Shown here: one piece after another, positions 1-64,000 of the stretch
Layout of the letters: every line of letters begins with the position of its first letter
Position numbering within the stretch: position 1 is the stretch's first letter
DNA from: Pelagophyceae sp. CCMP2097
Taxonomy: Eukaryota; Sar; Pelagophyceae
NCBI GenBank assembly: GCA_026770575.1
Contig: MU657186.1
Coordinates: 204,030 to 268,029, forward strand
Reading direction: 5' to 3'
DNA length: 64,000 nt
Program-made: the position numbers and the translations under genes
Notes under the pieces: model-generated
Seen by the model: only the letters and a program-made list of their open reading frames with translations
Told to the model about the DNA's origin: nothing
Databases searched by the model: none

Positions 1-208
1 ATAGAAGAAGTTAAAAAAAAAAGGTTCGAATCTGGTCGGCCGCAAAAAAAAAATAGCTCAATAAGAAAAATAAAAATAAAAATAAAGATAAGCAGGATTT
101 GAAGGTTCAGCGATTAGTTAAATAATTTTAATTATTTACGTGGGCATTGCAATGGGATTTGGCTGTATCCTTCGGGTCCTCCGTGTGCCTCCGGCGCGCT
201 CTTGTAAT
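1..208. repeat. Copy of a dispersed repeat with a tRNA-like T-loop, A-rich tract and 72-bp unit
   Basis: The first bases include ggttcgaatctggtc, followed by A-rich DNA and then a 72-bp unit at 137-208. The same two blocks recur beside the assembly gap, at 13434-13450 and 14023-14166. The ggttcgaat block matches a tRNA T-loop / Pol III B-box consensus, so a tRNA-derived SINE-like element is possible. The AT richness contrasts with the surrounding GC-rich genes. The left end of this copy is cut by the window. Confidence 0.7.
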
Positions 209-1373
209 AAAGGCCGCTTAAAGCTTTTAAATTTAGATAACTTTCAGCTTTACAATTGCCCTTTAGATCTAGACCAGTGAGCTGGGTTGGCAATTACTTG
301 GCTTTTGATTACTGGACGATCCGGCCACTTTCCCGGTTTGCACCCCACGGTTAAACCCACTTTCGGTTTCGCTGTTCCGTTTCTGTGGGCGGGAAATATT
401 TTAAAATATTTTGGACTTTTTCAATATTTCCAAAACGCCACTCAATAATTAAAATCCAGCAATTTCGTGTGAAAATCAAGAGATTTGACTCTATTTCATG
501 TGAAAATCAAGGCTATTGGCTCCATTTCAGTTGAAATGGAGCCCAGAATCTACGATTTTCGGCGGGAAGTCGGAATTTTTGGTGTGCACAAACTGGGAGG
601 GGTTAAGAGTGGGATTTTCGTATTTTTGATTTTCCCGCTTTTTGTTTTCGTACTTCAATTTTTGGCCGGGGTTTATGGACTTATGGGAAGTTGGCCGGGT
701 CGTCCAGTACTCCGAGGTAAAGAAATCCGAGGTAATTGCGTTACTCCGCAAGCCAAAAATCCAGCGCGCGGCGCGCTGCAGTCCGTATTACTCGGCAAGT
801 GCGAAAACGACTTTGCTTCTCCCCAACTTTTGAACGACTGGCTGTGAATTCCACTCGACTTTGGCGAAAACGAGGGCCTGCACGACATGATCGCCGACAT
901 TCGCGCCGACCACCCAAAAAAAACTTCAAATGCTCGGCCGAGTGGCGTGCTAGGCTCCTAGTCGCCCAGAGGGCACGTAGAGAGCTCTCTTACGCCCTAA
1001 AGAAGATTTGGGGGGGGGGCAGTAACCATTTTGGCGATATTACTGCATATTACTGCCATGCCCAGTAATACCGAGTAATTACGTGCCTTCCCGGTAAAAC
1101 TCCGGGTAATTGCCAGCCTAGCCAGTGAAAGACCTTCCACCTCAGGTAGGGGGCGAAACTGAAGCTCTTTTTAACAATTTGCTAAATTTTTTAATGTGAC
1201 CTTGCATTTCAAGTAAAATGGACGGCGTCGGTACGACGGGAAAACCCATTTCTCCGCCGCCAGCGCGCTGGTAGATGGTATGGGGCCACCCTGTTCGCCA
1301 AAATCAGCGACGGAGAAATCCTAGTAGCGCGCGGGCTCACGCCGCGGATGAGATATGACTTTGCATTTTCTAG
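209..1373. other. AT-rich intergenic DNA without a recognisable gene
   Basis: No open frame here has protein-like composition. The stretch holds two direct copies of a 19-base block about 31 bp apart (462-480 and 493-511), a perfect inverted repeat (518-543), two AATTTTTGG-like sites and a run of short gtaat-rich repeats around 1020-1100. Base composition is far more AT-rich than in the genes to the right. It looks like repeat or non-coding DNA. Confidence 0.6.
518..543. repeat. Perfect 12-bp inverted repeat
   Basis: The arms ggctccatttca and tgaaatggagcc are exact reverse complements separated by two bases (gt). It could form a tight hairpin. No adjacent gene explains it as a terminator. 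Confidence 0.8.
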
Positions 1374-2462
1374 TTGCAGGTTCGAGGCGCGAAGAGCGAC
1401 CTCGACGCGATGGACGCCCCGCCGGCCGCCGTCCTTCCAAAGCCCTGCTGCGTCTGCGACGCGCCGGGCGGCAAGCACTGCACCAAGTGCAAATCGCGGC
1501 ACTACTGCTCCAAGGCGTGCCAGCTCGTTGACTGGAACGAGGGCGGGCACAAGGCGCAGTGCAAGCAGCTCGTCGCCGACTTTCAGGACCGCCTCCTCGA
1601 CTTGCTGATGCCGCTGAAGGTGAAGATCATGGAGGAGCCGCCAATTGTCGAGGACGTCGCGCCGGCAGCTGGTTTAAAGGCTGCGCCGCGCTTATCGGGT
1701 GCTCGGACCGACAAGGTGGCCAAGGCCGGCGCGCCAAACGACGACACACATAGCTGGCGCGGCACCTGCGCCGTCTGCCTGGACCAGCTTCCTGTCGGAA
1801 GCGGAACGCAGAGGTTCTACTCGTGCTGCTGCAAGAAGATTTGTTTAGCATGCGCCGACAAGTGCGAGGAGTACGACGAGCGATGCCCGCTCTGCCGCGC
1901 GCCGGGCCCAAAGTCGGATGCCGAGACGCTGCGCTGGCTGCAGGAGCACGCGGACGAGGGGAATGCCGATGCGCAGGTGCTGGTCGGCAACGCGTACGGC
2001 CATGGTGAAGGTCTCAAGAAGAGCAGCACGAAGCGGGCGTTGAAGTTATTCAAGCTCGCGGCGGCGCAAGGAAATGCGATGGCTCAGGTGAAACTGGGAT
2101 TGTGTCATGTGCTTGGCGAAGGCGTCGAGATCAACCTCAAGACGGCCGAGCAGTGGTACCGACGCGCAGCCGAGCAAGGCTATCCGGATGGACAATACCT
2201 CCTCGGCACCGTGTTCTGCGGAGGCGAAGGCGTGGCGCAGTCGTTTGACGAAGCCGTGCGGTGGTACCGCCTCGGCGCGGCGCAGGACCACGCGGCAGCG
2301 CTCTACTGCCTCGGCAACTGTTATGCAGACGGCAAAGGCGTGCCAGAGGATCTCGACGAGGCGCTGCGCCTCCACAAGCGCGCCACGGCGCAGGGGCACG
2401 CCTGGGCTGCGGAAATGGCAGCAGAGGTCTCGCAGCGCCTCGCGGCGCGCGCCTCTGGGTGA
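1374..2462 (+). CDS. MYND zinc finger / RING-like / Sel1-repeat protein
   Basis: The product is up to 362 residues. An internal Met at 1410 (MDAPPAAV) is an equally good start. Residues about 25-65 form a MYND finger with the expected spaced Cys/His (CCVCDAPGG, CTKCKSRHYCSKACQ, HKAQCKQL). Residues about 132-180 carry a second Cys-rich RING-like module (CAVCLDQL, CPLCRAPG). From about 195 to 350 there are four Sel1/TPR-like repeats with the usual A..LG..Y..G.GV pattern. MYND fingers bind proline-rich partners and Sel1 repeats are scaffolds, so a protein-interaction or ubiquitin-ligase adaptor role is likely but inferred. It appears to be a single exon. Its substrate is unknown. Confidence 0.88.
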   Translation: MQVRGAKSDLDAMDAPPAAVLPKPCCVCDAPGGKHCTKCKSRHYCSKACQLVDWNEGGHKAQCKQLVADFQDRLLDLLMPLKVKIMEEPPIVEDVAPAAGLKAAPRLSGARTDKVAKAGAPNDDTHSWRGTCAVCLDQLPVGSGTQRFYSCCCKKICLACADKCEEYDERCPLCRAPGPKSDAETLRWLQEHADEGNADAQVLVGNAYGHGEGLKKSSTKRALKLFKLAAAQGNAMAQVKLGLCHVLGEGVEINLKTAEQWYRRAAEQGYPDGQYLLGTVFCGGEGVAQSFDEAVRWYRLGAAQDHAAALYCLGNCYADGKGVPEDLDEALRLHKRATAQGHAWAAEMAAEVSQRLAARASG

Positions 2463-3444
2463 TCCAAGAGCCCGATGCCGCCATGTCGGTGCCACATCGC
2501 CGAGCGGGGCCCCGGCCGCGGCCCCCGCGGCCTCGACGGCGACCCGAGACTGTGCCACCACTTTGCGCCACCCGTCGAATCCATCATCGCGAGTACTCCA
2601 CCGAGCTTGGCTCGACACTACAATTATCATTATATAGCAATGCCCCTGGCGACGATGCGGCTATCTCTCGTCCGACGACCGCGGAACACGCCCTCGCGCG
2701 AGTGCCCCTGCGATCCCACGCGCTGCCCGGAGCTCGCGGCGCGGGAATTAATCTTGCAATCGGGCGGCCGTCGGGCTCAACTGTAGCCTCGGGTTCGCGC
2801 GCGGCCAGGGGCGAGCCGAGCCCGCCTGTTCGCGGTCATGTTCGATCGTCCAATGAAGCGTTGGATCGTCCAATGAAGTGTTGGATCGTCCTCTGGAGAC
2901 TCGAGAGATGGCCACCGCCCGCGACTCGAACTATTCATGCCGCGACGACGCACCGTCGCCTCGACGCTCGGACTCGACCCCTGCGACACGGACGACGATG
3001 CATAGCACAAAATATATGACAATAAGAGTTCCTACGCGCGCCTCGGCCGCGAGAGGAGACGGCGCAACGCCGTCGAGCCGCGCGCGATTTCGCGCGCGGC
3101 CGCCGCGCTGTTGCGCGCTTGCGCTTCGAAAATTTGCAGCTCCGCTGTCGCGACGCCGTGGTGCCGCACCGAGTGTTCCAGCGTGCCTAAAGGTTCGTCG
3201 TGGGCGTCGCCGTGGGCGCCGACGTGGGCACGACCGTCGGCGAGGCCGTCGGCGACTCCGTGGGAGCGGACGCAGGCGCCTTTTTATTTTACAGAAGAGG
3301 ACGCTGCATTGGGACGTTCGCGGAGGCCGATTTCGCGCTGGACGACGCCGTCAAAATATACGTGGTACGTGCGCGGCGCCAGGTTGGCGAGCGCGCGCGG
3401 TCTAGTTGGCACGCGTCGCAGAGGCGGCGGCGCCGCGGGGAGGC
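2463..3444. other. Intergenic DNA; no supported gene
   Basis: The stretch contains a short tandem repeat (2841-2900). A plus-strand reading around 3185-3290 encodes a Val-Gly-rich string with repeated VG..VG spacing, running into LFYRRGRC. That could be a fragment of a VG-repeat protein or chance translation of GC-rich DNA. Nothing else is recognisable. Confidence 0.45.
2841..2900. repeat. 20-bp tandem repeat, about three copies
   Basis: The block ttggatcgtccaatgaag is repeated with an exact 20-bp period at 2841, 2861 and 2881. The third copy diverges after about 12 bases. It lies in the 3' flank of the MYND/Sel1 gene. Confidence 0.85.
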
Positions 3445-4185
3445 TTACCCAAGCAGCTCGTTGGCGCCGCGGCGCCCGAGGAGCGCGAGGCGTCGCACGG
3501 CGACGGCTTGGAACGAGTCGTGGTATTGCTTGAGTTCCCTTCGCCGAGTGTGGAGCGTGCGGAGGTCGTACCGGAGCTTGTCCGCGAGGTCGGCGGCGCG
3601 CGCCCGGCGGTCGTCGCGCAGACCTTCGGCAGCGTGTAGCCGCGCCGCCGCGTCGCGGAGCAAGGCGTCGACGCGGTCGGCGTGCACCTGCACAAACCCG
3701 AGCCAATTGCGCACGGCCGGCTCGGGGCGCCGCGCGACTCGAGGCGCCGGCGCGGCGCTCGGGCGCTTCGGCTCGCCGTCTTGGCGCGTCGTCGGTGCCG
3801 GCCGCGCGTTGTCTGCCACCGGGGCGGCCTTTGGCCGCCATCCGCTCCAGACCTCGTCGCGGCGTGCCGCGCGGCGCGCGCCGCGCGAGACTGCGGAGAA
3901 GTGCAGCGCCGAGGACACGTCGAAGCGGAGCAGGTGGCAGAGAACTTGCAACGGCAAACCGGCCGCCGCGGACGCGTCGGTATCGCGGCGCCGCCGAGGG
4001 CCGTCGACGAGCGACAGCCGCCCGCCCGGCGCAGAGCCGCCGCCGCGGGGCTCGGCCGCAACCTCCCCTTCGTCGGGCCTCTGCGACGGAACGTCGTCCG
4101 CCGGCGGCGCGGCGGCGCCCCCGCCGTCGACGCCGCGGTAGCGGCGCCGCTTCGTCGGCGGGGCGCGAAAGGAAGGCGCGCTCAT
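3445..4185 (-). CDS. F-box-like protein, function unknown
   Basis: The product is 246 residues in a single open frame. The N-terminal 75 residues are disordered, with Arg/Pro/Gly runs. Residues about 76-120 (LPLQVLCHLLRFDVSSAL, then FSAVSRGARRAARRDEVW) match the F-box pattern of LP..vl..Ll.fd...l..f..VsR..r..a.dd.vW. The C-terminal half is Arg/Ala/Leu-rich and predicted helical. F-box proteins connect substrates to SCF ubiquitin ligases, but no substrate-binding repeat follows, so the partner is unknown. The F-box assignment rests on pattern matching only. Confidence 0.6.
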   Translation of the reverse strand: MSAPSFRAPPTKRRRYRGVDGGGAAAPPADDVPSQRPDEGEVAAEPRGGGSAPGGRLSLVDGPRRRRDTDASAAAGLPLQVLCHLLRFDVSSALHFSAVSRGARRAARRDEVWSGWRPKAAPVADNARPAPTTRQDGEPKRPSAAPAPRVARRPEPAVRNWLGFVQVHADRVDALLRDAAARLHAAEGLRDDRRARAADLADKLRYDLRTLHTRRRELKQYHDSFQAVAVRRLALLGRRGANELLG

Positions 4186-4304
4186 GGTAGCTCGTCCGAG
4201 TCGACGAGATTAAACACTCGCCAAAAAGGGCCTAGGGGTTCGGCGATAATCCCATCGACACTGCATAACCAGAGCCCCCGGTGGCGGCGTGAAGTTTACG
4301 TCTT

Positions 4305-5782
4305 TCATGTGGCCATGAGGTGCCGCAAGGGCGTGGGCATGCCGATGAGGTCGACGAATCGCAAATTTCCAGCGACGTCAAGCGTAAAGGCATCGCGCCG
4401 TGCCAACGAGTCCGTGTCGCCGCTGTGCTGGAACGGATAGACGGCGCCGTCCAGCAGCTCGACTGTAAAGTTCGGGCCCATAAAGTCTAAAGCGTCGTTT
4501 GGCGACCGGAATGAGCCTCGGAAGATCCCGAGCACGTTTGGCACGAAGCGCCACGGCGACATTCTGGCCACGCGCAGGTGCATCTGGCCCGGTGCCGCGC
4601 CGGCGGGGACGCTCCGCGCGAACGGGAAGAGGCGCATGCCGCCACCGTAGTACGGCGTCGACCCGGCGGCGACGATGGTCGCCGTGCCCTCGTACAGCAC
4701 CGTGCGCTCGCCCGAATTCGCGGGGCCCGCGCGGACCACGCGCATTGCGGAATCGCCGCGCCGAGGGTCGACGTACGAGGCGTTTTCGGCGCTGATGCGG
4801 ACGCGCATGTTTCTCTTGCCGCGGAGGTACTGCGGCAGCGTGGCCGTGGCCGTGGCCACGAAATACCCAAAGACCGAGCTCACCGTGCTCTTCAGCACGG
4901 GCGGCGCGCGCTCGCGGAGGCGCGCGTAGTCGTTGAGCAGAAAGGCGTCGAAGCCGCAGCCCGCGAGGAAGCAGAGCTCGCCCGAGTCGACGCGCATCAG
5001 CGGCACGGAGACTTCTCGCGGGCCGGCCGTGGCCTCGTCCTTAGTGAGCTCGACAATCGTCTTGAGCGCGGCGGAAACGCCGCGCACCGACTTGAAGCGG
5101 CCGTAGCCGGGCCCGCAGGCGAAGCGCGCGACGGCGTTGCCCGTGCCCAGCGGCAGCGGCGCGAAGCGCGGCATGCCCGCGAGCGGCTCGGCCTCGCCAA
5201 AGTCGCGCCGCGCCGCGCAAATGTCGCGGATCGCAGCCGCCTAAAAACGCAGAGTAGGCGCAAGCGGGGGGCACGACGCCCGTCCTCCTATGCCACTCGA
5301 GCCGCGCTCCTCGACTCGAGCCGCCCTCGCCGGCCGGCGCGCGCCCGAGGCCGCGAGCACAACAAACCGGGACGCCGCTTTTGCACGAGCGTGCCGTCGC
5401 CGCCGCCGACGACGACTGTCGCATAGCCCTTTTCGACTATAGCGTCGGCGGCGGCCTTTGCCTCTGCGAGCGACGCGGTCGCGTAGACGTGCACGTCGCC
5501 GAGCGCAGACTGCGCTGCCGCAATCTTGCGCGCGGTCATGCCGCCGGCGTTGAGCGACAGCACCGCCGCGACGGACCCCGGCCGCAGCGGCGGCGCCGCG
5601 AGTGCGACGACGCTTCGGCGCGCCGCACCGCCGCGCCGCAGCACCAAGCCATGATGCACTAGGCCATGGTGCGCCCCAATCAGGCAGAGCAGCACCAGCC
5701 GGCCGAGCCACGCCATGCCGAGGCGGCCGCCCACCGCGCAACTCGAGGCCGCGCCGCGCTTCCCACTGGGATTTGCCTCCAA
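4305..5782 (-). CDS. Diacylglycerol/sphingosine-kinase-like lipid kinase (two exons)
   Basis: Exons are 5782-5387 and 5240-4305, with a 146-nt intron at 5241-5386 (GTGCAA...TTTTTAG). Splicing is in phase and joins GGGDGTL to AAAIRDI, rebuilding the DAGK-catalytic ATP-binding loop (VVGGGDGTL). PLGTGN follows about 35 residues later, as in the family. The product is 443 residues. These enzymes phosphorylate diacylglycerol, ceramide or sphingoid bases. The N-terminus has a hydrophobic stretch after Met23 (MAWLGRLVLLCLIGAHHG) that looks like a signal peptide or membrane anchor, so an endomembrane or plastid location is possible; the true start may be that Met at 5716. Substrate specificity cannot be read from the sequence. 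Confidence 0.87.
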
Positions 5783-5950
5783 GTCAGCTCCGCGAAGTCA
5801 ACACGGAATCAGCGATTTGGAACGAGGCGTCAGGGCGCTGTCAGACCGGGCCGACCGATTTCCGGGGCGGGCCGTCGCTCCCTCGGGGCCTTTCCCAGAG
5901 GCATACCATCTCCAGAGACGTCGGCGGGCGTTGGTTCGCGAGGGCAAGGT

Positions 5951-8499
5951 TTAGTCGGCGTCTCTGCGGAAGTAAGTGTTTGTCACGATCAGTTCTCCGT
6001 CGGTGCGCAAGAGCTGGTTGTGCACGCGGTACGTCCGCGCGCCGTCCTCCAACGTGCGCGTGATGGTGGCCACGGCGCCGTCGCGCTCATAGAGGAAGAC
6101 GGAGACGATGCCGCCCGCGCCGACGTGCGCGGCGTGCGCCCGCGTCTGCACCGCGTGCGGCTGCCGCGGCCCGGTGCGCGGCGGCGGCGGCGCGTTGGCG
6201 GGCCGCGCGCCGAGGGCGGTCCACATGCGCACCGTCGACCCGTCGAGCGGGTGCGTCTCGGCCTGCGCGCGGCCGTCGAGCTCGAGCCGCTGCACTTTAG
6301 TCACGAGCGAAGTGACGCTCTCCTCGACCCAGTGCGCCGGCTCGCTGCCGGTGGCATGGTACGCAATGTGCTTGACGTTTGCGCTCCGCGCCAGCGCGAT
6401 GCGAAAGGCCCAGGGCACGCCGATCGCGCGCAAGTGGTCGCAGGGTGCGTCGGACCGCGTCTCGTCGACGACCCACCGGCCGCTGAAGCCCGCCGGGCCA
6501 ACGCCCGCCGGCGATGCGGCGGGCTCGGGCCACGAGATCTCGCGCTTCTTGCGCGCCGGGGGCGACGCTGCAACGTGCGGCGCGATGATCAGATCCACAA
6601 AGGGCCGCTGCGGCGCCTCGTCGTGGCCCGCGCGCCAAATGGACAGCGCCGTCAGCGCCGCCGACGCGATGACGACCAACGCCGCCGCGGGGCGGTCCAC
6701 GGCCGACGCCGCGTGGAGGCAGAGCGCCGAAGCGCCCGCGCCCGCGGCCGCCGCCGCCGCGGCGCGCTGCGCCCACGGCCCGGCAGGCGGGCGGGGAAAA
6801 TCGTCGCCGTGCGGCAGCGCGACGAGCGCCTGGCCTCCGCGCGTGGCTCCCGGCAGCGGCGCCGCGTCGGCGCGCGCGCCCGCAGTGAGGTCGTAGCTCG
6901 CGCCGCAGTGCGTCGTCACGCGGAGCTTCGTCCATTTCGGCGTCGCCACGTCGCAGGGCGGCAGCCAGACGCGCCACGCCACGTCGAGGCGCCGTGGCGG
7001 CTCCGCCGCGAAGCAGCAGTCGACCGTGGCCACGCCGAGCGCGTCGCGCACGGCGCTCTCGTCGTCGAGGTCGCCGTCGGCCGGCGCGGCATCGGCGTCG
7101 GCCGGGGCCTCTGCGTCGACCTCGGCCTTTGCGTCGTCTGCCGCGGCGGCCGCCGACGAGGCGCGGCCGCGCGCGCCGCCGAAGTCGACGTCGCCGGCTA
7201 AAAATTCCTCGTCGTCGAACATGGTGCGCGCCACGCGCGCCTTTGCGGCCTCGTTGGCGCGGCACGTCGCTAGAGCGATGAGCAGCGCCTCGCGGTGCGC
7301 CGCCGACGGGAAGCGCGCGCGGTGGTGGACCTGCGCCGCCGCGTCGAAGATGTCCAGGTCGCAGTCGCCCGATCGCCGCGAGACGGTGCACCGCCGCACG
7401 CGGACCACGCGGACATTGCGCCGCGGCGCCTTTTGCAGGCCCTTGTCATCTTCGTCGCTGGAGCCGCCGTCCGTTAAGCCCTTGACGTCAAAGGCCAGTA
7501 CGAGGTCGCCGTCCGTCTCGCGGCAGAGGCGCATCCTCGCCGGCGAAAGGACGTTGTCCTGCGCCGAGTCCGCGGGGCCCAACTTGTCCGCGGGGCCCGT
7601 GGCCTCGTAGAGGCATCCGACGCCGCAGACGAAGAGCCTCGCCTCGACGTAGCCCTGGAGCGCGTCCGCAGCCTCGCCGAATTCTCGCCGGTCGCGCCGC
7701 TGCGCCGCCAGGCGGCAGGCCTTGACCGAGGCGTCGAGGACCTGGGCGGCGTGGGCGTTTGCGGCGGCGTCGTCGTCTCCGTCGATGGCCGCTTCCGCGC
7801 CGTTCGAGCCCCACAGCGCGCCGCCGAGCAAAGCGCCGCCGAGGGCGAGGGGCAGCGCGCCTCCCAGCGCCACGGCGCCGCCCAAAGCGAGCGTCGCGCC
7901 TCCGAGGGCCACGGTAAAGCCGCCGAGCAAGTGGTCGTCGGGGCCCGCGGTCAAAGCCGTCGGCCACGACCAGTCGCTTTCACTCTCGCCCGAAGGGCTC
8001 AACTTCGCCGGCGAGGCGCCCGCCCAGATCCAGGACTCGTCGCCCGGCGCGGCGGCGGGCGGCGCGTCTTCGGCGTCGGCGTCGGCGTCGGCGCCAAAGC
8101 CCTCTGACATCGACGGCCACGGCGAGTCGGGGAAGAAGCCGACGACGCGCTCCGCGACGGGCGGCGCGTGTGCCTCCAAAGGCTGCCGCGCGCGCTGTGC
8201 GCTGCCGGCGGCGGCGACGGCCGCGCGCGCGGCCATGAGCACGGCGCGGCCGCTCGCCTCCGCCTCGCGCAGCGCGGCGGCCGAGGCGTCGTCGTATTCG
8301 TCGGCGCCCGCGCCCAAAAAGAGACCCTGCGCGCTGTCGCTCACGTCGCGGAGCGCCTAGGGCGAATCGTATACGGCGGGCCGCCTCTTCGGCGGCGCTG
8401 TGTTTTGGCGGCGCGGCGCACCTGCTCCCAGCTCTCCGTCGCAGTGTCGACGCCACACGAGTCGAGATCCTGGTAGGCGCACATGTCGATCTCGCTCAT
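5951..8499 (-). CDS. Large protein of unknown function with C-terminal lipocalin/FABP-like region (two exons)
   Basis: Exon 1 (8499-8422) starts MSEIDMCAYQDLDSCG. A 65-nt intron (8357-8421, GTGCGC...CCTAG) joins it in phase to exon 2 (8356-5951). The product is 827 residues. The N-terminal half is Ala/Asp-rich and disordered, with an LGGA-repeat stretch. A middle part (LVLAFDVKGL through FDAAAQVHHRARFPSAAHRE) has the strand pattern of a PH-like fold. A hydrophobic segment (ALVVIASAALTALSIW) may be one membrane helix. The last 220 residues begin FSGRWVVDETRSD and end YRVHNQLLRTDGELIVTNTY, resembling lipocalin or fatty-acid-binding sheets. All domain calls are by appearance; I do not recognise the family. 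Confidence 0.65.
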
Positions 8500-8863
8500 G
8501 CCCGAACGGGGCGCTAACACCCTCGCCATGCAAGGTCGTCTGACTGGAAACAAACTCGGGGAACTCGACAGAATCTGACGCATTTTCGATTTTGAATTTG
8601 CAGCTTCCGATATTTTGAGCGCATTTTTTTTGCGGGACAACGTTGATCGACCCTGCACGGTGACGCCCTAGAAGGACCCCTACGAGGGCTTCTCGCTACG
8701 TCATCGCTCTGCGCTCGTTTGACATTCTTGGCGAGTCTTGAAAAAAAACGTAACGTCTGTGGTAAATTCCACGGGAGATACCCTGTCATCCTCCTGAAGG
8801 CGTCCGCTTTGGGCGCGCGCGTCGTCCGGCCTATACTGCTGCGCGCCCTCGGGCTTCGCGGCG

Positions 8864-10471
8864 ATGGGCGGCGGCATGTCGACGCAGCCGAAGCCCGAGG
8901 ACGACGGTGGCGAGCAGCGTCTCTTGCACCGTTTCGGCAAGGTCCGATTCGAGTGCGAGCCGTTTCGGGACGCGGTTTTTCCGCGCGACGGAGCGCGGTG
9001 CCGCTTCCCCCCGAGCGCGCGTGGGATTGCACGCACGCTCCGTCGCAGGCGGTTACTGCGTGGAAGTGGACCCGAACGCAAAGGTGTGGCAGGCCGCGCC
9101 GCGCGCGGCCGAGGAAGCCCCCGCCGCGGGCCGGCCGGGCCTGCCACGCGGCGCGTCGGCGGCGCTCAGCGGCGCGAATCGATGGAAGGCCGCCAAGATG
9201 ACCATCTCCGCGTCGTCCGCGCCCAGCGTCCGTCGCGCCCGCGCGCCCGCGCCCGGCGGCCCCGGGGCCCCGCGAGTGCCATAGGGACGCTTTTTGTGCG
9301 CAGGTCCGGCTTTGGCGCGGCGGGGAAGGATCTGGCGAAGCGGAAGCGCGAAGTGTCTGGCCGCAATGGGTGGATCGCGCGAGACGTCGCGCTCGGCCCT
9401 GCGACGCACCGCGGCATCGACAAGTTCGACCTCGTCCGCGTCGTCGGCCGCGGCGTGCGTGCCTGCTCTGCTCGCTCCGGCGGTGGATGTTTTTGCTAGG
9501 TCATGGGCGAGGTTTCCCTCGCAAAGCACAAAAAGGACGGCGCATACGTGGCTCTGAAATGCGTCTCAAAGGGCTACGTCGCCAAGCACGACGACGAGCG
9601 CCACGTCCACAACGAGCGAACAATTCTGCACAAGCTCAAGTAAGAGCCATTTTTCTAGTGAGACAAGATATGATGCCGACTGTGTAGGCACCCCTTTGTC
9701 GTGTCGCTCTTCGGGACGTTCCAGGACGCGAAGCGCATCTACTTCGTTCTAGAGTTCGTCGCCGGCGGCGAGTTGTTTTCAAAGGTTCGAGGGAATAAGT
9801 GCCTCACCGAGGCTTCGGCGCGGTTCTACCTCTGCGAGATTTTGGCGGCCCTGGCGCACGTCCACGCCGCGGGGTACGTCTACAGAGACCTCAAGCCCGA
9901 AAACGTCCTGCTGGACTGCGAGGGCCACTGCCGCCTCGTCGACTTTGGCTTTGCGTGCGCGCCCCCGGGCGGCGACGCGGACGCCGGTCTGCTGCGGACG
10001 AACTGCGGCACTCCGGCGTACCTCTCGCCGGAGCAGCTGGCGCGGAAGAAGACGGGCGGGTACACGAGAATCGTCGACTGGTGGGCCTTTGGGTGCGTCA
10101 CGTTTGAGCTCATGACGGGACGCACGCCATTCTGCAAGGACCACGCGGAAGATTCGCACCACGCCATCTACCTCCGAGTCATCAAGGGCAAGATCTCCTT
10201 CCCCGGCTTCGTCTCCAATACGGCGCGGGCGGCCGTGAAGCAGCTTCTGTGCGCCGAGGTGTCGAGGCGGCTGGTGGGCGCGGCGAAAATCAAGCAGCAC
10301 GCCTTTTTCGACGGCGTCGACTGGCCCGCAGTCGAGCAGAAGCGAATACGACCGCCCTCGACGCCCCTCTCGCTGCCGCCGGGCGATGCCTCGTGCTTCG
10401 ACGAGTTCCGGCCGCGAGACGTGGCAGACGACTGCGTCGACGCATCTCGATGCAACTTTTCCGGCTTTTGA
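8864..10471 (+). CDS. AGC-family Ser/Thr protein kinase, PKA/PKG-like (multi-exon)
   Basis: The supported 3' exons are about 9304-9454, 9500-9639 and 9688-10471, joined by introns of 45 nt (9455-9499, GTGCGT...GCTAG) and 48 nt (9640-9687, GTAAGA...TGTAG). Splicing restores VVGRG-VMGEV (Gly loop), VALKCVSKGY (Lys), HKLK-HPFVVSL, VYRDLKPENVLL, LVDFGFA, GTPAYLSPEQL and VDWWAFG. The chain ends CNFSGF, a C-terminal FxxF as in PKA/PKG catalytic subunits, which fits the AGC tail. The upstream part (Met at 8864, MGGGMSTQPKPEDD, and the segment around YCVEVDPNAKVW) reads in shifted frames. I could not find an in-phase splice there, so the 5' structure is uncertain. There is no CNB domain in view. Confidence 0.85.
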
Positions 10472-10632
10472 GGATACGACCCGTAATCGAAGGGCCTTGC
10501 GCACATCGGCGCCTTGCAAAGGGCGGTCTCCTGGGGCCTCGCACATCATCAATGGTCCGTGCGGTCCCGATCCGGAAAGTCGATGATTCTGGGATGACCG
10601 CCGCACGGGCGGATGACCGTCGCGCGGGCGCG

Positions 10633-12996
10633 ATGGCGAAGCGCTGCGCCGGACTCTTTTTCGCGGCGCTGCTGCGCTGCCCCGCGGCCCTCGGCGAACC
10701 ATCCGCGCCGGCCAAGGCGCGGGTCGCACTCCCGGCGTCCAAGGGCCGATAGAGCCGGCACCGAGGAGCTGGCCGCCGGCGCCGCACCGTCTGCGGGCCA
10801 GGCGGCGCCCAAGGTCGTCGCGCGGTGCCGGCGCATGCCGCTGAGCGCGTACGGCAAAGAGCTCTTTGCGAGGTGCGCCCCACGCCGCGCACGGCGGGCC
10901 CCCGGAAAGCCCCCCCGGCGGCGCCGCCGCGAAACGCGCGCGGCCCAGGAACCGGTCCGTGCTCATCTCCGTGCAGACGATCACGCCGACCAAGTCGAAC
11001 CTCTGCGAAGGGCATCGCACGGACTGGCGCGAAGGGTGCGGGTCCTCGCCGATGCTTCGCCTTGGCTCGCCCGACGGCGGCGCAGGCTCGGGCAGTGCCT
11101 CGCTCGCATCACGGGCCTCCGCGTCTACGTGCGCAACGACGACGGCAGGCGAGTCTGGAAGACTCGAGCGGATGCACTTTTGCTGAAACAAGTCTACTCG
11201 AGCGGATGCACGCGCTTATCGGCGGCGTCGCAGCTGCGCCGACTGCTCCTCGTTGACGGCCATCGACTGCAAGCACGCCCTGGACCAACCCGTTCCGACC
11301 ATTCGATCCATCGATCGCCCGGCGTCCGAGATGAAATGGCTCCCGGGACGGGACGTCTACGGATTGCAACCAGGCCGGCCTCGTCATCGTCATCGGCGGT
11401 GGCGACGACAAACGGTGCGCCGGTCCGTGGCAGGCGTCTTTCGACGGACGTACGCAGGCTCGTGTTCCGGTGCCTCGGGTCGTACTGCGGCAAGCCGCAC
11501 TTGCCCTTGGTCCTCGACGCCGGCCAGCACACGCCGCCGGACTACGTCGGCGGCTGCGCGGTAAACGCCTTCACGCGCGCCGGCGACGCGCTGCTCTCCG
11601 GCCCGCACGCGTCCGCGGTCGCAAAGCCGCCGACGCGCTACGCCTGGTTCCCCATCGTCTCTCCGGCGTCCGAGAAGCGCGCCGCCTGGGAGCACCTCTC
11701 GCTCTACGCCGGCGGGCCCGACGCGCCGCTCCCGCCCGCGCTCCTCTCGCTCCACGCGCGCCCGCGTCCCCTCGAATCGCGCGCCGGCGGGCGGCGGCGA
11801 CGCGCTTCCGCAGGATGCGGCGGCGGCGCGGCGCGGCGACGCGGCGTACCTCCGCGACGTCGTCGAGCCCGCGTTTGCGGCGGACGCGTCATTGGCACCG
11901 GTCAAAGTCTTCCGCGACGATTCGTTCGCAAAGCCCATCCTCATGCCGCGAGGCGAGATGCAGCTCTACCTCGAGGCGGCGCACGTCGACGCTCTGCGGA
12001 GGCCGCGCCTGAAGATTCTGGTCTACGTCGGTGCATTCCGAGCCAACAAGGGCCAGCTCGCCTTCCTCCAAAAGCTGCGGCCCTCAGCGCTTCGCGGCTT
12101 CGGCGTCCACTTTTACGGCACGCGCCAGCCTGGCCAGGAGGCGGCGTGGGCTGCCGTTGAGGCCGCCGCGTCGAAGCTCGGAGAGCACTGCGTCGTCCAC
12201 GAAGAGCGCGTCTCGCACGACGAACTCATGGCCGTCATGTCGCGGGCGAGCGGCGCGAGCCACCGCGTCTGGAAACCCGGACCGCGACGGGACGGACGGT
12301 GGCCACAAAAAAACGGTGGCCACAAAAAACGTGATACCAGTCACGCATTCGCGCTAGATGATCCACTACTCGTCTTCGGACCGCAACCCGCGCGTGCTCT
12401 ACGAGGCGCTGTCCTACGGCGTGCCGCTCTTCCTCACCACGCAGTCCATGCCCTACGTCGGGTTGCAGTGCACCGATTTCGTTTTCCTTACCGACTTCAC
12501 CGGAAACGCCGAGACGCTCGAAATCGACCTCGCTAAGTTCATAGACTACGTCGGCAAAGACGGGCAGACGCCGGCGGCGCAGATCCGGCGAACCGTCGAA
12601 GCCGAGCTCTCGGCGCAGCCCGTCTTTTCCAGCCTCTGCCAGAGGCTGGGCCTCAGCGCGCCGAATTGCGGCGTCGACGCCCAAGCGCCGTGGTACGCCT
12701 CTGGGACGTGCGAGCCGCAGCGGATACTGAAACGCTACGAGAACTGGCTCGATCCAGAGTCTTTGTGGCACGCCTCAAAACGGCTCAAGGCGCCGCTCGG
12801 CGTCGGCGGAACCGACTGGAAGAGGCGGTGCGACCGGAGGAACGCGCGGCAGCGGCGCGGGGATGCACCGTGGTGGGCCGCGGCGACTGCGGACCAAATC
12901 AAACGGCGCGACAACCAGACGGACTGCGCGCCTCCCGCGCACCCGCACCACCACCGCGCACCCGCGCGGCCGCTGAGTCGTGTTGTATACACTTAG
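10633..12996 (+). CDS. GT-B fold (GT4-like) glycosyltransferase, multi-exon, 5' exons partly unresolved
   Basis: The clear C-terminal domain spans two exons, about 11790-12266 and 12358-12996, split by a 91-nt intron (12267-12357, phase 0). It reads ILVYVGAFRANKGQLAFLQK and, across the junction, MSRASGASHR-MIHYSSSDRN, then PRVLYEALSYGVPLFLT. This matches the GT4 pattern of nucleotide-sugar-binding loops with EAL..G.P. Upstream coding pieces in changing frames include GLVIVIGGGDDKRCAG (about 11370) and HTPPDYVGGCAVNAFTRAGD (about 11530). A likely start at 10633 gives a signal peptide (MAKRCAGLFFAALLRCPAAL), so the enzyme is probably Golgi or secretory. The last 20 residues come from a duplicated repeat (12940-13035). 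Not every junction is in phase; a sequence error is possible. Confidence 0.7.
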
Positions 12997-13035
12997 TGGT
13001 CGTCCCCCGCCGCGGCCGTCGCATGCGCGTCGAAG
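12940..13035. repeat. Left copy of an about 95-bp duplicated block flanking the gap
   Basis: The block beginning cacccgcaccaccaccgcgc and continuing through gagtcgtgttgtatacac and cgtcccccgccgcgg recurs, with small differences, at 14177-14295. It encodes the C-terminal tail and stop of the glycosyltransferase. Confidence 0.8.
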
Positions 13036-13166
13036 AGGACACGCGTTGATTCGAAAGCGCTCCGCCGGAAAGAAGTTGTTCGGGTTGGAGGAAAACCCAC
13101 AATCCGACGTGAATACTATTAAAGCCCCCCAAGATCTGAAGAACACCCACCCAGGGTGGATTTTTG

Positions 13167-13229
13167 AGGACCCGAAGGGTCCTTGCCGTTTATTCAACGT
13201 CAGTTTACGGCAAGGGCCCTTCGGGTCCT
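13167..13229. repeat. 23-bp near-perfect inverted repeat (hairpin)
   Basis: The left arm 13167-13189 (aggacccgaagggtccttgc...) and right arm 13207-13229 (...gcaagggcccttcgggtcct) pair at 22 of 23 positions around a 17-nt loop. Each arm also contains its own small stem (ggaccc/gggtcc). Adjacent DNA at 13256-13290 is a tg/ctgt-rich simple repeat. Confidence 0.85.
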
Positions 13230-13450
13230 TTGATTGAAGGATTACCAGGGGCAATTATGTCTGTCTGTCCGTTTGTTTGTCTGTCGCCCAGCAAATCCGA
13301 GGTTCCACCTTTGGGAAGAAAAAGGCAGCAACTCGGCCGATTTAGCGATTGGTGGTTGATGCGATTGCTAAAATTGGGAGTTGAGGTCGAGCAGGAGCCT
13401 CATTGGAATCATCATAGAAGAAGTTTTTGGTCACAGGTTCGAATCTGGTC

Positions 13451-13995
13451 NNNNNNNNNNNNNNNNNNNNNNNNNNNNNNNNNNNNNNNNNNNNNNNNNN
13501 NNNNNNNNNNNNNNNNNNNNNNNNNNNNNNNNNNNNNNNNNNNNNNNNNNNNNNNNNNNNNNNNNNNNNNNNNNNNNNNNNNNNNNNNNNNNNNNNNNNN
13601 NNNNNNNNNNNNNNNNNNNNNNNNNNNNNNNNNNNNNNNNNNNNNNNNNNNNNNNNNNNNNNNNNNNNNNNNNNNNNNNNNNNNNNNNNNNNNNNNNNNN
13701 NNNNNNNNNNNNNNNNNNNNNNNNNNNNNNNNNNNNNNNNNNNNNNNNNNNNNNNNNNNNNNNNNNNNNNNNNNNNNNNNNNNNNNNNNNNNNNNNNNNN
13801 NNNNNNNNNNNNNNNNNNNNNNNNNNNNNNNNNNNNNNNNNNNNNNNNNNNNNNNNNNNNNNNNNNNNNNNNNNNNNNNNNNNNNNNNNNNNNNNNNNNN
13901 NNNNNNNNNNNNNNNNNNNNNNNNNNNNNNNNNNNNNNNNNNNNNNNNNNNNNNNNNNNNNNNNNNNNNNNNNNNNNNNNNNNNNNNNNNNNNNN
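13451..13995. other. Assembly gap (545 N)
   Basis: A run of N interrupts repeat DNA. The sequence before the gap (13434-13450) matches bases 23-37 of the window, and the sequence after it matches bases from about 111. By that comparison the missing DNA corresponds at least to the A-rich part of the same repeat. Confidence 0.99.
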
Positions 13996-14022
13996 GCGAT
14001 TAGTTAAATAATTTCAATTATT

Positions 14023-14166
14023 TACGTGGGCATTGCAATGGGATTTGGCTGTATCCTTCGGGTCCTCCGTGTGCCTCCGGCGCGCTCTTGTAATTACGTG
14101 GGCATTGCAATGGGATTTGGCTGTATCCTTCGGGTCCTCCGTGTGCCTCCGGCGCGCTCTTGTAAT
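14023..14166. repeat. Two exact-period tandem copies of a 72-bp unit
   Basis: The unit starts tacgtgggcattgcaatggg and ends gcgctcttgtaat. Copies are at 14023-14094 and 14095-14166. A single copy sits at 137-208, preceded by the same gcgattagttaaataattt leader. Translations of this unit are repeat-derived and should not be called genes. Confidence 0.92.
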
Positions 14167-14176
14167 AAGCAAGCAA

Positions 14177-14295
14177 CACCCGCATCACCACCGCGCACCC
14201 GCGCGGCCGCCGCGCGGCAGTGCGCCGAGTCGTGTTATACACACTTAGTGGGCGTCCCCCGCCGCGGCACCTTCGGCCGTCGTCTGCGCGTTCAA
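14177..14295. repeat. Right copy of the duplicated block flanking the gap
   Basis: This matches 12940-13035, with a short extra segment (cgcgcggcagtgcgc) after gcggccg. Together the two copies bracket about 1.1 kb of hairpin, gap and 72-bp repeats, as if an element or tandem duplication sits between them. Confidence 0.75.
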
Positions 14296-14354
14296 GAGCT
14301 GCTGCGAGTCGAGGCTTGATCGAGGCCGAAGAGCGGTTCGAACGCGGGCGCCGC

Positions 14355-14441
14355 GTCACGCGGGGAGGGCGGCGGGGGCGGCGGCCACCTTTGCGTCGTC
14401 ACGCGGGGAGGGCGGCGGGGGCGGCGCCCGCTTTGCGTCGT
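14355..14441. repeat. 43-bp tandem duplication across a kinase stop codon
   Basis: Both copies begin gtcacgcggggagggcggcg, at 14355 and 14398. The 43-bp period is not a multiple of three, so on the minus strand the first copy read encodes PPPPPSPRDDAK and the next is read in another frame as AAAPAALPA followed by the stop. Confidence 0.85.
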
Positions 14442-15858
14442 CGGACGATTCAAAGGCAGACCTCAGCGCTTTGTCGATGGCGCCCGCGAACGCAGACACG
14501 CGCCGCGCGAGCATCGGCGGCCGGCGCGGCGCCGCCGCGGCAGCGGCGCACGGCGCGGCAGGCGCGACGTCGCCCGGGCCGTGGTGCCGTATTCGGCGGC
14601 CGCGGCCCAGGGCGCCGGGATCCAGAGGCTCCAGGGCGACGCGCCGTGCGCCGCCCGGCAGGCTCACGGTCCGGACCGCCGCGTCGCCCGCGCCGAAGGA
14701 GGCGTCGCTGCCGGCGCTCCCCGGCTGCGCCGACCTGCCGCCCGCGTCGGCGTCGTCGTCGGTGGGGGCGGGTCCGTCGGGCGCGTCGCCGTCGGCCGCG
14801 CAGCCGTCGCCGTCGCAGGCCGTCCGCGCGGCGCCGCCGTGGCGGAGGCCCAACGAGGAGAGCGAGAGGAGGACCGAGCGCGCGGCGCCGCGGAACTTGG
14901 ATTGCGCTTGGTGCCGTTTAAGCCTCGCGAACGCGGCGCGGATGCGCGGCGCGGCGGCGACGCCCGTGTCGCCCTCGCTCGGCCCGGCGCCGCCGGGCGC
15001 GAGCCAGGGGTCCGCGAGGACGTCGGCGAGCGAGGCGCGCCGCTGCGGGTCGGCGTCGAGGCACCTCGAAAGGAATCGCTTGGCCCTGCCGCTTACGTGG
15101 CCCCAGTCGTCGGCGGTGGCGTCGAGCGGCGTGGCCTGTTTCAGCGCTTGTAGCTGCGCCTCTCTTGAGTCGCAGCCGTCGACGAGCGGGAATCCCGCCA
15201 AGAGTAGGTGCGCGACGCAGCCGAGGCCCCAAATGTCGCAGGCGGGGGTGTAGGCGTCGCGTTCCAAAATCTCGGGTGCCATGTAAGCCAACGTCCCCAC
15301 CAAGTGGCCGCTCGCGGCCGCGCACGGGCCCGCAAAGGCGAGGCCGTAGTCGGCGAGGGCTAAAACTTCGCGCCGCTTGGTCTTGAAGAGGAGGTTCTCC
15401 GGTTTGATGTCTCGATGCAAAATCCCGGCGCCGTGCAAAGCCTGCAGCGCCACCGCCACCTGGCGCACCCAGCCGGCGACGGCGGCCTCTGTGAAATGCG
15501 CGCCGTTTCGCCCGAGGACGTGGTCGAACAAGTCGCCGCCCTCGCAGAGCTCCAAGACCAAAGCGACGCTTCCGCCGTCGCCGTGGAAGCACTCGACCAA
15601 ATGCACCAAATGCGGGTGGTGCGCCAGCGCGCAGAGCTCGCGCAAGATGCGAATCTCGTGCTCGAACGACGCCTGCGCCTTTGCCGCCGCTTGAGCGCCG
15701 CCGCCGCGCACGAGCTTGACGGCCACGGCCAATCCGTCGACTCGCCGCACCGCGCGCCGCACCTCGCCAAACGACCCAGCGCCCAGCACGGGGCCGACGT
15801 CGTACCTCGCACCGACAAAGTCACCGACCATCGCCTCTGGCGTACGACGGCCGACCAT
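14356..15858 (-). CDS. CAMK-like Ser/Thr protein kinase
   Basis: The product is 500 residues from the Met at 15858 (MVGRRTPEAMVGDFVGARYD); the next Met at 15831 is also possible. The frame stays open upstream, but that part is Arg-rich and not protein-like. Kinase motifs in order are VLGAGSFGEVRRA (Gly loop), VAVKLVR, EHEIRIL, GILHRDIKPENLLF, LADYGLA, GTLAYMAPEIL, DIWGLGCV and a C-lobe ending about residue 290. The metal-binding DFG is DYG. The C-terminal 200 residues are disordered and Ala/Asp/Pro-rich, with no obvious calmodulin-binding helix. It is divergently placed from the gene at 16508. The target is unknown. Confidence 0.87.
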   Translation of the reverse strand: MVGRRTPEAMVGDFVGARYDVGPVLGAGSFGEVRRAVRRVDGLAVAVKLVRGGGAQAAAKAQASFEHEIRILRELCALAHHPHLVHLVECFHGDGGSVALVLELCEGGDLFDHVLGRNGAHFTEAAVAGWVRQVAVALQALHGAGILHRDIKPENLLFKTKRREVLALADYGLAFAGPCAAASGHLVGTLAYMAPEILERDAYTPACDIWGLGCVAHLLLAGFPLVDGCDSREAQLQALKQATPLDATADDWGHVSGRAKRFLSRCLDADPQRRASLADVLADPWLAPGGAGPSEGDTGVAAAPRIRAAFARLKRHQAQSKFRGAARSVLLSLSSLGLRHGGAARTACDGDGCAADGDAPDGPAPTDDDADAGGRSAQPGSAGSDASFGAGDAAVRTVSLPGGARRVALEPLDPGALGRGRRIRHHGPGDVAPAAPCAAAAAAPRRPPMLARRVSAFAGAIDKALRSAFESSDDAKRAPPPPPSPRDDAKVAAAPAALPA

Positions 15859-16507
15859 CGCCCGCCTCTCGCGTACGACGCCCGGCCCTCGCGTACGACG
15901 TGCCGCTCGACGGCCCGAACCGCCCCCTCGGCCGCGACGGTTTCCCAGCCTCTCGCGACGCCGCCTTGCACTTGGCCACGAGGAGCGGTGTGTACTCAGT
16001 TCCCGGCGGCGTCGCGGGCGCGCGGAAGGCGAGTCTGCGGCGCTTGGCCTCTGGGCTATTCCCAAACGAAGACCGGGCCGCAACGGCCGGAACCGCATAT
16101 TTATCGGGGCTCGGCATGACGCGCCGGTCGAGCCCCGCTCGAGCGACAGCCCGAAGTGCACGCCAGAGAAGCACACTGAAGCCAGAATACCAGAATCGAG
16201 TCTAAATATTATCGACCGCAACCGCAACAGAGTAAGAAATCTTGAAAAATTTGTCTTCAGCTGGCGTTAGGTTTCCGATTTCGGATTTGAATTCAAAGCC
16301 CATCCGTCGTCCCTAGTGTCCTGGCCCGCGCCTCTGCCCTCACCACGCCGCCCGCCACTTTCCGCGGCGTTGCAGGAGCCGCAACTTCAGTCTGCAAAGT
16401 GCAAGAACGAAATGAAATTACAGTTGGACTTCGATTTGTTCCGTCGACGAGGGACTTGGAAAGGAAGGAACGAGGCTACAGACGCACGTCCACGATACGC
16501 TCGTACG

Positions 16508-18338
16508 ATGGGCGCGCCGGCGGCGTACCATACCTTTGGCGACGAGGCGAACCAGGAGAAGCGCGTCTATTCGCGGTGGCGGCGCATCTGCCTCCTCGCC
16601 TTCGCCACCGCCGGCCTCTGGGCCGCCGCCGCCACGGCCGTCTTCTACGCCGCCGCGCCGCGCGCCAAAGCCCGCGGCACGCACACAAAAAACGGCAAAC
16701 CGCGCGCCGAGCCGCGCGCCGCGGCGCCGCCACCGGCGGTGCGCGCGGAGCGGTGGACGGCGGGCGACGCCGGCGTCGCAGTCGAGGAGCATTACGTCTC
16801 CGCACAACCGCAAATCTTCGGCGCCGAGGCCTACGCCTACTGGCGCTACGGTCTGAACGGCCCGCGGGCGCCGGCGCGGCCGGGCGTCGACGTAGAATCG
16901 TTTGCGTACTCTAACGTCGACGCGCTCCTCGCCGCGCTCACCGAAGGCCGCCTCAAAAAAGGCGCCATGGTGCGTTCGACGCGGCCGATATGATTCGACA
17001 AAAGTGCTCCAGGTCTTCGTCGACGTGCGCTACCACGCCGTCGACTCCGAATGGATCGCGCCCGCGGGCGCCAAGCTCGCCGCGGCGCGCGGCGCCGGCG
17101 CGTCGCTGGCGCTGGACCGGCGGAAGCAGGATTCGACGTGCGTCTACGACTACACGCCGGACCTCTTCCTGCGGTCGCGCCTCCTTCGCGGCGTCTGGGC
17201 TTATGAAAAGCCGCTGACGGTGGTGCTCACCGGCGACGTCGCCTGCCGCCTCCGGCAGCTGCCCCAGACGCACCACCGCGTCGTCCTGGCCGACGACGCC
17301 GCGGGTGCGCAGTGCGAATCTCTGAACGCCTTATGGTGGCCCCAGGGCCTCGAGGGCCTGAGCAATTTCGCCATGGACGCCGAAACGGAGGCCGACGCTT
17401 TCACCCTGACGGACTTTGTTCCGCTGCGCGCTTTGGACAAGCCCTTCCTCTTCAGCGACGTCCTCTCGGTCAACGGCCGCAAGCCCTCGCGCGAGGCTCT
17501 AGTCAGAGCCCTCGAGGCGGGCGTGGGTGAAGGCCTCGAGCGCCTCGCCCAGCGCGCGGGCAAGGCGGCGACGCTCGACGCCCAGCTGACCGCGTTTTCG
17601 CCCTTTGCCGGGGGCTCGTACCATCTCGAGCACTGGGCCGACGGCGAACCGCGCATCGCCGTCGAGGAGCGCGTCGCGTTGCTCGCAAACGCTTCCTTTG
17701 GCGGCAACGCGTGGCGCGCGACCGTCGCGTCTGCCGCCTTTGCGCTGTGCCCTGCGGGCGACGTCTGGTCCTCTGGCAGGATCCTGACGGCGATGCTCCT
17801 CGGCACGATCCCCGTCGTCGATGCAACGTACCACAAAGACCCGGCTTCAAAAAAGGGCTGCGGCGATCCGGCCCGCTTCTGGCGCAGCGGCTCCGCCGAT
17901 TTCCCGCACGCCGCGCCCTTTGTTTTCGTCGAGCGGTGGGACGATCTGCCCGCCCAACTCGACCTCGCCGGCGCCGCAGACCCGTCAGCGCTCCAGCGGC
18001 GCCTCGACGATGTCGCCGCGTACCGCGCGCGGCTCGAGGCCCACCTCCGCGGCATCGTCCTCGGCGCGCCCGCGGCGCGGCCGCCCGTCGAATGCGCGAC
18101 GACGCCGCTCTCGGACGACGAGCGCAAACGCTACAACGACGGCGTCCGCGCCTACTACGCCGACCCCGACTGGTTCGACGGCAACAACGACCTCGGCTCC
18201 GTGCCCGGCGCCACGTGCACGTCGCGCTTCCACACAAAGGCCTTTGGTGAGGACATTGGCGCTCCCTGCTTCGACGCCGCCTGCGCCCCGCCGCGGGTCG
18301 CCGCCTTCCGCTGCGAGGCGCCCGTCGTCCACAGATAA
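16508..18338 (+). CDS. Type II membrane glycosyltransferase, exostosin/GT47-like (two exons)
   Basis: Exons are 16508-16969 and 17013-18338, with a 43-nt intron (16970-17012, GTGCGT...TCCAG) in phase 0. The product is 595 residues. A short cytosolic N-terminus is followed by one membrane helix (ICLLAFATAGLWAAAATAVF), the typical Golgi glycosyltransferase topology. Around residue 400 the motif FALCPAGDVWSSGRILTAML then GTIPVV matches the exostosin C-terminal signature F.l.P.G..s.S.R..EA...G.iPVi. Six or more Cys in the last 70 residues suggest lumenal disulfides. GT47 enzymes build cell-wall or proteoglycan sugars; the sugar used here cannot be told. The fold call is moderate. Confidence 0.72.
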
Positions 18339-18568
18339 AGCCCTTCTGTGTGGTGCGTCGTGTTTATAAGATCGAGTGCTCGTGCCGTCTCGGCATCGGG
18401 CCCGGGCCGGGCCCGGGGTGACCGGGTACTGGGCTCAGTGCGAAAAGGAAGGGATGTGTGTGGAAGGCGGCAGGTGTGGGAAGGAGGCAGAGGGGACAGA
18501 GCCGGGTGGGAACCTCTCCAAACAGGGGCAGGACCAGCCGCGGTCGCGCCGTCGGCCGGTCCAGGCCC

Positions 18569-18992
18569 TCAGGGTGTGAGCTCAAGGTCATTGAAGGCCG
18601 CGCTGCCAGTGGCGATATCGTTCAGGCTGACGTCGACGTGCGTGAACGTCAGGGAGAGCGGCCGCGCCTCGCTCTTGAGCTTGGCAATCAGCTTGGCGAA
18701 GCTGCGGTCGCCCTTCGCGCTCACCTTGATGATGGGCACGCCCTTGGACGCCGACAGGTAATACTCGAGGCGGTTCAGCTCCTTGTACGTCCCGTCGAGT
18801 AAGACGCGCCGCGTTTGCTCGCAAAACCTTGGGCGTACAAGTCGTGGACGGGCAGACACAAAACTGGCACACAAGGCAGGATGACCTGAGTTTGATGCCG
18901 AGCGCGTCCTCCGTGAAGGTGTACGTGCGCGTGTTGGCGGAGCGGCTGCGGCGCTGCACGCCCGGATCGGACACTCGGACCGTCGAGCGCAT
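18569..18992 (-). CDS. Small PDZ-like protein (two exons)
   Basis: Exons are 18992-18886 and 18827-18569, separated by a 58-nt intron (18828-18885), and splice in phase to a 121-residue protein starting MRSTVRVSDPG. After the junction it reads EDALGIKLRFCEQTRRVLLD, then ELNRLEYYLSASKGVPIIKV and ARPLSLTFTHVDV. The LGIKL carboxylate-loop-like start and a final RPLSLTF strand resemble PDZ domains in two other genes of this window. The frame is open upstream to 19127, so more 5' sequence may be coding. Function unknown. Confidence 0.5.
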
Positions 18993-19660
18993 CGCACCAG
19001 GCGACGGCGACGCTTGCTCGCCGCCGCCGCTCAGCCGCCGCCGCTTGCACGTCGACGTCGGGACGGGGCCTGAGGGAGTTGGAAAATCGTCGAGCGAGCT
19101 GCCAACCCTCCGTCTCGAGAGGAGCAAGAGGCCGTTGGAGCCAAGCCATGGTTCGTCTCCTCTCGAAAGGCATGCCAGGCCTCAAAGTGCTCCCCAGGAC
19201 GCTCTCTCGACGTGCGGCGACAAAGCAATCTCCTTGTCGGTGGGGATTCTTCTCAGCCGTTCGCGGAACTCTGCAACGCGCAGCTGTCCTCGGTGTCGCT
19301 CCGCGAGAGTCGAGGCGTCTCGAACGGGTTGATCGATCCCGCCGAAGCCGCCGTCGTCGCGCCGTTCGCGGGCCTGGTGGAAAATCCATCGTCAAGCGGC
19401 GTTCGAGGTCGTGGTTGAGAATAGATCACTCTTTCCGAAGCCTCGAACATGGTGGGGCCTCGAGAGGTTCGCATCTCGTCCGCGAGCGACTTTGACGAGA
19501 CTTGCACCGGGTGCAAAAAGGGGCTCTGCCGCGTGCCTCGCGCGCGGCGTGTTGAAGTCGAAGGACCCGTGGTCGTTGCCGCGCCTGCGACACGCAGCGT
19601 CGTTGACGAGTCGACGGAGGCACTCACGAGTCGAGAGGAAGAAAGGTCCGTTCGTTCGTC
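18993..19660. other. No supported gene
   Basis: Short open frames on both strands show GC-driven composition only. One minus-strand piece near 19150 (MAWLQRPLAPLETEGWQLAR) could be a 5' exon of the PDZ-like gene, but no in-phase splice was found. Confidence 0.4.
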
Positions 19661-20227
19661 TCACTTCTTGTAGTTCTCAAACGAATCTCGAGAGACCAGC
19701 GTCACCTCCTCGACGCACGCGAGCAGCTCGCGCTCGCGCTGCTCCCAAAGCTTCTTGGACGCTTCGTCTTCAAACGCCACCGGCGGTGGCGGCGGCCGCG
19801 GCGCCTCGAACGTGGCGACGACCGGGAACGGCTGGGCCGAAGTCGGGAAGAACACGCCTGGCGGCACGACCCAGTCGTCCAGGCTCTCGTTCTCGATCTC
19901 GTCGTCGCTGTCGGGCTCGGCGAGGCTGCACACGAGGTGCGCCCGGCCGATGTACTGGCACTCCAGGTCCGGGCAGAGCTCGACGGTGGAGACGCAGCGC
20001 GACAAGCCGTCCGGCCACTTCAGCGCAGCGGCCAGCATTTCGAGGTGGCGTTCGTTCTTGAGCCGCTTCGAGATCAGGCCCATCAGCTCGCGGACGTCGC
20101 GCGTCGCTCCGATCTCCACCTGCATCCGGCGAGCGCGCCGATCCGTGAACTCGACCGTGAAGCGACACAGGCGCTCGCGCCGCTGGAGCTCCGCCCGCTC
20201 CCGCAGGCCGGACCGCGTCAGCGACAT
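19661..20227 (-). CDS. Protein of unknown function
   Basis: From the Met at 20227 (MSLTRSGLRERAELQ) the product is 188 residues. An earlier in-frame Met at 20356 would add 43. The composition is protein-like: FTVEFTDRRARRMQVEIGAT, then a helical ELMGLISKRLKNERHLEM, a Cys pair (VELCPDLECQYIG), an acidic patch (EPDSDDEIENES) and a Pro-rich segment before a basic tail ending SFENYKK. The stop lies upstream of the DNAJC2-like gene on the other side. I do not recognise the family. Confidence 0.65.
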   Translation of the reverse strand: MSLTRSGLRERAELQRRERLCRFTVEFTDRRARRMQVEIGATRDVRELMGLISKRLKNERHLEMLAAALKWPDGLSRCVSTVELCPDLECQYIGRAHLVCSLAEPDSDDEIENESLDDWVVPPGVFFPTSAQPFPVVATFEAPRPPPPPVAFEDEASKKLWEQRERELLACVEEVTLVSRDSFENYKK

Positions 20228-20438
20228 CTCCGTCAAAGCTTGACCGCCGCAAGCAACACGTTCGTTTCGAAAACGTTGCCGAGCAAATCTTTTACTGAAA
20301 GATTGGGTTTTCTCCAGCGAAAAAGGGTCCCAGTGTTCTGACACCGTCCCGAACATGGAAAGTGTCGGACACTGGGCTTGGCGGGCCTCCCGGCCTGGCG
20401 ACGGGCATGCCCTTTGGGGTTTAGAGTCGTTGATCACC

Positions 20439-21968
20439 TTAGGACCGCGACGCTTTGACCATGGCGGCAATCTGCTTGTAGCGCGCCAGGCATTGCTTCG
20501 GTGTCTTGTCACCGAGGCAGGCGGCGATGGTGCGCCACCGTGCCTTTGCGTCTTGGTCCGGACTCGCCGGGTTGGCAGCGAGCGCGCTCTCGAACCTCAG
20601 CTGGTCGTCCCTCGACCACTCGTCTGCCGGCGTCGGCGCCGCGCCCGCGGCCGCCGCCGGGGGAGGCTTGGGCAGCGATGCCGCCATGGCGGCGGCGGCT
20701 CTCGGGGTCGTCTTCGTCGCGGCCAGCTTGGCGACCCTCTCCTCCTCGACGATGGCCTTGACGACGGCGCGGAAGCGCAGTCGGCACTCTTCTGCTGTCC
20801 GCAGCCGATCCAGCCGGAGCGAGCGGTTGTGCTGGTCCGCGACGGCCGCCCAGGCGATTTGCGCCGTGGAAGGATGCGCGGCCCCGGCGCGCGCGCACCT
20901 AGATTCGGCGAGGTCGCAAGTGGGCGCCGCGGTTCCAGCACGCGACCACAGCGCCCCGGGATTCCAGCAAAGGGGTACTGACGTTTCTGGCGGCGGCGCG
21001 CCGTGCTTCTTGGCCATGCGGATGAGCGCGCTCGTCTCGGCGTCGGTCCAGCTCGCCTCGAGCCGCCGGAGCGCGTCGTCAGCGGCGGTCTTCGCGGCGA
21101 GGGCGCCCGTACGCTCGAGTAGGTCGAGGTGCTCCAATGCCGCGGCGGCTGCGATGCCCGCGGCGGCTGCGTCGTGGATCAGGATGACCTTTTCAAAGGA
21201 TCCGTCGCAGAGGATGTGGCGCGTCGCGTCCTCGATGCGCGAAACTTCCAGCCAGGCGCAGAGGTCCTCAATTTCGTCGTGCGTCATCATGCCGCCGGAA
21301 AGCGCCTCGTCCTCCTCCTCGGCGTCCTCGGCTAGCGCCGCCGCCGCCGCGCGGAGGCGGCGCCGCGCGCGCTGCAGCTCCTTTTTCTCGCGCCGCCGCC
21401 GATCCTTGTCCAGGCGCTCCTCCTCCTCGGCGTGCCTCGCCGCCGCCAGCGCCGCCTCGCGCGCAGCGGCGTCGCGCTCCCGCTGGCGGCGTTCCTTGTT
21501 CGCCTTTTCAGTCTGCTTGTGCTCCTTGCGCAGGTCGGCGTCGATCCGCGCGAGCCGCGCCTCCTCGTCGCGCCGTTGGCGCAGCGCGTCGGCCTCTGCT
21601 TCATAGCGAGCCTCCTCTGCCATCTTCGTCTTGCGGACCGACGACGCCAAATCGTCGCGCTTCTGGTCGCGCACGAGGCCGAGCAAGTCGCGCTGCTGCC
21701 GCTCGTCCGCCAAAACCTCGTGCGCCGCCGCCAGGATCTTAAAGGCCTTTTCCGCGCGCGTGTCCCCGGGGTTCTTGTCCGGATGCACCTTGAGCGCGAG
21801 GCGGCGGTACAACTTCTTCACCACCGCCGGCGCCGCGGGGCACTCGGGGATGTCAAGCACTTCAAAGGCGTTCTTCGCGCGCAGGATGCGGCCGATGGCG
21901 TCGTCGTCCGCGACGGGCTCGTCCACCGGCGCGCGGGCCGCAGAAGAGCCCCAGAGCTTCTTGAACAT
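20439..21968 (-). CDS. J-domain protein of the DNAJC2/zuotin (MPP11) type
   Basis: The product is about 509 residues. Residues about 32-100 are a J domain with helix II/III around [13 protein letters not shown], including the invariant HPD that stimulates HSP70 ATPase. It is followed by a long charged coiled coil ([20 protein letters not shown] and on) as in zuotin. Two SANT/Myb-like modules close the protein, the last being [14 protein letters not shown] through [20 protein letters not shown]. Zuotin/DNAJC2 works at the ribosome exit tunnel with HSP70, and its SANT domains can bind chromatin. A stretch around residues 330-370 ([19 protein letters not shown]) interrupts the first SANT and may be an unspliced intron. 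It is close to ribosomal protein and HSP70 genes, probably by chance. Confidence 0.85.
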
Positions 21969-22031
21969 GGCACCGCCGAGGCCTCAGGCCCGAAACCCAG
22001 ACCGACGGAGCTGGCAGCACGCCTGCGGCTC

Positions 22032-22079
22032 GCGCAGCGGCGGACTCTGCGGAGGGCGCAGCGGCGAACTCTGCGGAGG
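22032..22079. repeat. 24-bp tandem repeat, two copies
   Basis: The block gcgcagcggcggactctgcg plus gagg is repeated with one change (gga to gaa) at 22056. It lies just upstream of the J-protein start. Confidence 0.85.
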
Positions 22080-22490
22080 CTCCGCGAGGTCGCAGACGCC
22101 GTCAAACGCCGCTCGAAAGAGGCCACCGTCGAGCGGCAAGGCCTCGCACGAAGAGAAGTCTACTTATCGCTAATTAGAACCGGCCAATGCTGAAGGGCGA
22201 CGCCTTGACCTTCCGTCAGATTGCACTTGGGGATGCATCCGCCGCAGACGCATAGGAGATCTAGAGGGCCGAAAGGCCGCGAAACTCCGTTGCTCCTGCC
22301 ATTCTCGACTTCGGGATTCACCTGGGCTATCTCGATGCCTTGAGATGAGAGGTCCTGCCGGCCCTTTGAGCCCGCCGCCCTTGCTCGTCTTCGCGCCTTT
22401 GCGCCGCACTTATCGCAGAACGATGTTATTAGTACCGTGCCTGCTGGCCCGTGGGCACACACACAGCGGGAGCACGGTCGCGCGGCGTGC

Positions 22491-22922
22491 TTATACGGAC
22501 TGCTCGTCGCTCTTGCGGCAGAGGTCCGTCAGCGCCATGTCCGACTCGCCCTACGCCCGTTGCGTCGAAAAAGCCGACCCTGCGCGGCGGCGCGCGCGGC
22601 AGGGCGCACCTTGGAGCGGACGTAGCCGGAGAGCGCGAACGTCTTGTACGCGTTGGTGAAGAGGCCCGTGTTCGGGTCAATCGAGCCGACGTTGATCTGT
22701 GCGGCGCGGCGTGGGGCGCCCCGCGGCGTTTAGGGCGCGCGGCGCGCGGCCGCACCTGGACCGACGCCTTGTCGTGGGCCTGGATGACGCGCGACGTCCA
22801 CGAGCACTTGCGCGGGATGTAAAGGTCCACGGCGACACCGGCTTCGTTCTACATGCGCAGACGCGTCGGCGCGACCGCTAACGCCGGCGGCGACGGAGGA
22901 CGGCGGCGCGACGCACCTGCAT
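22491..22922 (-). CDS. RPS21: 40S ribosomal protein eS21 (four exons)
   Basis: Exons are 22922-22917 (ATG CAG), 22848-22756, 22696-22610 and 22550-22491. Introns of 68, 59 and 59 nt all have GT...AG ends and exact phase. The spliced 81-residue protein begins [20 protein letters not shown], continues [33 protein letters not shown] and ALSGYVRSK, and ends [19 protein letters not shown]. This matches eukaryotic eS21 along its whole length (about 83 residues), including the MQN start, VDLYIPRKC and the GESD motif. It is a component of the small ribosomal subunit. It is divergent from the HSP70 gene, with a shared 381-bp upstream region. The first exon is only two codons long, so unspliced frame searches miss it. 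Confidence 0.96.
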
Positions 22923-23303
22923 GGTGGCTTTGGGGGGGTGGGAGTAGCTTGAGCGAAGCGAAAATGGCGAGTGTGAAAGGAGGCAGTTCAGAAAGGGACC
23001 GTGCACTTTCATATGAATTTTAGCGAAGAGACGGCCGTGCGCAAACGTTTCCACGACGTGCTCGGGCGTGCTGGGCGCGCTCGGATACCTTGCGGACTCA
23101 TGTTTTTCGCCGCGAAATAAATCGTCGGACCGGGGCGCGCGCGGGCCTCGGCCCTCGCGCGCTATCATCCTGGCCCCGGCGCGGGGCTGCGCGCCCCCCC
23201 CGGCGCTTAAAAAAACGTCGTCGCTTGGCGATATCGCCGACGGACCACCTCCCCCTCCATCGCGGATTCCAGAGGACTCTAAGACTCCTCGGCTGTACAC
23301 AGG
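22923..23303. promoter_or_regulatory. Shared upstream region of RPS21 and HSP70
   Basis: This 381-bp interval separates two divergent start codons and should hold both promoters. I see no clear heat-shock element array (nGAAnnTTCn) and no convincing TATA box. A long Pro/Gly-rich open frame across it is GC-driven. Confidence 0.5.
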
Positions 23304-25489
23304 ATGGCGGAGTTCGGCGCGAACACCAAGCCGGAGCCGCCCATCGGCGAGCAGCCCATCATCGGCATCGACCTCGGCACCACCTTCTCATGCGTGGCCG
23401 TCTTCGACAAGGCCTCGGGCGAAGTCAAGGTACCGACCAGCGTCGGGCGTTACACGCGGGGGCAAACGCGGAGGAGGCTGGTTGTCTAAGGGCGGGCGGG
23501 CGGCGGCGGCGGCGGCGATCGCACTGAAACTCGGGGCGCTGCGCCGAGGCGGCCCTCGGTCGAAAGCAGGCGGGCGCGGGCGTTTGAATCTCGGTCTGAC
23601 CTCGGGGCCCGTAGGTGCTTGCCAACTCCGAGGGCAAGCGCACGACGCCGTCGTTCGTGGGCTTCACGGACTCTGGCCGCCTCGTCGGCGAGCCGGCGAA
23701 GCGCCAGATGACTTCCAACCCCGCGGGCACGGTCTTTGACGTGAAGCGCGTGCTCGGCCGCACCTTTGACGACCCGGTGGTCCAGGATGAGTCGAAGCGC
23801 CTGTCTTACGGCATCGTCAACGGCGGCCGCAACCGCACGCTTGTCGAGGTGTCCTGGCGTGGCGAGAAGAAGCGCCTGGCCCCGGAGGAGCTCTCGGCCA
23901 TGGTCCTCGTCGAGATGCGCGACATCGCGGCGCTGCACCTCGGCTACACGCCGCGCAAGGCCGTCGTCACCGTGCCGGCGCACTTCAACGACCAGCAGCG
24001 CCAGGCGACCAAGGACGCCGGCCGCATCGCGGGCCTCGAGATTGCTCGCATCATCAACGAGCCCACCGCCGCCGCGCTGGCCTACGGCCTCCACGACAAG
24101 CACGTCTCCACGATCAACCGCAGCTGCGTCCTGATCTTCGACCTCGGCGGCGGCACGTTCGACGTGTCTATCCTTTCGATGGAGGACGGCGTCTTCGCCG
24201 TGCGCGCCACGGGCGGCGACACGCACCTCGGTGGCGAGGACTTCGACGCCGTCCTTGTGGACTACTGCGTCGGCGTCTTCGCGCGCAAGGTGGCCAAGGC
24301 GGCCGTCGACGAGTCGGATGCGTCGACGAAGAAGAAGGGCGCCGGCAAGAAGGGCGGCAACACGTCCGCGGCCACCAAGCTGGCAAAGGACATCGAGAAG
24401 AAGACGGCCGCCGTCCTCCGCGGCGACAACCGCGCCATGCGCCGCCTGGCCATGGCCTGCGAGGCTGCCAAGCGCGAGATCTCGGGCGCCGACTCCGCCG
24501 ACGTCGAGCTCTCGCAGCTCTCCGACGGCCACGACTTCGCCTGCACCATCTACCGCGAGAAGTTCGAGGCCCTTGCCGCGCCGCTCTTCGAGCGCTGCCT
24601 GACGACGGTGCGCGAGGTGTGCAAAGACGCGGGCGCGTCGCTCGAGGAGGTGTCCGAGTGCGTCCTCGTCGGCGGGTCCACGCGCGTGCCGCGCCTCCAA
24701 GAGGAGCTCTTCGGCCTCTTCGAGGGCCGCCTCGAGCTCTGCAAGAACGTGCACCCCGACGAGGCCGTCGCCTTTGGCGCTGCCGTCCAGGGCGCGATCC
24801 TGCACGCGGGCCAGTCCGGCGGCGGCGCCGACTTGGCGCCCGACGGCTGCTCCGACCTCGTGCTCCTCGACGTCACGCCTCTGTCGTTGGGCATCGAGCT
24901 CGAGGGCGGCCACTTCTCGACGCTGATCAAGCGGTCTACGCCGATCCCGTGCCAGAAGACGCGCGAGTACACGACCGTCGACGACTACCAGACGGCGCTC
25001 GACGTCTGCGTCTACGAGGGCGAGCGGCCGCACGTCTCGGGCAACAACAAGCTCGGCGAGTTCCACATCGACGGCCTGCAGCGCGCCAAGAAGGGCGAGC
25101 CGAAGATTGACGTCACGTTCTCCCTCGACGCCAACGGCATGCTCGCCGTCTCCGCGCGCGACAAGGTCACGGGCGCGCATGCCGCGACGAAGATCAAGGC
25201 GGACCGCGGACGCCTCGACGACGACGACATTGAGCGTATGATTGCCGACGCGGCCAAGTACCGCGCCGAGGATGGCGAGTTCGCCCAAAAGGCAAAGTGG
25301 CGCAACGCCCTCGAGGAGGCCCTGTACGACGCCAAGCGCAAGAACGCCGTGGACACGAAGATGGTCAAGCAGCTCGACGACGTGCTCGAGTGGCTCGAGT
25401 ACGACGGCGAGGACGCCTCGCTCGCCGAGCTCACGGACCGCGCGGACCGCCTTCGTTTGGACCACGGCGTCCAGGTCCACATCGACTAG
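23304..25489 (+). CDS. HSP70-family chaperone, atypical (two exons)
   Basis: Exons are 23304-23429 and 23615-25489, with a 185-nt intron (GTACCG...CGTAG) in phase 0. The product is 666 residues. HSP70 signatures are present: [45 protein letters not shown] and [16 protein letters not shown], then the linker/substrate domain ([16 protein letters not shown]). Unlike cytosolic HSP70 it ends HGVQVHID, with no EEVD. It also carries a Lys/Gly-rich insertion of about 35 residues (near 272-306, [12 protein letters not shown]) in the nucleotide-binding domain before [17 protein letters not shown]. No ER-retention or transit signal is seen. EEVD loss suggests it does not use TPR co-chaperones in the normal way (inference). 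Confidence 0.95.
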
Positions 25490-25645
25490 TTCCATAACGG
25501 CCGCCATGCTCCCATTTGATGCGTTCTCCCATTGGATGAAGTAATCATTTTAACACCATGTGACGAGAGGTCGAAGCGGAGGGCACGGGCTTTCCTGGAA
25601 GTGGTCAAACTCCGGGTCGGCCGTCGCTCTTAAAACACATAAGGC

Positions 25646-26443
25646 CTAGAGCTTGCGGAAGAGCTGGCCGTGCGAGACGATGTACTGGAACTTTCGCGAG
25701 TGGTCCTTGATCACGAGGGGCATGTCCTCGGCCTCGACGAGCTCAAAGCCGAGCTGCGCCATCTCGCGCGTCAGGGCGTCCGCCGACGACGTCGTTGAGT
25801 CGCAGAGCCACTTGTCCTTGGCCGTGTACTGCTCCATCCAGGAGAAGGGCGAGACGATGAAGACGTGGCCGTGCTGGTTCACGAGCCCCGGCAGCGAGGC
25901 AAGGAAGGCGCGCGGGTCCGGGAGGCGGCAGAGCAAGTTTGCCGCGAGGACGGCATCAAAGGACCCGCCGAGCTTCTCGACGTCGATGGCGCACGCGTCC
26001 ATGTGCGCAAACGACACGCTGCCGGCGAGGGCCGCCGCGTCTTCCACGCGCACCTCGGCGCTCGTGGAAGACCCCTCGTGCATGGGTTGGTACGCGATGG
26101 CGCCGCCCGCGCGGAGCTTCTCTGCAACGTCAACAAACTGCGCCGAGTAGTCGATGCCCACCGCGCTCGCAAACGCCGGGGACCGCGCGAGCTCAAAGGT
26201 GGACCCGCCGACGGCGCAGCCGACGTCCAAAGCGCGCAGGCCCGTGCGGCCGTGTGAGGCGGCGATGAGCTTGTGGGCGCAGCGCTCGGGGAAGCGCGTC
26301 GCGTGCTCCAGTTCGGGCCGCGGCACGATCACGCCGCCGCGCACGACGTGCAGGTCGAGGTACGAGGCCAGCTGCGCGGCGCCCTCGTATTTCGGCGCGC
26401 CCTCGTCGTCGACGAGCTTTTTCGCAAACTTGCCACACGGCAT
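25646..26443 (-). CDS. OvoA C-terminal-type SAM methyltransferase (putative 4-mercaptohistidine N1-methyltransferase), stand-alone
   Basis: The product is 265 residues, single exon, from MPCGKFAKKLVDDEGAPKYE. Class I methyltransferase motifs are LRALDVGCAVGGSTFELAR (motif I), GIDYSAQFVDVA (acidic ribose loop region) and FDAVLAANLLCRLPDP. The rest matches the OvoA C-terminal domain: SPFSWMEQYTAKDKWL, then LVIKDHSRKFQYIVSHGQ near the end. That domain N-methylates 5-thiohistidine to ovothiol A. In most known OvoA proteins it is fused behind the DinB/FGE sulfoxide-synthase parts, which are absent here. The sulfoxide synthase may be encoded elsewhere. It is divergent from the flavodoxin-fold gene, 209 bp apart. 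Confidence 0.85.
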   Translation of the reverse strand: MPCGKFAKKLVDDEGAPKYEGAAQLASYLDLHVVRGGVIVPRPELEHATRFPERCAHKLIAASHGRTGLRALDVGCAVGGSTFELARSPAFASAVGIDYSAQFVDVAEKLRAGGAIAYQPMHEGSSTSAEVRVEDAAALAGSVSFAHMDACAIDVEKLGGSFDAVLAANLLCRLPDPRAFLASLPGLVNQHGHVFIVSPFSWMEQYTAKDKWLCDSTTSSADALTREMAQLGFELVEAEDMPLVIKDHSRKFQYIVSHGQLFRKL

Positions 26444-26652
26444 CGATCGTCGTCTTGGCCCGCGGGCGTCCGACGTCCGGGACCGAGTCGGGAAATGACC
26501 TCGAGGCCTCGAGGTCGCACAATAATTTGGCGATCATTCCGCGTGTTCGCTTCGCGTTGTCGGGTGGAGCCCTGTCATAACCTCTCTGACCGGCTGCCGA
26601 GTGCGATGGCCTGCCTTTGAGGCGTCCGGATCGGACATCGTCAGGGGGGTAT

Positions 26653-27282
26653 ATGGCCCCGCGGCTGCTCCTCGTGTGGCATTCGCGCACGGGCCTCGCC
26701 GAGGCGCTGGCCGACGCGCTGCAGCGGGGCGCCCGCGACGCGGCGGCGCAGATGGGAGAGCCGATCCACCTCGACCGCCTCCGCGCGCGCGACGCCGGTG
26801 CGGCGCATCGCGCAAGGAAGCGCGCGGCACTCGGGCGCTCGACGGCCGCCCTAGGCGCCGCCGACGTGCTGCGGGCCGACGGGTACCTCTTCTGCGCGCC
26901 CGAGAACCTGGCCTCGGTCTCGGGCGAGATGAAGGAGGTGCGACCGCCGCCCGCGCCGACCCGCGCGAGGGCGCCTCTTGCGTAGTTCTTCGACCGAACG
27001 TTTTACGACGTCCTCGACGACGGCGGCGACTCGCGCGTCGCGGGGCGGCCGTACGGCCTCGCCCTGGCGGCGGGGTCCGACGGCGCCGGCGCGCGGGCGC
27101 AGGTCGAGCGCATTTTGCAGGGCTGGCGACTGCGAAGGGCCTCGGAGAGCGTCGTCGTCCGAAACGGCCTCGCGCAGACCCGGGCCAACATCCTCCGTCC
27201 CAAAACCTGCCCGGCTGAGGAGGAGGCGCGGTGCTTCGACCTCGGGGCAGCCGTTGCCGCGACGCTGCTCCTCGCCACGTGA
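26653..27282 (+). CDS. Flavodoxin-fold NAD(P)H/FMN oxidoreductase-like protein (two exons)
   Basis: Exons are 26653-26937 and 26986-27282, with a 48-nt intron (GTGCGA...GCGTAG) in phase 0. The product is 193 residues. It opens MAPRLLLVWHSRTGLAEALA, the first strand and phosphate-binding loop of a flavodoxin (SRTG..). The region DGYLFCAPENLASVSGEMKE then FFDRTFYDVLDD corresponds to the second flavin loop of NADPH-dependent FMN reductases. GRPYGLALAAGSDG starts the next strand. It likely binds FMN and reduces quinones or similar, but the substrate is unknown. It ends TLLLAT without a targeting tag. The divergent neighbour is the OvoA-type methyltransferase. Confidence 0.8.
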
Positions 27283-27289
27283 GCGACGA

Positions 27290-27364
27290 GTGGGGGTAAG
27301 AAAACCACTTGATCCAAGAGGCTATCCAAGAGGACAGTGGGGGTGAAAAACCACTTAATCCAAG
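27290..27364. repeat. Imperfect direct repeat (about 28 bp, two copies)
   Basis: Copies gtgggggtaagaaaaccact... at 27290 and gtgggggtgaaaaaccactt... at 27337 lie 47 bp apart. A third gtgggggtg occurs at 27522, near an isolated TATA-like gtatataaaca at 27489. They lie between the convergent ends of two genes, so no gene start explains the TATA-like site. Confidence 0.75.
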
Positions 27365-27567
27365 GTAGCAGTCGAGACTGCGCATCGAGGAGCGGCTGTT
27401 GACATGAAAATATGACACCATCTGTCACTGACGTATGCCCTGGCAAAAGGGATTTCCGGTCCCAGTGCCAGGAGCCAGTTGAGAAAAGTGTATATAAACA
27501 TATCCCATTCTTATTGAGACAGTGGGGGTGTGCGATTAACGATTATCAGTGCGCTCGACAAGGGCGG

Positions 27568-28950
27568 TCAGATGATGGTCTCCGAGTCGAGGGGCGAAGT
27601 TGCGCAGAGGCGCGCCTTGGAGCGTTGCTCGCGCCTGTGGAGCTCGGCAGCGGCGACCTGGCCGATGACGGCGAGGATCGCAGAGGCGACTGCGATGCGG
27701 CCGATGACTTTGGGATCGACGTTTCCAAACGATTTCGAGTTCAAGAAGAACCCGACCGTTGAGGCGACGCCGGACTGGAGCTGGACGTTTGCAAACGCCG
27801 CAGTCGTGTCGTTTGGAAAGTAGTCTGCAAACGACGCTTTAAAGTTGTTCTCCCAGACGCTCCGCCCGACGCCGAAGAGCATGACCAAAGGCACGACACT
27901 GGCCCACGCCTGCAGCTTTGTGGCTGAAGCGGCGAGGTTCGCCGCCGCGAAGATGCCAAAGCAGCAGGCGCCGAGCGCCACGAGCGGCAGCTGCGTGCCC
28001 GCCGCGCGGCCGAGGCGCCCGAGGGGCACGGCGCACGCGGCGGCGGTGCCGACGACGATCGAGGAGACGTAGCCAATGTTCTCGGCGCCGAGGCCGGGGG
28101 CGACGACGTTGGAGAAGAAGTAGCCGTTGAGGTACGCGGCCCCAAAGCCAAAGGCAAAGTTCATGGGCACCATGCAGGCGCACTTGGCGTCGCCGGCCAG
28201 CAAGCGCAGCGCGGAAGCCGCCGCCGCGCCGACGTCGAGCCTTGCGAGCCTCTCCTTAAAAGTCGAGCCGTCGGGGGCCTCGACGTCGTCGACGAGCGAG
28301 ACGCCCGCGGCGGCGGCGCAGGCGACGGACGTGAACAAGGCGTATAAAGTGCGCTTGGCCAGAGCGTCTGGTAAGAGCGACGGCAGCGCCGAGGAGAGGA
28401 GTTTCATGGCTACTTCGCACGCTAAATAAAACGCGGCAAAGTCTGCCCCCAGGACCGAGTTTGCCGCCGCGCGCGGCATGCCCGCGCAGCGCGCGTAGCG
28501 GTCGGCGGTGCAGGCGTAATACGTGCCTTGAGCCGGCCAAAGTACGCCCGCGGCGAGGCCGCCGAGCACCGCGCCCGTGTAAATGGCCAGGCGCTGCACG
28601 CCCGCGTTGTCTTCATAATAATAAGCGACCAGGTACGACGCGACGTAGCCGCAGTAGACCCAGAGGCCGATGGATAGAGTGCGCTTGGCGCCCGCGAGGA
28701 CCGTCAGAGCCTTGCTCCCGAAAGCGGCGGTCAGCGTGTAGACGCAATAAAGAATACCGCTCGAGGTGTTGCCGAGCGAGTAGCCTAGCGAGCTCGAGGC
28801 GAGGGCGATGAGGGCCGTCACACAACCGTGGTTGAGACTGAAGCAGAGGGCCAGAAAAGCCCAGTTCCGCCTTAAACGCTTCGCCTCGGCAGCGTCCTTG
28901 GCATCGTCCGGCGCGTCGGCGCCCTGGAGCGAGCTATAGAGCGCCGACAT
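27568..28950 (-). CDS. UNC93-like / MFS membrane transporter
   Basis: The start at 28950 (MSALYSSLQGADAPDDAK) gives 460 residues. About 11-12 hydrophobic helices are visible, for example WAFLALCFSLNHGCVTALIA, LAIYTGAVLGGLAAGVLW and VPLVMLFGVGRSVWEN. The conserved UNC93 features are the glycine-rich WPAQGTYYA loop after helix 4 and WENNFKASFADYF followed by AFANVQLQSGVASTVGFFL in the C-terminal half. UNC93 relatives act as channel regulators or transporters; the cargo is unknown. It is a single exon. The protein ends in a soluble tail ending SPLDSETII. Confidence 0.82.
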   Translation of the reverse strand: MSALYSSLQGADAPDDAKDAAEAKRLRRNWAFLALCFSLNHGCVTALIALASSSLGYSLGNTSSGILYCVYTLTAAFGSKALTVLAGAKRTLSIGLWVYCGYVASYLVAYYYEDNAGVQRLAIYTGAVLGGLAAGVLWPAQGTYYACTADRYARCAGMPRAAANSVLGADFAAFYLACEVAMKLLSSALPSLLPDALAKRTLYALFTSVACAAAAGVSLVDDVEAPDGSTFKERLARLDVGAAAASALRLLAGDAKCACMVPMNFAFGFGAAYLNGYFFSNVVAPGLGAENIGYVSSIVVGTAAACAVPLGRLGRAAGTQLPLVALGACCFGIFAAANLAASATKLQAWASVVPLVMLFGVGRSVWENNFKASFADYFPNDTTAAFANVQLQSGVASTVGFFLNSKSFGNVDPKVIGRIAVASAILAVIGQVAAAELHRREQRSKARLCATSPLDSETII

Positions 28951-29169
28951 GCCGCCGCGCACGCTGGGACGCTGCGATGGGTGCGCTGCAGACGACGCTC
29001 GAGGGGCACACGCGCTGCCCGAAGAGCTCTTCCTGAGCTCGCAAATTCCACCTCACCTCTCTGAAGGGAGGCTCGGCCAATGGGCTTCACTCTTTCGGCG
29101 ACGAGAATAATCCCGAGGGTTTAAGAGGGGCGGTGAAGCAGGAGGCGTCTCTTATCCGGCGGGCCTTTA

Positions 29170-31757
29170 TCAGTCGTCCTCGTCGGCGTCCTTGTCGCCG
29201 CCGACGTCCATGGCGCGCCGCTTGTCGATGGCCAAAGCTTGCTTGGAGTGATCTTCGCCGTCGACGTCCCAGATCTTCATCGCGTCGAACTCGTCCGTCA
29301 GGCGGCGCTGCAGGTCGCGCGACGTGAACGTTAGCAGCTTGGACTTTGCGTGGCGGCGGTTGTACGCGATTTGCACCGTTAAAAGGTAGTGGTGCGTCAT
29401 GTCAAACTCTAAACAAATCTCCGGCCGGCCGTTGCCGGCGCCCCAGTCCTCCTCGGAATAGGTGAACTTGCAGATCTCGGCGCCCTCGGTGGAGAACCGG
29501 CGCTCCTCGAAGGAGTACTTCTTCGTGGAGACGAGCTCGAAGAGCCTGTCGGTGAAGATCTTGCGCTCATAGCGCAGCGTCAGCGTCGTCAGGCCCTGGG
29601 CCTGGTGCCGCGAGAACCGCGCGTACTTGACCAACGCGTAGGCCACGGCGGACCACGCCGCCAGCGAGACGACGAGCCACGCGCCGGGGATCTGCATGAG
29701 CTCGGCGATGGCCACCATCCCATCCGCATTCACCGCGGACCACGTGCCCGTGAAGCGGTCCAGGAAGCTAAAGCCGAGGAAGGCAGAGAAGACGAAGAGC
29801 AGAATCTGCAGCGTGATGGCCGTCCGCTCGTTGGCCCCCTGCAAGTCGATGAGCCGCCGGCCGTTCTCCGCGATGCTCTGCTGCAGCGCGAAGGACCGGT
29901 CCTCGGTCACGACGCTCGTCATCTCGCGCAGGACCTCCAGGTAGCGGCCCGCGCCCCCGACATTCTTCTTGAGGTCGGTCGTCCGCCGCAAAAGCTGCGA
30001 CCGCATGCCCGAAATCTCCAGACGCTCGTACAAAGACCGGCCCGCCTGTTCCGGCGGCTCGGGCGGGATCTCGATGATGTCCAGCGCCTCGAGGAGGTAG
30101 CCCAGGATTTCTTCGAGCTTGATAATGTCTTCTGCGATGCGGCAGATGCGGTAGCGGATGCGCTTCAGCGCGGTAGGATCCGCTCTCGAGGCTTCGATGA
30201 TCTGGTACGTCTTCTGCATGTCGTCGTTCAAGATCCAGAGTCTGGCAAAGTAGTTTTGCATGAAGATATCAATGGTGATGAACTGGAGGTACGCGCAGAG
30301 TAAAGGCTCGTGGTGCCGCGAGTTGGGCCCCGCGACTAAAAGGCCGTAGGCGCCAAAGACCAAAGTGTCGTGCTCGGAGATATCGTAGGCGGCCTTGGTG
30401 TCGCCGATGACTTGCTTCAGCTCGTTTTCGTACTCGCCTTTGTCCATGTACTCTTCCGCCGTCAAGTGCGGCGTTATCTCGTTTGCGATGATTAAATTGA
30501 CCTTGTTGCGCGAGGGCGCGTCGCCGAGGAAGATGAGATCTAAGAGGTCGCGCTGGTATTGGGAGATGATGGAATCTACGATGGAAGAAGAGTCTTGCTG
30601 CACGTCCACCAGCAAGCGCGCCAAATGATCTAGCGAAATGTTGTCCTTGATTCGGTCCATCACCGCCTCGACCTGCATGCCATAAAAGCACGTGCCCTCT
30701 GCGTTCAAAGAGACGCCAAACGTCTCGACTTGCACCACTCCCGAATCCTCGGTGAAGCGAATCTCCGCCTCGAAGTTGATGTGGTTCGTCAGCGTGTAGT
30801 CCAAAATGTCCACGGCAGTCATCTCCGGCGACATTTCCATCAAAGTGCCCGAGGAGTCCTCGTCGATTGCTGGCGAGATGAAGCCGCCCTGGACGCGCTC
30901 CGTCGAGCCCACGTTCGAATTCAACTGCACGATCTGATTCGCCCCGAAAGGAATGTACTCCGCGACGATGATGGACACGCTGTTCAGCGTGATGACCTAC
31001 AAGATTCGGGTTGACCCGACCGGCGCCCTGGAGCCTCCCTCCCGCGCCCACGCACCTCGTCGAGCTCGTCCCGGATAGAGTCCGTGTTGACGGCGGACTC
31101 GTGGGCGCGGTGCGCGTTGGAGAGCGTCGGGCGGCCGCCGTAGCGGAGGCACTGCGGGACGTAGGCGGACGAGACGTACGAGACGTCCTCCGTCTGCGTG
31201 ATCGTCGACTTGCGGCGGTACCCGCCAGACGCGGTGAGGTGGTACTCGGCGCCGTCCCAGAGCGCGCTCAAGAGCTCGCGCGTGCCCTTTGCGTAGACGA
31301 ACTCGTGCGTGGCCTCCTTTTCCTTTTGGGAGATGCGCTTGACGAGCTCCAGCCCCTTTTCCGAAATCTGGTAGCACGTCACGGGCTTGAACGACTTGGA
31401 AGCGATCTGCAGGCCGTTCAAGAGCTCCTCCTCGCGAAGGAACTCGACGTCGGACTTGCCTTCCTGGGAGATGTTGAGGTAGACGCGGCGGTTCTCGATC
31501 AGCTCCGACTGCGGCGCGTAGTCGTAGTCCAGCACGTTCGCGACGATGCCCTCGTAGATCAGCACCAGCAAAGCGGGCTTGCGGATCCACGTGTCCTTGT
31601 CGTCGTGAGACTCGGCCTTGTGCGTGTAGAGCGAAATGGTGTAGAGCAGGCGGTTCTGGTTCTCCGTCAGGCCAGTGTCCTCCTCCTCCTCAGTGTCCGA
31701 CTCCGACTCCGAGCCCTCGGACCCGGAACCCTCGTCGTGGTCGTCGTCGTCCGCATC
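29170..31757 (-). CDS. Large conserved-looking membrane protein of unknown function, 5' exon missing
   Basis: Two exons are clear: 31757-31056 and 30996-29170, joined in phase 0 across a 59-nt intron (GTGCGT...TGTAG). They give 842 residues. The upstream exon begins right after an acceptor (CGCTTAG) and has no ATG of its own before NQNRLLYTISLYTHK, so a short 5' exon lies beyond about 31760. The N-terminus is acidic (SESESDTEEEED). The long middle is soluble and helical (RIAEDIIKLEEILGYLLEAL). Two membrane helices lie near the end: LQILLFVFSAFLGFSFL and AWLVVSLAAWSAVAYALV, with a short loop between, like a two-TM anchor. The soluble C-terminus ends in acidic residues. Composition is strongly protein-like; I do not recognise the family. 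Confidence 0.85.
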
Positions 31758-32198
31758 CTAAGCGGGGGACGCTTCAAGGCTCGGGATGGCGTGAGCCCGA
31801 CCCCCCGCGTCGTTGTCTCAAACGCCCCTCAAGCGACGGTTCCGTCGCCGGCCAGGGAGCACGCCGTCCGTCGAAGCGGATGGTTTCGACCACGGCGGAT
31901 GCTCGAGCCTTTCCCATCGAGGAGCCGCTCCGAGCCAGGGCTGTTTACGGGCCGCTCCAGACCCGGAATCGCGACGGCGAGCCGCGCGCTCCGCGTACAC
32001 TCTCCAACGAGGCCGCGCGCCGCGCATCGAGGCGCTCGACCCATCGACAATCACGGACGCCGCGCCCGTACGAGAGCCATGGTCTCAACGCTTTGAGCGT
32101 TGCCTCCCGCGGCCAGTTTTGGAGAGAGAGCTTTTGGAGATAGCAGGCTCGTCCGACCCTCGAGCGGCGGGCGTGCTCTGGATACGGCGGGGCCCTCG

Positions 32199-33634
32199 AT
32201 GGACGTCCCGGCGCCGCACTACGCGAAGCAGGAGGACGAGGGCCCTGTCTTCGCCAAGTTGCAGGGCAAGTGGATCTACCCGGACGACGGTGATGAAGGC
32301 AACGTCGACGACGACTTTGAGGTAGGCCCGCGCGCCCGAGGCACGCGCTGCCTCGTCTGTCTGGAGTTGTTGCTTCGTGCCGGGAGCGTTTCCTATTGCC
32401 TCCGGAGTGGGTGCGTGCCGGGAGAAACGCGGCGTCGTAGGCGAGCATCCGCTCGACGTCTGTGAAGCTCGGCCGGAGGTGGGTCCTCTCCCATGCTCCG
32501 TGCAAAGCCGCAGCCGCGGGACACCCATGCACCCGGCAGGCGCGACGGCGACGGCGACTCGAAGGACTTCCTCGCGCTGTGCGCGGCCAAGTCCATTTCT
32601 CGGCACCACGCGACGATCGAGTGGGACCGAGCGGCGTCGAACTGGCGCATCGCGTGCGTCTCCAAGAACGGTGTCGTCGTCGACAAGGTCTTCTACGGCC
32701 AGCACGCCTCCGTGCCGCTGTTCCACGGGGCCGCGGTGAAGATCGGGCCGCTGGCAGTCTATTTCCTCCTCCCGAGCGACGACGCCGCGCCGGGCGACGC
32801 GGCGTCCGACCAGGCGGAGATGCCGCAGGCCATGAACGTCGGCACCGCCGCGCGGCCGTCGCAGGCGGCCGCGGCGCCGGCCTCGAAGGAAAAAGGCGCC
32901 ACGAAACCAGGCCGGCAAACGTGAGTCTTCCCGTTGCCGTCGTGCGGCTATGTCTGCTCGAAATCGCCACGGCGATTGACGCGCGCGGTAGGTACACGGA
33001 GCTGGTCCTTATCGCGTTTGAGAGCAACGACTACGACGCCCGCGCCGATGGTGCGCAGCCCCTCCCGAGCAAGTGCAGTCCCGAGGAGCCCGTTGCGCAA
33101 CGTGGACGGCACCGTAGGCGTGAGCTCGACGGAAGTCCGGGACTGGATCTCCCACAACATACCGGTGCGTGTCGCCGCGGTTGGTCCCTCGCGGACACGG
33201 GGGCTAGGTCTGGCAGAACGCGACGCCGGAAATAGGTATGGCAGAACGCGACGCCTGAGCAGCTCAAGCTCCTCTCCACGGGCGTCCAGGGCGCCCTCTA
33301 CCGCTCGCGAGAGTACGAGAAGATTGAGGAGCCGCAGGTGCGGCCACCCCTCGCCACCGCGTGCCACAAAGACGCGCCTCGGCCGCAGGCCACGTCATCG
33401 CGTGCGAACAAGTGGCGCCGCGCGCGACGGAATTCCGCGCCCGGCGAACCCGACGCGCCGCCCGCGGGGCCGCCGTTGGCGAAGTCGCCGCCGGCGAAGC
33501 GCTTCAAGGCGCTCGATCCTGAGCAGGCGCCGCCGCACTCGTCCCAAGGCCCGACGCCGCCGAAGCCTCTTCCGTCGCCGCCCCAAAGCCCGCCGCAACC
33601 GGACCTGGCGGGCGTGCAACCGACCGGGCCGTGA
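32199..33634 (+). CDS. FHA-domain protein (five exons)
   Basis: Exons are 32199-32321, 32514-32920, 32992-33050, 33079-33164 and 33245-33634. Every junction has GT...AG and keeps phase, giving 354 residues. The FHA core is SKDFLALCAAKSISRHHATI, then WDRAASNWRIACVSKNGVVV, then LFHGAAVKIGPLAVYFLLP, with the phosphothreonine-binding SxxH (SRHH) and SKNG motifs intact. Downstream it reads VSSTEVRDWISHNIP, NATPEQLKLLSTGVQGALYR and EYEKIEEP. A Pro-rich basic tail (KSPPAKRFKALD) may be a nuclear signal. FHA domains recruit phosphorylated partners in transcription or DNA-damage signalling; the partner here is unknown. The third intron (33051-33078) would be only 28 nt. Confidence 0.8.
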
Positions 33635-33817
33635 GCAGTGGTGGGTCTCATAAACCGTCCGGACGATGCCTTTGTCACATAGAGCACCCTCGTCGTCTGG
33701 CTCGGGTCCTCTTCCCAATCTTCTTCATGGAAGCCCGGTGCAATGCTGAGGCGGATGTGATTTATTCCAGACGGTCGCGTGAGGCCGGCGGTGGCCGGCC
33801 TCCCGCAGAGCCCGCGG

Positions 33818-34817
33818 TCACCATGCGCAGCATAAGAGGTTCCACGACGGCGCGTCGGAGGGGCTCGGCGCGGGCGCGTGGCTCGGGGCGGGCGCGTGGA
33901 CGCGCGCCGTATTCGCCTTGGCGCGCTCGGCGGCGAGGAGTTCGTGGACCCAGCCGCCGACGATGTTGTCCGAGGGCGTCTCGCGCGAGTTGCTATTGAA
34001 AGAAGGTGAGCGTCCGAGGCAAAGGGTCGCGGCGGAGGCTCTGTATGGCGAGGCAAAGTGGCCGCAGCAGAGGCGTTTCCAAACACCTGGCGCCGGCGGC
34101 CGACGTCGCGAGGAAGTGGGCGTAGTTTGCGTGGAGGCACTTGACGCCCTCGAAGTTGCGGACGCCGGCGATGCCGCTGTCGCGGATGGGGCCGACCCAG
34201 TCGCGGTCGGTGACGAGCGCTTTGTCGTCGTTCGAGAGCGCCGCCCAGCGCCGCGCGCCGCACGCGGCGTGCGCGGCGGCCATGCGATGTTTGAGATCGG
34301 GCGTCGCCGCCGCGAGCGCGGCCTCGAGGAGGCTTACGTGGCCGGCGTCTTCGAGTCGCGAGAGCTTGTCAGAGAGCTCCGGGTCGACGAGCCAAAACGT
34401 AGTCGGGAACGGATGCACGGCGCCGGCGTAGCCGCGCCTGCGCGACGACCGCGCCTCGCCCTCCTCGGCGCGGCGCAGCGGGTAGACTTCGATGACGACG
34501 GGGCGGCCAGGCCGCGCGCCCGGGTGGCCGCCGGAATCGCCCGACCGCGCGGCGACGCGCAGCAGGTCGCGCGGCACGAAGCCCAGCGCGCCGCGGATCG
34601 CCTCGACGTCCGACGGGCTCAGCGCCGCATCGTTCGACGACGCCTCGGCCGCGTCCGACGGCGCCGCCGCCGCCGGCGCTGGCGCCGCGGCTGCGGGCGG
34701 CTGCTCCGCCCGCTGCTGCTCCTCCAGCTCGTCGACGAGCGAGTCCTCCGCCGCCCACCCCTGGCGGCGGCGCTCCGCCTGCGACCGCAGCCGCTGCGTT
34801 CGGTTCTTGCCGCCCAT
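33818..34817 (-). CDS. DUF501-family protein (two exons)
   Basis: Exons are 34817-34087 and 33992-33818, with a 94-nt intron (33993-34086) joining in phase. The product is 301 residues. The N-terminal 75 residues are Ala-rich and charged. The conserved core reads VHPFPTTFWLVDPELSDKLS, RLEDAGHV, then DSGIAGVRNFEGVKCLHANY and AHFLATSAAG, the hallmark of DUF501 (GIGG...VKCLHAHYA). The second exon restores the expected end SDNIVGGWVHELLAAERAK, like NPVG.WV in bacterial members, then adds a tail with APAPSHAPAPSPS. The role of DUF501 is unknown. The family is best known from bacteria, so transfer or an organelle origin is worth testing. It is divergent from the channel gene. Confidence 0.85.
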
Positions 34818-35028
34818 CGTCCGACAATCTTTATCGCGGAAATATGCTTCTCCGAAATCGAGTTTTCAAAAACTTGAAAAAGAGTCAAAAATGTATTATT
34901 CGTGGGATGGTGGTCCGTTGAGAGAACTTTAATTTCGTTGCGCTCTCGACCATTTGCGCCGCTGCACCGCAGTGAAGCAGGGTGACGACCCCGGTTCGAC
35001 GACCCCGCTCCCCGGCCGGGATGCCTCG

Positions 35029-38000
35029 ATGAGTCAGCGTCGCATGGCGATCTACGTCGACGCGGAGGAGCATGCGCTCAACCAGAAGATCGACTTTACC
35101 TTGAAAGTCTGGGCCTTTCGGTGCGACACCGCGGCGGCGTCCCGTATGCGGCGGATGCCTGCGCCGCCCGCCCGCGCGGCCGCGGCCGCGCCGCCGCGGC
35201 CGCGGCGGCGCGGCGTTTGGCCGCGCGCCGAGCCGCGCCCGTAGGTCGCCGGGCGGGACCGCGCACACGGACAGAGAGGTGCTCGACGGCCTGGACCGGT
35301 ACGAGGCGGAGCGCGAGGCCGTCTGGGCCGACGTCGAGGAGTCGTTCCGCGCTTTGGCGGCGGACGAGGGCCGAACTTCCACGGAGCCCGGCCGGCTCTT
35401 GCGCGGCGGCAAGGACGAGCCCGGAGGCGAGGCCAAGGCGGAGTTGGTGCCGCGCGGCGTCATCGACCCAACGTCTTCGTGGAAGATGGCGTGGGACTTG
35501 TACGTGTCGGCGTGCGTGGTGTACCTGATGATGTTGATGCCTTATGCCATGGGCTTCAAGGCGGCCCCGGAGACGGACCGCGCCGTCGTGCGCTTCGGCA
35601 TCGGCTGCATGATCGACGTCACGTTCGTGGCGGACATGGTCCTCTGCTTCGCGACGGCGTTTCCCAGTGACTCGAGCGGCCGCCTCATCACCGACAGATG
35701 GCGAATCGGCGCGCGGTACATCCGAAGCGCCTTCTTCATCGACTTCGTCTCCACGTTTTCTTCTCTCCCGACGTACGTCCCGCGCAGCGGCCTCGGCTTT
35801 GTTTCAAACGCCAAGCTTTTAAGAATTGTCCGCCTGTCCAAGCTGTTTAAGCTGGCGCGGGTCATGAAACTTCGCGGCGCCAAGTCGGACCCGACCGACG
35901 AGCCGAGCTTCCTGAGGTCGCCGGGCGTCGTCTCGGCCCTGCAGATGCTGGCCATGCTCTACGTCATCGCGCACTTCATGGCCTGCGGCTGGTACGGCAC
36001 CATCGTCATGAAGTTGCAGGAGCAAGAGGGCGGCGAGCAGCCCGGGGAAAGGCACGACCAGGCCAGCATGGAACACCTCGCGACGTGGGTCAACGCCAAC
36101 GGCCTGGCCGGGTCGACGACGCGGCAAAAGTACGTGGCGGCCTTGTACTGGGCCTTTACGACCATGACGACGGTGGGCTACGGCGACGTCGCCGTGGTGA
36201 ACAACACGGAGAAGTGCTACGCCATCGGCTGCATGATTTTAGGGGGGGCGTGCTTTGGCTACATAATCGGCAACGTGACGCGGATCCTGGAGAACCTCAA
36301 CCTCTCCGGCGCCTTGTACTCCGAGAAGATGGACGCCGTCAAGGAGTACTTGTACGACCGCGAGTACCCGCCCGCGCTGGGGAAGCGCGTCAAGGTCCAT
36401 TTTAAGCAAATGTACGCGCGGTTAGGAGTCTTCGACACGACTCGAGTTATGGTCGCTCTCCCAGTCTCCACGGCGGTGGACCTGGTCTACGTGCAGCACC
36501 GCGCGGTCATCGACGCGTTTCCGCTCTTCCGCAACGCGACGCGCCAGTTTGTCGTGGAGGTGGTGCCGCAGCTGTTACCGTGCGCGGCGGACGAGGGCGA
36601 GTTCTTATTCTTCCAAGGGGAGATCGGGACGCACTTGTACTTTATCGAGTCGGGCGCGGTGCAGCTCATCGTGACCGCCGAATCCGATGAAACCGACGCG
36701 CAAGGAGATGTCATCGCGTTGGTCGGCGCGGGGGAGTTTTGCGGCGAGGCTGCGCTGCTCGAGACGTTCACAAACGCCTTTTCAGCTTTGGTCCTCGACG
36801 CCTCTGACTTTTACACGTTGCCAAAGTCCGTCCTCCTCGCCGCCATCGAGGACCGCCGCACGACGAAAGCGCGCCTTCAGCACTCTGCGAGAAAAACCGC
36901 GCGCGCGGCGCAGAAAGCAAAGGCCCGGCTGGAGGGGAGCCCCGGCCCGCGGGCGTGCACTTACCCAGACGAGAAACCGCCGCCTTCCAAGGACGCGGTC
37001 AAGCGCTGGTCGAAATTGCAGCACGCCGTGCTCGCGGGCGGCGGTGCCGGCTTTTCAGAGGCCAAGGGCTGTTCAGAGGCCAAGCAGCCAGATGAGGCGC
37101 GAAGGCCGGAGGCGAACCCGCTGCGCCTCGAGCCCTACGCGCCCGGGGACTCTGGTGGGCCGTCGTCGCCCGACGGGTCGCACGCCTCGCCAAGCCGCCT
37201 CGCGCAGCAAGCCGGCGGCCGGACCGTGCGGCCCCTGTCCTTCGGCGGCCGCGCGCAGTCGGGCCGAGCGGTGCACCGCCCGTCGTTCGGCCGCGCCTCG
37301 TTCGACATGGCCTCGCGCGGCGGCCTCGCCGGCCTGAACGGGCTCGCCTCGGCGCGCGCCTTGTCCTTTGCCGAGCCCGGCGTTCGAAGGCCGAGCGGCC
37401 ACGACGACGACGAGCCAGAGCCCGACGTGCCCGACGACGGGCAGCACTCTGCGGGCGACAGCCCAGGGTCTGTCAAGCCCGTCTCGTTCGGCGGGCCGAC
37501 GTTCGAAGGCCGAGCCGCCTTCAACCGCTCGTCGTTCAACCGGTTTTCGCGCGGCAGTATCGCGGGCCTCGGCAATCTGGCGTCGACGCGCGGCTCGTTT
37601 GGCGCGCCGCGGTCGTCGCGGTCGTCGCGGGAGCCGGACGAGGCCGGCCTGTCGCCAAACCCGTCGCCAAACCCGCCCGCGCCGGACTATCTCGGCGCGC
37701 CGGACTCGCCCGACTCGGCAGATGACGACGGCGACTCGCACACGCCGGCCTTTCCCGGGGTGCGGCGCCTCCCCGTGGCGGCGGCGTTGCGCGACTTGGC
37801 CACGGGCAACGGCCCCGCGCGCAGCTCGCCGCAGAGGCCGTCGCTGAGGACGCCGTCGTTCAACAGGCCCTCCTTCGGCGGCCGCGCGCAGTCGGGCAGG
37901 CAGCTCTTGGGCCGAAGTTCGTTTGACCGCCAATCGCACGGCAGCCTCGCCGGCCTGAGCAGCCTGGCGACCGCGCGGACGCAGGCGGACAGAATCGCCT

Positions 38001-40051
38001 GCGCCTCGCCCGACTCGCCCGGCCCGGCGCGCAGGCTGAGCGCGGCGGCGGCGTTTGGCGACTACGCATACGTCGACGCACGCAGCCCGCCGCAGCGGCA
38101 GCCGTCGTTTGGCGCCCCGGCGTTCGGCGCGCGCCGGCCCGAGGGCCAGCGAGCCTCCTTCGACCGGTCGAGCCGCGGGTCGCTTAGCGGTTTGGCGGGC
38201 CCCGCGTCGGCGCGCGGCTCGTTCTCCGAGGCGTCACGCGCCACGTTTGACTCTGAAGGCCTCTGCGCCGACGAACCTTTAAACGCCGACGGCCGCAGCG
38301 ACCCTGCGCCCGAGCCGGCGGGCCGCGAGCTGGCGCACGAGGTGCCCTTTGGTTCTTTGGGCGGCATGGCGCACTACGCTCTCCGTTTGAAGGAACTGGC
38401 GCGGGCGGCGACGGACGGCGACTCGGGCGACCGGAAGAGTTCTCCGACGTCTTTAGACGCCGAGGAGGGCGAGGAAGAGGCGTGCGCCCCCGTGCGCGTC
38501 ATGGGCGCCGCCGAGCTCTGGAAGGAGCACGGCCTTTTCCACCCAGAGTGCGGGCCCAAAGTGATGTGGGACGTCTGGATCGGAGTCTTGATCATGTACA
38601 GTGCTCTAAGCATCTTCTACGTCATCGCGTTCGGCGTCGAGCCCGGCGGGACGTGCGCGCCTTTCCAAGACGGGTGGGCCGCGCTGGATGCGGTTTTGGA
38701 CGTTTGTTTTGGACTCGACGTGCTCGCCTCGTTCAACACGGCCCGATTGGACGACGATAGCGGCCACGTCGACGTATCGCGCGGGGCCATCGCGCGCGAG
38801 TACGCGCGAGGGTGGCTCTGGGTCGACCTGCCCTCGACGCTGCCCATCGACCGCTTTGTGACTTGCGCTCTGGCGGCTTCGGACTCGCCCGCGTTCCGAT
38901 CCGTTAAGATGCTCCGAATCTTGAGGCTCGTCCGCCTGGCCAAGATCCAGCAAAAGCTCAAAGTCGGCGAGCTGGCGGACCAGCTCGAGGAGCACGCCGG
39001 CGTGCCCCCCGCGCTTTTGAAGCTGGTCAAGCCGTTCGTCGTCATGGGCGTCGTGGCGCATTTCTTCACGTGCTTTTTCATGTACGTCGGCCGGAACAAG
39101 AACACCGAGTCCTGGCTCGACCACGCTCCGACTCGCAGCGGGCGAAGCATGCGCGACGCGCAACGGCCGACGCAGTACTTGACGACGCTGTATTGGGCTT
39201 TTGCAACAATGACGACTGTGGGTTACGGAGACGTCACCCCGGCGCTGGACAACGAAGCTGGGCTCGTCGCCACGATTGTGTCGCAGGTCTTAGGGACGAT
39301 GATCTTTGCTTACGTGATCGGGATTCTAGTGGCCATCGTGACGAACTTGAACCCGGCGGAATCCCGGAGGTGCAGCGAAATGGCTTACGTCGGCGACTTT
39401 CTAAGGAGCTTCGAGACGATCCCCGCCGACGTGGCGCTCCAGGTGAAAAGGGCGCACCGCCGCGCCATTGACTTCCAGGGCGTCTTCGACGAGGCTTCCG
39501 TGCTCTCGCAGCTCCCGCCCCACGTCCGGTCGCAGTGCGTCCTCTTCGTCCGCCGCGCGGAGATCCCGTTCTTGAGATGCCTCGTCGCCGCCGAGTGCCG
39601 CTACCTCGGCACGCTCGCGCTGGTGGTTCCCAAGCTCCAGCCGTACACGTTCGCCAGAGCGCAGGTCATCAATTCTGGACGTGTTAACGCCCGAGAGCTC
39701 CACTTTCTGCTCAAGGGCAAGGTGACGGTGGAGTTTGCCCCGACGCGCAAGGGCGGCTCTCCCGTGGTGGAGCACTTTGCGCCAAAGTCGCACTTTGGAG
39801 AGGCCACGGTGCTGATCGGCGCCCACGTCCACTTCCGCTTACGATGCAAGGCCATCGCGACGTCCAACGTGCGTTCCTTTCTAACTATTTCCTCGTGAAA
39901 CGACGCTTGCCTGTAGGTGTGCAACACGCTGACCCTCGCGAAGAGCGATTATGAGGACCTCCGCGCCGAATTCCCCGAACTCGTCACCCTGCTCGACTAC
40001 GAGTTCAACAAGGGCGGCGTCGTGCACCGCTGGTGTCGAAGAGGCTCGTGA
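35029..40051 (+). CDS. Tandem (two-unit) voltage-gated-type K+ channel with cyclic-nucleotide-binding-like domains
   Basis: Exons are 35029-35120, 35245-39868 and 39917-40051 (introns 124 and 48 nt, in phase). The product is 1,616 residues. Unit 1 has S1-S6 from about residue 105 to 400, with S4 KLLRIVRLSKLFKLARVMKL and filter TVGYGD (about 340-345). A CNB-like domain follows at about 455-575, containing GEFCGEAALL. A disordered linker with four Ser/Arg/Gly repeats follows (about 690-1030). Unit 2 has S1 MWDVWIGVLIMYSALSIFYV, S4 KMLRILRLVRLAKIQQKLK, filter TVGYGD (about 1355-1360) and a divergent CNB-like domain completed by the last exon. Both filters predict K+ selectivity. Two chains could form a pseudo-tetramer (inference). 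In CNB1 the phosphate-binding Arg position reads TNAFSA, so cyclic nucleotide binding is doubtful. Confidence 0.9.
37231..38235 (+). repeat. Four degenerate Ser/Arg/Gly-rich repeats in the channel linker
   Basis: Copies share an order of motifs, consensus SFGGRAxxGRxxxRSSFDR then SRGSLAGLxxLASARGSF. They start near 37231, 37480, 37855 and 38100. Each holds several R-x-S/T and RSSF sites of the kind used by basophilic kinases. The spacers between copies are acidic and Pro-rich. Confidence 0.75.
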
Positions 40052-40307
40052 ATGGCCGACCACTCGCCTGGAACTGAATCCCTGGAACTGGCCCACGCCG
40101 AAGGGAAAGGCCGAGTGATATTGTGTAACGTCTGTTTTGAATACGACCGCCGCCGTTACGCCACCGGCCCTGCCGCGGAGAGATACCGAAGACGAAGGAA
40201 CGACTCGCGAGGGCCCGAAGTGTTTGGGACATTTTCAGGACCCTTGACTCAGGTTCCGAGTCTTTGTCAGACTTTGAGGAAGGTCGGAGCGAGCCCGAAC
40301 CCGCATG

Positions 40308-40366
40308 AGCGGGGAGCGGGGTTGCAACGCGAGGGGAGAGGGGTTGCAGTCTGAGGAGAGGGGTTG
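40308..40366. repeat. Short G-rich repeat between convergent genes
   Basis: The motif gagaggggttg (or gagcggggttg) occurs three times in about 60 bp, separated by about 17-25 bases. It sits in the 376-bp interval between the ends of the channel gene and the kinase-aldolase gene, where I see no other feature. Confidence 0.7.
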
Positions 40367-40427
40367 AACTCGAAGCGCTCGCCGCGAAGGTTGAGTGTCC
40401 TTCGCGGTCCGCGCCGGGCGCCGGCCT

Positions 40428-42697
40428 TCAAGCCGAGTGGCGGTCAAACCTGGCAAAGAGCGCGATGGCGACGGGTCTGCCCGTGGTGCGCCACTGCGCC
40501 GCGGCCGCGACCGCGGCGCCGGCGTCGGCGGCCTTGAGTTCGCCGCCTGTTGGTTAAGACGCGTCTTCGAAGACGTTCGAACGCCGTATCCGCTTGGCGG
40601 CGGCGCCTCTGTTTCGAGACACGCTCGTCGACACACGCACCGACGAGCTTGGACCCCATGCCGACTGCAAACGCGCCGGCGTCAAGCCATTCGGATGCGG
40701 TGTCGGGCGTCACGCCGCCGGACGGGACGAGCTTGAGCTTGCCAAAGTCGCCGACGGAACGCAAGTCTCGCAGCGCCGCGGGCGTCCACAGCTGCGCCGG
40801 GAAGACCTTGACCACGGTAGCGCCCTGCGCCGCCGCCGCGGCGATCTCGCCCGGCGTGCACGCCGCAGGAACAGGAAGCACGCCGTGCGCCAGGCAGGTC
40901 GAGACCTGCGCGCGTCCGTGGCAAGCGACCACGGACGCTCCCTTGAACCCTTGGAGCCCTTCCGTGGTTCATCGTACGCCGACTTGCACCATGCCCGGCG
41001 GGTTGAAGGGCGAGAGGGCGAAGCGCGCGCCGAGGCGTGCGATGCGCGGCACTTGGCTCGCGTCCGTGAGCGTCCCGACGCCGACGACGCAGTGCGCCGG
41101 AACGCCGCAGACGAGCGTCGAGAGCACGCGGTCAAAGTCCGCCGTGTCCAAAGTCACCTCGAGCGCGGTGCACCCCATTGCCGCGAGCTCGAGGCCGCGC
41201 GAGATGGCCGCGTCCGCGTCCGTGGCGCGGAGCACGGCCAGCACGGGCACGCGGCCCAGCGCCGCCTCGGCCTCAAGGACGGCGATAGCGTACCCCTCGT
41301 CGACCGGCACCGGCGGCACCGCGGCGACGACGGGCGCAGGAGTCGGCAGAAAGGGGACGGTCCGTGGCGCCTGGCGCCCTTTCAAGGCGGCCTCGTACGC
41401 TTGCAGCTCGGCTCGCGTCACGTTCGAGTGGTCGCCGACCGACTCCTGGCACAGCGCGGCCAGCAAGTCCGCGCGGTGCAGCGCCGCCAGCGTCGTGGCG
41501 CCATCCGCGGCGTCGTCCACGGCGTCGAGGTGCGCGTCGATAAAGCCCGCGGCCCAGGCCGAGCCGCCGCCGCACTCGTCGCGTGGGCGGTGGAGCACGG
41601 CGGTGCATCGCGTCGAGAGCACTTCGTCCGCCGTCGCGCAGGCGGCCCAGCGCTGCTGCAGGCCAGTGGGCGCGCGGCGCTTGAAGCAGCAAACGAGGCG
41701 CAGGTCCGCAGACGCCCCGTGCCGCTGCGCGATGGTGTTGCGGACGCGCCGCAGCAACGAGGGCCAGACGTCGCTCGCCTCATCCACCGTGTCCGCGTCC
41801 GTCGTGTGCCCGTCGCGCCCCTCGAAGCGCCGCTCAAACGCCGACGGCGGCGGCACGCCCTCGAGGCCGAGGTCCAGCGCGACGAGGCGCAGCGTCGACA
41901 GCGACAGTACCTACGACGTGGCTGTGGACTGCGCGGCGCGGCTCGGGCGACGCACGAGCGTGTCGATTGCGCCGGCGTCGAGCGCCGTCGCGACGCAGCG
42001 CCAGAGTTTTTCCAGCGTGCCGAGCGCGGGCCGCCAGTTCAGGTCGACGAGGACGCGCGCGCCGCACTCCTTTGCGACCCCGACGTGGTAGACCCAGGCC
42101 GCCCGCGCGGCCTCGGAGAGGAGCGGCGTGATCCCCGTCGCGTGGACCCACCGCACGCCCCCGCCCAGGCGCAGCGCGCGCGAGGCCCAGGCCGCCAGCG
42201 TCTCTTTGGGGACGAGCGCGAACGCCGACGCTGACCGCTCGTAGTGCACGCGTCGCTCGTCAGGTAGGACGTGGAAGCAACCCATGCCGCCAAAGTCGGT
42301 CCGCACGACAGCCGCTTCCACACCGGCGTCGCGCGCGCATGCCACGACGACGTCGCCGAGGCGGCCCTCGGGGAGCACCGAGTACCACGCCGTCGAGCCT
42401 GCGCGCGCGGAAGATCGACGGAGCCCAAGATTTGTCGGAGCGCCGCTCTCGGAACTTTGCACGGCGGATCGACGTCCGAGTTTGGCGAGCGCGACCATGA
42501 CGTTGAGTTCGTCGCCGCCGACGGACCGCGTGAACGCCGCGCAGGACGAGGGCCTCCCGGCGCCGTCGCCACCAGGATCATCCGCTGTCGCTTCGCAAGG
42601 CGCGAAACGCAGCATCGCTTCGCCTGCGCGGCGCCCGTCGAGAGAAGCCGTCCGATGGCACCCCGCAGAGCGACGCACCGAATCCAATGACGCTCAT
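40428..42697 (-). CDS. Fused 2-keto-3-deoxygluconate kinase (PfkB) - KDPG/KHG aldolase (six exons)
   Basis: Exons are 42697-42679, 42623-42474, 42398-41956, 41910-40990, 40941-40641 and 40546-40428. Introns are 55, 75, 45, 48 and 94 nt, and all phases agree, giving 650 residues. The start MSVIGFG-EAMLRFAP is rebuilt across intron 1. KDG-kinase motifs are SVGGDELNVMVALAKLGR, then TAWYSVLPEGRLGD and VLVDLNWRPALG. The PfkB signature 2 is present as GGGSAWAAGFIDA (318-330), where the catalytic Asp is Ser321. The aldolase half (about 420-640) has PVLAVLRA, TALEVTL (Glu455), VVGVGTLTD, ALSPFNPPGM, VLPVPAACTPGEI, TVVKVFPAQ (Schiff-base Lys556) and LVPSGGVTP, all intact. Together they would turn KDG via KDPG into pyruvate and glyceraldehyde-3-phosphate (Entner-Doudoroff). 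No plastid or mitochondrial presequence is seen. Confidence 0.92.
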
Positions 42698-42914
42698 CCC
42701 ACCCCTCCTCGCAAGCAAGCACTCTGCCACTGGCACTCGCTCGCGCGAGCAAGAACACTTTTTTTTGCAAGAATCCAGAAATGTTGTGTGTTTAAGCACA
42801 TTCGGCGACGCCGCACTTTCGGGGCGACCGGCTGCCCCGCCCGGGCGCGGCACTCCTCGCCGGTGGGGTGTGAGGGTCGCACAGATATAGTTATGGAAGC
42901 TTCGGAGAGATTTA

Positions 42915-43347
42915 CTATTCGGCCTTCGCCTTGTCCGACCGGCCCGCGAGCCAATTTCGCCGGACGAAGAAGCACCACAGCGACGCGGGAACGAAGGGCC
43001 TGCGCGTCGACAGCGTTGAGTAGCTTGCCAAAGGGCACTCTTCAGATTCGCGCGGGGGCGGGAGCGAGGCGCGGCGCGGGCGCAGAAGAACGCTGGTGGC
43101 TCGCGAGAAGATGAGGTAGAAGCCCTGGACGGCCTCGATTGCGAGGACGAACTCGAGCACGCAGAAGAGGGCGCCTGTCGGACCGGTGTCGTCGGCCCTC
43201 CACCGGATTCCTCTTCATTTCTCTTCGGAGCAGCGCATCCAAACGCGGGGCGCCGGTGAACGCACCGAGGGCCAGCGAGGCGACGTACATGCCCATCACG
43301 AAGTTGTAATTGATGCCCTCGACGGGCGCCATGATGTTCATCCCCAT
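42915..43347 (-). CDS. Small single-helix membrane protein (two exons), unknown
   Basis: Exons are 43347-43266 and 43174-42915, with a 91-nt intron (GTGCGT...CGACAG) in phase. The product is 113 residues. It starts MGMNIMAPVEGINYNFV, followed by a long hydrophobic stretch (GMYVASLALGALFCVLEFVL, AIEAVQGFYLIF) and a basic tail ending RSDKAKAE. The helix is formed only after splicing, which supports the junction. The tail may hide another intron. Function unknown. It is divergent from the gene at 43494. Confidence 0.6.
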
Positions 43348-43493
43348 AGCTGCCGCGCGTCTTTTGAGTCGCTGATATCGGCGATAAAAACGTTCGGCTT
43401 GTCGCTGCGGCGGTTTAGAAAGAGGCCCTCGGGAGTGCGCCGCGGAGCACGAGCGCGGGGAGCCAGAGCGTCAATACCGCCTCGGTTTCGAGC

Positions 43494-44307
43494 ATGACCG
43501 AAGAGAGCAGTGCGCTGGCGCTGACGGAGGCGCAGCCCGAGCCTGCGAGGTCGGAGAGGCAGCTGGCGCGTTCCGTGGCGGCGTGGCTCAAGCAGGCCCG
43601 CTTGGACGATGGCGTCGAGGAGCTCGACGTGGCTCGGGCCTGCATTTTGGAAGCGTTTGACCTTGGCAACGCCGACGACGAGGCAATAACGTCGCACTCG
43701 CTCCAAGACATCTTCGACGTCCGTGACCGGCGTCCCTCGAGCTTTCCTCGGCATGGGCCCACGTCTGGCTAGGCGGGCGTCGCGGCGCTCGACGCGCGGA
43801 CGCTGCGGAGCGCCGTCGACGCAGCGAAAGACGAGTTTTCAGGCGACGCCGTCTTCCAGAGCTACGTCACCTGCACAGAGGCCACGGGCTACTTTGACGC
43901 CTGCGAAACCGACTCGGACATTCACCGGGTGCGCCGCCCTCGACTTAGAAAAGGCGCCCCGCGACCGCGACGTCCAGGCGCGCTTCCTCAAGCTCGTGGA
44001 CAGATACCGGGCGACGAGCCCGAAGCCGCCGCCGCCCCGCCGGGGCGCCGTGGTGGTGCCCGCCGTGGCGGCCCCGGAGCCGCCGCGGCTCTCGGCCGAG
44101 CAGCGCGTCCTGCGCGACCCGCGCCTGGACCAGCTCACCACCAGCGAGTCCCTGGTTCTCCGCGCGTGCGGTCTCGACGCATTTCCCGTAGGCGTGTTGG
44201 AGCACCCGGACTTGATGAACGCGATCTTGGCGAACCCCGCGGCGCGCAGGATCGTCGACGACCTGCTTCGAGATCCCGAGCTCGTGAAACGCTTCGTCGC
44301 CAAGTAA
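43494..44307 (+). CDS. SGTA-dimerization-domain-like protein without TPRs (three exons)
   Basis: Exons are 43494-43718, 43773-43928 and 43978-44307 (introns 54 and 49 nt, all phase 0). The product is 236 residues. Residues about 22-62 (RQLARSVAAWLKQARLDDGV, EELDVARACILEAFDLG) resemble the four-helix homodimerization domain of SGTA (pattern FL.....ESLEVA.QCL..AF), which docks ubiquitin-like domains in tail-anchored protein sorting. No TPR follows. Instead there is DAVFQSYVTCTEATGYFDAC, a Pro-rich linker and a helical C-terminus (LEHPDLMNAILANPAARRIV, DDLLRDPELVKRFVAK) with an STI1/DP-like NPA.R...DLL..P pattern. A chaperone-adaptor role is plausible but inferred. The start has good context, with no other Met nearby. 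Confidence 0.65.
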
Positions 44308-44516
44308 ATAACGACACTGTCGACAACGCTGCAGCGCACTCGGTCGGCCGCGGAGGCTCGTTCGCCGTCCCAACGGGATTGGAACAAGGGTCCCTCCATC
44401 GTCGCAGCGGAGAAGTGTCGAATTCCTGGCGATAGATTTACTTTTTTCCATCGCCGGAGTCCCGGAAGGCCCCCCCTCGCGCGCTCGGCGGCTTTCCAAA
44501 AAGCGCGTGCGGCAGC

Positions 44517-47099
44517 ATGGGGAAGAAGAAGGTGCAGGCGGCCAAGCAGGCGAAGAAGGATGCCAAAGGGTCGCGCAAGCCCATGGCCAAGCCTAAGAAG
44601 GAGCCCAAGATGCGCGCTTTAAAGACGTTTGCGGCGCCAAAGGCCATGGCCGAGGGCGCGGCCAAGGCGGCGGCGAACCGGCCCGCCAAGGCCAAGGCGG
44701 CGCCGGCGGCGCAGAAGCCGAAGAAGGCGGCCAAGGAAATGGACGTGGACGGAGTCGACGCGTTCCTCGCCGGCGACTCGGCGCCCGCTTCAAAGCCGAA
44801 GAAGGCAAAGGGCAAGAAGGCTCCGAAGGAGGCGGCGGTGGACCCGGACCATCAAAAGGAGCTGGACGCCATCCAAAAGCAGGACCCGGAGTTTTACAAG
44901 TTCTTGCAGGAGAACGATAGCGGCCTACTCGCGTTCGGCGGCGACGACGACGACGACGACGACGAGGCCGGCGACGACGCGGAGGATGCCGACGACGCCG
45001 ACGAAGGCGATGCTGAGATGGCGAGCGAGGACGACGGCGAGGACGACGGCGAGTTCGCGGCGAGCGACGACTCGGACGCGGAGCCGGTCTTCGAGGGCGA
45101 CGCCCCCGCCGCGGCGGACGACGAAGACGACGCGGACGACGGCGACGACGTGGCCAAGGGCCGCGGCGGCTCCGTGCTTACGCGCGCAAAGTTCGACGCT
45201 TTAAAGGAGAGCATCTCGTCGGGGCACTCGCTGCGTTCCTTGAAGAGGCTCGTCGTGCTGCTGCGCTGCGCCTGCAGCGTCGAGGAGACGGATGTGAAAG
45301 CTGCTATCAAGAAAAAGAAGAAGGACGCCAAGCACGCGCAGCAGGACGACGACGAGGACGAGGACGCGGAAGCCGAGGAGGAGGACGAGGAAGACGACGA
45401 CGACGACGACGACGACGACGAGGCGGGCAGCCGCAAGGCGTACGAGATCCTCGACAGCGACGTCCGCCGCGACGTCATCGAGTTCGGCCTTTCCGAGCTC
45501 GATGCGCGCTTCCGGTCCGCTTTGGGCGGTGACGCCTCCGGTGGCGCGACGAAACCGGCGACAGCGGCGCAGCTCGTCGACTCTGCGGGCGACAAGTGGG
45601 CTTCGAAGGTGATGCCTCTTGTACGGTCCGTCCTTAACGCGATTTTAGAGGCGCTCAAGTCGGGCGTGCGCAAGGATGCCGCGTCGCAGCTGCAGCTTTT
45701 GGTGGTGGTGCACTTGCAGTCTTACACGGCGTGGCTCACGGTGAAGCCTTTGAGCGTTCGCACGGCGCCAAAGTACGTGCGCACGTTAGTCGCGCTATTC
45801 GCGCGCACAATCGACGGCGTCGGCGACGACGACGATGCGCAGCGCGCGGCCGACGTCGAGGCGCTGCAGAAGCTGCAGGTGGAATCGTACTTGCGACTGC
45901 GCGAGCTCGTCCGCGCCGAGCGGTCGGCGCCCGGCTTTGACGCTGGGCACGACGACTCCACGCAGGAGCTCGCCCTGCGCAAGGCGTACAACGCCTACGC
46001 CCGCGACGTCGGGCCCTCGCTCTCAAAGGCGGTGTATGCGAAGAGGCGCTACTCCAGCGTGGCCTTTGTGGCCTCGTGCATCGCCGAACTCTACGGCGAC
46101 GCCGACGCCGCCATCGGCTACCGCTGCGCGTTCGTCTACGTCCGGCAGCTCGCTCTGGGCGTCCGAGCGGCGCTGGCGAACCGCGACGCCAAGCAAGTCG
46201 AGAAAGTCCTCTGCTGGCGGTTCCTCAACGCCGCAAAGTGCTGGACCTCCGTCCTCGCGCGCGGCAGCAACGGCCGCGCGGACCGCTTCGGGCCTCTGGT
46301 CTTCCCGCTGTGCCAGGTCTTATTCGGGGCCATCGAGCTCGCGCAGTCCCCCAAGCACGCGCCTCTGAGGCTGCACTGCTGCAAGGCGCTGCACACCATC
46401 GCCGGCGCGGCGGAGGTCTACGTGCCCACGACGGCGGCGCTGCTGCAGACTTTGGAGGAGTCCAAGGCGGCGCGGACGTCGCAGCCCGCCAAGAAGGGAA
46501 AGTCCAAGGACGACTTGGGTGACGCGGCGCAGCAGGTGCAGCTGCTCTGCTCGCTGAACGACGACCAGATGAAGCTGCGAGCCGTGCGCGACGAGGTGGC
46601 AAAGTACACGTGCGACCTCTTGGGCGACTATCTGGAGCTGCTCCGGTACTCGCCCGCCGTGCCCGAGCTCTCCCTCGTCCCGATGGTCGCTCTCAAGGCG
46701 GCGTCGCGGGACCAGTCGGCGTCGCCGGCTTTGAAGGCCGGCGCGCGCGCGGCGCTGACGCTGTTTGAAGCCGCCGCTGACGACGTGGAGAAGCGGCGCG
46801 CCACGCTCACGGTCGCGCCAAAGGACGTCGTCGACTTTGAGCCGCTCCTGCCGCCCAACGCGCCCGCCGCGAAGCAGCGCTTGGCGGCGCGGCAGCGCGA
46901 CCGCGCGCGCCGGCGCGCGCGCCTGGCGACGCTTTCCGATTCGGCGCAGGACGTGTCCACGGGCGCCAAGCAGGGCCCGGCCAAGCCAAAGGCCAAGGCG
47001 GCGCCCAAGCCCAAGCCGGCGGCCAAGGCGCCCGCGCAGCACGCGGGCGGCACGGGCGACGACGTCATGGCCTTTGCGCTGGACGACTTTCTGGGTTGA
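44517..47099 (+). CDS. NOC2: Nucleolar complex protein 2 (NOC2)
   Basis: The product is 860 residues, single exon, from MGKKKVQAAKQAKKDAKG, a lysine-rich nucleolar-type start. The signature LDAIQKQDPEFYKFLQENDS is shared with NOC2 proteins. It is followed by long acidic runs (Asp/Glu, about 140-235 and 275-305). The C-terminal armadillo-like body includes CAFVYVRQLALGVRAALANR, then FLNAAKCWTSVLAR, FGPLVFPLCQVLFGAIELAQ and PLRLHCCKALHTIAGAAEVY, which track the NOC2 conserved region. NOC2 partners with NOC1 and NOC3 in 60S pre-ribosome transport from nucleolus to nucleus. The tail is basic, with KPKAKAAPKPKPAAKAPAQH. The family is recognised clearly. Confidence 0.93.
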   Translation: MGKKKVQAAKQAKKDAKGSRKPMAKPKKEPKMRALKTFAAPKAMAEGAAKAAANRPAKAKAAPAAQKPKKAAKEMDVDGVDAFLAGDSAPASKPKKAKGKKAPKEAAVDPDHQKELDAIQKQDPEFYKFLQENDSGLLAFGGDDDDDDDEAGDDAEDADDADEGDAEMASEDDGEDDGEFAASDDSDAEPVFEGDAPAAADDEDDADDGDDVAKGRGGSVLTRAKFDALKESISSGHSLRSLKRLVVLLRCACSVEETDVKAAIKKKKKDAKHAQQDDDEDEDAEAEEEDEEDDDDDDDDDEAGSRKAYEILDSDVRRDVIEFGLSELDARFRSALGGDASGGATKPATAAQLVDSAGDKWASKVMPLVRSVLNAILEALKSGVRKDAASQLQLLVVVHLQSYTAWLTVKPLSVRTAPKYVRTLVALFARTIDGVGDDDDAQRAADVEALQKLQVESYLRLRELVRAERSAPGFDAGHDDSTQELALRKAYNAYARDVGPSLSKAVYAKRRYSSVAFVASCIAELYGDADAAIGYRCAFVYVRQLALGVRAALANRDAKQVEKVLCWRFLNAAKCWTSVLARGSNGRADRFGPLVFPLCQVLFGAIELAQSPKHAPLRLHCCKALHTIAGAAEVYVPTTAALLQTLEESKAARTSQPAKKGKSKDDLGDAAQQVQLLCSLNDDQMKLRAVRDEVAKYTCDLLGDYLELLRYSPAVPELSLVPMVALKAASRDQSASPALKAGARAALTLFEAAADDVEKRRATLTVAPKDVVDFEPLLPPNAPAAKQRLAARQRDRARRRARLATLSDSAQDVSTGAKQGPAKPKAKAAPKPKPAAKAPAQHAGGTGDDVMAFALDDFLG

Positions 47100-47351
47100 T
47101 AGCAGTGCTTTAATTCCTTGGAACCTCATCTCTTCGGCAAAGAGGGCCTCCCCAGGGGAGCGAGGGCCGAGGCGCGGAGGGCCTGGTATGCGTCGGTCGA
47201 TGGGGGGTGCCTCCTCTCGGGCCCTCGCGCTTCGAGCCCCCGTGAGGGGACCGTCGCAATTCGTCGGCCATACTTACAACTTACCGGCCGGAGATTACCG
47301 GGACGAACGGCGATACGGCGAAGCCCACAGGCTTTCACCCCGACGGAAGCC

Positions 47352-49392
47352 ATGCGGTCGGCGGCGGTGCGGCAGGTCCTGCGGCGCGCGGCGCCCGCGC
47401 TGGCGCCGCGCGCGCGCGCGTTTTCCGCGCGCCAGCTGGCGGCGCCGCTGCGCCGCAGCGTCGGCGGCCCGTCTCGGCGATGGGCCCGCGCCTTTAGCGC
47501 CGAGCCCGACGACGCCGAGGAGAAGCAGACGTTTGCTTCGCTCCGGGGTGCGCGCCGGCGCCGGGGCGGGGAACTTTAGACTGAAGCCGAAGCTTTGAAA
47601 CAGAACCGCCGCCGGACGCGCCGGACGCGGTGCCTCGCAGGGACGATCGACGACAAGCTCGTGGACAACCTGATCCTGCAGCTCGGCGAGGACGCGGTCA
47701 TGTCCCCGGTGCAGCAGAAGACGTTTCCCATCCTCTTCCGCGGCGAGGATGTCATCGCAAAGGCGCAGACGGGGTGCGTGGCTCTCCGCTTTCGAGTCAA
47801 GTGCCGACGGTGTCCGTAGCACGGGCAAGACACTCGCTTTCCTGCTGCCGGTCATCGCGCGGTTCTTCAACGGGGAGCCTCGGAAGAAGTCGCGCGGCGC
47901 GGGCGTCAAGTTCCTCATCATGTCGCCCACGCGCGAACTGGCCCAGCAGACGGCGGCGCAGGCGGAGCGGCTGCTCAAGGGCACGCCCTACAACGTCGGA
48001 TGCATCGTCGGCGGCCTCTCGAAGCGCGCCGACGAGATGGCGTTTCAAAAGGGCTGCGACGTCCTGGTCGCCACGCCGGGCCGCATCTGCGACCACCTGC
48101 AGACCAACTTCCCCAATCTGCTGGACGACTGCGAGGCTTTCGTGCTGGACGAGGGCGACCGCCTTTTGGACCAGGGCTTTGAGAAGGAGCTGCAGATGAT
48201 CACGCAAGCGGCGCCGGCTAAGCGGCAGTCGTGCTGCTTCTCCGCCACTCTACCGCCGAACCTGACCGCGCTACTTCGTGGCGCCGTGTCGAGCCAGCAC
48301 TCGCGCGTCGACTGCGGGTCTGCGACGGTGGACGAGTCTGCGACAAAAGTTCAGCTGAAGAAGATGGCTCTCGGCGCCGGCATGGACTACCTCGACGCCC
48401 TTTTCGCCGTGCTGAAGAAGCACGACGAGGACGGCGACGGGTCCAAGGTCATGGTCTTCTGCCAGACGACGTCGCAGACGGAGCTGGTTTCCGAGTATCT
48501 GATGAACCGCGGCCTTCGCAACGTCGTCGCTTTACATTCCCGAAAGACGCAGGCCATGCGCTCTAGAATCTCGGAAAAGTTCCGCGACGTCAAGTCGTCT
48601 GCTTCCTGCGTCCTCGTCGCCACGGACGTGGCCGCGCGCGGCGTCGACTACCCGCTGGTGACTTTGGTGGTCCAGCTGGGCCTCCCGGCGAACCGCGAGC
48701 AGTTCGTGCACCGCTCCGGCCGCACGGGCCGCGCCGGGGCCGAGGGCGAGGCTCTGCTGTTGTGCGAGGCATTTGAGTCTCGCGTGGCGGACCAGATGCT
48801 CACCTCGATGCCGAACTTGTCAGAGGTCGACGTTTCCGAAATCCAGGACCGCTTCGACGCGGAGGCATCGCAGGGCGCGATGAATCGCATCGAGCAGGGC
48901 GTGCGAAGCAAGACGTACACGGCCTGGCTGGGGGCCAACGCCACGCTGACGCGCACTTTGGGGTGGTCCAAGCAGCAACTGGTCCAACAAGCAAACACCA
49001 TGGCCACGGACCTCCTCCTCTTGGAGCGCATCCCCTCGCTCTCCCACAAGGCCGCCCAGGCCATGGGCCTCTCCGGCCTGGTGACGACGTCGTCGGGCCG
49101 CGACGACGGCGACTCCGGCGGCCGCAGCGGCGGCAAGGGCAAAGGCAAGGGCAAGGGCGGCAAGGGCGGCCGCGGCGGCGGTGGACGCGGCCGAGGGCGC
49201 GACGATGACGACGATGACGACGACGACGACGACGACGACTACGGCGGCCGCGGCCGCGGGGGCGGCGGCCGCGGCGGCGGCGGCAAGGGCAAGGGCGGTG
49301 GCAAGGGCAAGGGCGGCGGCAAGGGCGGCGACCGAGGGGGCGGCGATAGCCGCAGCCCGCCTCCGAAGAACGACGGCGGCTTCTACTTCTAA
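47352..49392 (+). CDS. DEAD-box (DEGD) RNA helicase, probably mitochondrial (three exons)
   Basis: Exons are 47352-47547, 47641-47773 and 47820-49392 (introns 93 and 46 nt), giving 633 residues in phase. The start MRSAAVRQVLRRAAPALAPR is Arg/Ala-rich without acids, a mitochondrial presequence type. Motifs are MSPVQQKTFP (Q), AKAQTGTGKTLAF (I, rebuilt across intron 2), PTRELAQQ (Ia), TPGRI (Ib), DEGD (II, about 220), SAT (III), VFCQTT (IV), LVATDVAARGVDYP (V) and HRSGRTGRAG (VI). The C-terminus has RGG/GKG repeats and a run of Asp (49203-49238), as in Mss116-like chaperone helicases that remodel organellar introns or rRNA. The substrate is unknown. Confidence 0.94.
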
Positions 49393-49721
49393 AATCGGCA
49401 CCGCCCGACCGAGTGGGCCGCCAACGAGAACTGCGATTCTAGCGGCCAAACGCCGCTGAACTCGCCTGATTAAAAAGACCCCTTGTCCTGTAAACGCCCT
49501 CCAAACGCGCGGCGGCACGTGCGGGGCCCGTGTTCGCGGTGCCGACGTCGCGGTGCTCTTCCACCCGGAACAAAGTCCGGAACAAAGTAATCCTCGGAAA
49601 GATTCTGTGCCACATTGCATCGGAACACTCATGACGTGAAAATCAGAGGTGCTGGCCGCGCGTAGCCGACGCGCGACGCCCGCTTGCGTTCAGGCGCTTC
49701 GATCGACGGCAGTCTGCGTCG

Positions 49722-50082
49722 ATGGCGCCGGGGGCCATTTTCGCCGACGCGGTGCCCGATGCCGAGTGCGTCACCGTGTCTGAGGCCGAGCCTTTGCTGA
49801 TAAAGGAGGCAAAACCGCTCTACTCCCGAGGCCTCTGGCTCCTCATCCTCAGCGTCGTCGTGCTCTGGCTGACCGCGGGCATCTACTTTGGTGCGTGATA
49901 TCATCCTTCCTCCGGCCGCCGACACGTGTCCAATATCCTCCGACGCCGGCGCCGACGCGTGCCCAACAGGCACGACCCGCGGCGCGCTTCCAGACGGCTC
50001 GGATCCAGCAGAGCAACGTGGCCATAGCACCGTCGATCGGACAACTCGGTCCGCCGGGCCGGGACGCGGCCCCGCGCCATGA
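49722..50082 (+). CDS. Small single-pass membrane protein (two exons), unknown
   Basis: Exon 1 (49722-49890) encodes MAPGAIFADAVPDAECVTVS, then EAEPLLIKEAK and one helix (GLWLLILSVVVLWLTAGIYF). A GTGCGT donor at 49891 and an acceptor at 49969 join in phase to exon 2 (49970-50082), adding TTRGALPDGSDPAEQRGHST and a basic end. The total is about 93 residues. Without splicing the frame stops two codons after the helix. An EAEPLL dileucine-type signal precedes the membrane segment. Function unknown. Confidence 0.5.
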
Positions 50083-50192
50083 GTCGCAACCGCGAGGGCC
50101 GATAGACCGACTGTGCTGTCCCAGCTGCTAAGAGATTTGCGTTTCGACGACGGACTCGTCACACTCGGAAGGATTTCGGAAGAATCTTAAAG

Positions 50193-52916
50193 TTAGTCGA
50201 GATCGAACATGTCGGCGGCCTCGGGCCGAGACGCGCCGGACTTTTCGGGCTCCTCTTCGCTCCGTCGCTTTGGCCGCGTCAACGCCGAGTCGCCGCTGCC
50301 TCGGCCCGAGTCGCCGTCTTCCGAATCGCCCGCCTCGGGCGGCTGCACGGGGCCCGCGGGCCGCCGCCGCCGCGCCTTGGGCGGGTCCGCGAGCGGCGGG
50401 TCCGCGAGCGGCGGCTCTGCGAGCGGCGGATCCGCGAGCGGCGGATCCGCGAGCGGCTCTGCCTGCGGCGGCGGCGGGCCGGCGGGCGGCTGCGGCGGAA
50501 ACGAGAGCCGGCGCGTCCGGCGCGGCGGCGCGTCGTCGCCTCGTTCGTCGGCGTGGCGCCGCGGCTTGTCGACGCTGCGCCGCTTGCGCGCGTCGTCCGC
50601 AGGCCGCGCGTCCGCGGGCCAAGCGTCGCCGGCGCGCGCGCCGCTCCGCGAGGCGCGCTCTGACCGCTCGGCGAGGTGATGCTGCTCGGGCGGCGGCGGC
50701 GTGATGATCTCAATGTCGATTTGCGAGATGACGTCGAGCGGCAGCGGCGCCCCGCGCGCGACGGTCGGAAGCGCGCTTCCGCGCGCTTCGCGGCCGAGGT
50801 AGGCGAGCTGCTCGGCCGTATCGCGGCCCCGCGCGATTGAAAGTTGCGGGTCTCGCGCGTCGTCGAGTTCGGCAGCGGCGTCGAGGACGTCGGCATCGAA
50901 GCTTGCGGCCACGTCTGCTAAATGCCCGAGGTCGTCCCAGGGCGTCGCCGTCTGGGCCCCGACGGTGACGAGGATGTGCGCCAGCGCGGCGCCCTGCCGC
51001 CTTGAAAGCGTCGCAGCCTGGCGCGCTTTCGTTGCAGAAGCCTCGGCGTCGCGCGCGTCCGCGTCGATGGCCTGCGCCGTAGCCTGCAACGCCGCCGCCG
51101 CCGCGGCGCGCCCCGAGTAAGGCGCGTGGAGCGGTTTCGGCGCGTGCAGCGGCGTTTCGCGGCCCACCTCAGCGCCAGCGGCGTCCGCGTCGGCCATCAC
51201 TTCGACGTTTGTGCGCAGCGCCAAGACGCGCGAACGCGCGGCGTGGCGCCTTGCTTCGGTGGCAGCCGTCGCCGCCGTGCGCGCGAGGCCGGAACTCCTC
51301 TCCGTCGAGCCGCGCGCGGCGGTCTGGGCGTCGTCGGCGGCGCGCTTGGCCGCCCTTTTCGCAGTGCGCGCCAAGCCGGCGAGGCCCGAAAGTCTGGCGG
51401 CGACGGCCTCGAGGAGGCGGTCGACGGCGTCGCCATCGTCGGTCTTTCGCACCCTGTCGTGTTTGGCCATCCCGCGCCTCTCCTGCTGCTCGCGGAAGGC
51501 CTCGTGGCGTCGCTCGCCCATTACAAAAGTAAGCTTCAGCGGCCGCGGCGCCCCGGCCAAGGTGGCGAGCATGTCCTCGAAGACGGGTTCGACGATGACC
51601 TCGTCGTTGATGGCCACGAGCTCGTCCGTGGGCTTCAGCGGCCCCGGGAAGATGGCACACCAAGAAAACGTCTCGTCGACTGCCACAAAGCGCCGGCCGC
51701 GGTTGCCGTAGCGCGCCAGGGAAATGCTTAAGCCGAGGCGCGGCTCTTCGAAGACGTGGTCGAAGACTGCGCCGTGGCCGCGCATGGCAGAAACGTGGGC
51801 ATCCAAAAGAGCCGCCAAACGGTCGTAGTGCATGTACTGCAGCCGCTCGCGCAGCCCCGCGAGGCGCGCTTTCTCTTTCTCCGACGGCGCCGCGCCCGCG
51901 GCGGCAGCGGCGGCCTCCAGGTTGCGCAGCTCGGCCCGCAGCCCACCTCTCGCTCTTTGGAGCTCAACGTCCACGGCGTCGTAGCCTCTTTGGACGTGCC
52001 GCGACAGCGCCTCGCCCTTGGAGAGGCCGCTCTCGCCCGCCAGCGCCACGGCAGCGCGCGCGCGGGCCTTGAGGTGCTCGGCGTCGGACAGTCGCGACAC
52101 ACCTTTTTTCTCCGACGGAGAGAGGCGATAGCTCCGCCGCGCCTCAAGCGCGGGCGCGGGCGCAGGCGCATCCGCCAAGAGCGCCGGCGCGTCGGTCCGC
52201 CGTCGCGCGGACGGCGGCGTCGCCGCGGTGGCGGACAGAGGCGGCGCCGCGAAGAACTGCGCGTTCCGCTCGCGCTTCGGCGTCGTCGCCTCGATCGCAA
52301 GAGGCCTGCGCGAGGCATACGCGACGACGGCGCGAGTGTTCGCAAATGTCGGCGACGTTTGCACCAACGCCAGCGTCTCCGCCGTGAGAGGCTGCACCGC
52401 CGGGGGCGTGTAGTCCTCAAACGCCAGCCGCTCCTCGGGAGACCCCGCGGAAGTCGGCGACGTGTACGGGATGGGCATGCCCTTGATCGGCCGCACCGGC
52501 GGCGGCGTGCGGTCCAGAAACGGCAGAACCTCGTCCGGCGGCGCGGGCGGCGGCGCGGGCAGGGCGCGCCGGCGCCGTTCCGACGGCTGCGCCTCGAGCT
52601 TGCGCGGCGACGGCTGCGCGGTTGCGTTGCGGCCGAGGAGCGCGCTGAGCGTCTTGCGTCGCTTGGGCGCCGTCGGCTTTGGCGGCTTGCCATCAGGTGG
52701 TTTGTCTGCGGGCCTGAAGCGCACCGAGTCGTCCCATTCGTCGGCGGGTCGCGCGGGCCGCTGCAGGCCCAGCGACGCGACGAAGGCGGAGTAGGCCGTG
52801 CGCTTCGGCGCCGGTTTTAGAAGCGCCGGCGGCGCGCTCGAGCTCCGGGAGACCTTGCGCGGCCGCCCGAAGAGCGTGCGGTTCGTCTGCGGCGCCTTCG
52901 AATTCGTTGGCGCCAT
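50193..52916 (-). CDS. Large disordered protein with a central PDZ-like domain
   Basis: The product is 907 residues, single exon, from MAPTNSKAPQTNRTLFGRPR. The N-terminal 330 residues are basic and Pro-rich, with several short linear repeats (TPPxVxPx, SPTSAGSPEE). A charged helical stretch (RARGGLRAELRNLEAAA...) precedes a PDZ-like domain: FEEPRLGLSISLARYGNRGR, then AIFPGPLKPTDELVAINDEV and RPLKLTFVMGERR. A long Ala-rich helical region follows. The C-terminus carries five or six LADPP/LAEPP repeats and an acidic end (DSEDGDSGRGSGD). A scaffold role is inferred from the PDZ-like part only. It is divergent (320 bp) from another PDZ-like gene. Confidence 0.72.
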   Translation of the reverse strand: MAPTNSKAPQTNRTLFGRPRKVSRSSSAPPALLKPAPKRTAYSAFVASLGLQRPARPADEWDDSVRFRPADKPPDGKPPKPTAPKRRKTLSALLGRNATAQPSPRKLEAQPSERRRRALPAPPPAPPDEVLPFLDRTPPPVRPIKGMPIPYTSPTSAGSPEERLAFEDYTPPAVQPLTAETLALVQTSPTFANTRAVVAYASRRPLAIEATTPKRERNAQFFAAPPLSATAATPPSARRRTDAPALLADAPAPAPALEARRSYRLSPSEKKGVSRLSDAEHLKARARAAVALAGESGLSKGEALSRHVQRGYDAVDVELQRARGGLRAELRNLEAAAAAAGAAPSEKEKARLAGLRERLQYMHYDRLAALLDAHVSAMRGHGAVFDHVFEEPRLGLSISLARYGNRGRRFVAVDETFSWCAIFPGPLKPTDELVAINDEVIVEPVFEDMLATLAGAPRPLKLTFVMGERRHEAFREQQERRGMAKHDRVRKTDDGDAVDRLLEAVAARLSGLAGLARTAKRAAKRAADDAQTAARGSTERSSGLARTAATAATEARRHAARSRVLALRTNVEVMADADAAGAEVGRETPLHAPKPLHAPYSGRAAAAAALQATAQAIDADARDAEASATKARQAATLSRRQGAALAHILVTVGAQTATPWDDLGHLADVAASFDADVLDAAAELDDARDPQLSIARGRDTAEQLAYLGREARGSALPTVARGAPLPLDVISQIDIEIITPPPPEQHHLAERSERASRSGARAGDAWPADARPADDARKRRSVDKPRRHADERGDDAPPRRTRRLSFPPQPPAGPPPPQAEPLADPPLADPPLAEPPLADPPLADPPKARRRRPAGPVQPPEAGDSEDGDSGRGSGDSALTRPKRRSEEEPEKSGASRPEAADMFDLD

Positions 52917-53236
52917 CGCCCCGGTTTCGCACAGGGTAAACTAGGGCGCCACCGCGAACCCCGTACACAGGGCGGCCATGCCCGACGACAGACGATTTTC
53001 GTCGAGCGGAATCAAAGTCGAACGAAAACGCCGTCCGTTCCAACGGTTCGAACACCCCGAAGATGCCCAGGAGCCGCGCACGCCTCGCCGCTGTGTTCGC
53101 GCTCGGCGATCAGCTCTAACCCTGAGGCTGGCGCCGTTTTTGCGGTTTCATTTTTGAGAAAGTTTTATAAAATACGTACGACGCGCGTCTCGCGCGGCGT
53201 CGGGGTGTCGAGTCCGGGCGCGTTGTATCGGTGGCG

Positions 53237-54387
53237 ATGGGCGCCGGCGCGTCGCAGCAGCACGTGGCGCAGCAGCCTTCGAATCAGGCGGCGCCCGTGG
53301 CGTGGACGCGTGGAGGGGCGACGGCCGCCTCGTTCGAGTTGGTCGCGAAAATGGTCGGTCAAGGCTTTCCCGCATCGGACATCGAAGTCCGCGCGACAGA
53401 GGGTGGCAAGACCGCATCGGCCAAGGAAGGCTTCGTGCGTCCAAGCGCTCGCCCGCATAGAGACGACGCCCTGCGCCCCCGACGCCCCGCGCCCCCGACG
53501 CCCCGCGCGGGCGCACGAAGCCAGGGGCGTCGGGGAGGCGTACGGGGGTGGGCACGTACGCGCGCGCGACCTCGCTCTATGGCCCTCTCTGCTAGGTCTG
53601 GGGCGACGTGCACGGCATCTCCGCGGGCCGCTCGCGAAACGGCGCCGCGCTGAGCGCCATCCCCTGGGACGCGCCCGGCTTGAGCTTCTCCAGCAGCGGC
53701 GAGGTCCTCGAGATCGCTTGCGACGGCGCCGTCTGGAAAGCGAGGCGCCGCGTCCCAAACGCGTTGCGGAGGCGGGGTCCGACGCGGGGGCTGCCTCCTC
53801 GCAGCGCTGCGCGCGCGTCGTGCGACCGTCGGTGACTTTTGGTGGTAGCTCGGCGTGCGCAACGCCATGGTGGCCAAGTGGCTGTCGGCGTACCTGCACG
53901 CGTTTCTTCCCGACCGTTCAGAGTACACTGTAGTCTTCCACGAATGGGGCGCCCTCGGCATCCGCTTTGCAATGTACAGCGAAGTCGTCATCCCCGTCGT
54001 CTTCACGATCGACGACCCGGCGAAATCCCTCGGCGTGCGGCCGGCGTCGGTGCTCCACGCGCTGAACGGCGAGCTCGTCTCGGGACGGCCCGAGCAGGAA
54101 GACTTTTTGGACTTTGTCTCTTCATCTTCCTTCCCGAAGACGCTCCTCTTCAAGCGACCGACGTCCGCGTTGGACTTGGTGCAGGAAGCCGCCGCCGACG
54201 TCGAAAAGTACAAGTCAGTCCCCCGTCGCGTCGGCGCGCCCTGGGCCTCCGCGGCGCCCGAGCCGCCGCGCGTAGGCGGAGTAGCCGGAAATCGTCCGGG
54301 AAATCACCCGTGACGTCACCCGCTACGAGTCCAAAGGGCAAGGAGCCGCCGTCCAGCAGCCCGCCGCCGTCGCCCAAGGCCGACTGA
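53237..54387 (+). CDS. N-myristoylation-type PDZ-like protein (four exons)
   Basis: Exon 1 (53237-53434) starts MGAGASQQHVAQQPSNQA; Gly2 with Ser6 is a strong myristoylation signal. Intron 53435-53595 (GTGCGT...GCTAG) is in phase with exon 2 (VWGDVHGISAGRSRNGAALS). Exon 3 starts near 53849 (LGVRNAMVAKWLSAYLHAFL); the exon 2 donor is not settled. It encodes a PDZ-like core: GIRFAMYSEVVIPVVFTIDD, then LGVRPASVLHALNGELVSG and FPKTLLFKR. Intron 54214-54275 joins in phase to a Ser/Pro/Lys tail (SGKSPVTSPATSPKGKEP). A membrane-tethered scaffold is likely (inference). Confidence 0.65.
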
Positions 54388-54915
54388 GCCGCCCCGCCGG
54401 CCGCCGGCGCCGCCGTCCCATGCACATATCGCGCACGCTCCAACGGCGCCCGGGCGAGGAACTTTCGAAAGACCTTGTGCGAACTTTAGAAGACGTCCTC
54501 GGCAAAAAAAGCATCCGGGCCGATGCGACGCCACTTGCCTTGTCCAGGCTGTCTTCCTGTGTTCAGGCCAGGTGTCCTTTCGGGTTGCGCCGCTGCTCTT
54601 TGGACTTGCTAGTTACTTTCAGAGACTAGGATTCCTATGGCGCCAATGTTTCTTAGGGTGGCTTCTTAGCTCGAGGTCCCTTTCTCGGGATAGAGCCGAT
54701 TCCTGCCCAGACACGACGAAAGCGCGGGACACCGGCGTGGGCTCGGACGCCCCTCGTGGACTTTCCCCTTTGAGTACTCGCTTCACTGTGCACATCGCCT
54801 GAACTCTTGCAGGACCCTTGCTTGCAATCTCGGCCCGGCGGTGCCGCCGCCGGCGCGGCCGTGGAACACTGGTTACGGCGCCCGCGGATGCGCGCCGTGG
54901 GATTCTACCGGTTCT
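54388..54915. other. Intergenic; nothing recognised
   Basis: About 530 bp between the end of the PDZ-like gene and the convergent end of the Cys-rich gene. One short open frame (54420-54629) has no features. The base composition is less GC-rich than in the flanking genes, with several agg/tcc runs. Confidence 0.5.
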
Positions 54916-55959
54916 TTAGTTCGTATGGAAGGCTGCGCTGTGGCTGCAGTAGTGTCGGCGGGACCCGCGGCTGTCCCAGGGCGCGGCGAGTTTGCCGCCG
55001 TGGCGCGCGGGCCCGTGCGCGGCTAAGGCAGCGTCGACGTGGCGCAGGACGTAGGCCTCGACGAGCTTGGCGCCGAAGCGGCGCGCGACGCGCGCGTTTG
55101 TGTAGCCGTGCCTCAGGACCATGGGCTCGCAGTCGAGCCACGACGCGCCGGCGCGCTGCGCGGCGCAGCGTTTGGCGCGCTGCGCGCGCGTGTCGCGTCG
55201 AAACGCGCCCGGCGCGAAGCGGCACGCGCCGCTCTGGCAGACGAACGGCGCGTGCGCGACGTTCCCGCAAAGCATGCAGACCCAAAGAGGCAGCACCGAG
55301 CAGGCGCAGCCGCCCTCGCGCCTCGCGCAGTCGCCGCAGCCTGCGCGCGGTGGTCGCGTGGCCGTGCTGCAGCCGCCGTCGTCGAGGTCGCCGAGCGCGG
55401 CGTCGCAGCGGTCGAGCGCGGTCCGCTGCGCACGCGCAAAGGCCGTGCAGACGCCGCCAAACTCGGTGGCGCCGGCCGCCGCGCCCCACGCGGCGCCGCT
55501 ATATTCGAGAATCAAGTCGAGGAGCACGCTGCCGGGGCCTAGCACGGCCGCGCGCAGGTGTAGCAGCGACTCGGCGGACTTCAAGGACTTGGCGGACTTG
55601 GCGCCTCGTGGATCGGCGCTGCCTCGCGGCTCGGCGCCAGCCCACATCCTCCAAAGGCCGCGCGCCGGGCAGGCGGGCGGCAGAGGAGAGGCGAGCGCCG
55701 CCGAAGTCGGGGAGGCTTGTCCGGGGGGGGCCTGCTTCTCCGCAACGTTCTTGGGGGGCTTCTCTGGGTTCGAAAATTTGGTCTCCCGAAAAAGGGTACT
55801 CGCGGAGCCTTCGAACGCGGCCCGCTCATGCGCGACGGGCGGCGCTGCATCAACGAGGAGCCGCGAGGCTAGGCACCCCACAGCTTTGTCTGTGAATTTA
55901 TAGTCAATGACAGTGAATGACAAGAAGCCTCCACGCAGCGCTCCTACCCTGGAGTACAA
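54916..55959 (-). CDS. Cys-rich, probably zinc-binding protein of unknown function
   Basis: The product is 347 residues in one open frame. The N-terminal half is low complexity, with an Ala/Lys/Ser patch (AKSAKSLKSAESLLHLRAAV). The middle has a Cys cluster: GCGDCARREGGCACSVLPLW, then VCMLCGNVAHAPFVCQSGAC, with CxxC and paired Cys spacing that could bind two zinc ions. The end (RHGYTNARVARRFGAKLVEA) is helical. It resembles small ubiquitin-ligase-type fingers only in spacing. The start is uncertain, since MYSRVGALRGGF has weak support. Confidence 0.55.
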   Translation of the reverse strand: MYSRVGALRGGFLSFTVIDYKFTDKAVGCLASRLLVDAAPPVAHERAAFEGSASTLFRETKFSNPEKPPKNVAEKQAPPGQASPTSAALASPLPPACPARGLWRMWAGAEPRGSADPRGAKSAKSLKSAESLLHLRAAVLGPGSVLLDLILEYSGAAWGAAAGATEFGGVCTAFARAQRTALDRCDAALGDLDDGGCSTATRPPRAGCGDCARREGGCACSVLPLWVCMLCGNVAHAPFVCQSGACRFAPGAFRRDTRAQRAKRCAAQRAGASWLDCEPMVLRHGYTNARVARRFGAKLVEAYVLRHVDAALAAHGPARHGGKLAAPWDSRGSRRHYCSHSAAFHTN

Positions 55960-56155
55960 TTAATATTCAAGGGCCTGGAGCCTATCCCAAACGTGCAATC
56001 CAACATGCACCGCCTTAGCTCTGAGCTCGGCGCCTCGAGTGATCCCGGAAACCTGTAAGGCATTTCAAAACGCTGCCGAGCCGGCGGCGGCGGGTGAGCT
56101 CGTCGCGTCGGCCCGAAGGGACCGCCGTGGCGCGTCCAGGATTTTGTGCGGCGCG

Positions 56156-57006
56156 TCACCTTCGTTCGTTGCGCGGCGTGTACGTCTCCCGAAAGCGCCG
56201 CAGCGGCGCGGCGGTCTTGAGCCGCTGCGCAGCCGTGCGGCAGTCGGCGCTGCGGCCGCATTTCCGCCGGAGCGACGCGAGCGCGTCGTCGTAGAGGCAT
56301 TGGCCCACGTCCGTGCCGCGCGCGCCGTCCATCATGGGCACCACCGAGCCGCCGACCTAGCGGGCACGAAAGGTGCGGAGGAGCGGGCGACTGACTCGAC
56401 GGCGGGGCCTCGCGGGCGGTGGAAAGAACAAGGCGCTTTCGACAGATGCATGGCGCACCCTCCTCGCATAGAGCACGCCCCTTTCCGGGAGGCCTTTTGC
56501 GTAACTGGGGGTCATGACGGGCGCCTGCCTGCGCGAAAGGCGACCTTTGTCGACGACGACGCCAAGGACGCGCCCGCCCTCGACGTCAAAGGCCTAATCG
56601 CCGCCCGTATAAACGGCGGGAGCCGCGGTTGACCGGCGCACCGCGTTGAACGGGAGGCAGATTGCAAAGTCGTGCGGCCGGCCGCCCTCGCGCGCCGAAA
56701 TGACCGGGAGCTCGAACCGCGGGTGCACCGCGCCTGCGGGCGACCGTGTCGGGCTGTTCGTAGAGGTGTCTTCGCGTCGGGAGGGCCGCCGGTCGTTCGT
56801 ATAAGTAACGTCGGGAGTGCTGACGCCGGTTCCTCGCCGCAGTCGGCGTCGCAAACGATGGGCGCCCCGCGCGCAAATTGCGCCTTCCAGTCCGGGCAGC
56901 GCACGTCGAGCTCGTTGAACGCCGGCACGTTTCGCTCCCGGGAACCCTTGCGCCAGCACGCGGCGGCGCCGCCGAGGCAGAGCAGCGCCAGAGCCCGCTG
57001 AAGCAT
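56156..57006 (-). CDS. Predicted secreted protein, multi-exon, unknown
   Basis: The start at 57006 gives a signal peptide (MLQRALALLCLGGAAACWRK), then NVPAFNELDVRCPDWKAQFA and IVCDADCGEE. A later exon reads ELPVISAREGGRPHDFAICL-PFNA and splices (56586-56631, GTGCGC...GATTAG, phase 0) to AFDVEGGRVLGVVVDKGRLS. A further phase-0 junction (GTGCGC...GCTAG, acceptor at about 56360) leads to VGGSVVPMMDGARGTDVGQC and the end ETYTPRNER. The junction between the first two pieces (about 56730-56860) was not resolved. Paired Cys and the signal peptide fit an extracellular or endomembrane location. No family recognised. Confidence 0.5.
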
Positions 57007-57387
57007 GGCGACCGACCTCCCGGGACAATCGAGCCCGAGCTTCTGCGAGCCTGAGAACAAGGCCAACAGATCTGGAAGGGCGCCTCGCTCTCGCCTCGTC
57101 TCGCCTCGAGCTTCTGCGAGAACAAGACTTTTCGATCGGCAAGGGCGCCTCGCCCCCGACGACGTCCCGGAGACCGGCGAGGTCTAGGACACTCGCGAGG
57201 ACAGCTGTTCCGAGCCACACATGTTCCAACGTCGCCGAAAGCGATGCGTCCGTTACAGCTGTAACTACATACGCATACACAAGACTTAGTGTACTTGTAC
57301 GCGCTAGCAAGAACAAGTGCGCTACGCCCCACCCAGGGTCTGAAGCGAGCCAGATCACACTTTAGCCATACACATTCGGAAACTATG

Positions 57388-59751
57388 TCACCTCCTTGGG
57401 GAGACGGTCGGGAGGACGGTCGGCGCGGGTGGCGCGTCGGCTTCCAGCACCGCCTCGTCCGCGGCCGTGCGCAGCGGCTGGGCGGGGAGCCGCGGCTCGT
57501 CGGGCGCCGGCGCCGGGGGCGGTCCCGTCGCGTCGGGCTGCCGCGCGGCGCGCCGCCGGCCGGCGTCGCCGAATTTCGCGGCGGACCGCAGGAGCAGGCG
57601 CGTTTTGCCGGCGGCGCCGCGCAGGCCGCGCCGGTGGCACTGGGCCGTGGCCGCGGAGCCCGTTTGGATGGCGTACTCCCTATACGCAGACGCGTCTCCG
57701 TCGAGCCAGGGCAGCTCGAGGCGGCCGATGTTGTCGGAGGTCTTGACGTCCAAAGTAAAGTCGGCGGAGCCGTCGTCAAGGAGCTTCAGCACGGCGGCGA
57801 CGTCTTGGCCGACGTCTTCCGTCTCGCGGTGCCGCGCGCCCGCCACGGCCAAGAGTCGGTGGATGCGCTTGTGGCGTAACTGCCCGCAGAGCACTTCGGA
57901 CTCTCCCGCGAGTTCACAAGACACGCTGGCGCAAATCCGGACGACGTGGCGGTACTTCGCCCAGCGCAGAGCCGTCTCCGCGAGGACGTCGATAATACGG
58001 CCGACGCCGAGCATCTGCAGCGCCGTCTGCCGCGCGGCCGCGTTGCGGGCCAGTGCGAGGCACAAACTCAGCGTCCAGCAGTGCAGGTGCGTCACCTCGA
58101 CGCCGTCGGGGCCGGCGGAGTCGTCTTCGATTGTGCGGTGCGCGGAAGCGATGCGAAACGCGCGCAACCGCGCCCCTTGCGACGGCTCGTGCGGCGAGTC
58201 ACCCGCCCGGTCGTTGTACGGGGCGTAGTCCGGCGGCCGCGGCGCCGCGGCGGCGACGCGCGATTCGGCGCGGAGTGCAAAGTCGGCTTCCGTCTGCGCG
58301 TCGAAGAGCGTCTGGCACCGTTGGTGGAGTAAAGCCAGCGCGATCGTGAGCCCGCCGGAAGAGAGGACGGCGGCCCAGCAGGCCTCGTCGTAATGCGCGG
58401 CGACGTTTGCGAAGAAGACCAGAGCCAGGCGGAGCGAGGCGTAGTCGTCTTCGCAGGGCCCGCCGGCGTCGAGGTAGCGCACGAGGCGCTCGGGCACGCC
58501 CAAATCGACGAGTTCCACCGCGCCGGCTCTTTTCACTGCTTGGGCGCCGCACCAGCGCACGCAGTTGCGGTACATGGTCCGTATATCTTGCCGGGGCATT
58601 GGGGCGGACGTGACGAGGAGGTTTTCGGCTTCGACGGCGTCCAACGCCTTAAAATAATCCGCAGTCTCGCGGTCAGGCGCCGTCGTCGCGTCGAGGCGCT
58701 TTTGGAGCGTCTTGTCGCGTTCCGCGAGGAAGGCGACTGCCATGGCGATGGTCGCGACCGTGTTTGCGAGGTCCGCGTCCAGCCGCAGACGCCTCAAAAC
58801 CTCCTGCCGCGTCCCCGCCTTGTTCTTCTTCTTGTGCGCCGCTAAAAGCCCTGCGTCGCTGCGCACCAGCATGTCCTCGACGCCGCGCCGCGCCGCCTCG
58901 GAAGCGCCGGTCTCTGGGGCCCAACCTTTGAACGCGGCGTCGGAAACGGCCTCGTTTAAAGCCGCCTGCGCCGCCTGCGTCCGCGCCACGCGCTGGTACG
59001 CCTGCGAGTTCAGCCGCGCGTAGTCCGCGTCCGTGCCCATGGCCGTCGACCCGCCGTCGCCCTTGAGCTCGAGGCTGACGGCAGTTGTGCCCGGCGCCGG
59101 CGTCTCTTGGTGCGTCTCGATGAGCGTCGAGAGGAGCACGTCCGCGTCCGACGGCTCCACAATGTACATGTTGCCGTCGACGAGCGACGCGATGCGGGAG
59201 ACGAAGACGCCCTCGGTCGAGTGCCGCACGGAACCGCAATTTAGAATTTCGAGCGCCGCCTCGATTCGCTGCGTCAGCTTCGGCCACGCCAGTTCAGGCA
59301 GTTTTAGCAGGTACTCGACGTCGACGCGTTTCTGCACGTCTGGCGCGCCGTCGCGCTGCACGTAAATCGTCAGCAGACGCGAACGCTTGGACATCTCGTC
59401 GTCGTCCTCAAGCGTGTGCTCCGCGATTTGCGCGTGCGCCGACGCCGCGCCGGCCAGCCGCCGCTTCTCCGCGGCGAGGACGTCGTCGAGTGATTCGGGC
59501 GGCCGGTAGCCATTGCGTTGCGGTGGCGTTGGCGGCTCTTGCGCGTAGTCTCGGACGTCCGCGCGGTCAGGCCTGCGCCGCACCGTCCGATGCTTCGCCG
59601 CCACCTTGGCCAGGCGCTCCGACCGCAGCCGCTCGTTCCACTCGTGCACGAGCGTGCCGCCTAGCGACGATTGAGTCGACTCGCCATGCTGGCGCGTGAC
59701 GCGCTGTCTACTCTGACGCGTGATCCGTGCGCGTGCACGTACCGACGCCAT
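57388..59751 (-). CDS. Doublecortin-like / armadillo-like protein
   Basis: From the Met at 59751 (MASVRARARITRQSRQRVTR) the product is 787 residues; the frame is open further upstream but Arg-rich and unlike protein. Residues about 120-215 (SRLLTIYVQRDGAPDVQKRV, KLTQRIEAALEIL, then EGVFVSRIASLVDGNMYIVE) follow the doublecortin pattern of a tubulin-binding ubiquitin-like fold (L..Y.NGD...lT..l......G.V..L..L.dG..YV). The C-terminal half is helical repeats such as VRWCGAQAVKRAGAVELVDL and LRLALVFFANVAAHYDEACW, resembling armadillo/HEAT. This suggests a microtubule- or cilium-linked protein. Both domain calls are by pattern only. Confidence 0.65.
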   Translation of the reverse strand: MASVRARARITRQSRQRVTRQHGESTQSSLGGTLVHEWNERLRSERLAKVAAKHRTVRRRPDRADVRDYAQEPPTPPQRNGYRPPESLDDVLAAEKRRLAGAASAHAQIAEHTLEDDDEMSKRSRLLTIYVQRDGAPDVQKRVDVEYLLKLPELAWPKLTQRIEAALEILNCGSVRHSTEGVFVSRIASLVDGNMYIVEPSDADVLLSTLIETHQETPAPGTTAVSLELKGDGGSTAMGTDADYARLNSQAYQRVARTQAAQAALNEAVSDAAFKGWAPETGASEAARRGVEDMLVRSDAGLLAAHKKKNKAGTRQEVLRRLRLDADLANTVATIAMAVAFLAERDKTLQKRLDATTAPDRETADYFKALDAVEAENLLVTSAPMPRQDIRTMYRNCVRWCGAQAVKRAGAVELVDLGVPERLVRYLDAGGPCEDDYASLRLALVFFANVAAHYDEACWAAVLSSGGLTIALALLHQRCQTLFDAQTEADFALRAESRVAAAAPRPPDYAPYNDRAGDSPHEPSQGARLRAFRIASAHRTIEDDSAGPDGVEVTHLHCWTLSLCLALARNAAARQTALQMLGVGRIIDVLAETALRWAKYRHVVRICASVSCELAGESEVLCGQLRHKRIHRLLAVAGARHRETEDVGQDVAAVLKLLDDGSADFTLDVKTSDNIGRLELPWLDGDASAYREYAIQTGSAATAQCHRRGLRGAAGKTRLLLRSAAKFGDAGRRRAARQPDATGPPPAPAPDEPRLPAQPLRTAADEAVLEADAPPAPTVLPTVSPRR

Positions 59752-60110
59752 CCTCGATGACAAACTTGTTGAACCTCTGCCGCAGCTCGCCCGAGAGCTG
59801 CGGCATCGCGCCCTGCTTAGGCGGGCGGGCGGCCCGTGGCACTCGCCCTGAGGAGCCCTCGAAAGGAAGACGACCAACCCTCTTCGAACGAGGTGCTGCT
59901 CGAGGAGCCGGAGGCACGAGCGACGGCGGCGCACTAGCAAGAACTTCGATGCCGCCGCGCCATCGTCGCGCCGGGCTCTGTGGCGGCGTTGGCGCCGTTG
60001 CTCTGACGAGTAAAGAAGATTTGATATATCCCCTCTTGCGGAGGGGGCTTCTTCGTCCCGAGCCGCCTCGGAGTGGGCATGGAGGGTCTTGTTATCTACG
60101 GCCGCTCGTG

Positions 60111-61961
60111 TCATGTGGCCGCCTGCGCCTCGGGCGACGCCGCCTGGGTCTCGGGTGGCGCCGCCTGTGTCTCTTTGAGAAACAAGAGGTGCTCGATGCG
60201 CGCGGCCACGAGCTGCGCCGCGTCGCCGTCGCCGCGCGCAGCCACGAGCTCGGCGGCGCCTGCGGACCGCGGGTGGGATCCGGGGCCACGCGGCGTGGGC
60301 CGTGCATCACCGCAGTGCATATTCGCGATTCATCGTCGCAAGGCATATTCGCAATCCATCCCCGCAGGGCATCGTCAGAAGCTCACGGAGCAAGTCGCCG
60401 TGGCCGGCGTCGAAGCGGCGCAGCGACTGGCGCGCGTCGGCGCGCCGCAGCAGCGCGCGCCTGGCGGCATCCGTCAGATGAAGCGGGAGACCGGGGCCGG
60501 CCGCACGTGTTCGCCGGCTCGAGTTCGAGCGCCGCAGAGCAGTGCGCCTCGATCAGTTTCGCCCTAGAGTCGCGTCGCGGGCCCGAGGAAGACAGTCAAC
60601 GACGCACGGCTTCGACGATAGCTTGAGGCACGCGGCGATGTTGAGGTGGCACGAAACGCGCGCGGCGTCGAGCTCGGGACCTCGCGGCAGTAGCGTCAGC
60701 GCGCACTCGTACCGCCCCGCCGCCGCGCCGAAAAAACGCTCCTACGCCGATGCGTGGGACCGCCACCCCGGGCGCCGCGACGACGTAAGTCGTCCAAGCA
60801 CGTCCGTCTCAAAGGTGAAACACATGTGTGACGCCGGGGCGGACGGCCATCCAGGCGTCGCCGTCGGCGCAGGCGGCGGCGGCACGCGCGAGGCGGTCTT
60901 CGAGCGTCGCCGGGTTGACTTCGACGGCGGTATGCTCTGTAGCGTCGTCTCGTCGCGCCGAGGCGGCGGCGTCGTCGACGGAAGTCCGGTGCGTTTCGTA
61001 GGCGAGTTTCGCCTCGTCGCCGCCGAGCTCCGCGGCCTTTTCCAAGTGCAGCTCGACCTATGGCGGCCGTGGGAGGATGCTCCGTCTCCAGCCGAGAGGC
61101 CGGACTCCAAACAATGCCCCGACACGTACAAGCATGCGTCCCGCGAGGCCGCCGGTTGTGTCGGCCATGACCGAAAACGCGTGGGCGCGGAGCTCCCACG
61201 CGTCGAGTACGCTCGGATCGTCGATTAGGAGCAGCGCCAGCGTCTCTGTCGCCGCGCCGCGCTCGCCGCGCGAAAACTGCGCCGCGCCTAAGGCAAAAGT
61301 GTCGAGAGCACGCCCGCCTTGTGGGCCCTCCGCGGGCCGCACCGACGCCGAGGAGCGCGTCGCGCCGCAGTTCGTTGGCGAGCTTGCGGAGCCTCGCCGC
61401 CTCTGCCTTGTCCTCGGGAACCGGGGTGCGCCCGGGCAGCATGGTCACCGAAGCGGGCAGGAACTTGAACGCCGGCTCGGTGCACGCCGCGCAGCCTGCA
61501 ACCATCGTGGCAATACGCTCGTCCGGCCCCATGCTGACCGCCTCGAGCCTCCACAATCACACGAATCCGTTGTCATTCGACGCACCTTTGTCGTCGCATC
61601 CCTCGTCGCCGCTCTCGGCCTGAGCCGACGGCGCTTCGTCTGGGCCCACCGATTCGAGGAGCTGCTCCGCCGCCGCGAGGCAGACGCGCCACAAGTCCTC
61701 GGCGCCTGGAACGCGGTCGGGTCATCGAAAAGGTGGGACGCGCTCGTGTCACGGCGGCAGCGATGACGCACCGCCCTCGACGCCCCGCGCCTTGGTTCGC
61801 GCGTTTGCGGCGCAGTCGAGGAGCATGCTGCGCTTGACGGCGTCAAGGGCGCGGCGCGCGTCCTCCGGAGGCGCCTCCACGCCGCGCTGCTTGGCGCGGA
61901 GCGCGGCGACGCGCTGCTGCGACGCCTTGCGCGCCGCCGCGCTCCGCTCCAGCGCCGCCAT
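60111..61961 (-). CDS. TPR protein (immunophilin/co-chaperone-like TPR), about seven exons
   Basis: Reading by splicing from the Met at 61961 gives MAALERSAAARKASQQRVAA, then LLDCAANARTKARGVEG-GAEDLWRVCLAA, GPDERIATMVAGCAACTEPA, QFSRGERGAATETLALLLID, LHLEKAAELGGDEAKLAYET, ERFFGAAAGRYECALTLLPR, VSCHLNIAACLKLSSKPAKL, IEAHCSAALELEPANT-RALL and RRFDAGHGDLLRAAELVAAR. The HLNIAACLKL..K...A...C..AL.LEPAN..AL.RRA pattern is a typical clamp-type TPR. Most junctions (GTGCG donors) are in phase. The one joining the CDDK exon to the LEAVSMG exon (about 61550-61592) is not, so a start at 61532 is an alternative. Such TPRs bind HSP90/HSP70 tails. The tail repeats TQAA(P/S)PE. Confidence 0.65.
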
Positions 61962-62055
61962 ACCGCGGGCGCCGCGCGCGCGCGGTCGACGCGGGATCGT
62001 CGCTCGCTGAAAATAGCTTGCGCGCGGGTTTCCTAAGCCTGATCCAAGCGCTTTT

Positions 62056-63282
62056 ATGGAAGCTTCGTCACCGGCGGCGGCGGTGGCGGCGCCGGCGGCG
62101 ATCGCGTGCGGCGGCGAGCACACGCTCGCGCTTCGCCCCGACGGCGCCGCGTTCTCGTCGGGCGCGTGCGGCCTCGGGTGGAATCGGCTGCAGGCCGTCT
62201 TCCCGGGTCTGCTGAGCTGGCGCCGCGCGCCTATCCCCGAACCCGTGGCGGCCGTCGTCGGCGGGTCTTACCACTCCCTCGCATTAACAAAAACGGGCAA
62301 GCTCTTCGCCTGGGGCTGCGGCACGTTTACCGACGGCCGCCTCGACGGCGCCATCCCGGCGCTCGGTCAGCGCTCCCGCGCCACGGAGACGCTCGACCCG
62401 GCGTTGGTCGACGTCGGCGGCGCTTGCGTCGTAGAGGCCGCCGCGGGCGCGTACCACTCCGTGGCGCGCACGGCCGACGGCCGCGTCTTCACGTTTGGCG
62501 CGGCGCAGCTCGGGCAGCTCGGGCGGCCAGTTGGAGCGCAGGTCGACGGCGCGGGCCTGCCCGTCTCGGCGGATCCCGGCGAGGCCGCTTTGACTGCGGG
62601 CGACTTGGCCGTCAAGGTTGGGGCCGCGTTTTACAACACGTTTGCCATCTGCAAATCCGGCGTCGTGCTCTGCGCCGTTGGCCGCGGCGTCCAACCCTAC
62701 CCCGGCGACGTATACGCCCAACAACACTCGACGCGTGTCCGGAGCATTGAATCGTAGGGCGAGAACCAGTACGGCCAGTGCGGTGCCGGCATGGCGAACC
62801 TCGCACTGCTGACGCGCGTCAACGAGCTAAAGGGCCACGACGTCACCGCGGTCACCGGAGGCTACTGCCACACGCTCGCTCTCACGCGCGCCGGCTTCGT
62901 CGTCACGCTCGGCTGCGGCGACGACGGCCAGCGCGGCGCTTCGACGGACGCTACTTCGAACGTCGTCCGCTTGCCGAACCGCAAAGCCGTTTCCATCGCG
63001 GCGGGCGCCAACCACTCTTTGGCTTTGGCCGACGACGGGAGCGTCTGGGGTTTTGGGAGCAACGAGTACGGCCAACTTGGGGGCGGCGACGACGAGCCAG
63101 TCTTTTCGCCGCGGCGAGTCCCGTTGGCGCAAAAGTGCGTCGCCGTCTCTGCCGGTTACGCGCACTCCGTCCTCTCGCTTGCAGACGGTAGCGCAGTCGC
63201 TTTGGGCCGCGGCGAGAACGGACAGCTCGCAAACGGCACCGACAAAGACCGCGTCCAAGCGACGCCCTGCGATAAGCTATAA
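62056..63282 (+). CDS. RCC1-repeat (beta-propeller) protein (two exons)
   Basis: Exons are 62056-62688 and 62758-63282, with a 69-nt intron (GTCCAA...TCGTAG) in phase 0. The product is 385 residues. RCC1-type blades are visible: IACGGEHTLALRPDGAAFSS, VVGGSYHSLALTKTGKLFAW, AAAGAYHSVARTADGRVFTF, then after the junction GENQYGQCGAGM, VTGGYCHTLALTRAGFVVTL, IAAGANHSLALADDGSVWGF and SNEYGQLGGGDD, and a last GRGENGQLANGT. RCC1-like propellers act as GEFs or scaffolds; no Ran-specific feature is claimed. It is divergent from the TPR gene with only 94 bp between starts. Confidence 0.9.
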
Positions 63283-63473
63283 GGTCATCGATTCACCGTG
63301 CAAATCAGATGCGCCCGCGTTGCGAGTCCCGTGCACGTCCCAGTGATTCGCAGCTGGCTGGGGTCCGCAGTTTCATGTGTCCGTGCCAATTGTTCCGATT
63401 CGTGACTCGATCACGCGGATCTCAGGCTCAGATCTCGGCTTCTTCGGCGATCTCGACGAGTCATCGTGTCGTA

Positions 63474-64000
63474 ATGGGGCTTCTTCGGGGAGCGGTGGTC
63501 GCATTAGCGGTGTCTGCGGCGTCTGCCTTGACGACGCCGTACCAGCGCCTGAAAGGCGTCTCGTTGAACCGCGCCACGACTGGTTCGCCCGTCGAGCTGA
63601 CGTCTCTCTGGCGCCCAGACTTTGTCGGTCTCGGCGGCGAGCGCGTCGTCGTCGAATTCCTCCGGCATTATGGCTGAGTCTTCTGCTGGGAGCGCGCCGT
63701 GCAATTGAAGCGCGACGTGCTCCCGGCACTCCAGAAGAAAGGCGCCAAGCTTTTCATCGTCGGCATCGGGTCCGTCGAATCCGCCCAGACGTTTTCCGAG
63801 CGCACGGGTTTCCCCGCGGAAATGATGCTCGTCGACTCGTCCGACGAGTGCGAGGCCTACGGCGCCGCCGGCACGCGCAATTCGGAGTTCGAAAACGGCA
63901 AGCAAAAGTTTGAAGGCATTGGCTCTATGTGGAGCAAGGCCACCAACACCGCTCTAGACGCGCGCGGCAAGGAAGACCTCAACGCCATCTTGAAGCTCTA
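63474..64000 (+). CDS. Selenoprotein U / Prx-like2 family thioredoxin-fold selenoprotein, 5' part (runs off the right edge)
   Basis: The start at 63474 gives a signal-peptide-like MGLLRGAVVALAVSAASALT, so it may enter the secretory system or plastid. It continues VVVEFLRHYG, then an in-frame UGA (63675-63677), then VFCWERAVQLKRDVLPALQK without another stop to the window end (over 100 codons). The motif around the UGA, RHYG-U-VFC, is a UxxC redox site. The flanking KLFIVGIGSVESAQTFSERT and DSSDECEAYGAAG match Prx-like2/FAM213/SelU (AhpC/TSA fold), where this position is Sec or Cys. No splice site near the UGA removes it. The SECIS should lie beyond the window. Expected role: thiol/peroxide redox. 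Confidence 0.85.
63675..63677 (+). other. In-frame UGA, predicted selenocysteine codon (Sec68)
   Basis: The codons read CAT TAT GGC TGA GTC TTC TGC TGG. Reading frame, composition and homology pattern continue unchanged on both sides. A GT donor is not present just before the UGA, so intron removal is unlikely. Confidence 0.82.

Follow-up and report, generated by a model that had tools for sequence, protein, structure and literature searches.

Of 36 algal genomes, more than half are recorded as having Sec-containing members of the SELENOU family, according to passages of a survey that also credits Aureococcus anophagefferens with 82 selenoprotein genes (PMC7539508), and Sec forms of SelU3 are reported from invertebrates in part of another account (PMC3473315). 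The human form of the SelU3/PRXL2B/FAM213B type, prostamide/PGF synthase (PDB 9us9), carries Cys. The literature that we searched, to which the main paper on selenium in Aureococcus (Gobler 2013) does not belong, contained no paper on the selenoproteins of Pelagomonas calceolata. As regards Pelagophyceae sp. CCMP2097, selenite is the only item concerning selenium that is named in excerpts of its genome paper (PMC9756366).

Here, we describe a nuclear gene of this pelagophyte that lies at the right-hand end of a 64,000-nucleotide stretch of its DNA (contig C23, positions 204030-268029; hereafter, the window). With a probability of about 0.92, judged from sequence, we consider its product to be a SelU/PRXL2 protein (Prx-like2, PF13911) that contains Sec. 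The UGA at codon 68 is most likely read as selenocysteine, because the frame is open on both sides of it, the predicted product is homologous to the family, the UxxC motif stands in register with the catalytic site, a SECIS-like hairpin follows the gene, and SepSecS and eEFSec are encoded in the genome. Predicted Sec is the feature that the protein would share with the SELENOU proteins of other algae (PMC7539508, in part) and that would set it apart from the human Cys form. The kind of system is well known, and the gene is a sound new member of its family and no new type of system. With it, the Sec-using algae gain a pelagophyte for which the gene, a SECIS-like hairpin, and some of the decoding factors are known.

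The UGA-containing frame and its protein family

An earlier note on the window had described an open reading frame from 63474 with one UGA at 63675 that stays open beyond it, and each of these elements was found. Beginning with the ATG at 63474-63476, 67 codons precede a single in-frame TGA; the frame is then open through the end of the window and closes on the extended contig (L004, C23:267000-272000, where a position equals the window position minus 62970) at a TAG at C23:268178-268180 (L004 1179-1181). The full-length protein is 225 residues long; the UGA corresponds to residue 68. The features of the locus are as follows.

63474..64000, forward strand: 5' part of the predicted SelU/PRXL2-type selenoprotein coding sequence, continuing beyond the window; PF13911 match
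63474..63530, forward strand: putative N-terminal presequence, hydrophobic, residues 1-19, MGLLRGAVVALAVSAASAL; read by eye
63675..63677, forward strand: in-frame TGA, codon 68, first position of UxxC; aligned with the first Cys of CxxC in PDB 9us9
63684..63686, forward strand: TGC, Cys71, resolving position of the UxxC motif; from sequence and alignment
C23:268212-268287, forward strand, outside the window: SECIS-like hairpin with AUGA at C23:268227; from pattern, scan, and fold

GC content at codon positions 1, 2, and 3 is 0.69, 0.52, and 0.75 before the UGA and 0.59, 0.41, and 0.85 after it, the values for comparison in the 5' flank being 0.62, 0.53, and 0.54. By its sequence, the predicted SelU/PRXL2 frame with its UGA is beyond a chance open frame. 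The presequence, read by eye and a difference from the SelU3/PRXL2B/FAM213B type, would be a signal peptide or a plastid bipartite signal and might lead the protein into the secretory route or a complex plastid.

The Pfam family PF13911 (AhpC-TSA_2) matches residues 78-208, directly C-terminal of the motif, with 52.2 bits against a cut-off of 27. Among solved structures, human prostamide/PGF synthase is closest in sequence (E 1.6e-4); its GCVVC aligns with G-U-VFC, placing the UxxC motif in register with the catalytic CxxC of the SelU/PRXL2 family. The assertion that the UGA occupies the SelU-family catalytic position within RHYG-U-VFC is thus upheld: alignment with SelU and FAM213 proteins, a check that the note itself had named, pairs the UGA with the first Cys of CxxC in 9us9, which is of SelU3/PRXL2B type. 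An AlphaFold2 model of the part inside the window (175 residues, 36 sequences; mean pLDDT 67.2, pTM 0.63) has the motif immediately preceding a helix at 72-88, with residues 65-68 below pLDDT 50. Foldseek ranked the three chains of 9us9/9usa at the top (E 7.5e-5 to 2.8e-4); TM-scores on this truncated model reach a modest 0.45-0.58. The protein appears nearest to the SelU3/PRXL2B type, an assignment drawn from motif, best hit, and fold resemblance. A third PF13911-like stretch, on C14 (L006, ~1449-1664, forward strand), falls short of the cut-off of 27, with 25 bits, and shows by eye no clear UxxC or CxxC.

On the established model of eukaryotic Sec decoding, the SECIS would recruit SBP2 and eEFSec with Sec-tRNA so that UGA 68 is decoded. 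By analogy with PRXL2 enzymes, the resulting selenolate would attack a peroxide or disulfide-type substrate, Cys71 would resolve the intermediate, and a thiol system would then recycle the enzyme.

SECIS-like elements and other UGA-interrupted redox genes

Besides the window gene, the assembly searched (66.18 Mb, 638 contigs) holds four further UGA-interrupted redox genes, with the UGA at catalytic redox positions in the five.

L005 (C74), ~2071-1382, reverse strand: second SelU-type gene, SelU1-like (RRPG-UGA-intron-RMC); PF13911
L023 (C13), 2364-1456, reverse strand: SelT-like, Rdx family, LCTS-UGA-GMQ; 49.6 bits versus 22.6
L039 (C16), 2018-1593, reverse strand: Prx5-like, PGAFTPT-UGA-HTAHVPGY, UGA at the peroxidatic position; Redoxin 85.5 bits
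L007 (C16), 2763-1626, reverse strand: peroxiredoxin, TGG-UGA-T in one stretch and the C-terminal part in another; AhpC-TSA

The SelU1-like gene on C74 resembles the window gene in its PF13911 match, in a UGA at the same motif position, and in a SECIS-like hairpin, located 47 nt past its stop. It differs in its own motif, RRPG-U-RMC, and in a 75-nt frame-keeping intron that, on our own reading, begins one base after the Sec codon. The shared UGA position and the hairpin of this sibling lend support to the Sec reading of the window gene. The C74 protein also has 9us9 as its first match, with a better E (1e-12). A green-algal relative (P0148) has Cys at the Sec position (RRPGCLLC), and a database entry, M885DRAFT_526044 (155 residues), is identical over 76% of the C74 protein. 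The SelT-like gene carries, 141 nt past its stop, an element whose cores are those of the window gene's element, and we take the second TGA in its stretch to be intronic. In the Prx5-like gene, the element (C16:206803-206847) lies 44 nt past the stop. The TGG-U peroxiredoxin scores 18.6 and 26.0 bits with AhpC-TSA in its two stretches, the cut-off being 26.

The hairpin of the window gene, AUGAC-GCCAUGCGCCC-AUCCCAAAGA-GGGCGCCCGGC-CGAC, stands 46 nt past the stop. Left to fold freely, its 76 nt form two helices, I and II, and an internal loop that contains AUGA and CGA (z -2.96; 1 of 200 shuffles as good). A rule-based scan, with rules drawn up once the candidate was already known by eye, was first run on the window and L004, together with five further loci, L039 excluded. 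In background sequence of 383,696 strand bases, a figure that includes overlapping loci, it returned 11 such sites, some of them duplicates, and in 2 Mb of simulated sequence 18; from these rates, the chance of a SECIS-like site within the first 100 nt past a stop is ~0.001-0.003. The scan picked up the elements of the window, C74, and SelT-like genes but not that of the TGG-U peroxiredoxin (L007); on L005, it reported one site more. Its helix I rule adds nothing, since all 11 background sites also pass it.

A pattern made from the window and SelT-like elements matched 14 places genome-wide versus 6 for a reversed control. Frames were read behind one of the 12 further matches; given the origin of the pattern, the Prx5-like gene found through it is the only new one. 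The window, SelT-like, and Prx5-like elements together show pairing in 87.9% of cells and two-sided changes in 4 of 11 pairs, compared with 34-42% and 0-2 pairs when partners were slid, a score that is favoured by a structure drawn from the same three sequences. Individually, the SelT-like element (z -1.63) and the Prx5-like element (z -1.83, its free fold pairing part of the AUGA core) are weak. By eye, MAFFT misplaced the 3' cores in two of four SECIS elements. Within the window, SelT-like, and Prx5-like set, two elements have UCCCAAA in their loop.

Canonical SECIS elements carry AA right after helix II. The window element agrees with the Rfam family RF00031 (SECIS_1) in its AUGA/NGA cores, helix I, helix II of 11 positions, and apical loop, whereas its loop, AUCCCAAAGA, is without AA directly after helix II. 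The Rfam SECIS families gave no match to the hairpin at E up to 10. Over the whole genome, RF00031 yielded two weak matches, of 28.3 and 21.3 bits, both below its cut-off of 35, the better of them 64 nt past the stop of the TGG-U peroxiredoxin. The search for a SECIS that the earlier note had proposed came out in its favour by structure, rarity, and covariation, within a 3' UTR of predicted extent; the Rfam models do not recognize the element. As SECIS_1 gave nothing above cut-off genome-wide, surveys that lean on it may miss elements of this kind.

Database relatives and alternatives to a Sec codon

We examined 139 relatives, consisting of 103 from a first search and 36 new ones among the best 120 of 127 from a second, which scored the 7998 candidates with the most shared words and whose length filter favours fragments of such size. 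Many are near-identical variants from short contigs; they were compared as proteins, so that a UGA shared among them is presumed. Named sources include Octactis speculum and Pelagomonas calceolata, and scans confirmed no relatives on viral or prokaryotic contigs. Among the matches listed, 135 of 139 stop short of residue 68 at their N-terminal side, with projected starts on residue 69 for 49 and on residue 76 for 47 (first letters M in 80, V in 15, and L in 1), and none of the 139 has Cys at residue 68. Gene predictors therefore apparently cut off this SelU3-like clade at the UGA. The warning that ordinary annotation would truncate the protein to 67 residues accords with the codon count before the UGA. 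The annotation failure is concrete and checkable: the active-site half is absent from these 135 entries, and the database entry for the C74 protein begins two residues past its Sec.

Position 68 is covered in four listed relatives: P0003 and P0106 have W, P0005 has S, and P0097 shows a gap. The full-length P0003, P0005, and P0106 align across the UGA position, and for P0003 and P0005 the alignment is seen to be gap-free at this site. The W may be a TGA read under code 4, and the Ser of P0005 counts against the Sec reading. P0097, from Aureococcus anophagefferens and named prostaglandin-F synthase, is without the motif block kept by the other full-length relatives; its gene model was probably made to avoid the stop.

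We propose tentatively, and at slightly under even odds, that pelagophytes and dictyochophytes share a Sec-only SelU3-like clade cut off at the UGA in public databases, together with a pelagophyte SECIS subtype (AUGACGCC ... GGCCGAC) missed by the Rfam SECIS models. If this is true, marine stramenopile selenoproteomes are undercounted. The clade may already be listed in the Aureococcus selenoproteome paper (Gobler 2013).

Three other explanations of the UGA were considered, and all were rejected on the conserved block, the relatives, the hairpin, the sibling genes, and the decoding machinery. A gene of the Cys type could have acquired the TGA by nonsense mutation or through faulty assembly, making this copy a pseudogene or artefact, and the gene was indeed read in one assembly alone; this is very improbable against the consistent cut-off of the listed relatives past position 68 with no Cys among them, an intact and codon-structured remaining frame, the SECIS-like hairpin downstream, and the same UGA in the C74 sibling. 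An equally slim chance attaches to a short intron that spans the UGA and is spliced out, leaving Sec unneeded. Short introns do occur in this genome, as in the C74 gene, 153 in-frame GT-AG pairs with lengths of 30-400 nt enclose the UGA, and the Aureococcus model P0097 skips the motif block; however, with any such intron the protein would lose a portion of the conserved VEFLRHYG-x-VFCWERA, which is uninterrupted in P0003 and P0005.

Decoding machinery

The genome encodes SepSecS (three matches on C174; PDB E 2.3e-49) and eEFSec (C143; PF21131, 102 bits; PDB E 1.8e-20), both of which are specific to the Sec pathway. A tRNA-Sec was not found in the 66 Mb searched with RF01852, three patterns, ARAGORN, and a script, and neither was SPS, for which TIGR00476 gave no candidates. 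The working Sec system that the earlier note took to be implied is thus borne out for the first pair of components and not for the second. The one tRNA-Sec candidate in the later search, on L039, paired poorly, and a frequent match in the tRNA-Sec search is presumably a tRNA-Ala(TGC). The sole PF00586 match was rejected as SPS, being a formyltransferase-AIRS fusion of the purine-pathway type. Both absences are weak negatives, because few candidates were scored (53 of 5768 with RF01852, and 30 of 99 matches checked in the later tRNA-Sec search) and because 66.2 Mb were searched, compared with 85.8 Mb, at 89.1% BUSCO coverage, given for the published assembly in part of its description (PMC9756366).

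The least probable alternative, that the UGA is read as tryptophan or passed by general readthrough with no selenium involved, could draw on the W of P0003 and P0106 and on the missing tRNA-Sec, but gene finders write W for TGA under code 4, the UGAs fall at catalytic redox positions in five genes, and the two Sec-specific factors are present. Decoding of UGA 68 as selenocysteine is the reading that we retain.

Elsewhere in the window, an RCC1-like repeat gene recognized by eye (62056-63282, forward strand) contains an in-frame TAG at 62755-62757, which would be accounted for by a GT-TAG intron of 48 nt at 62710-62757.
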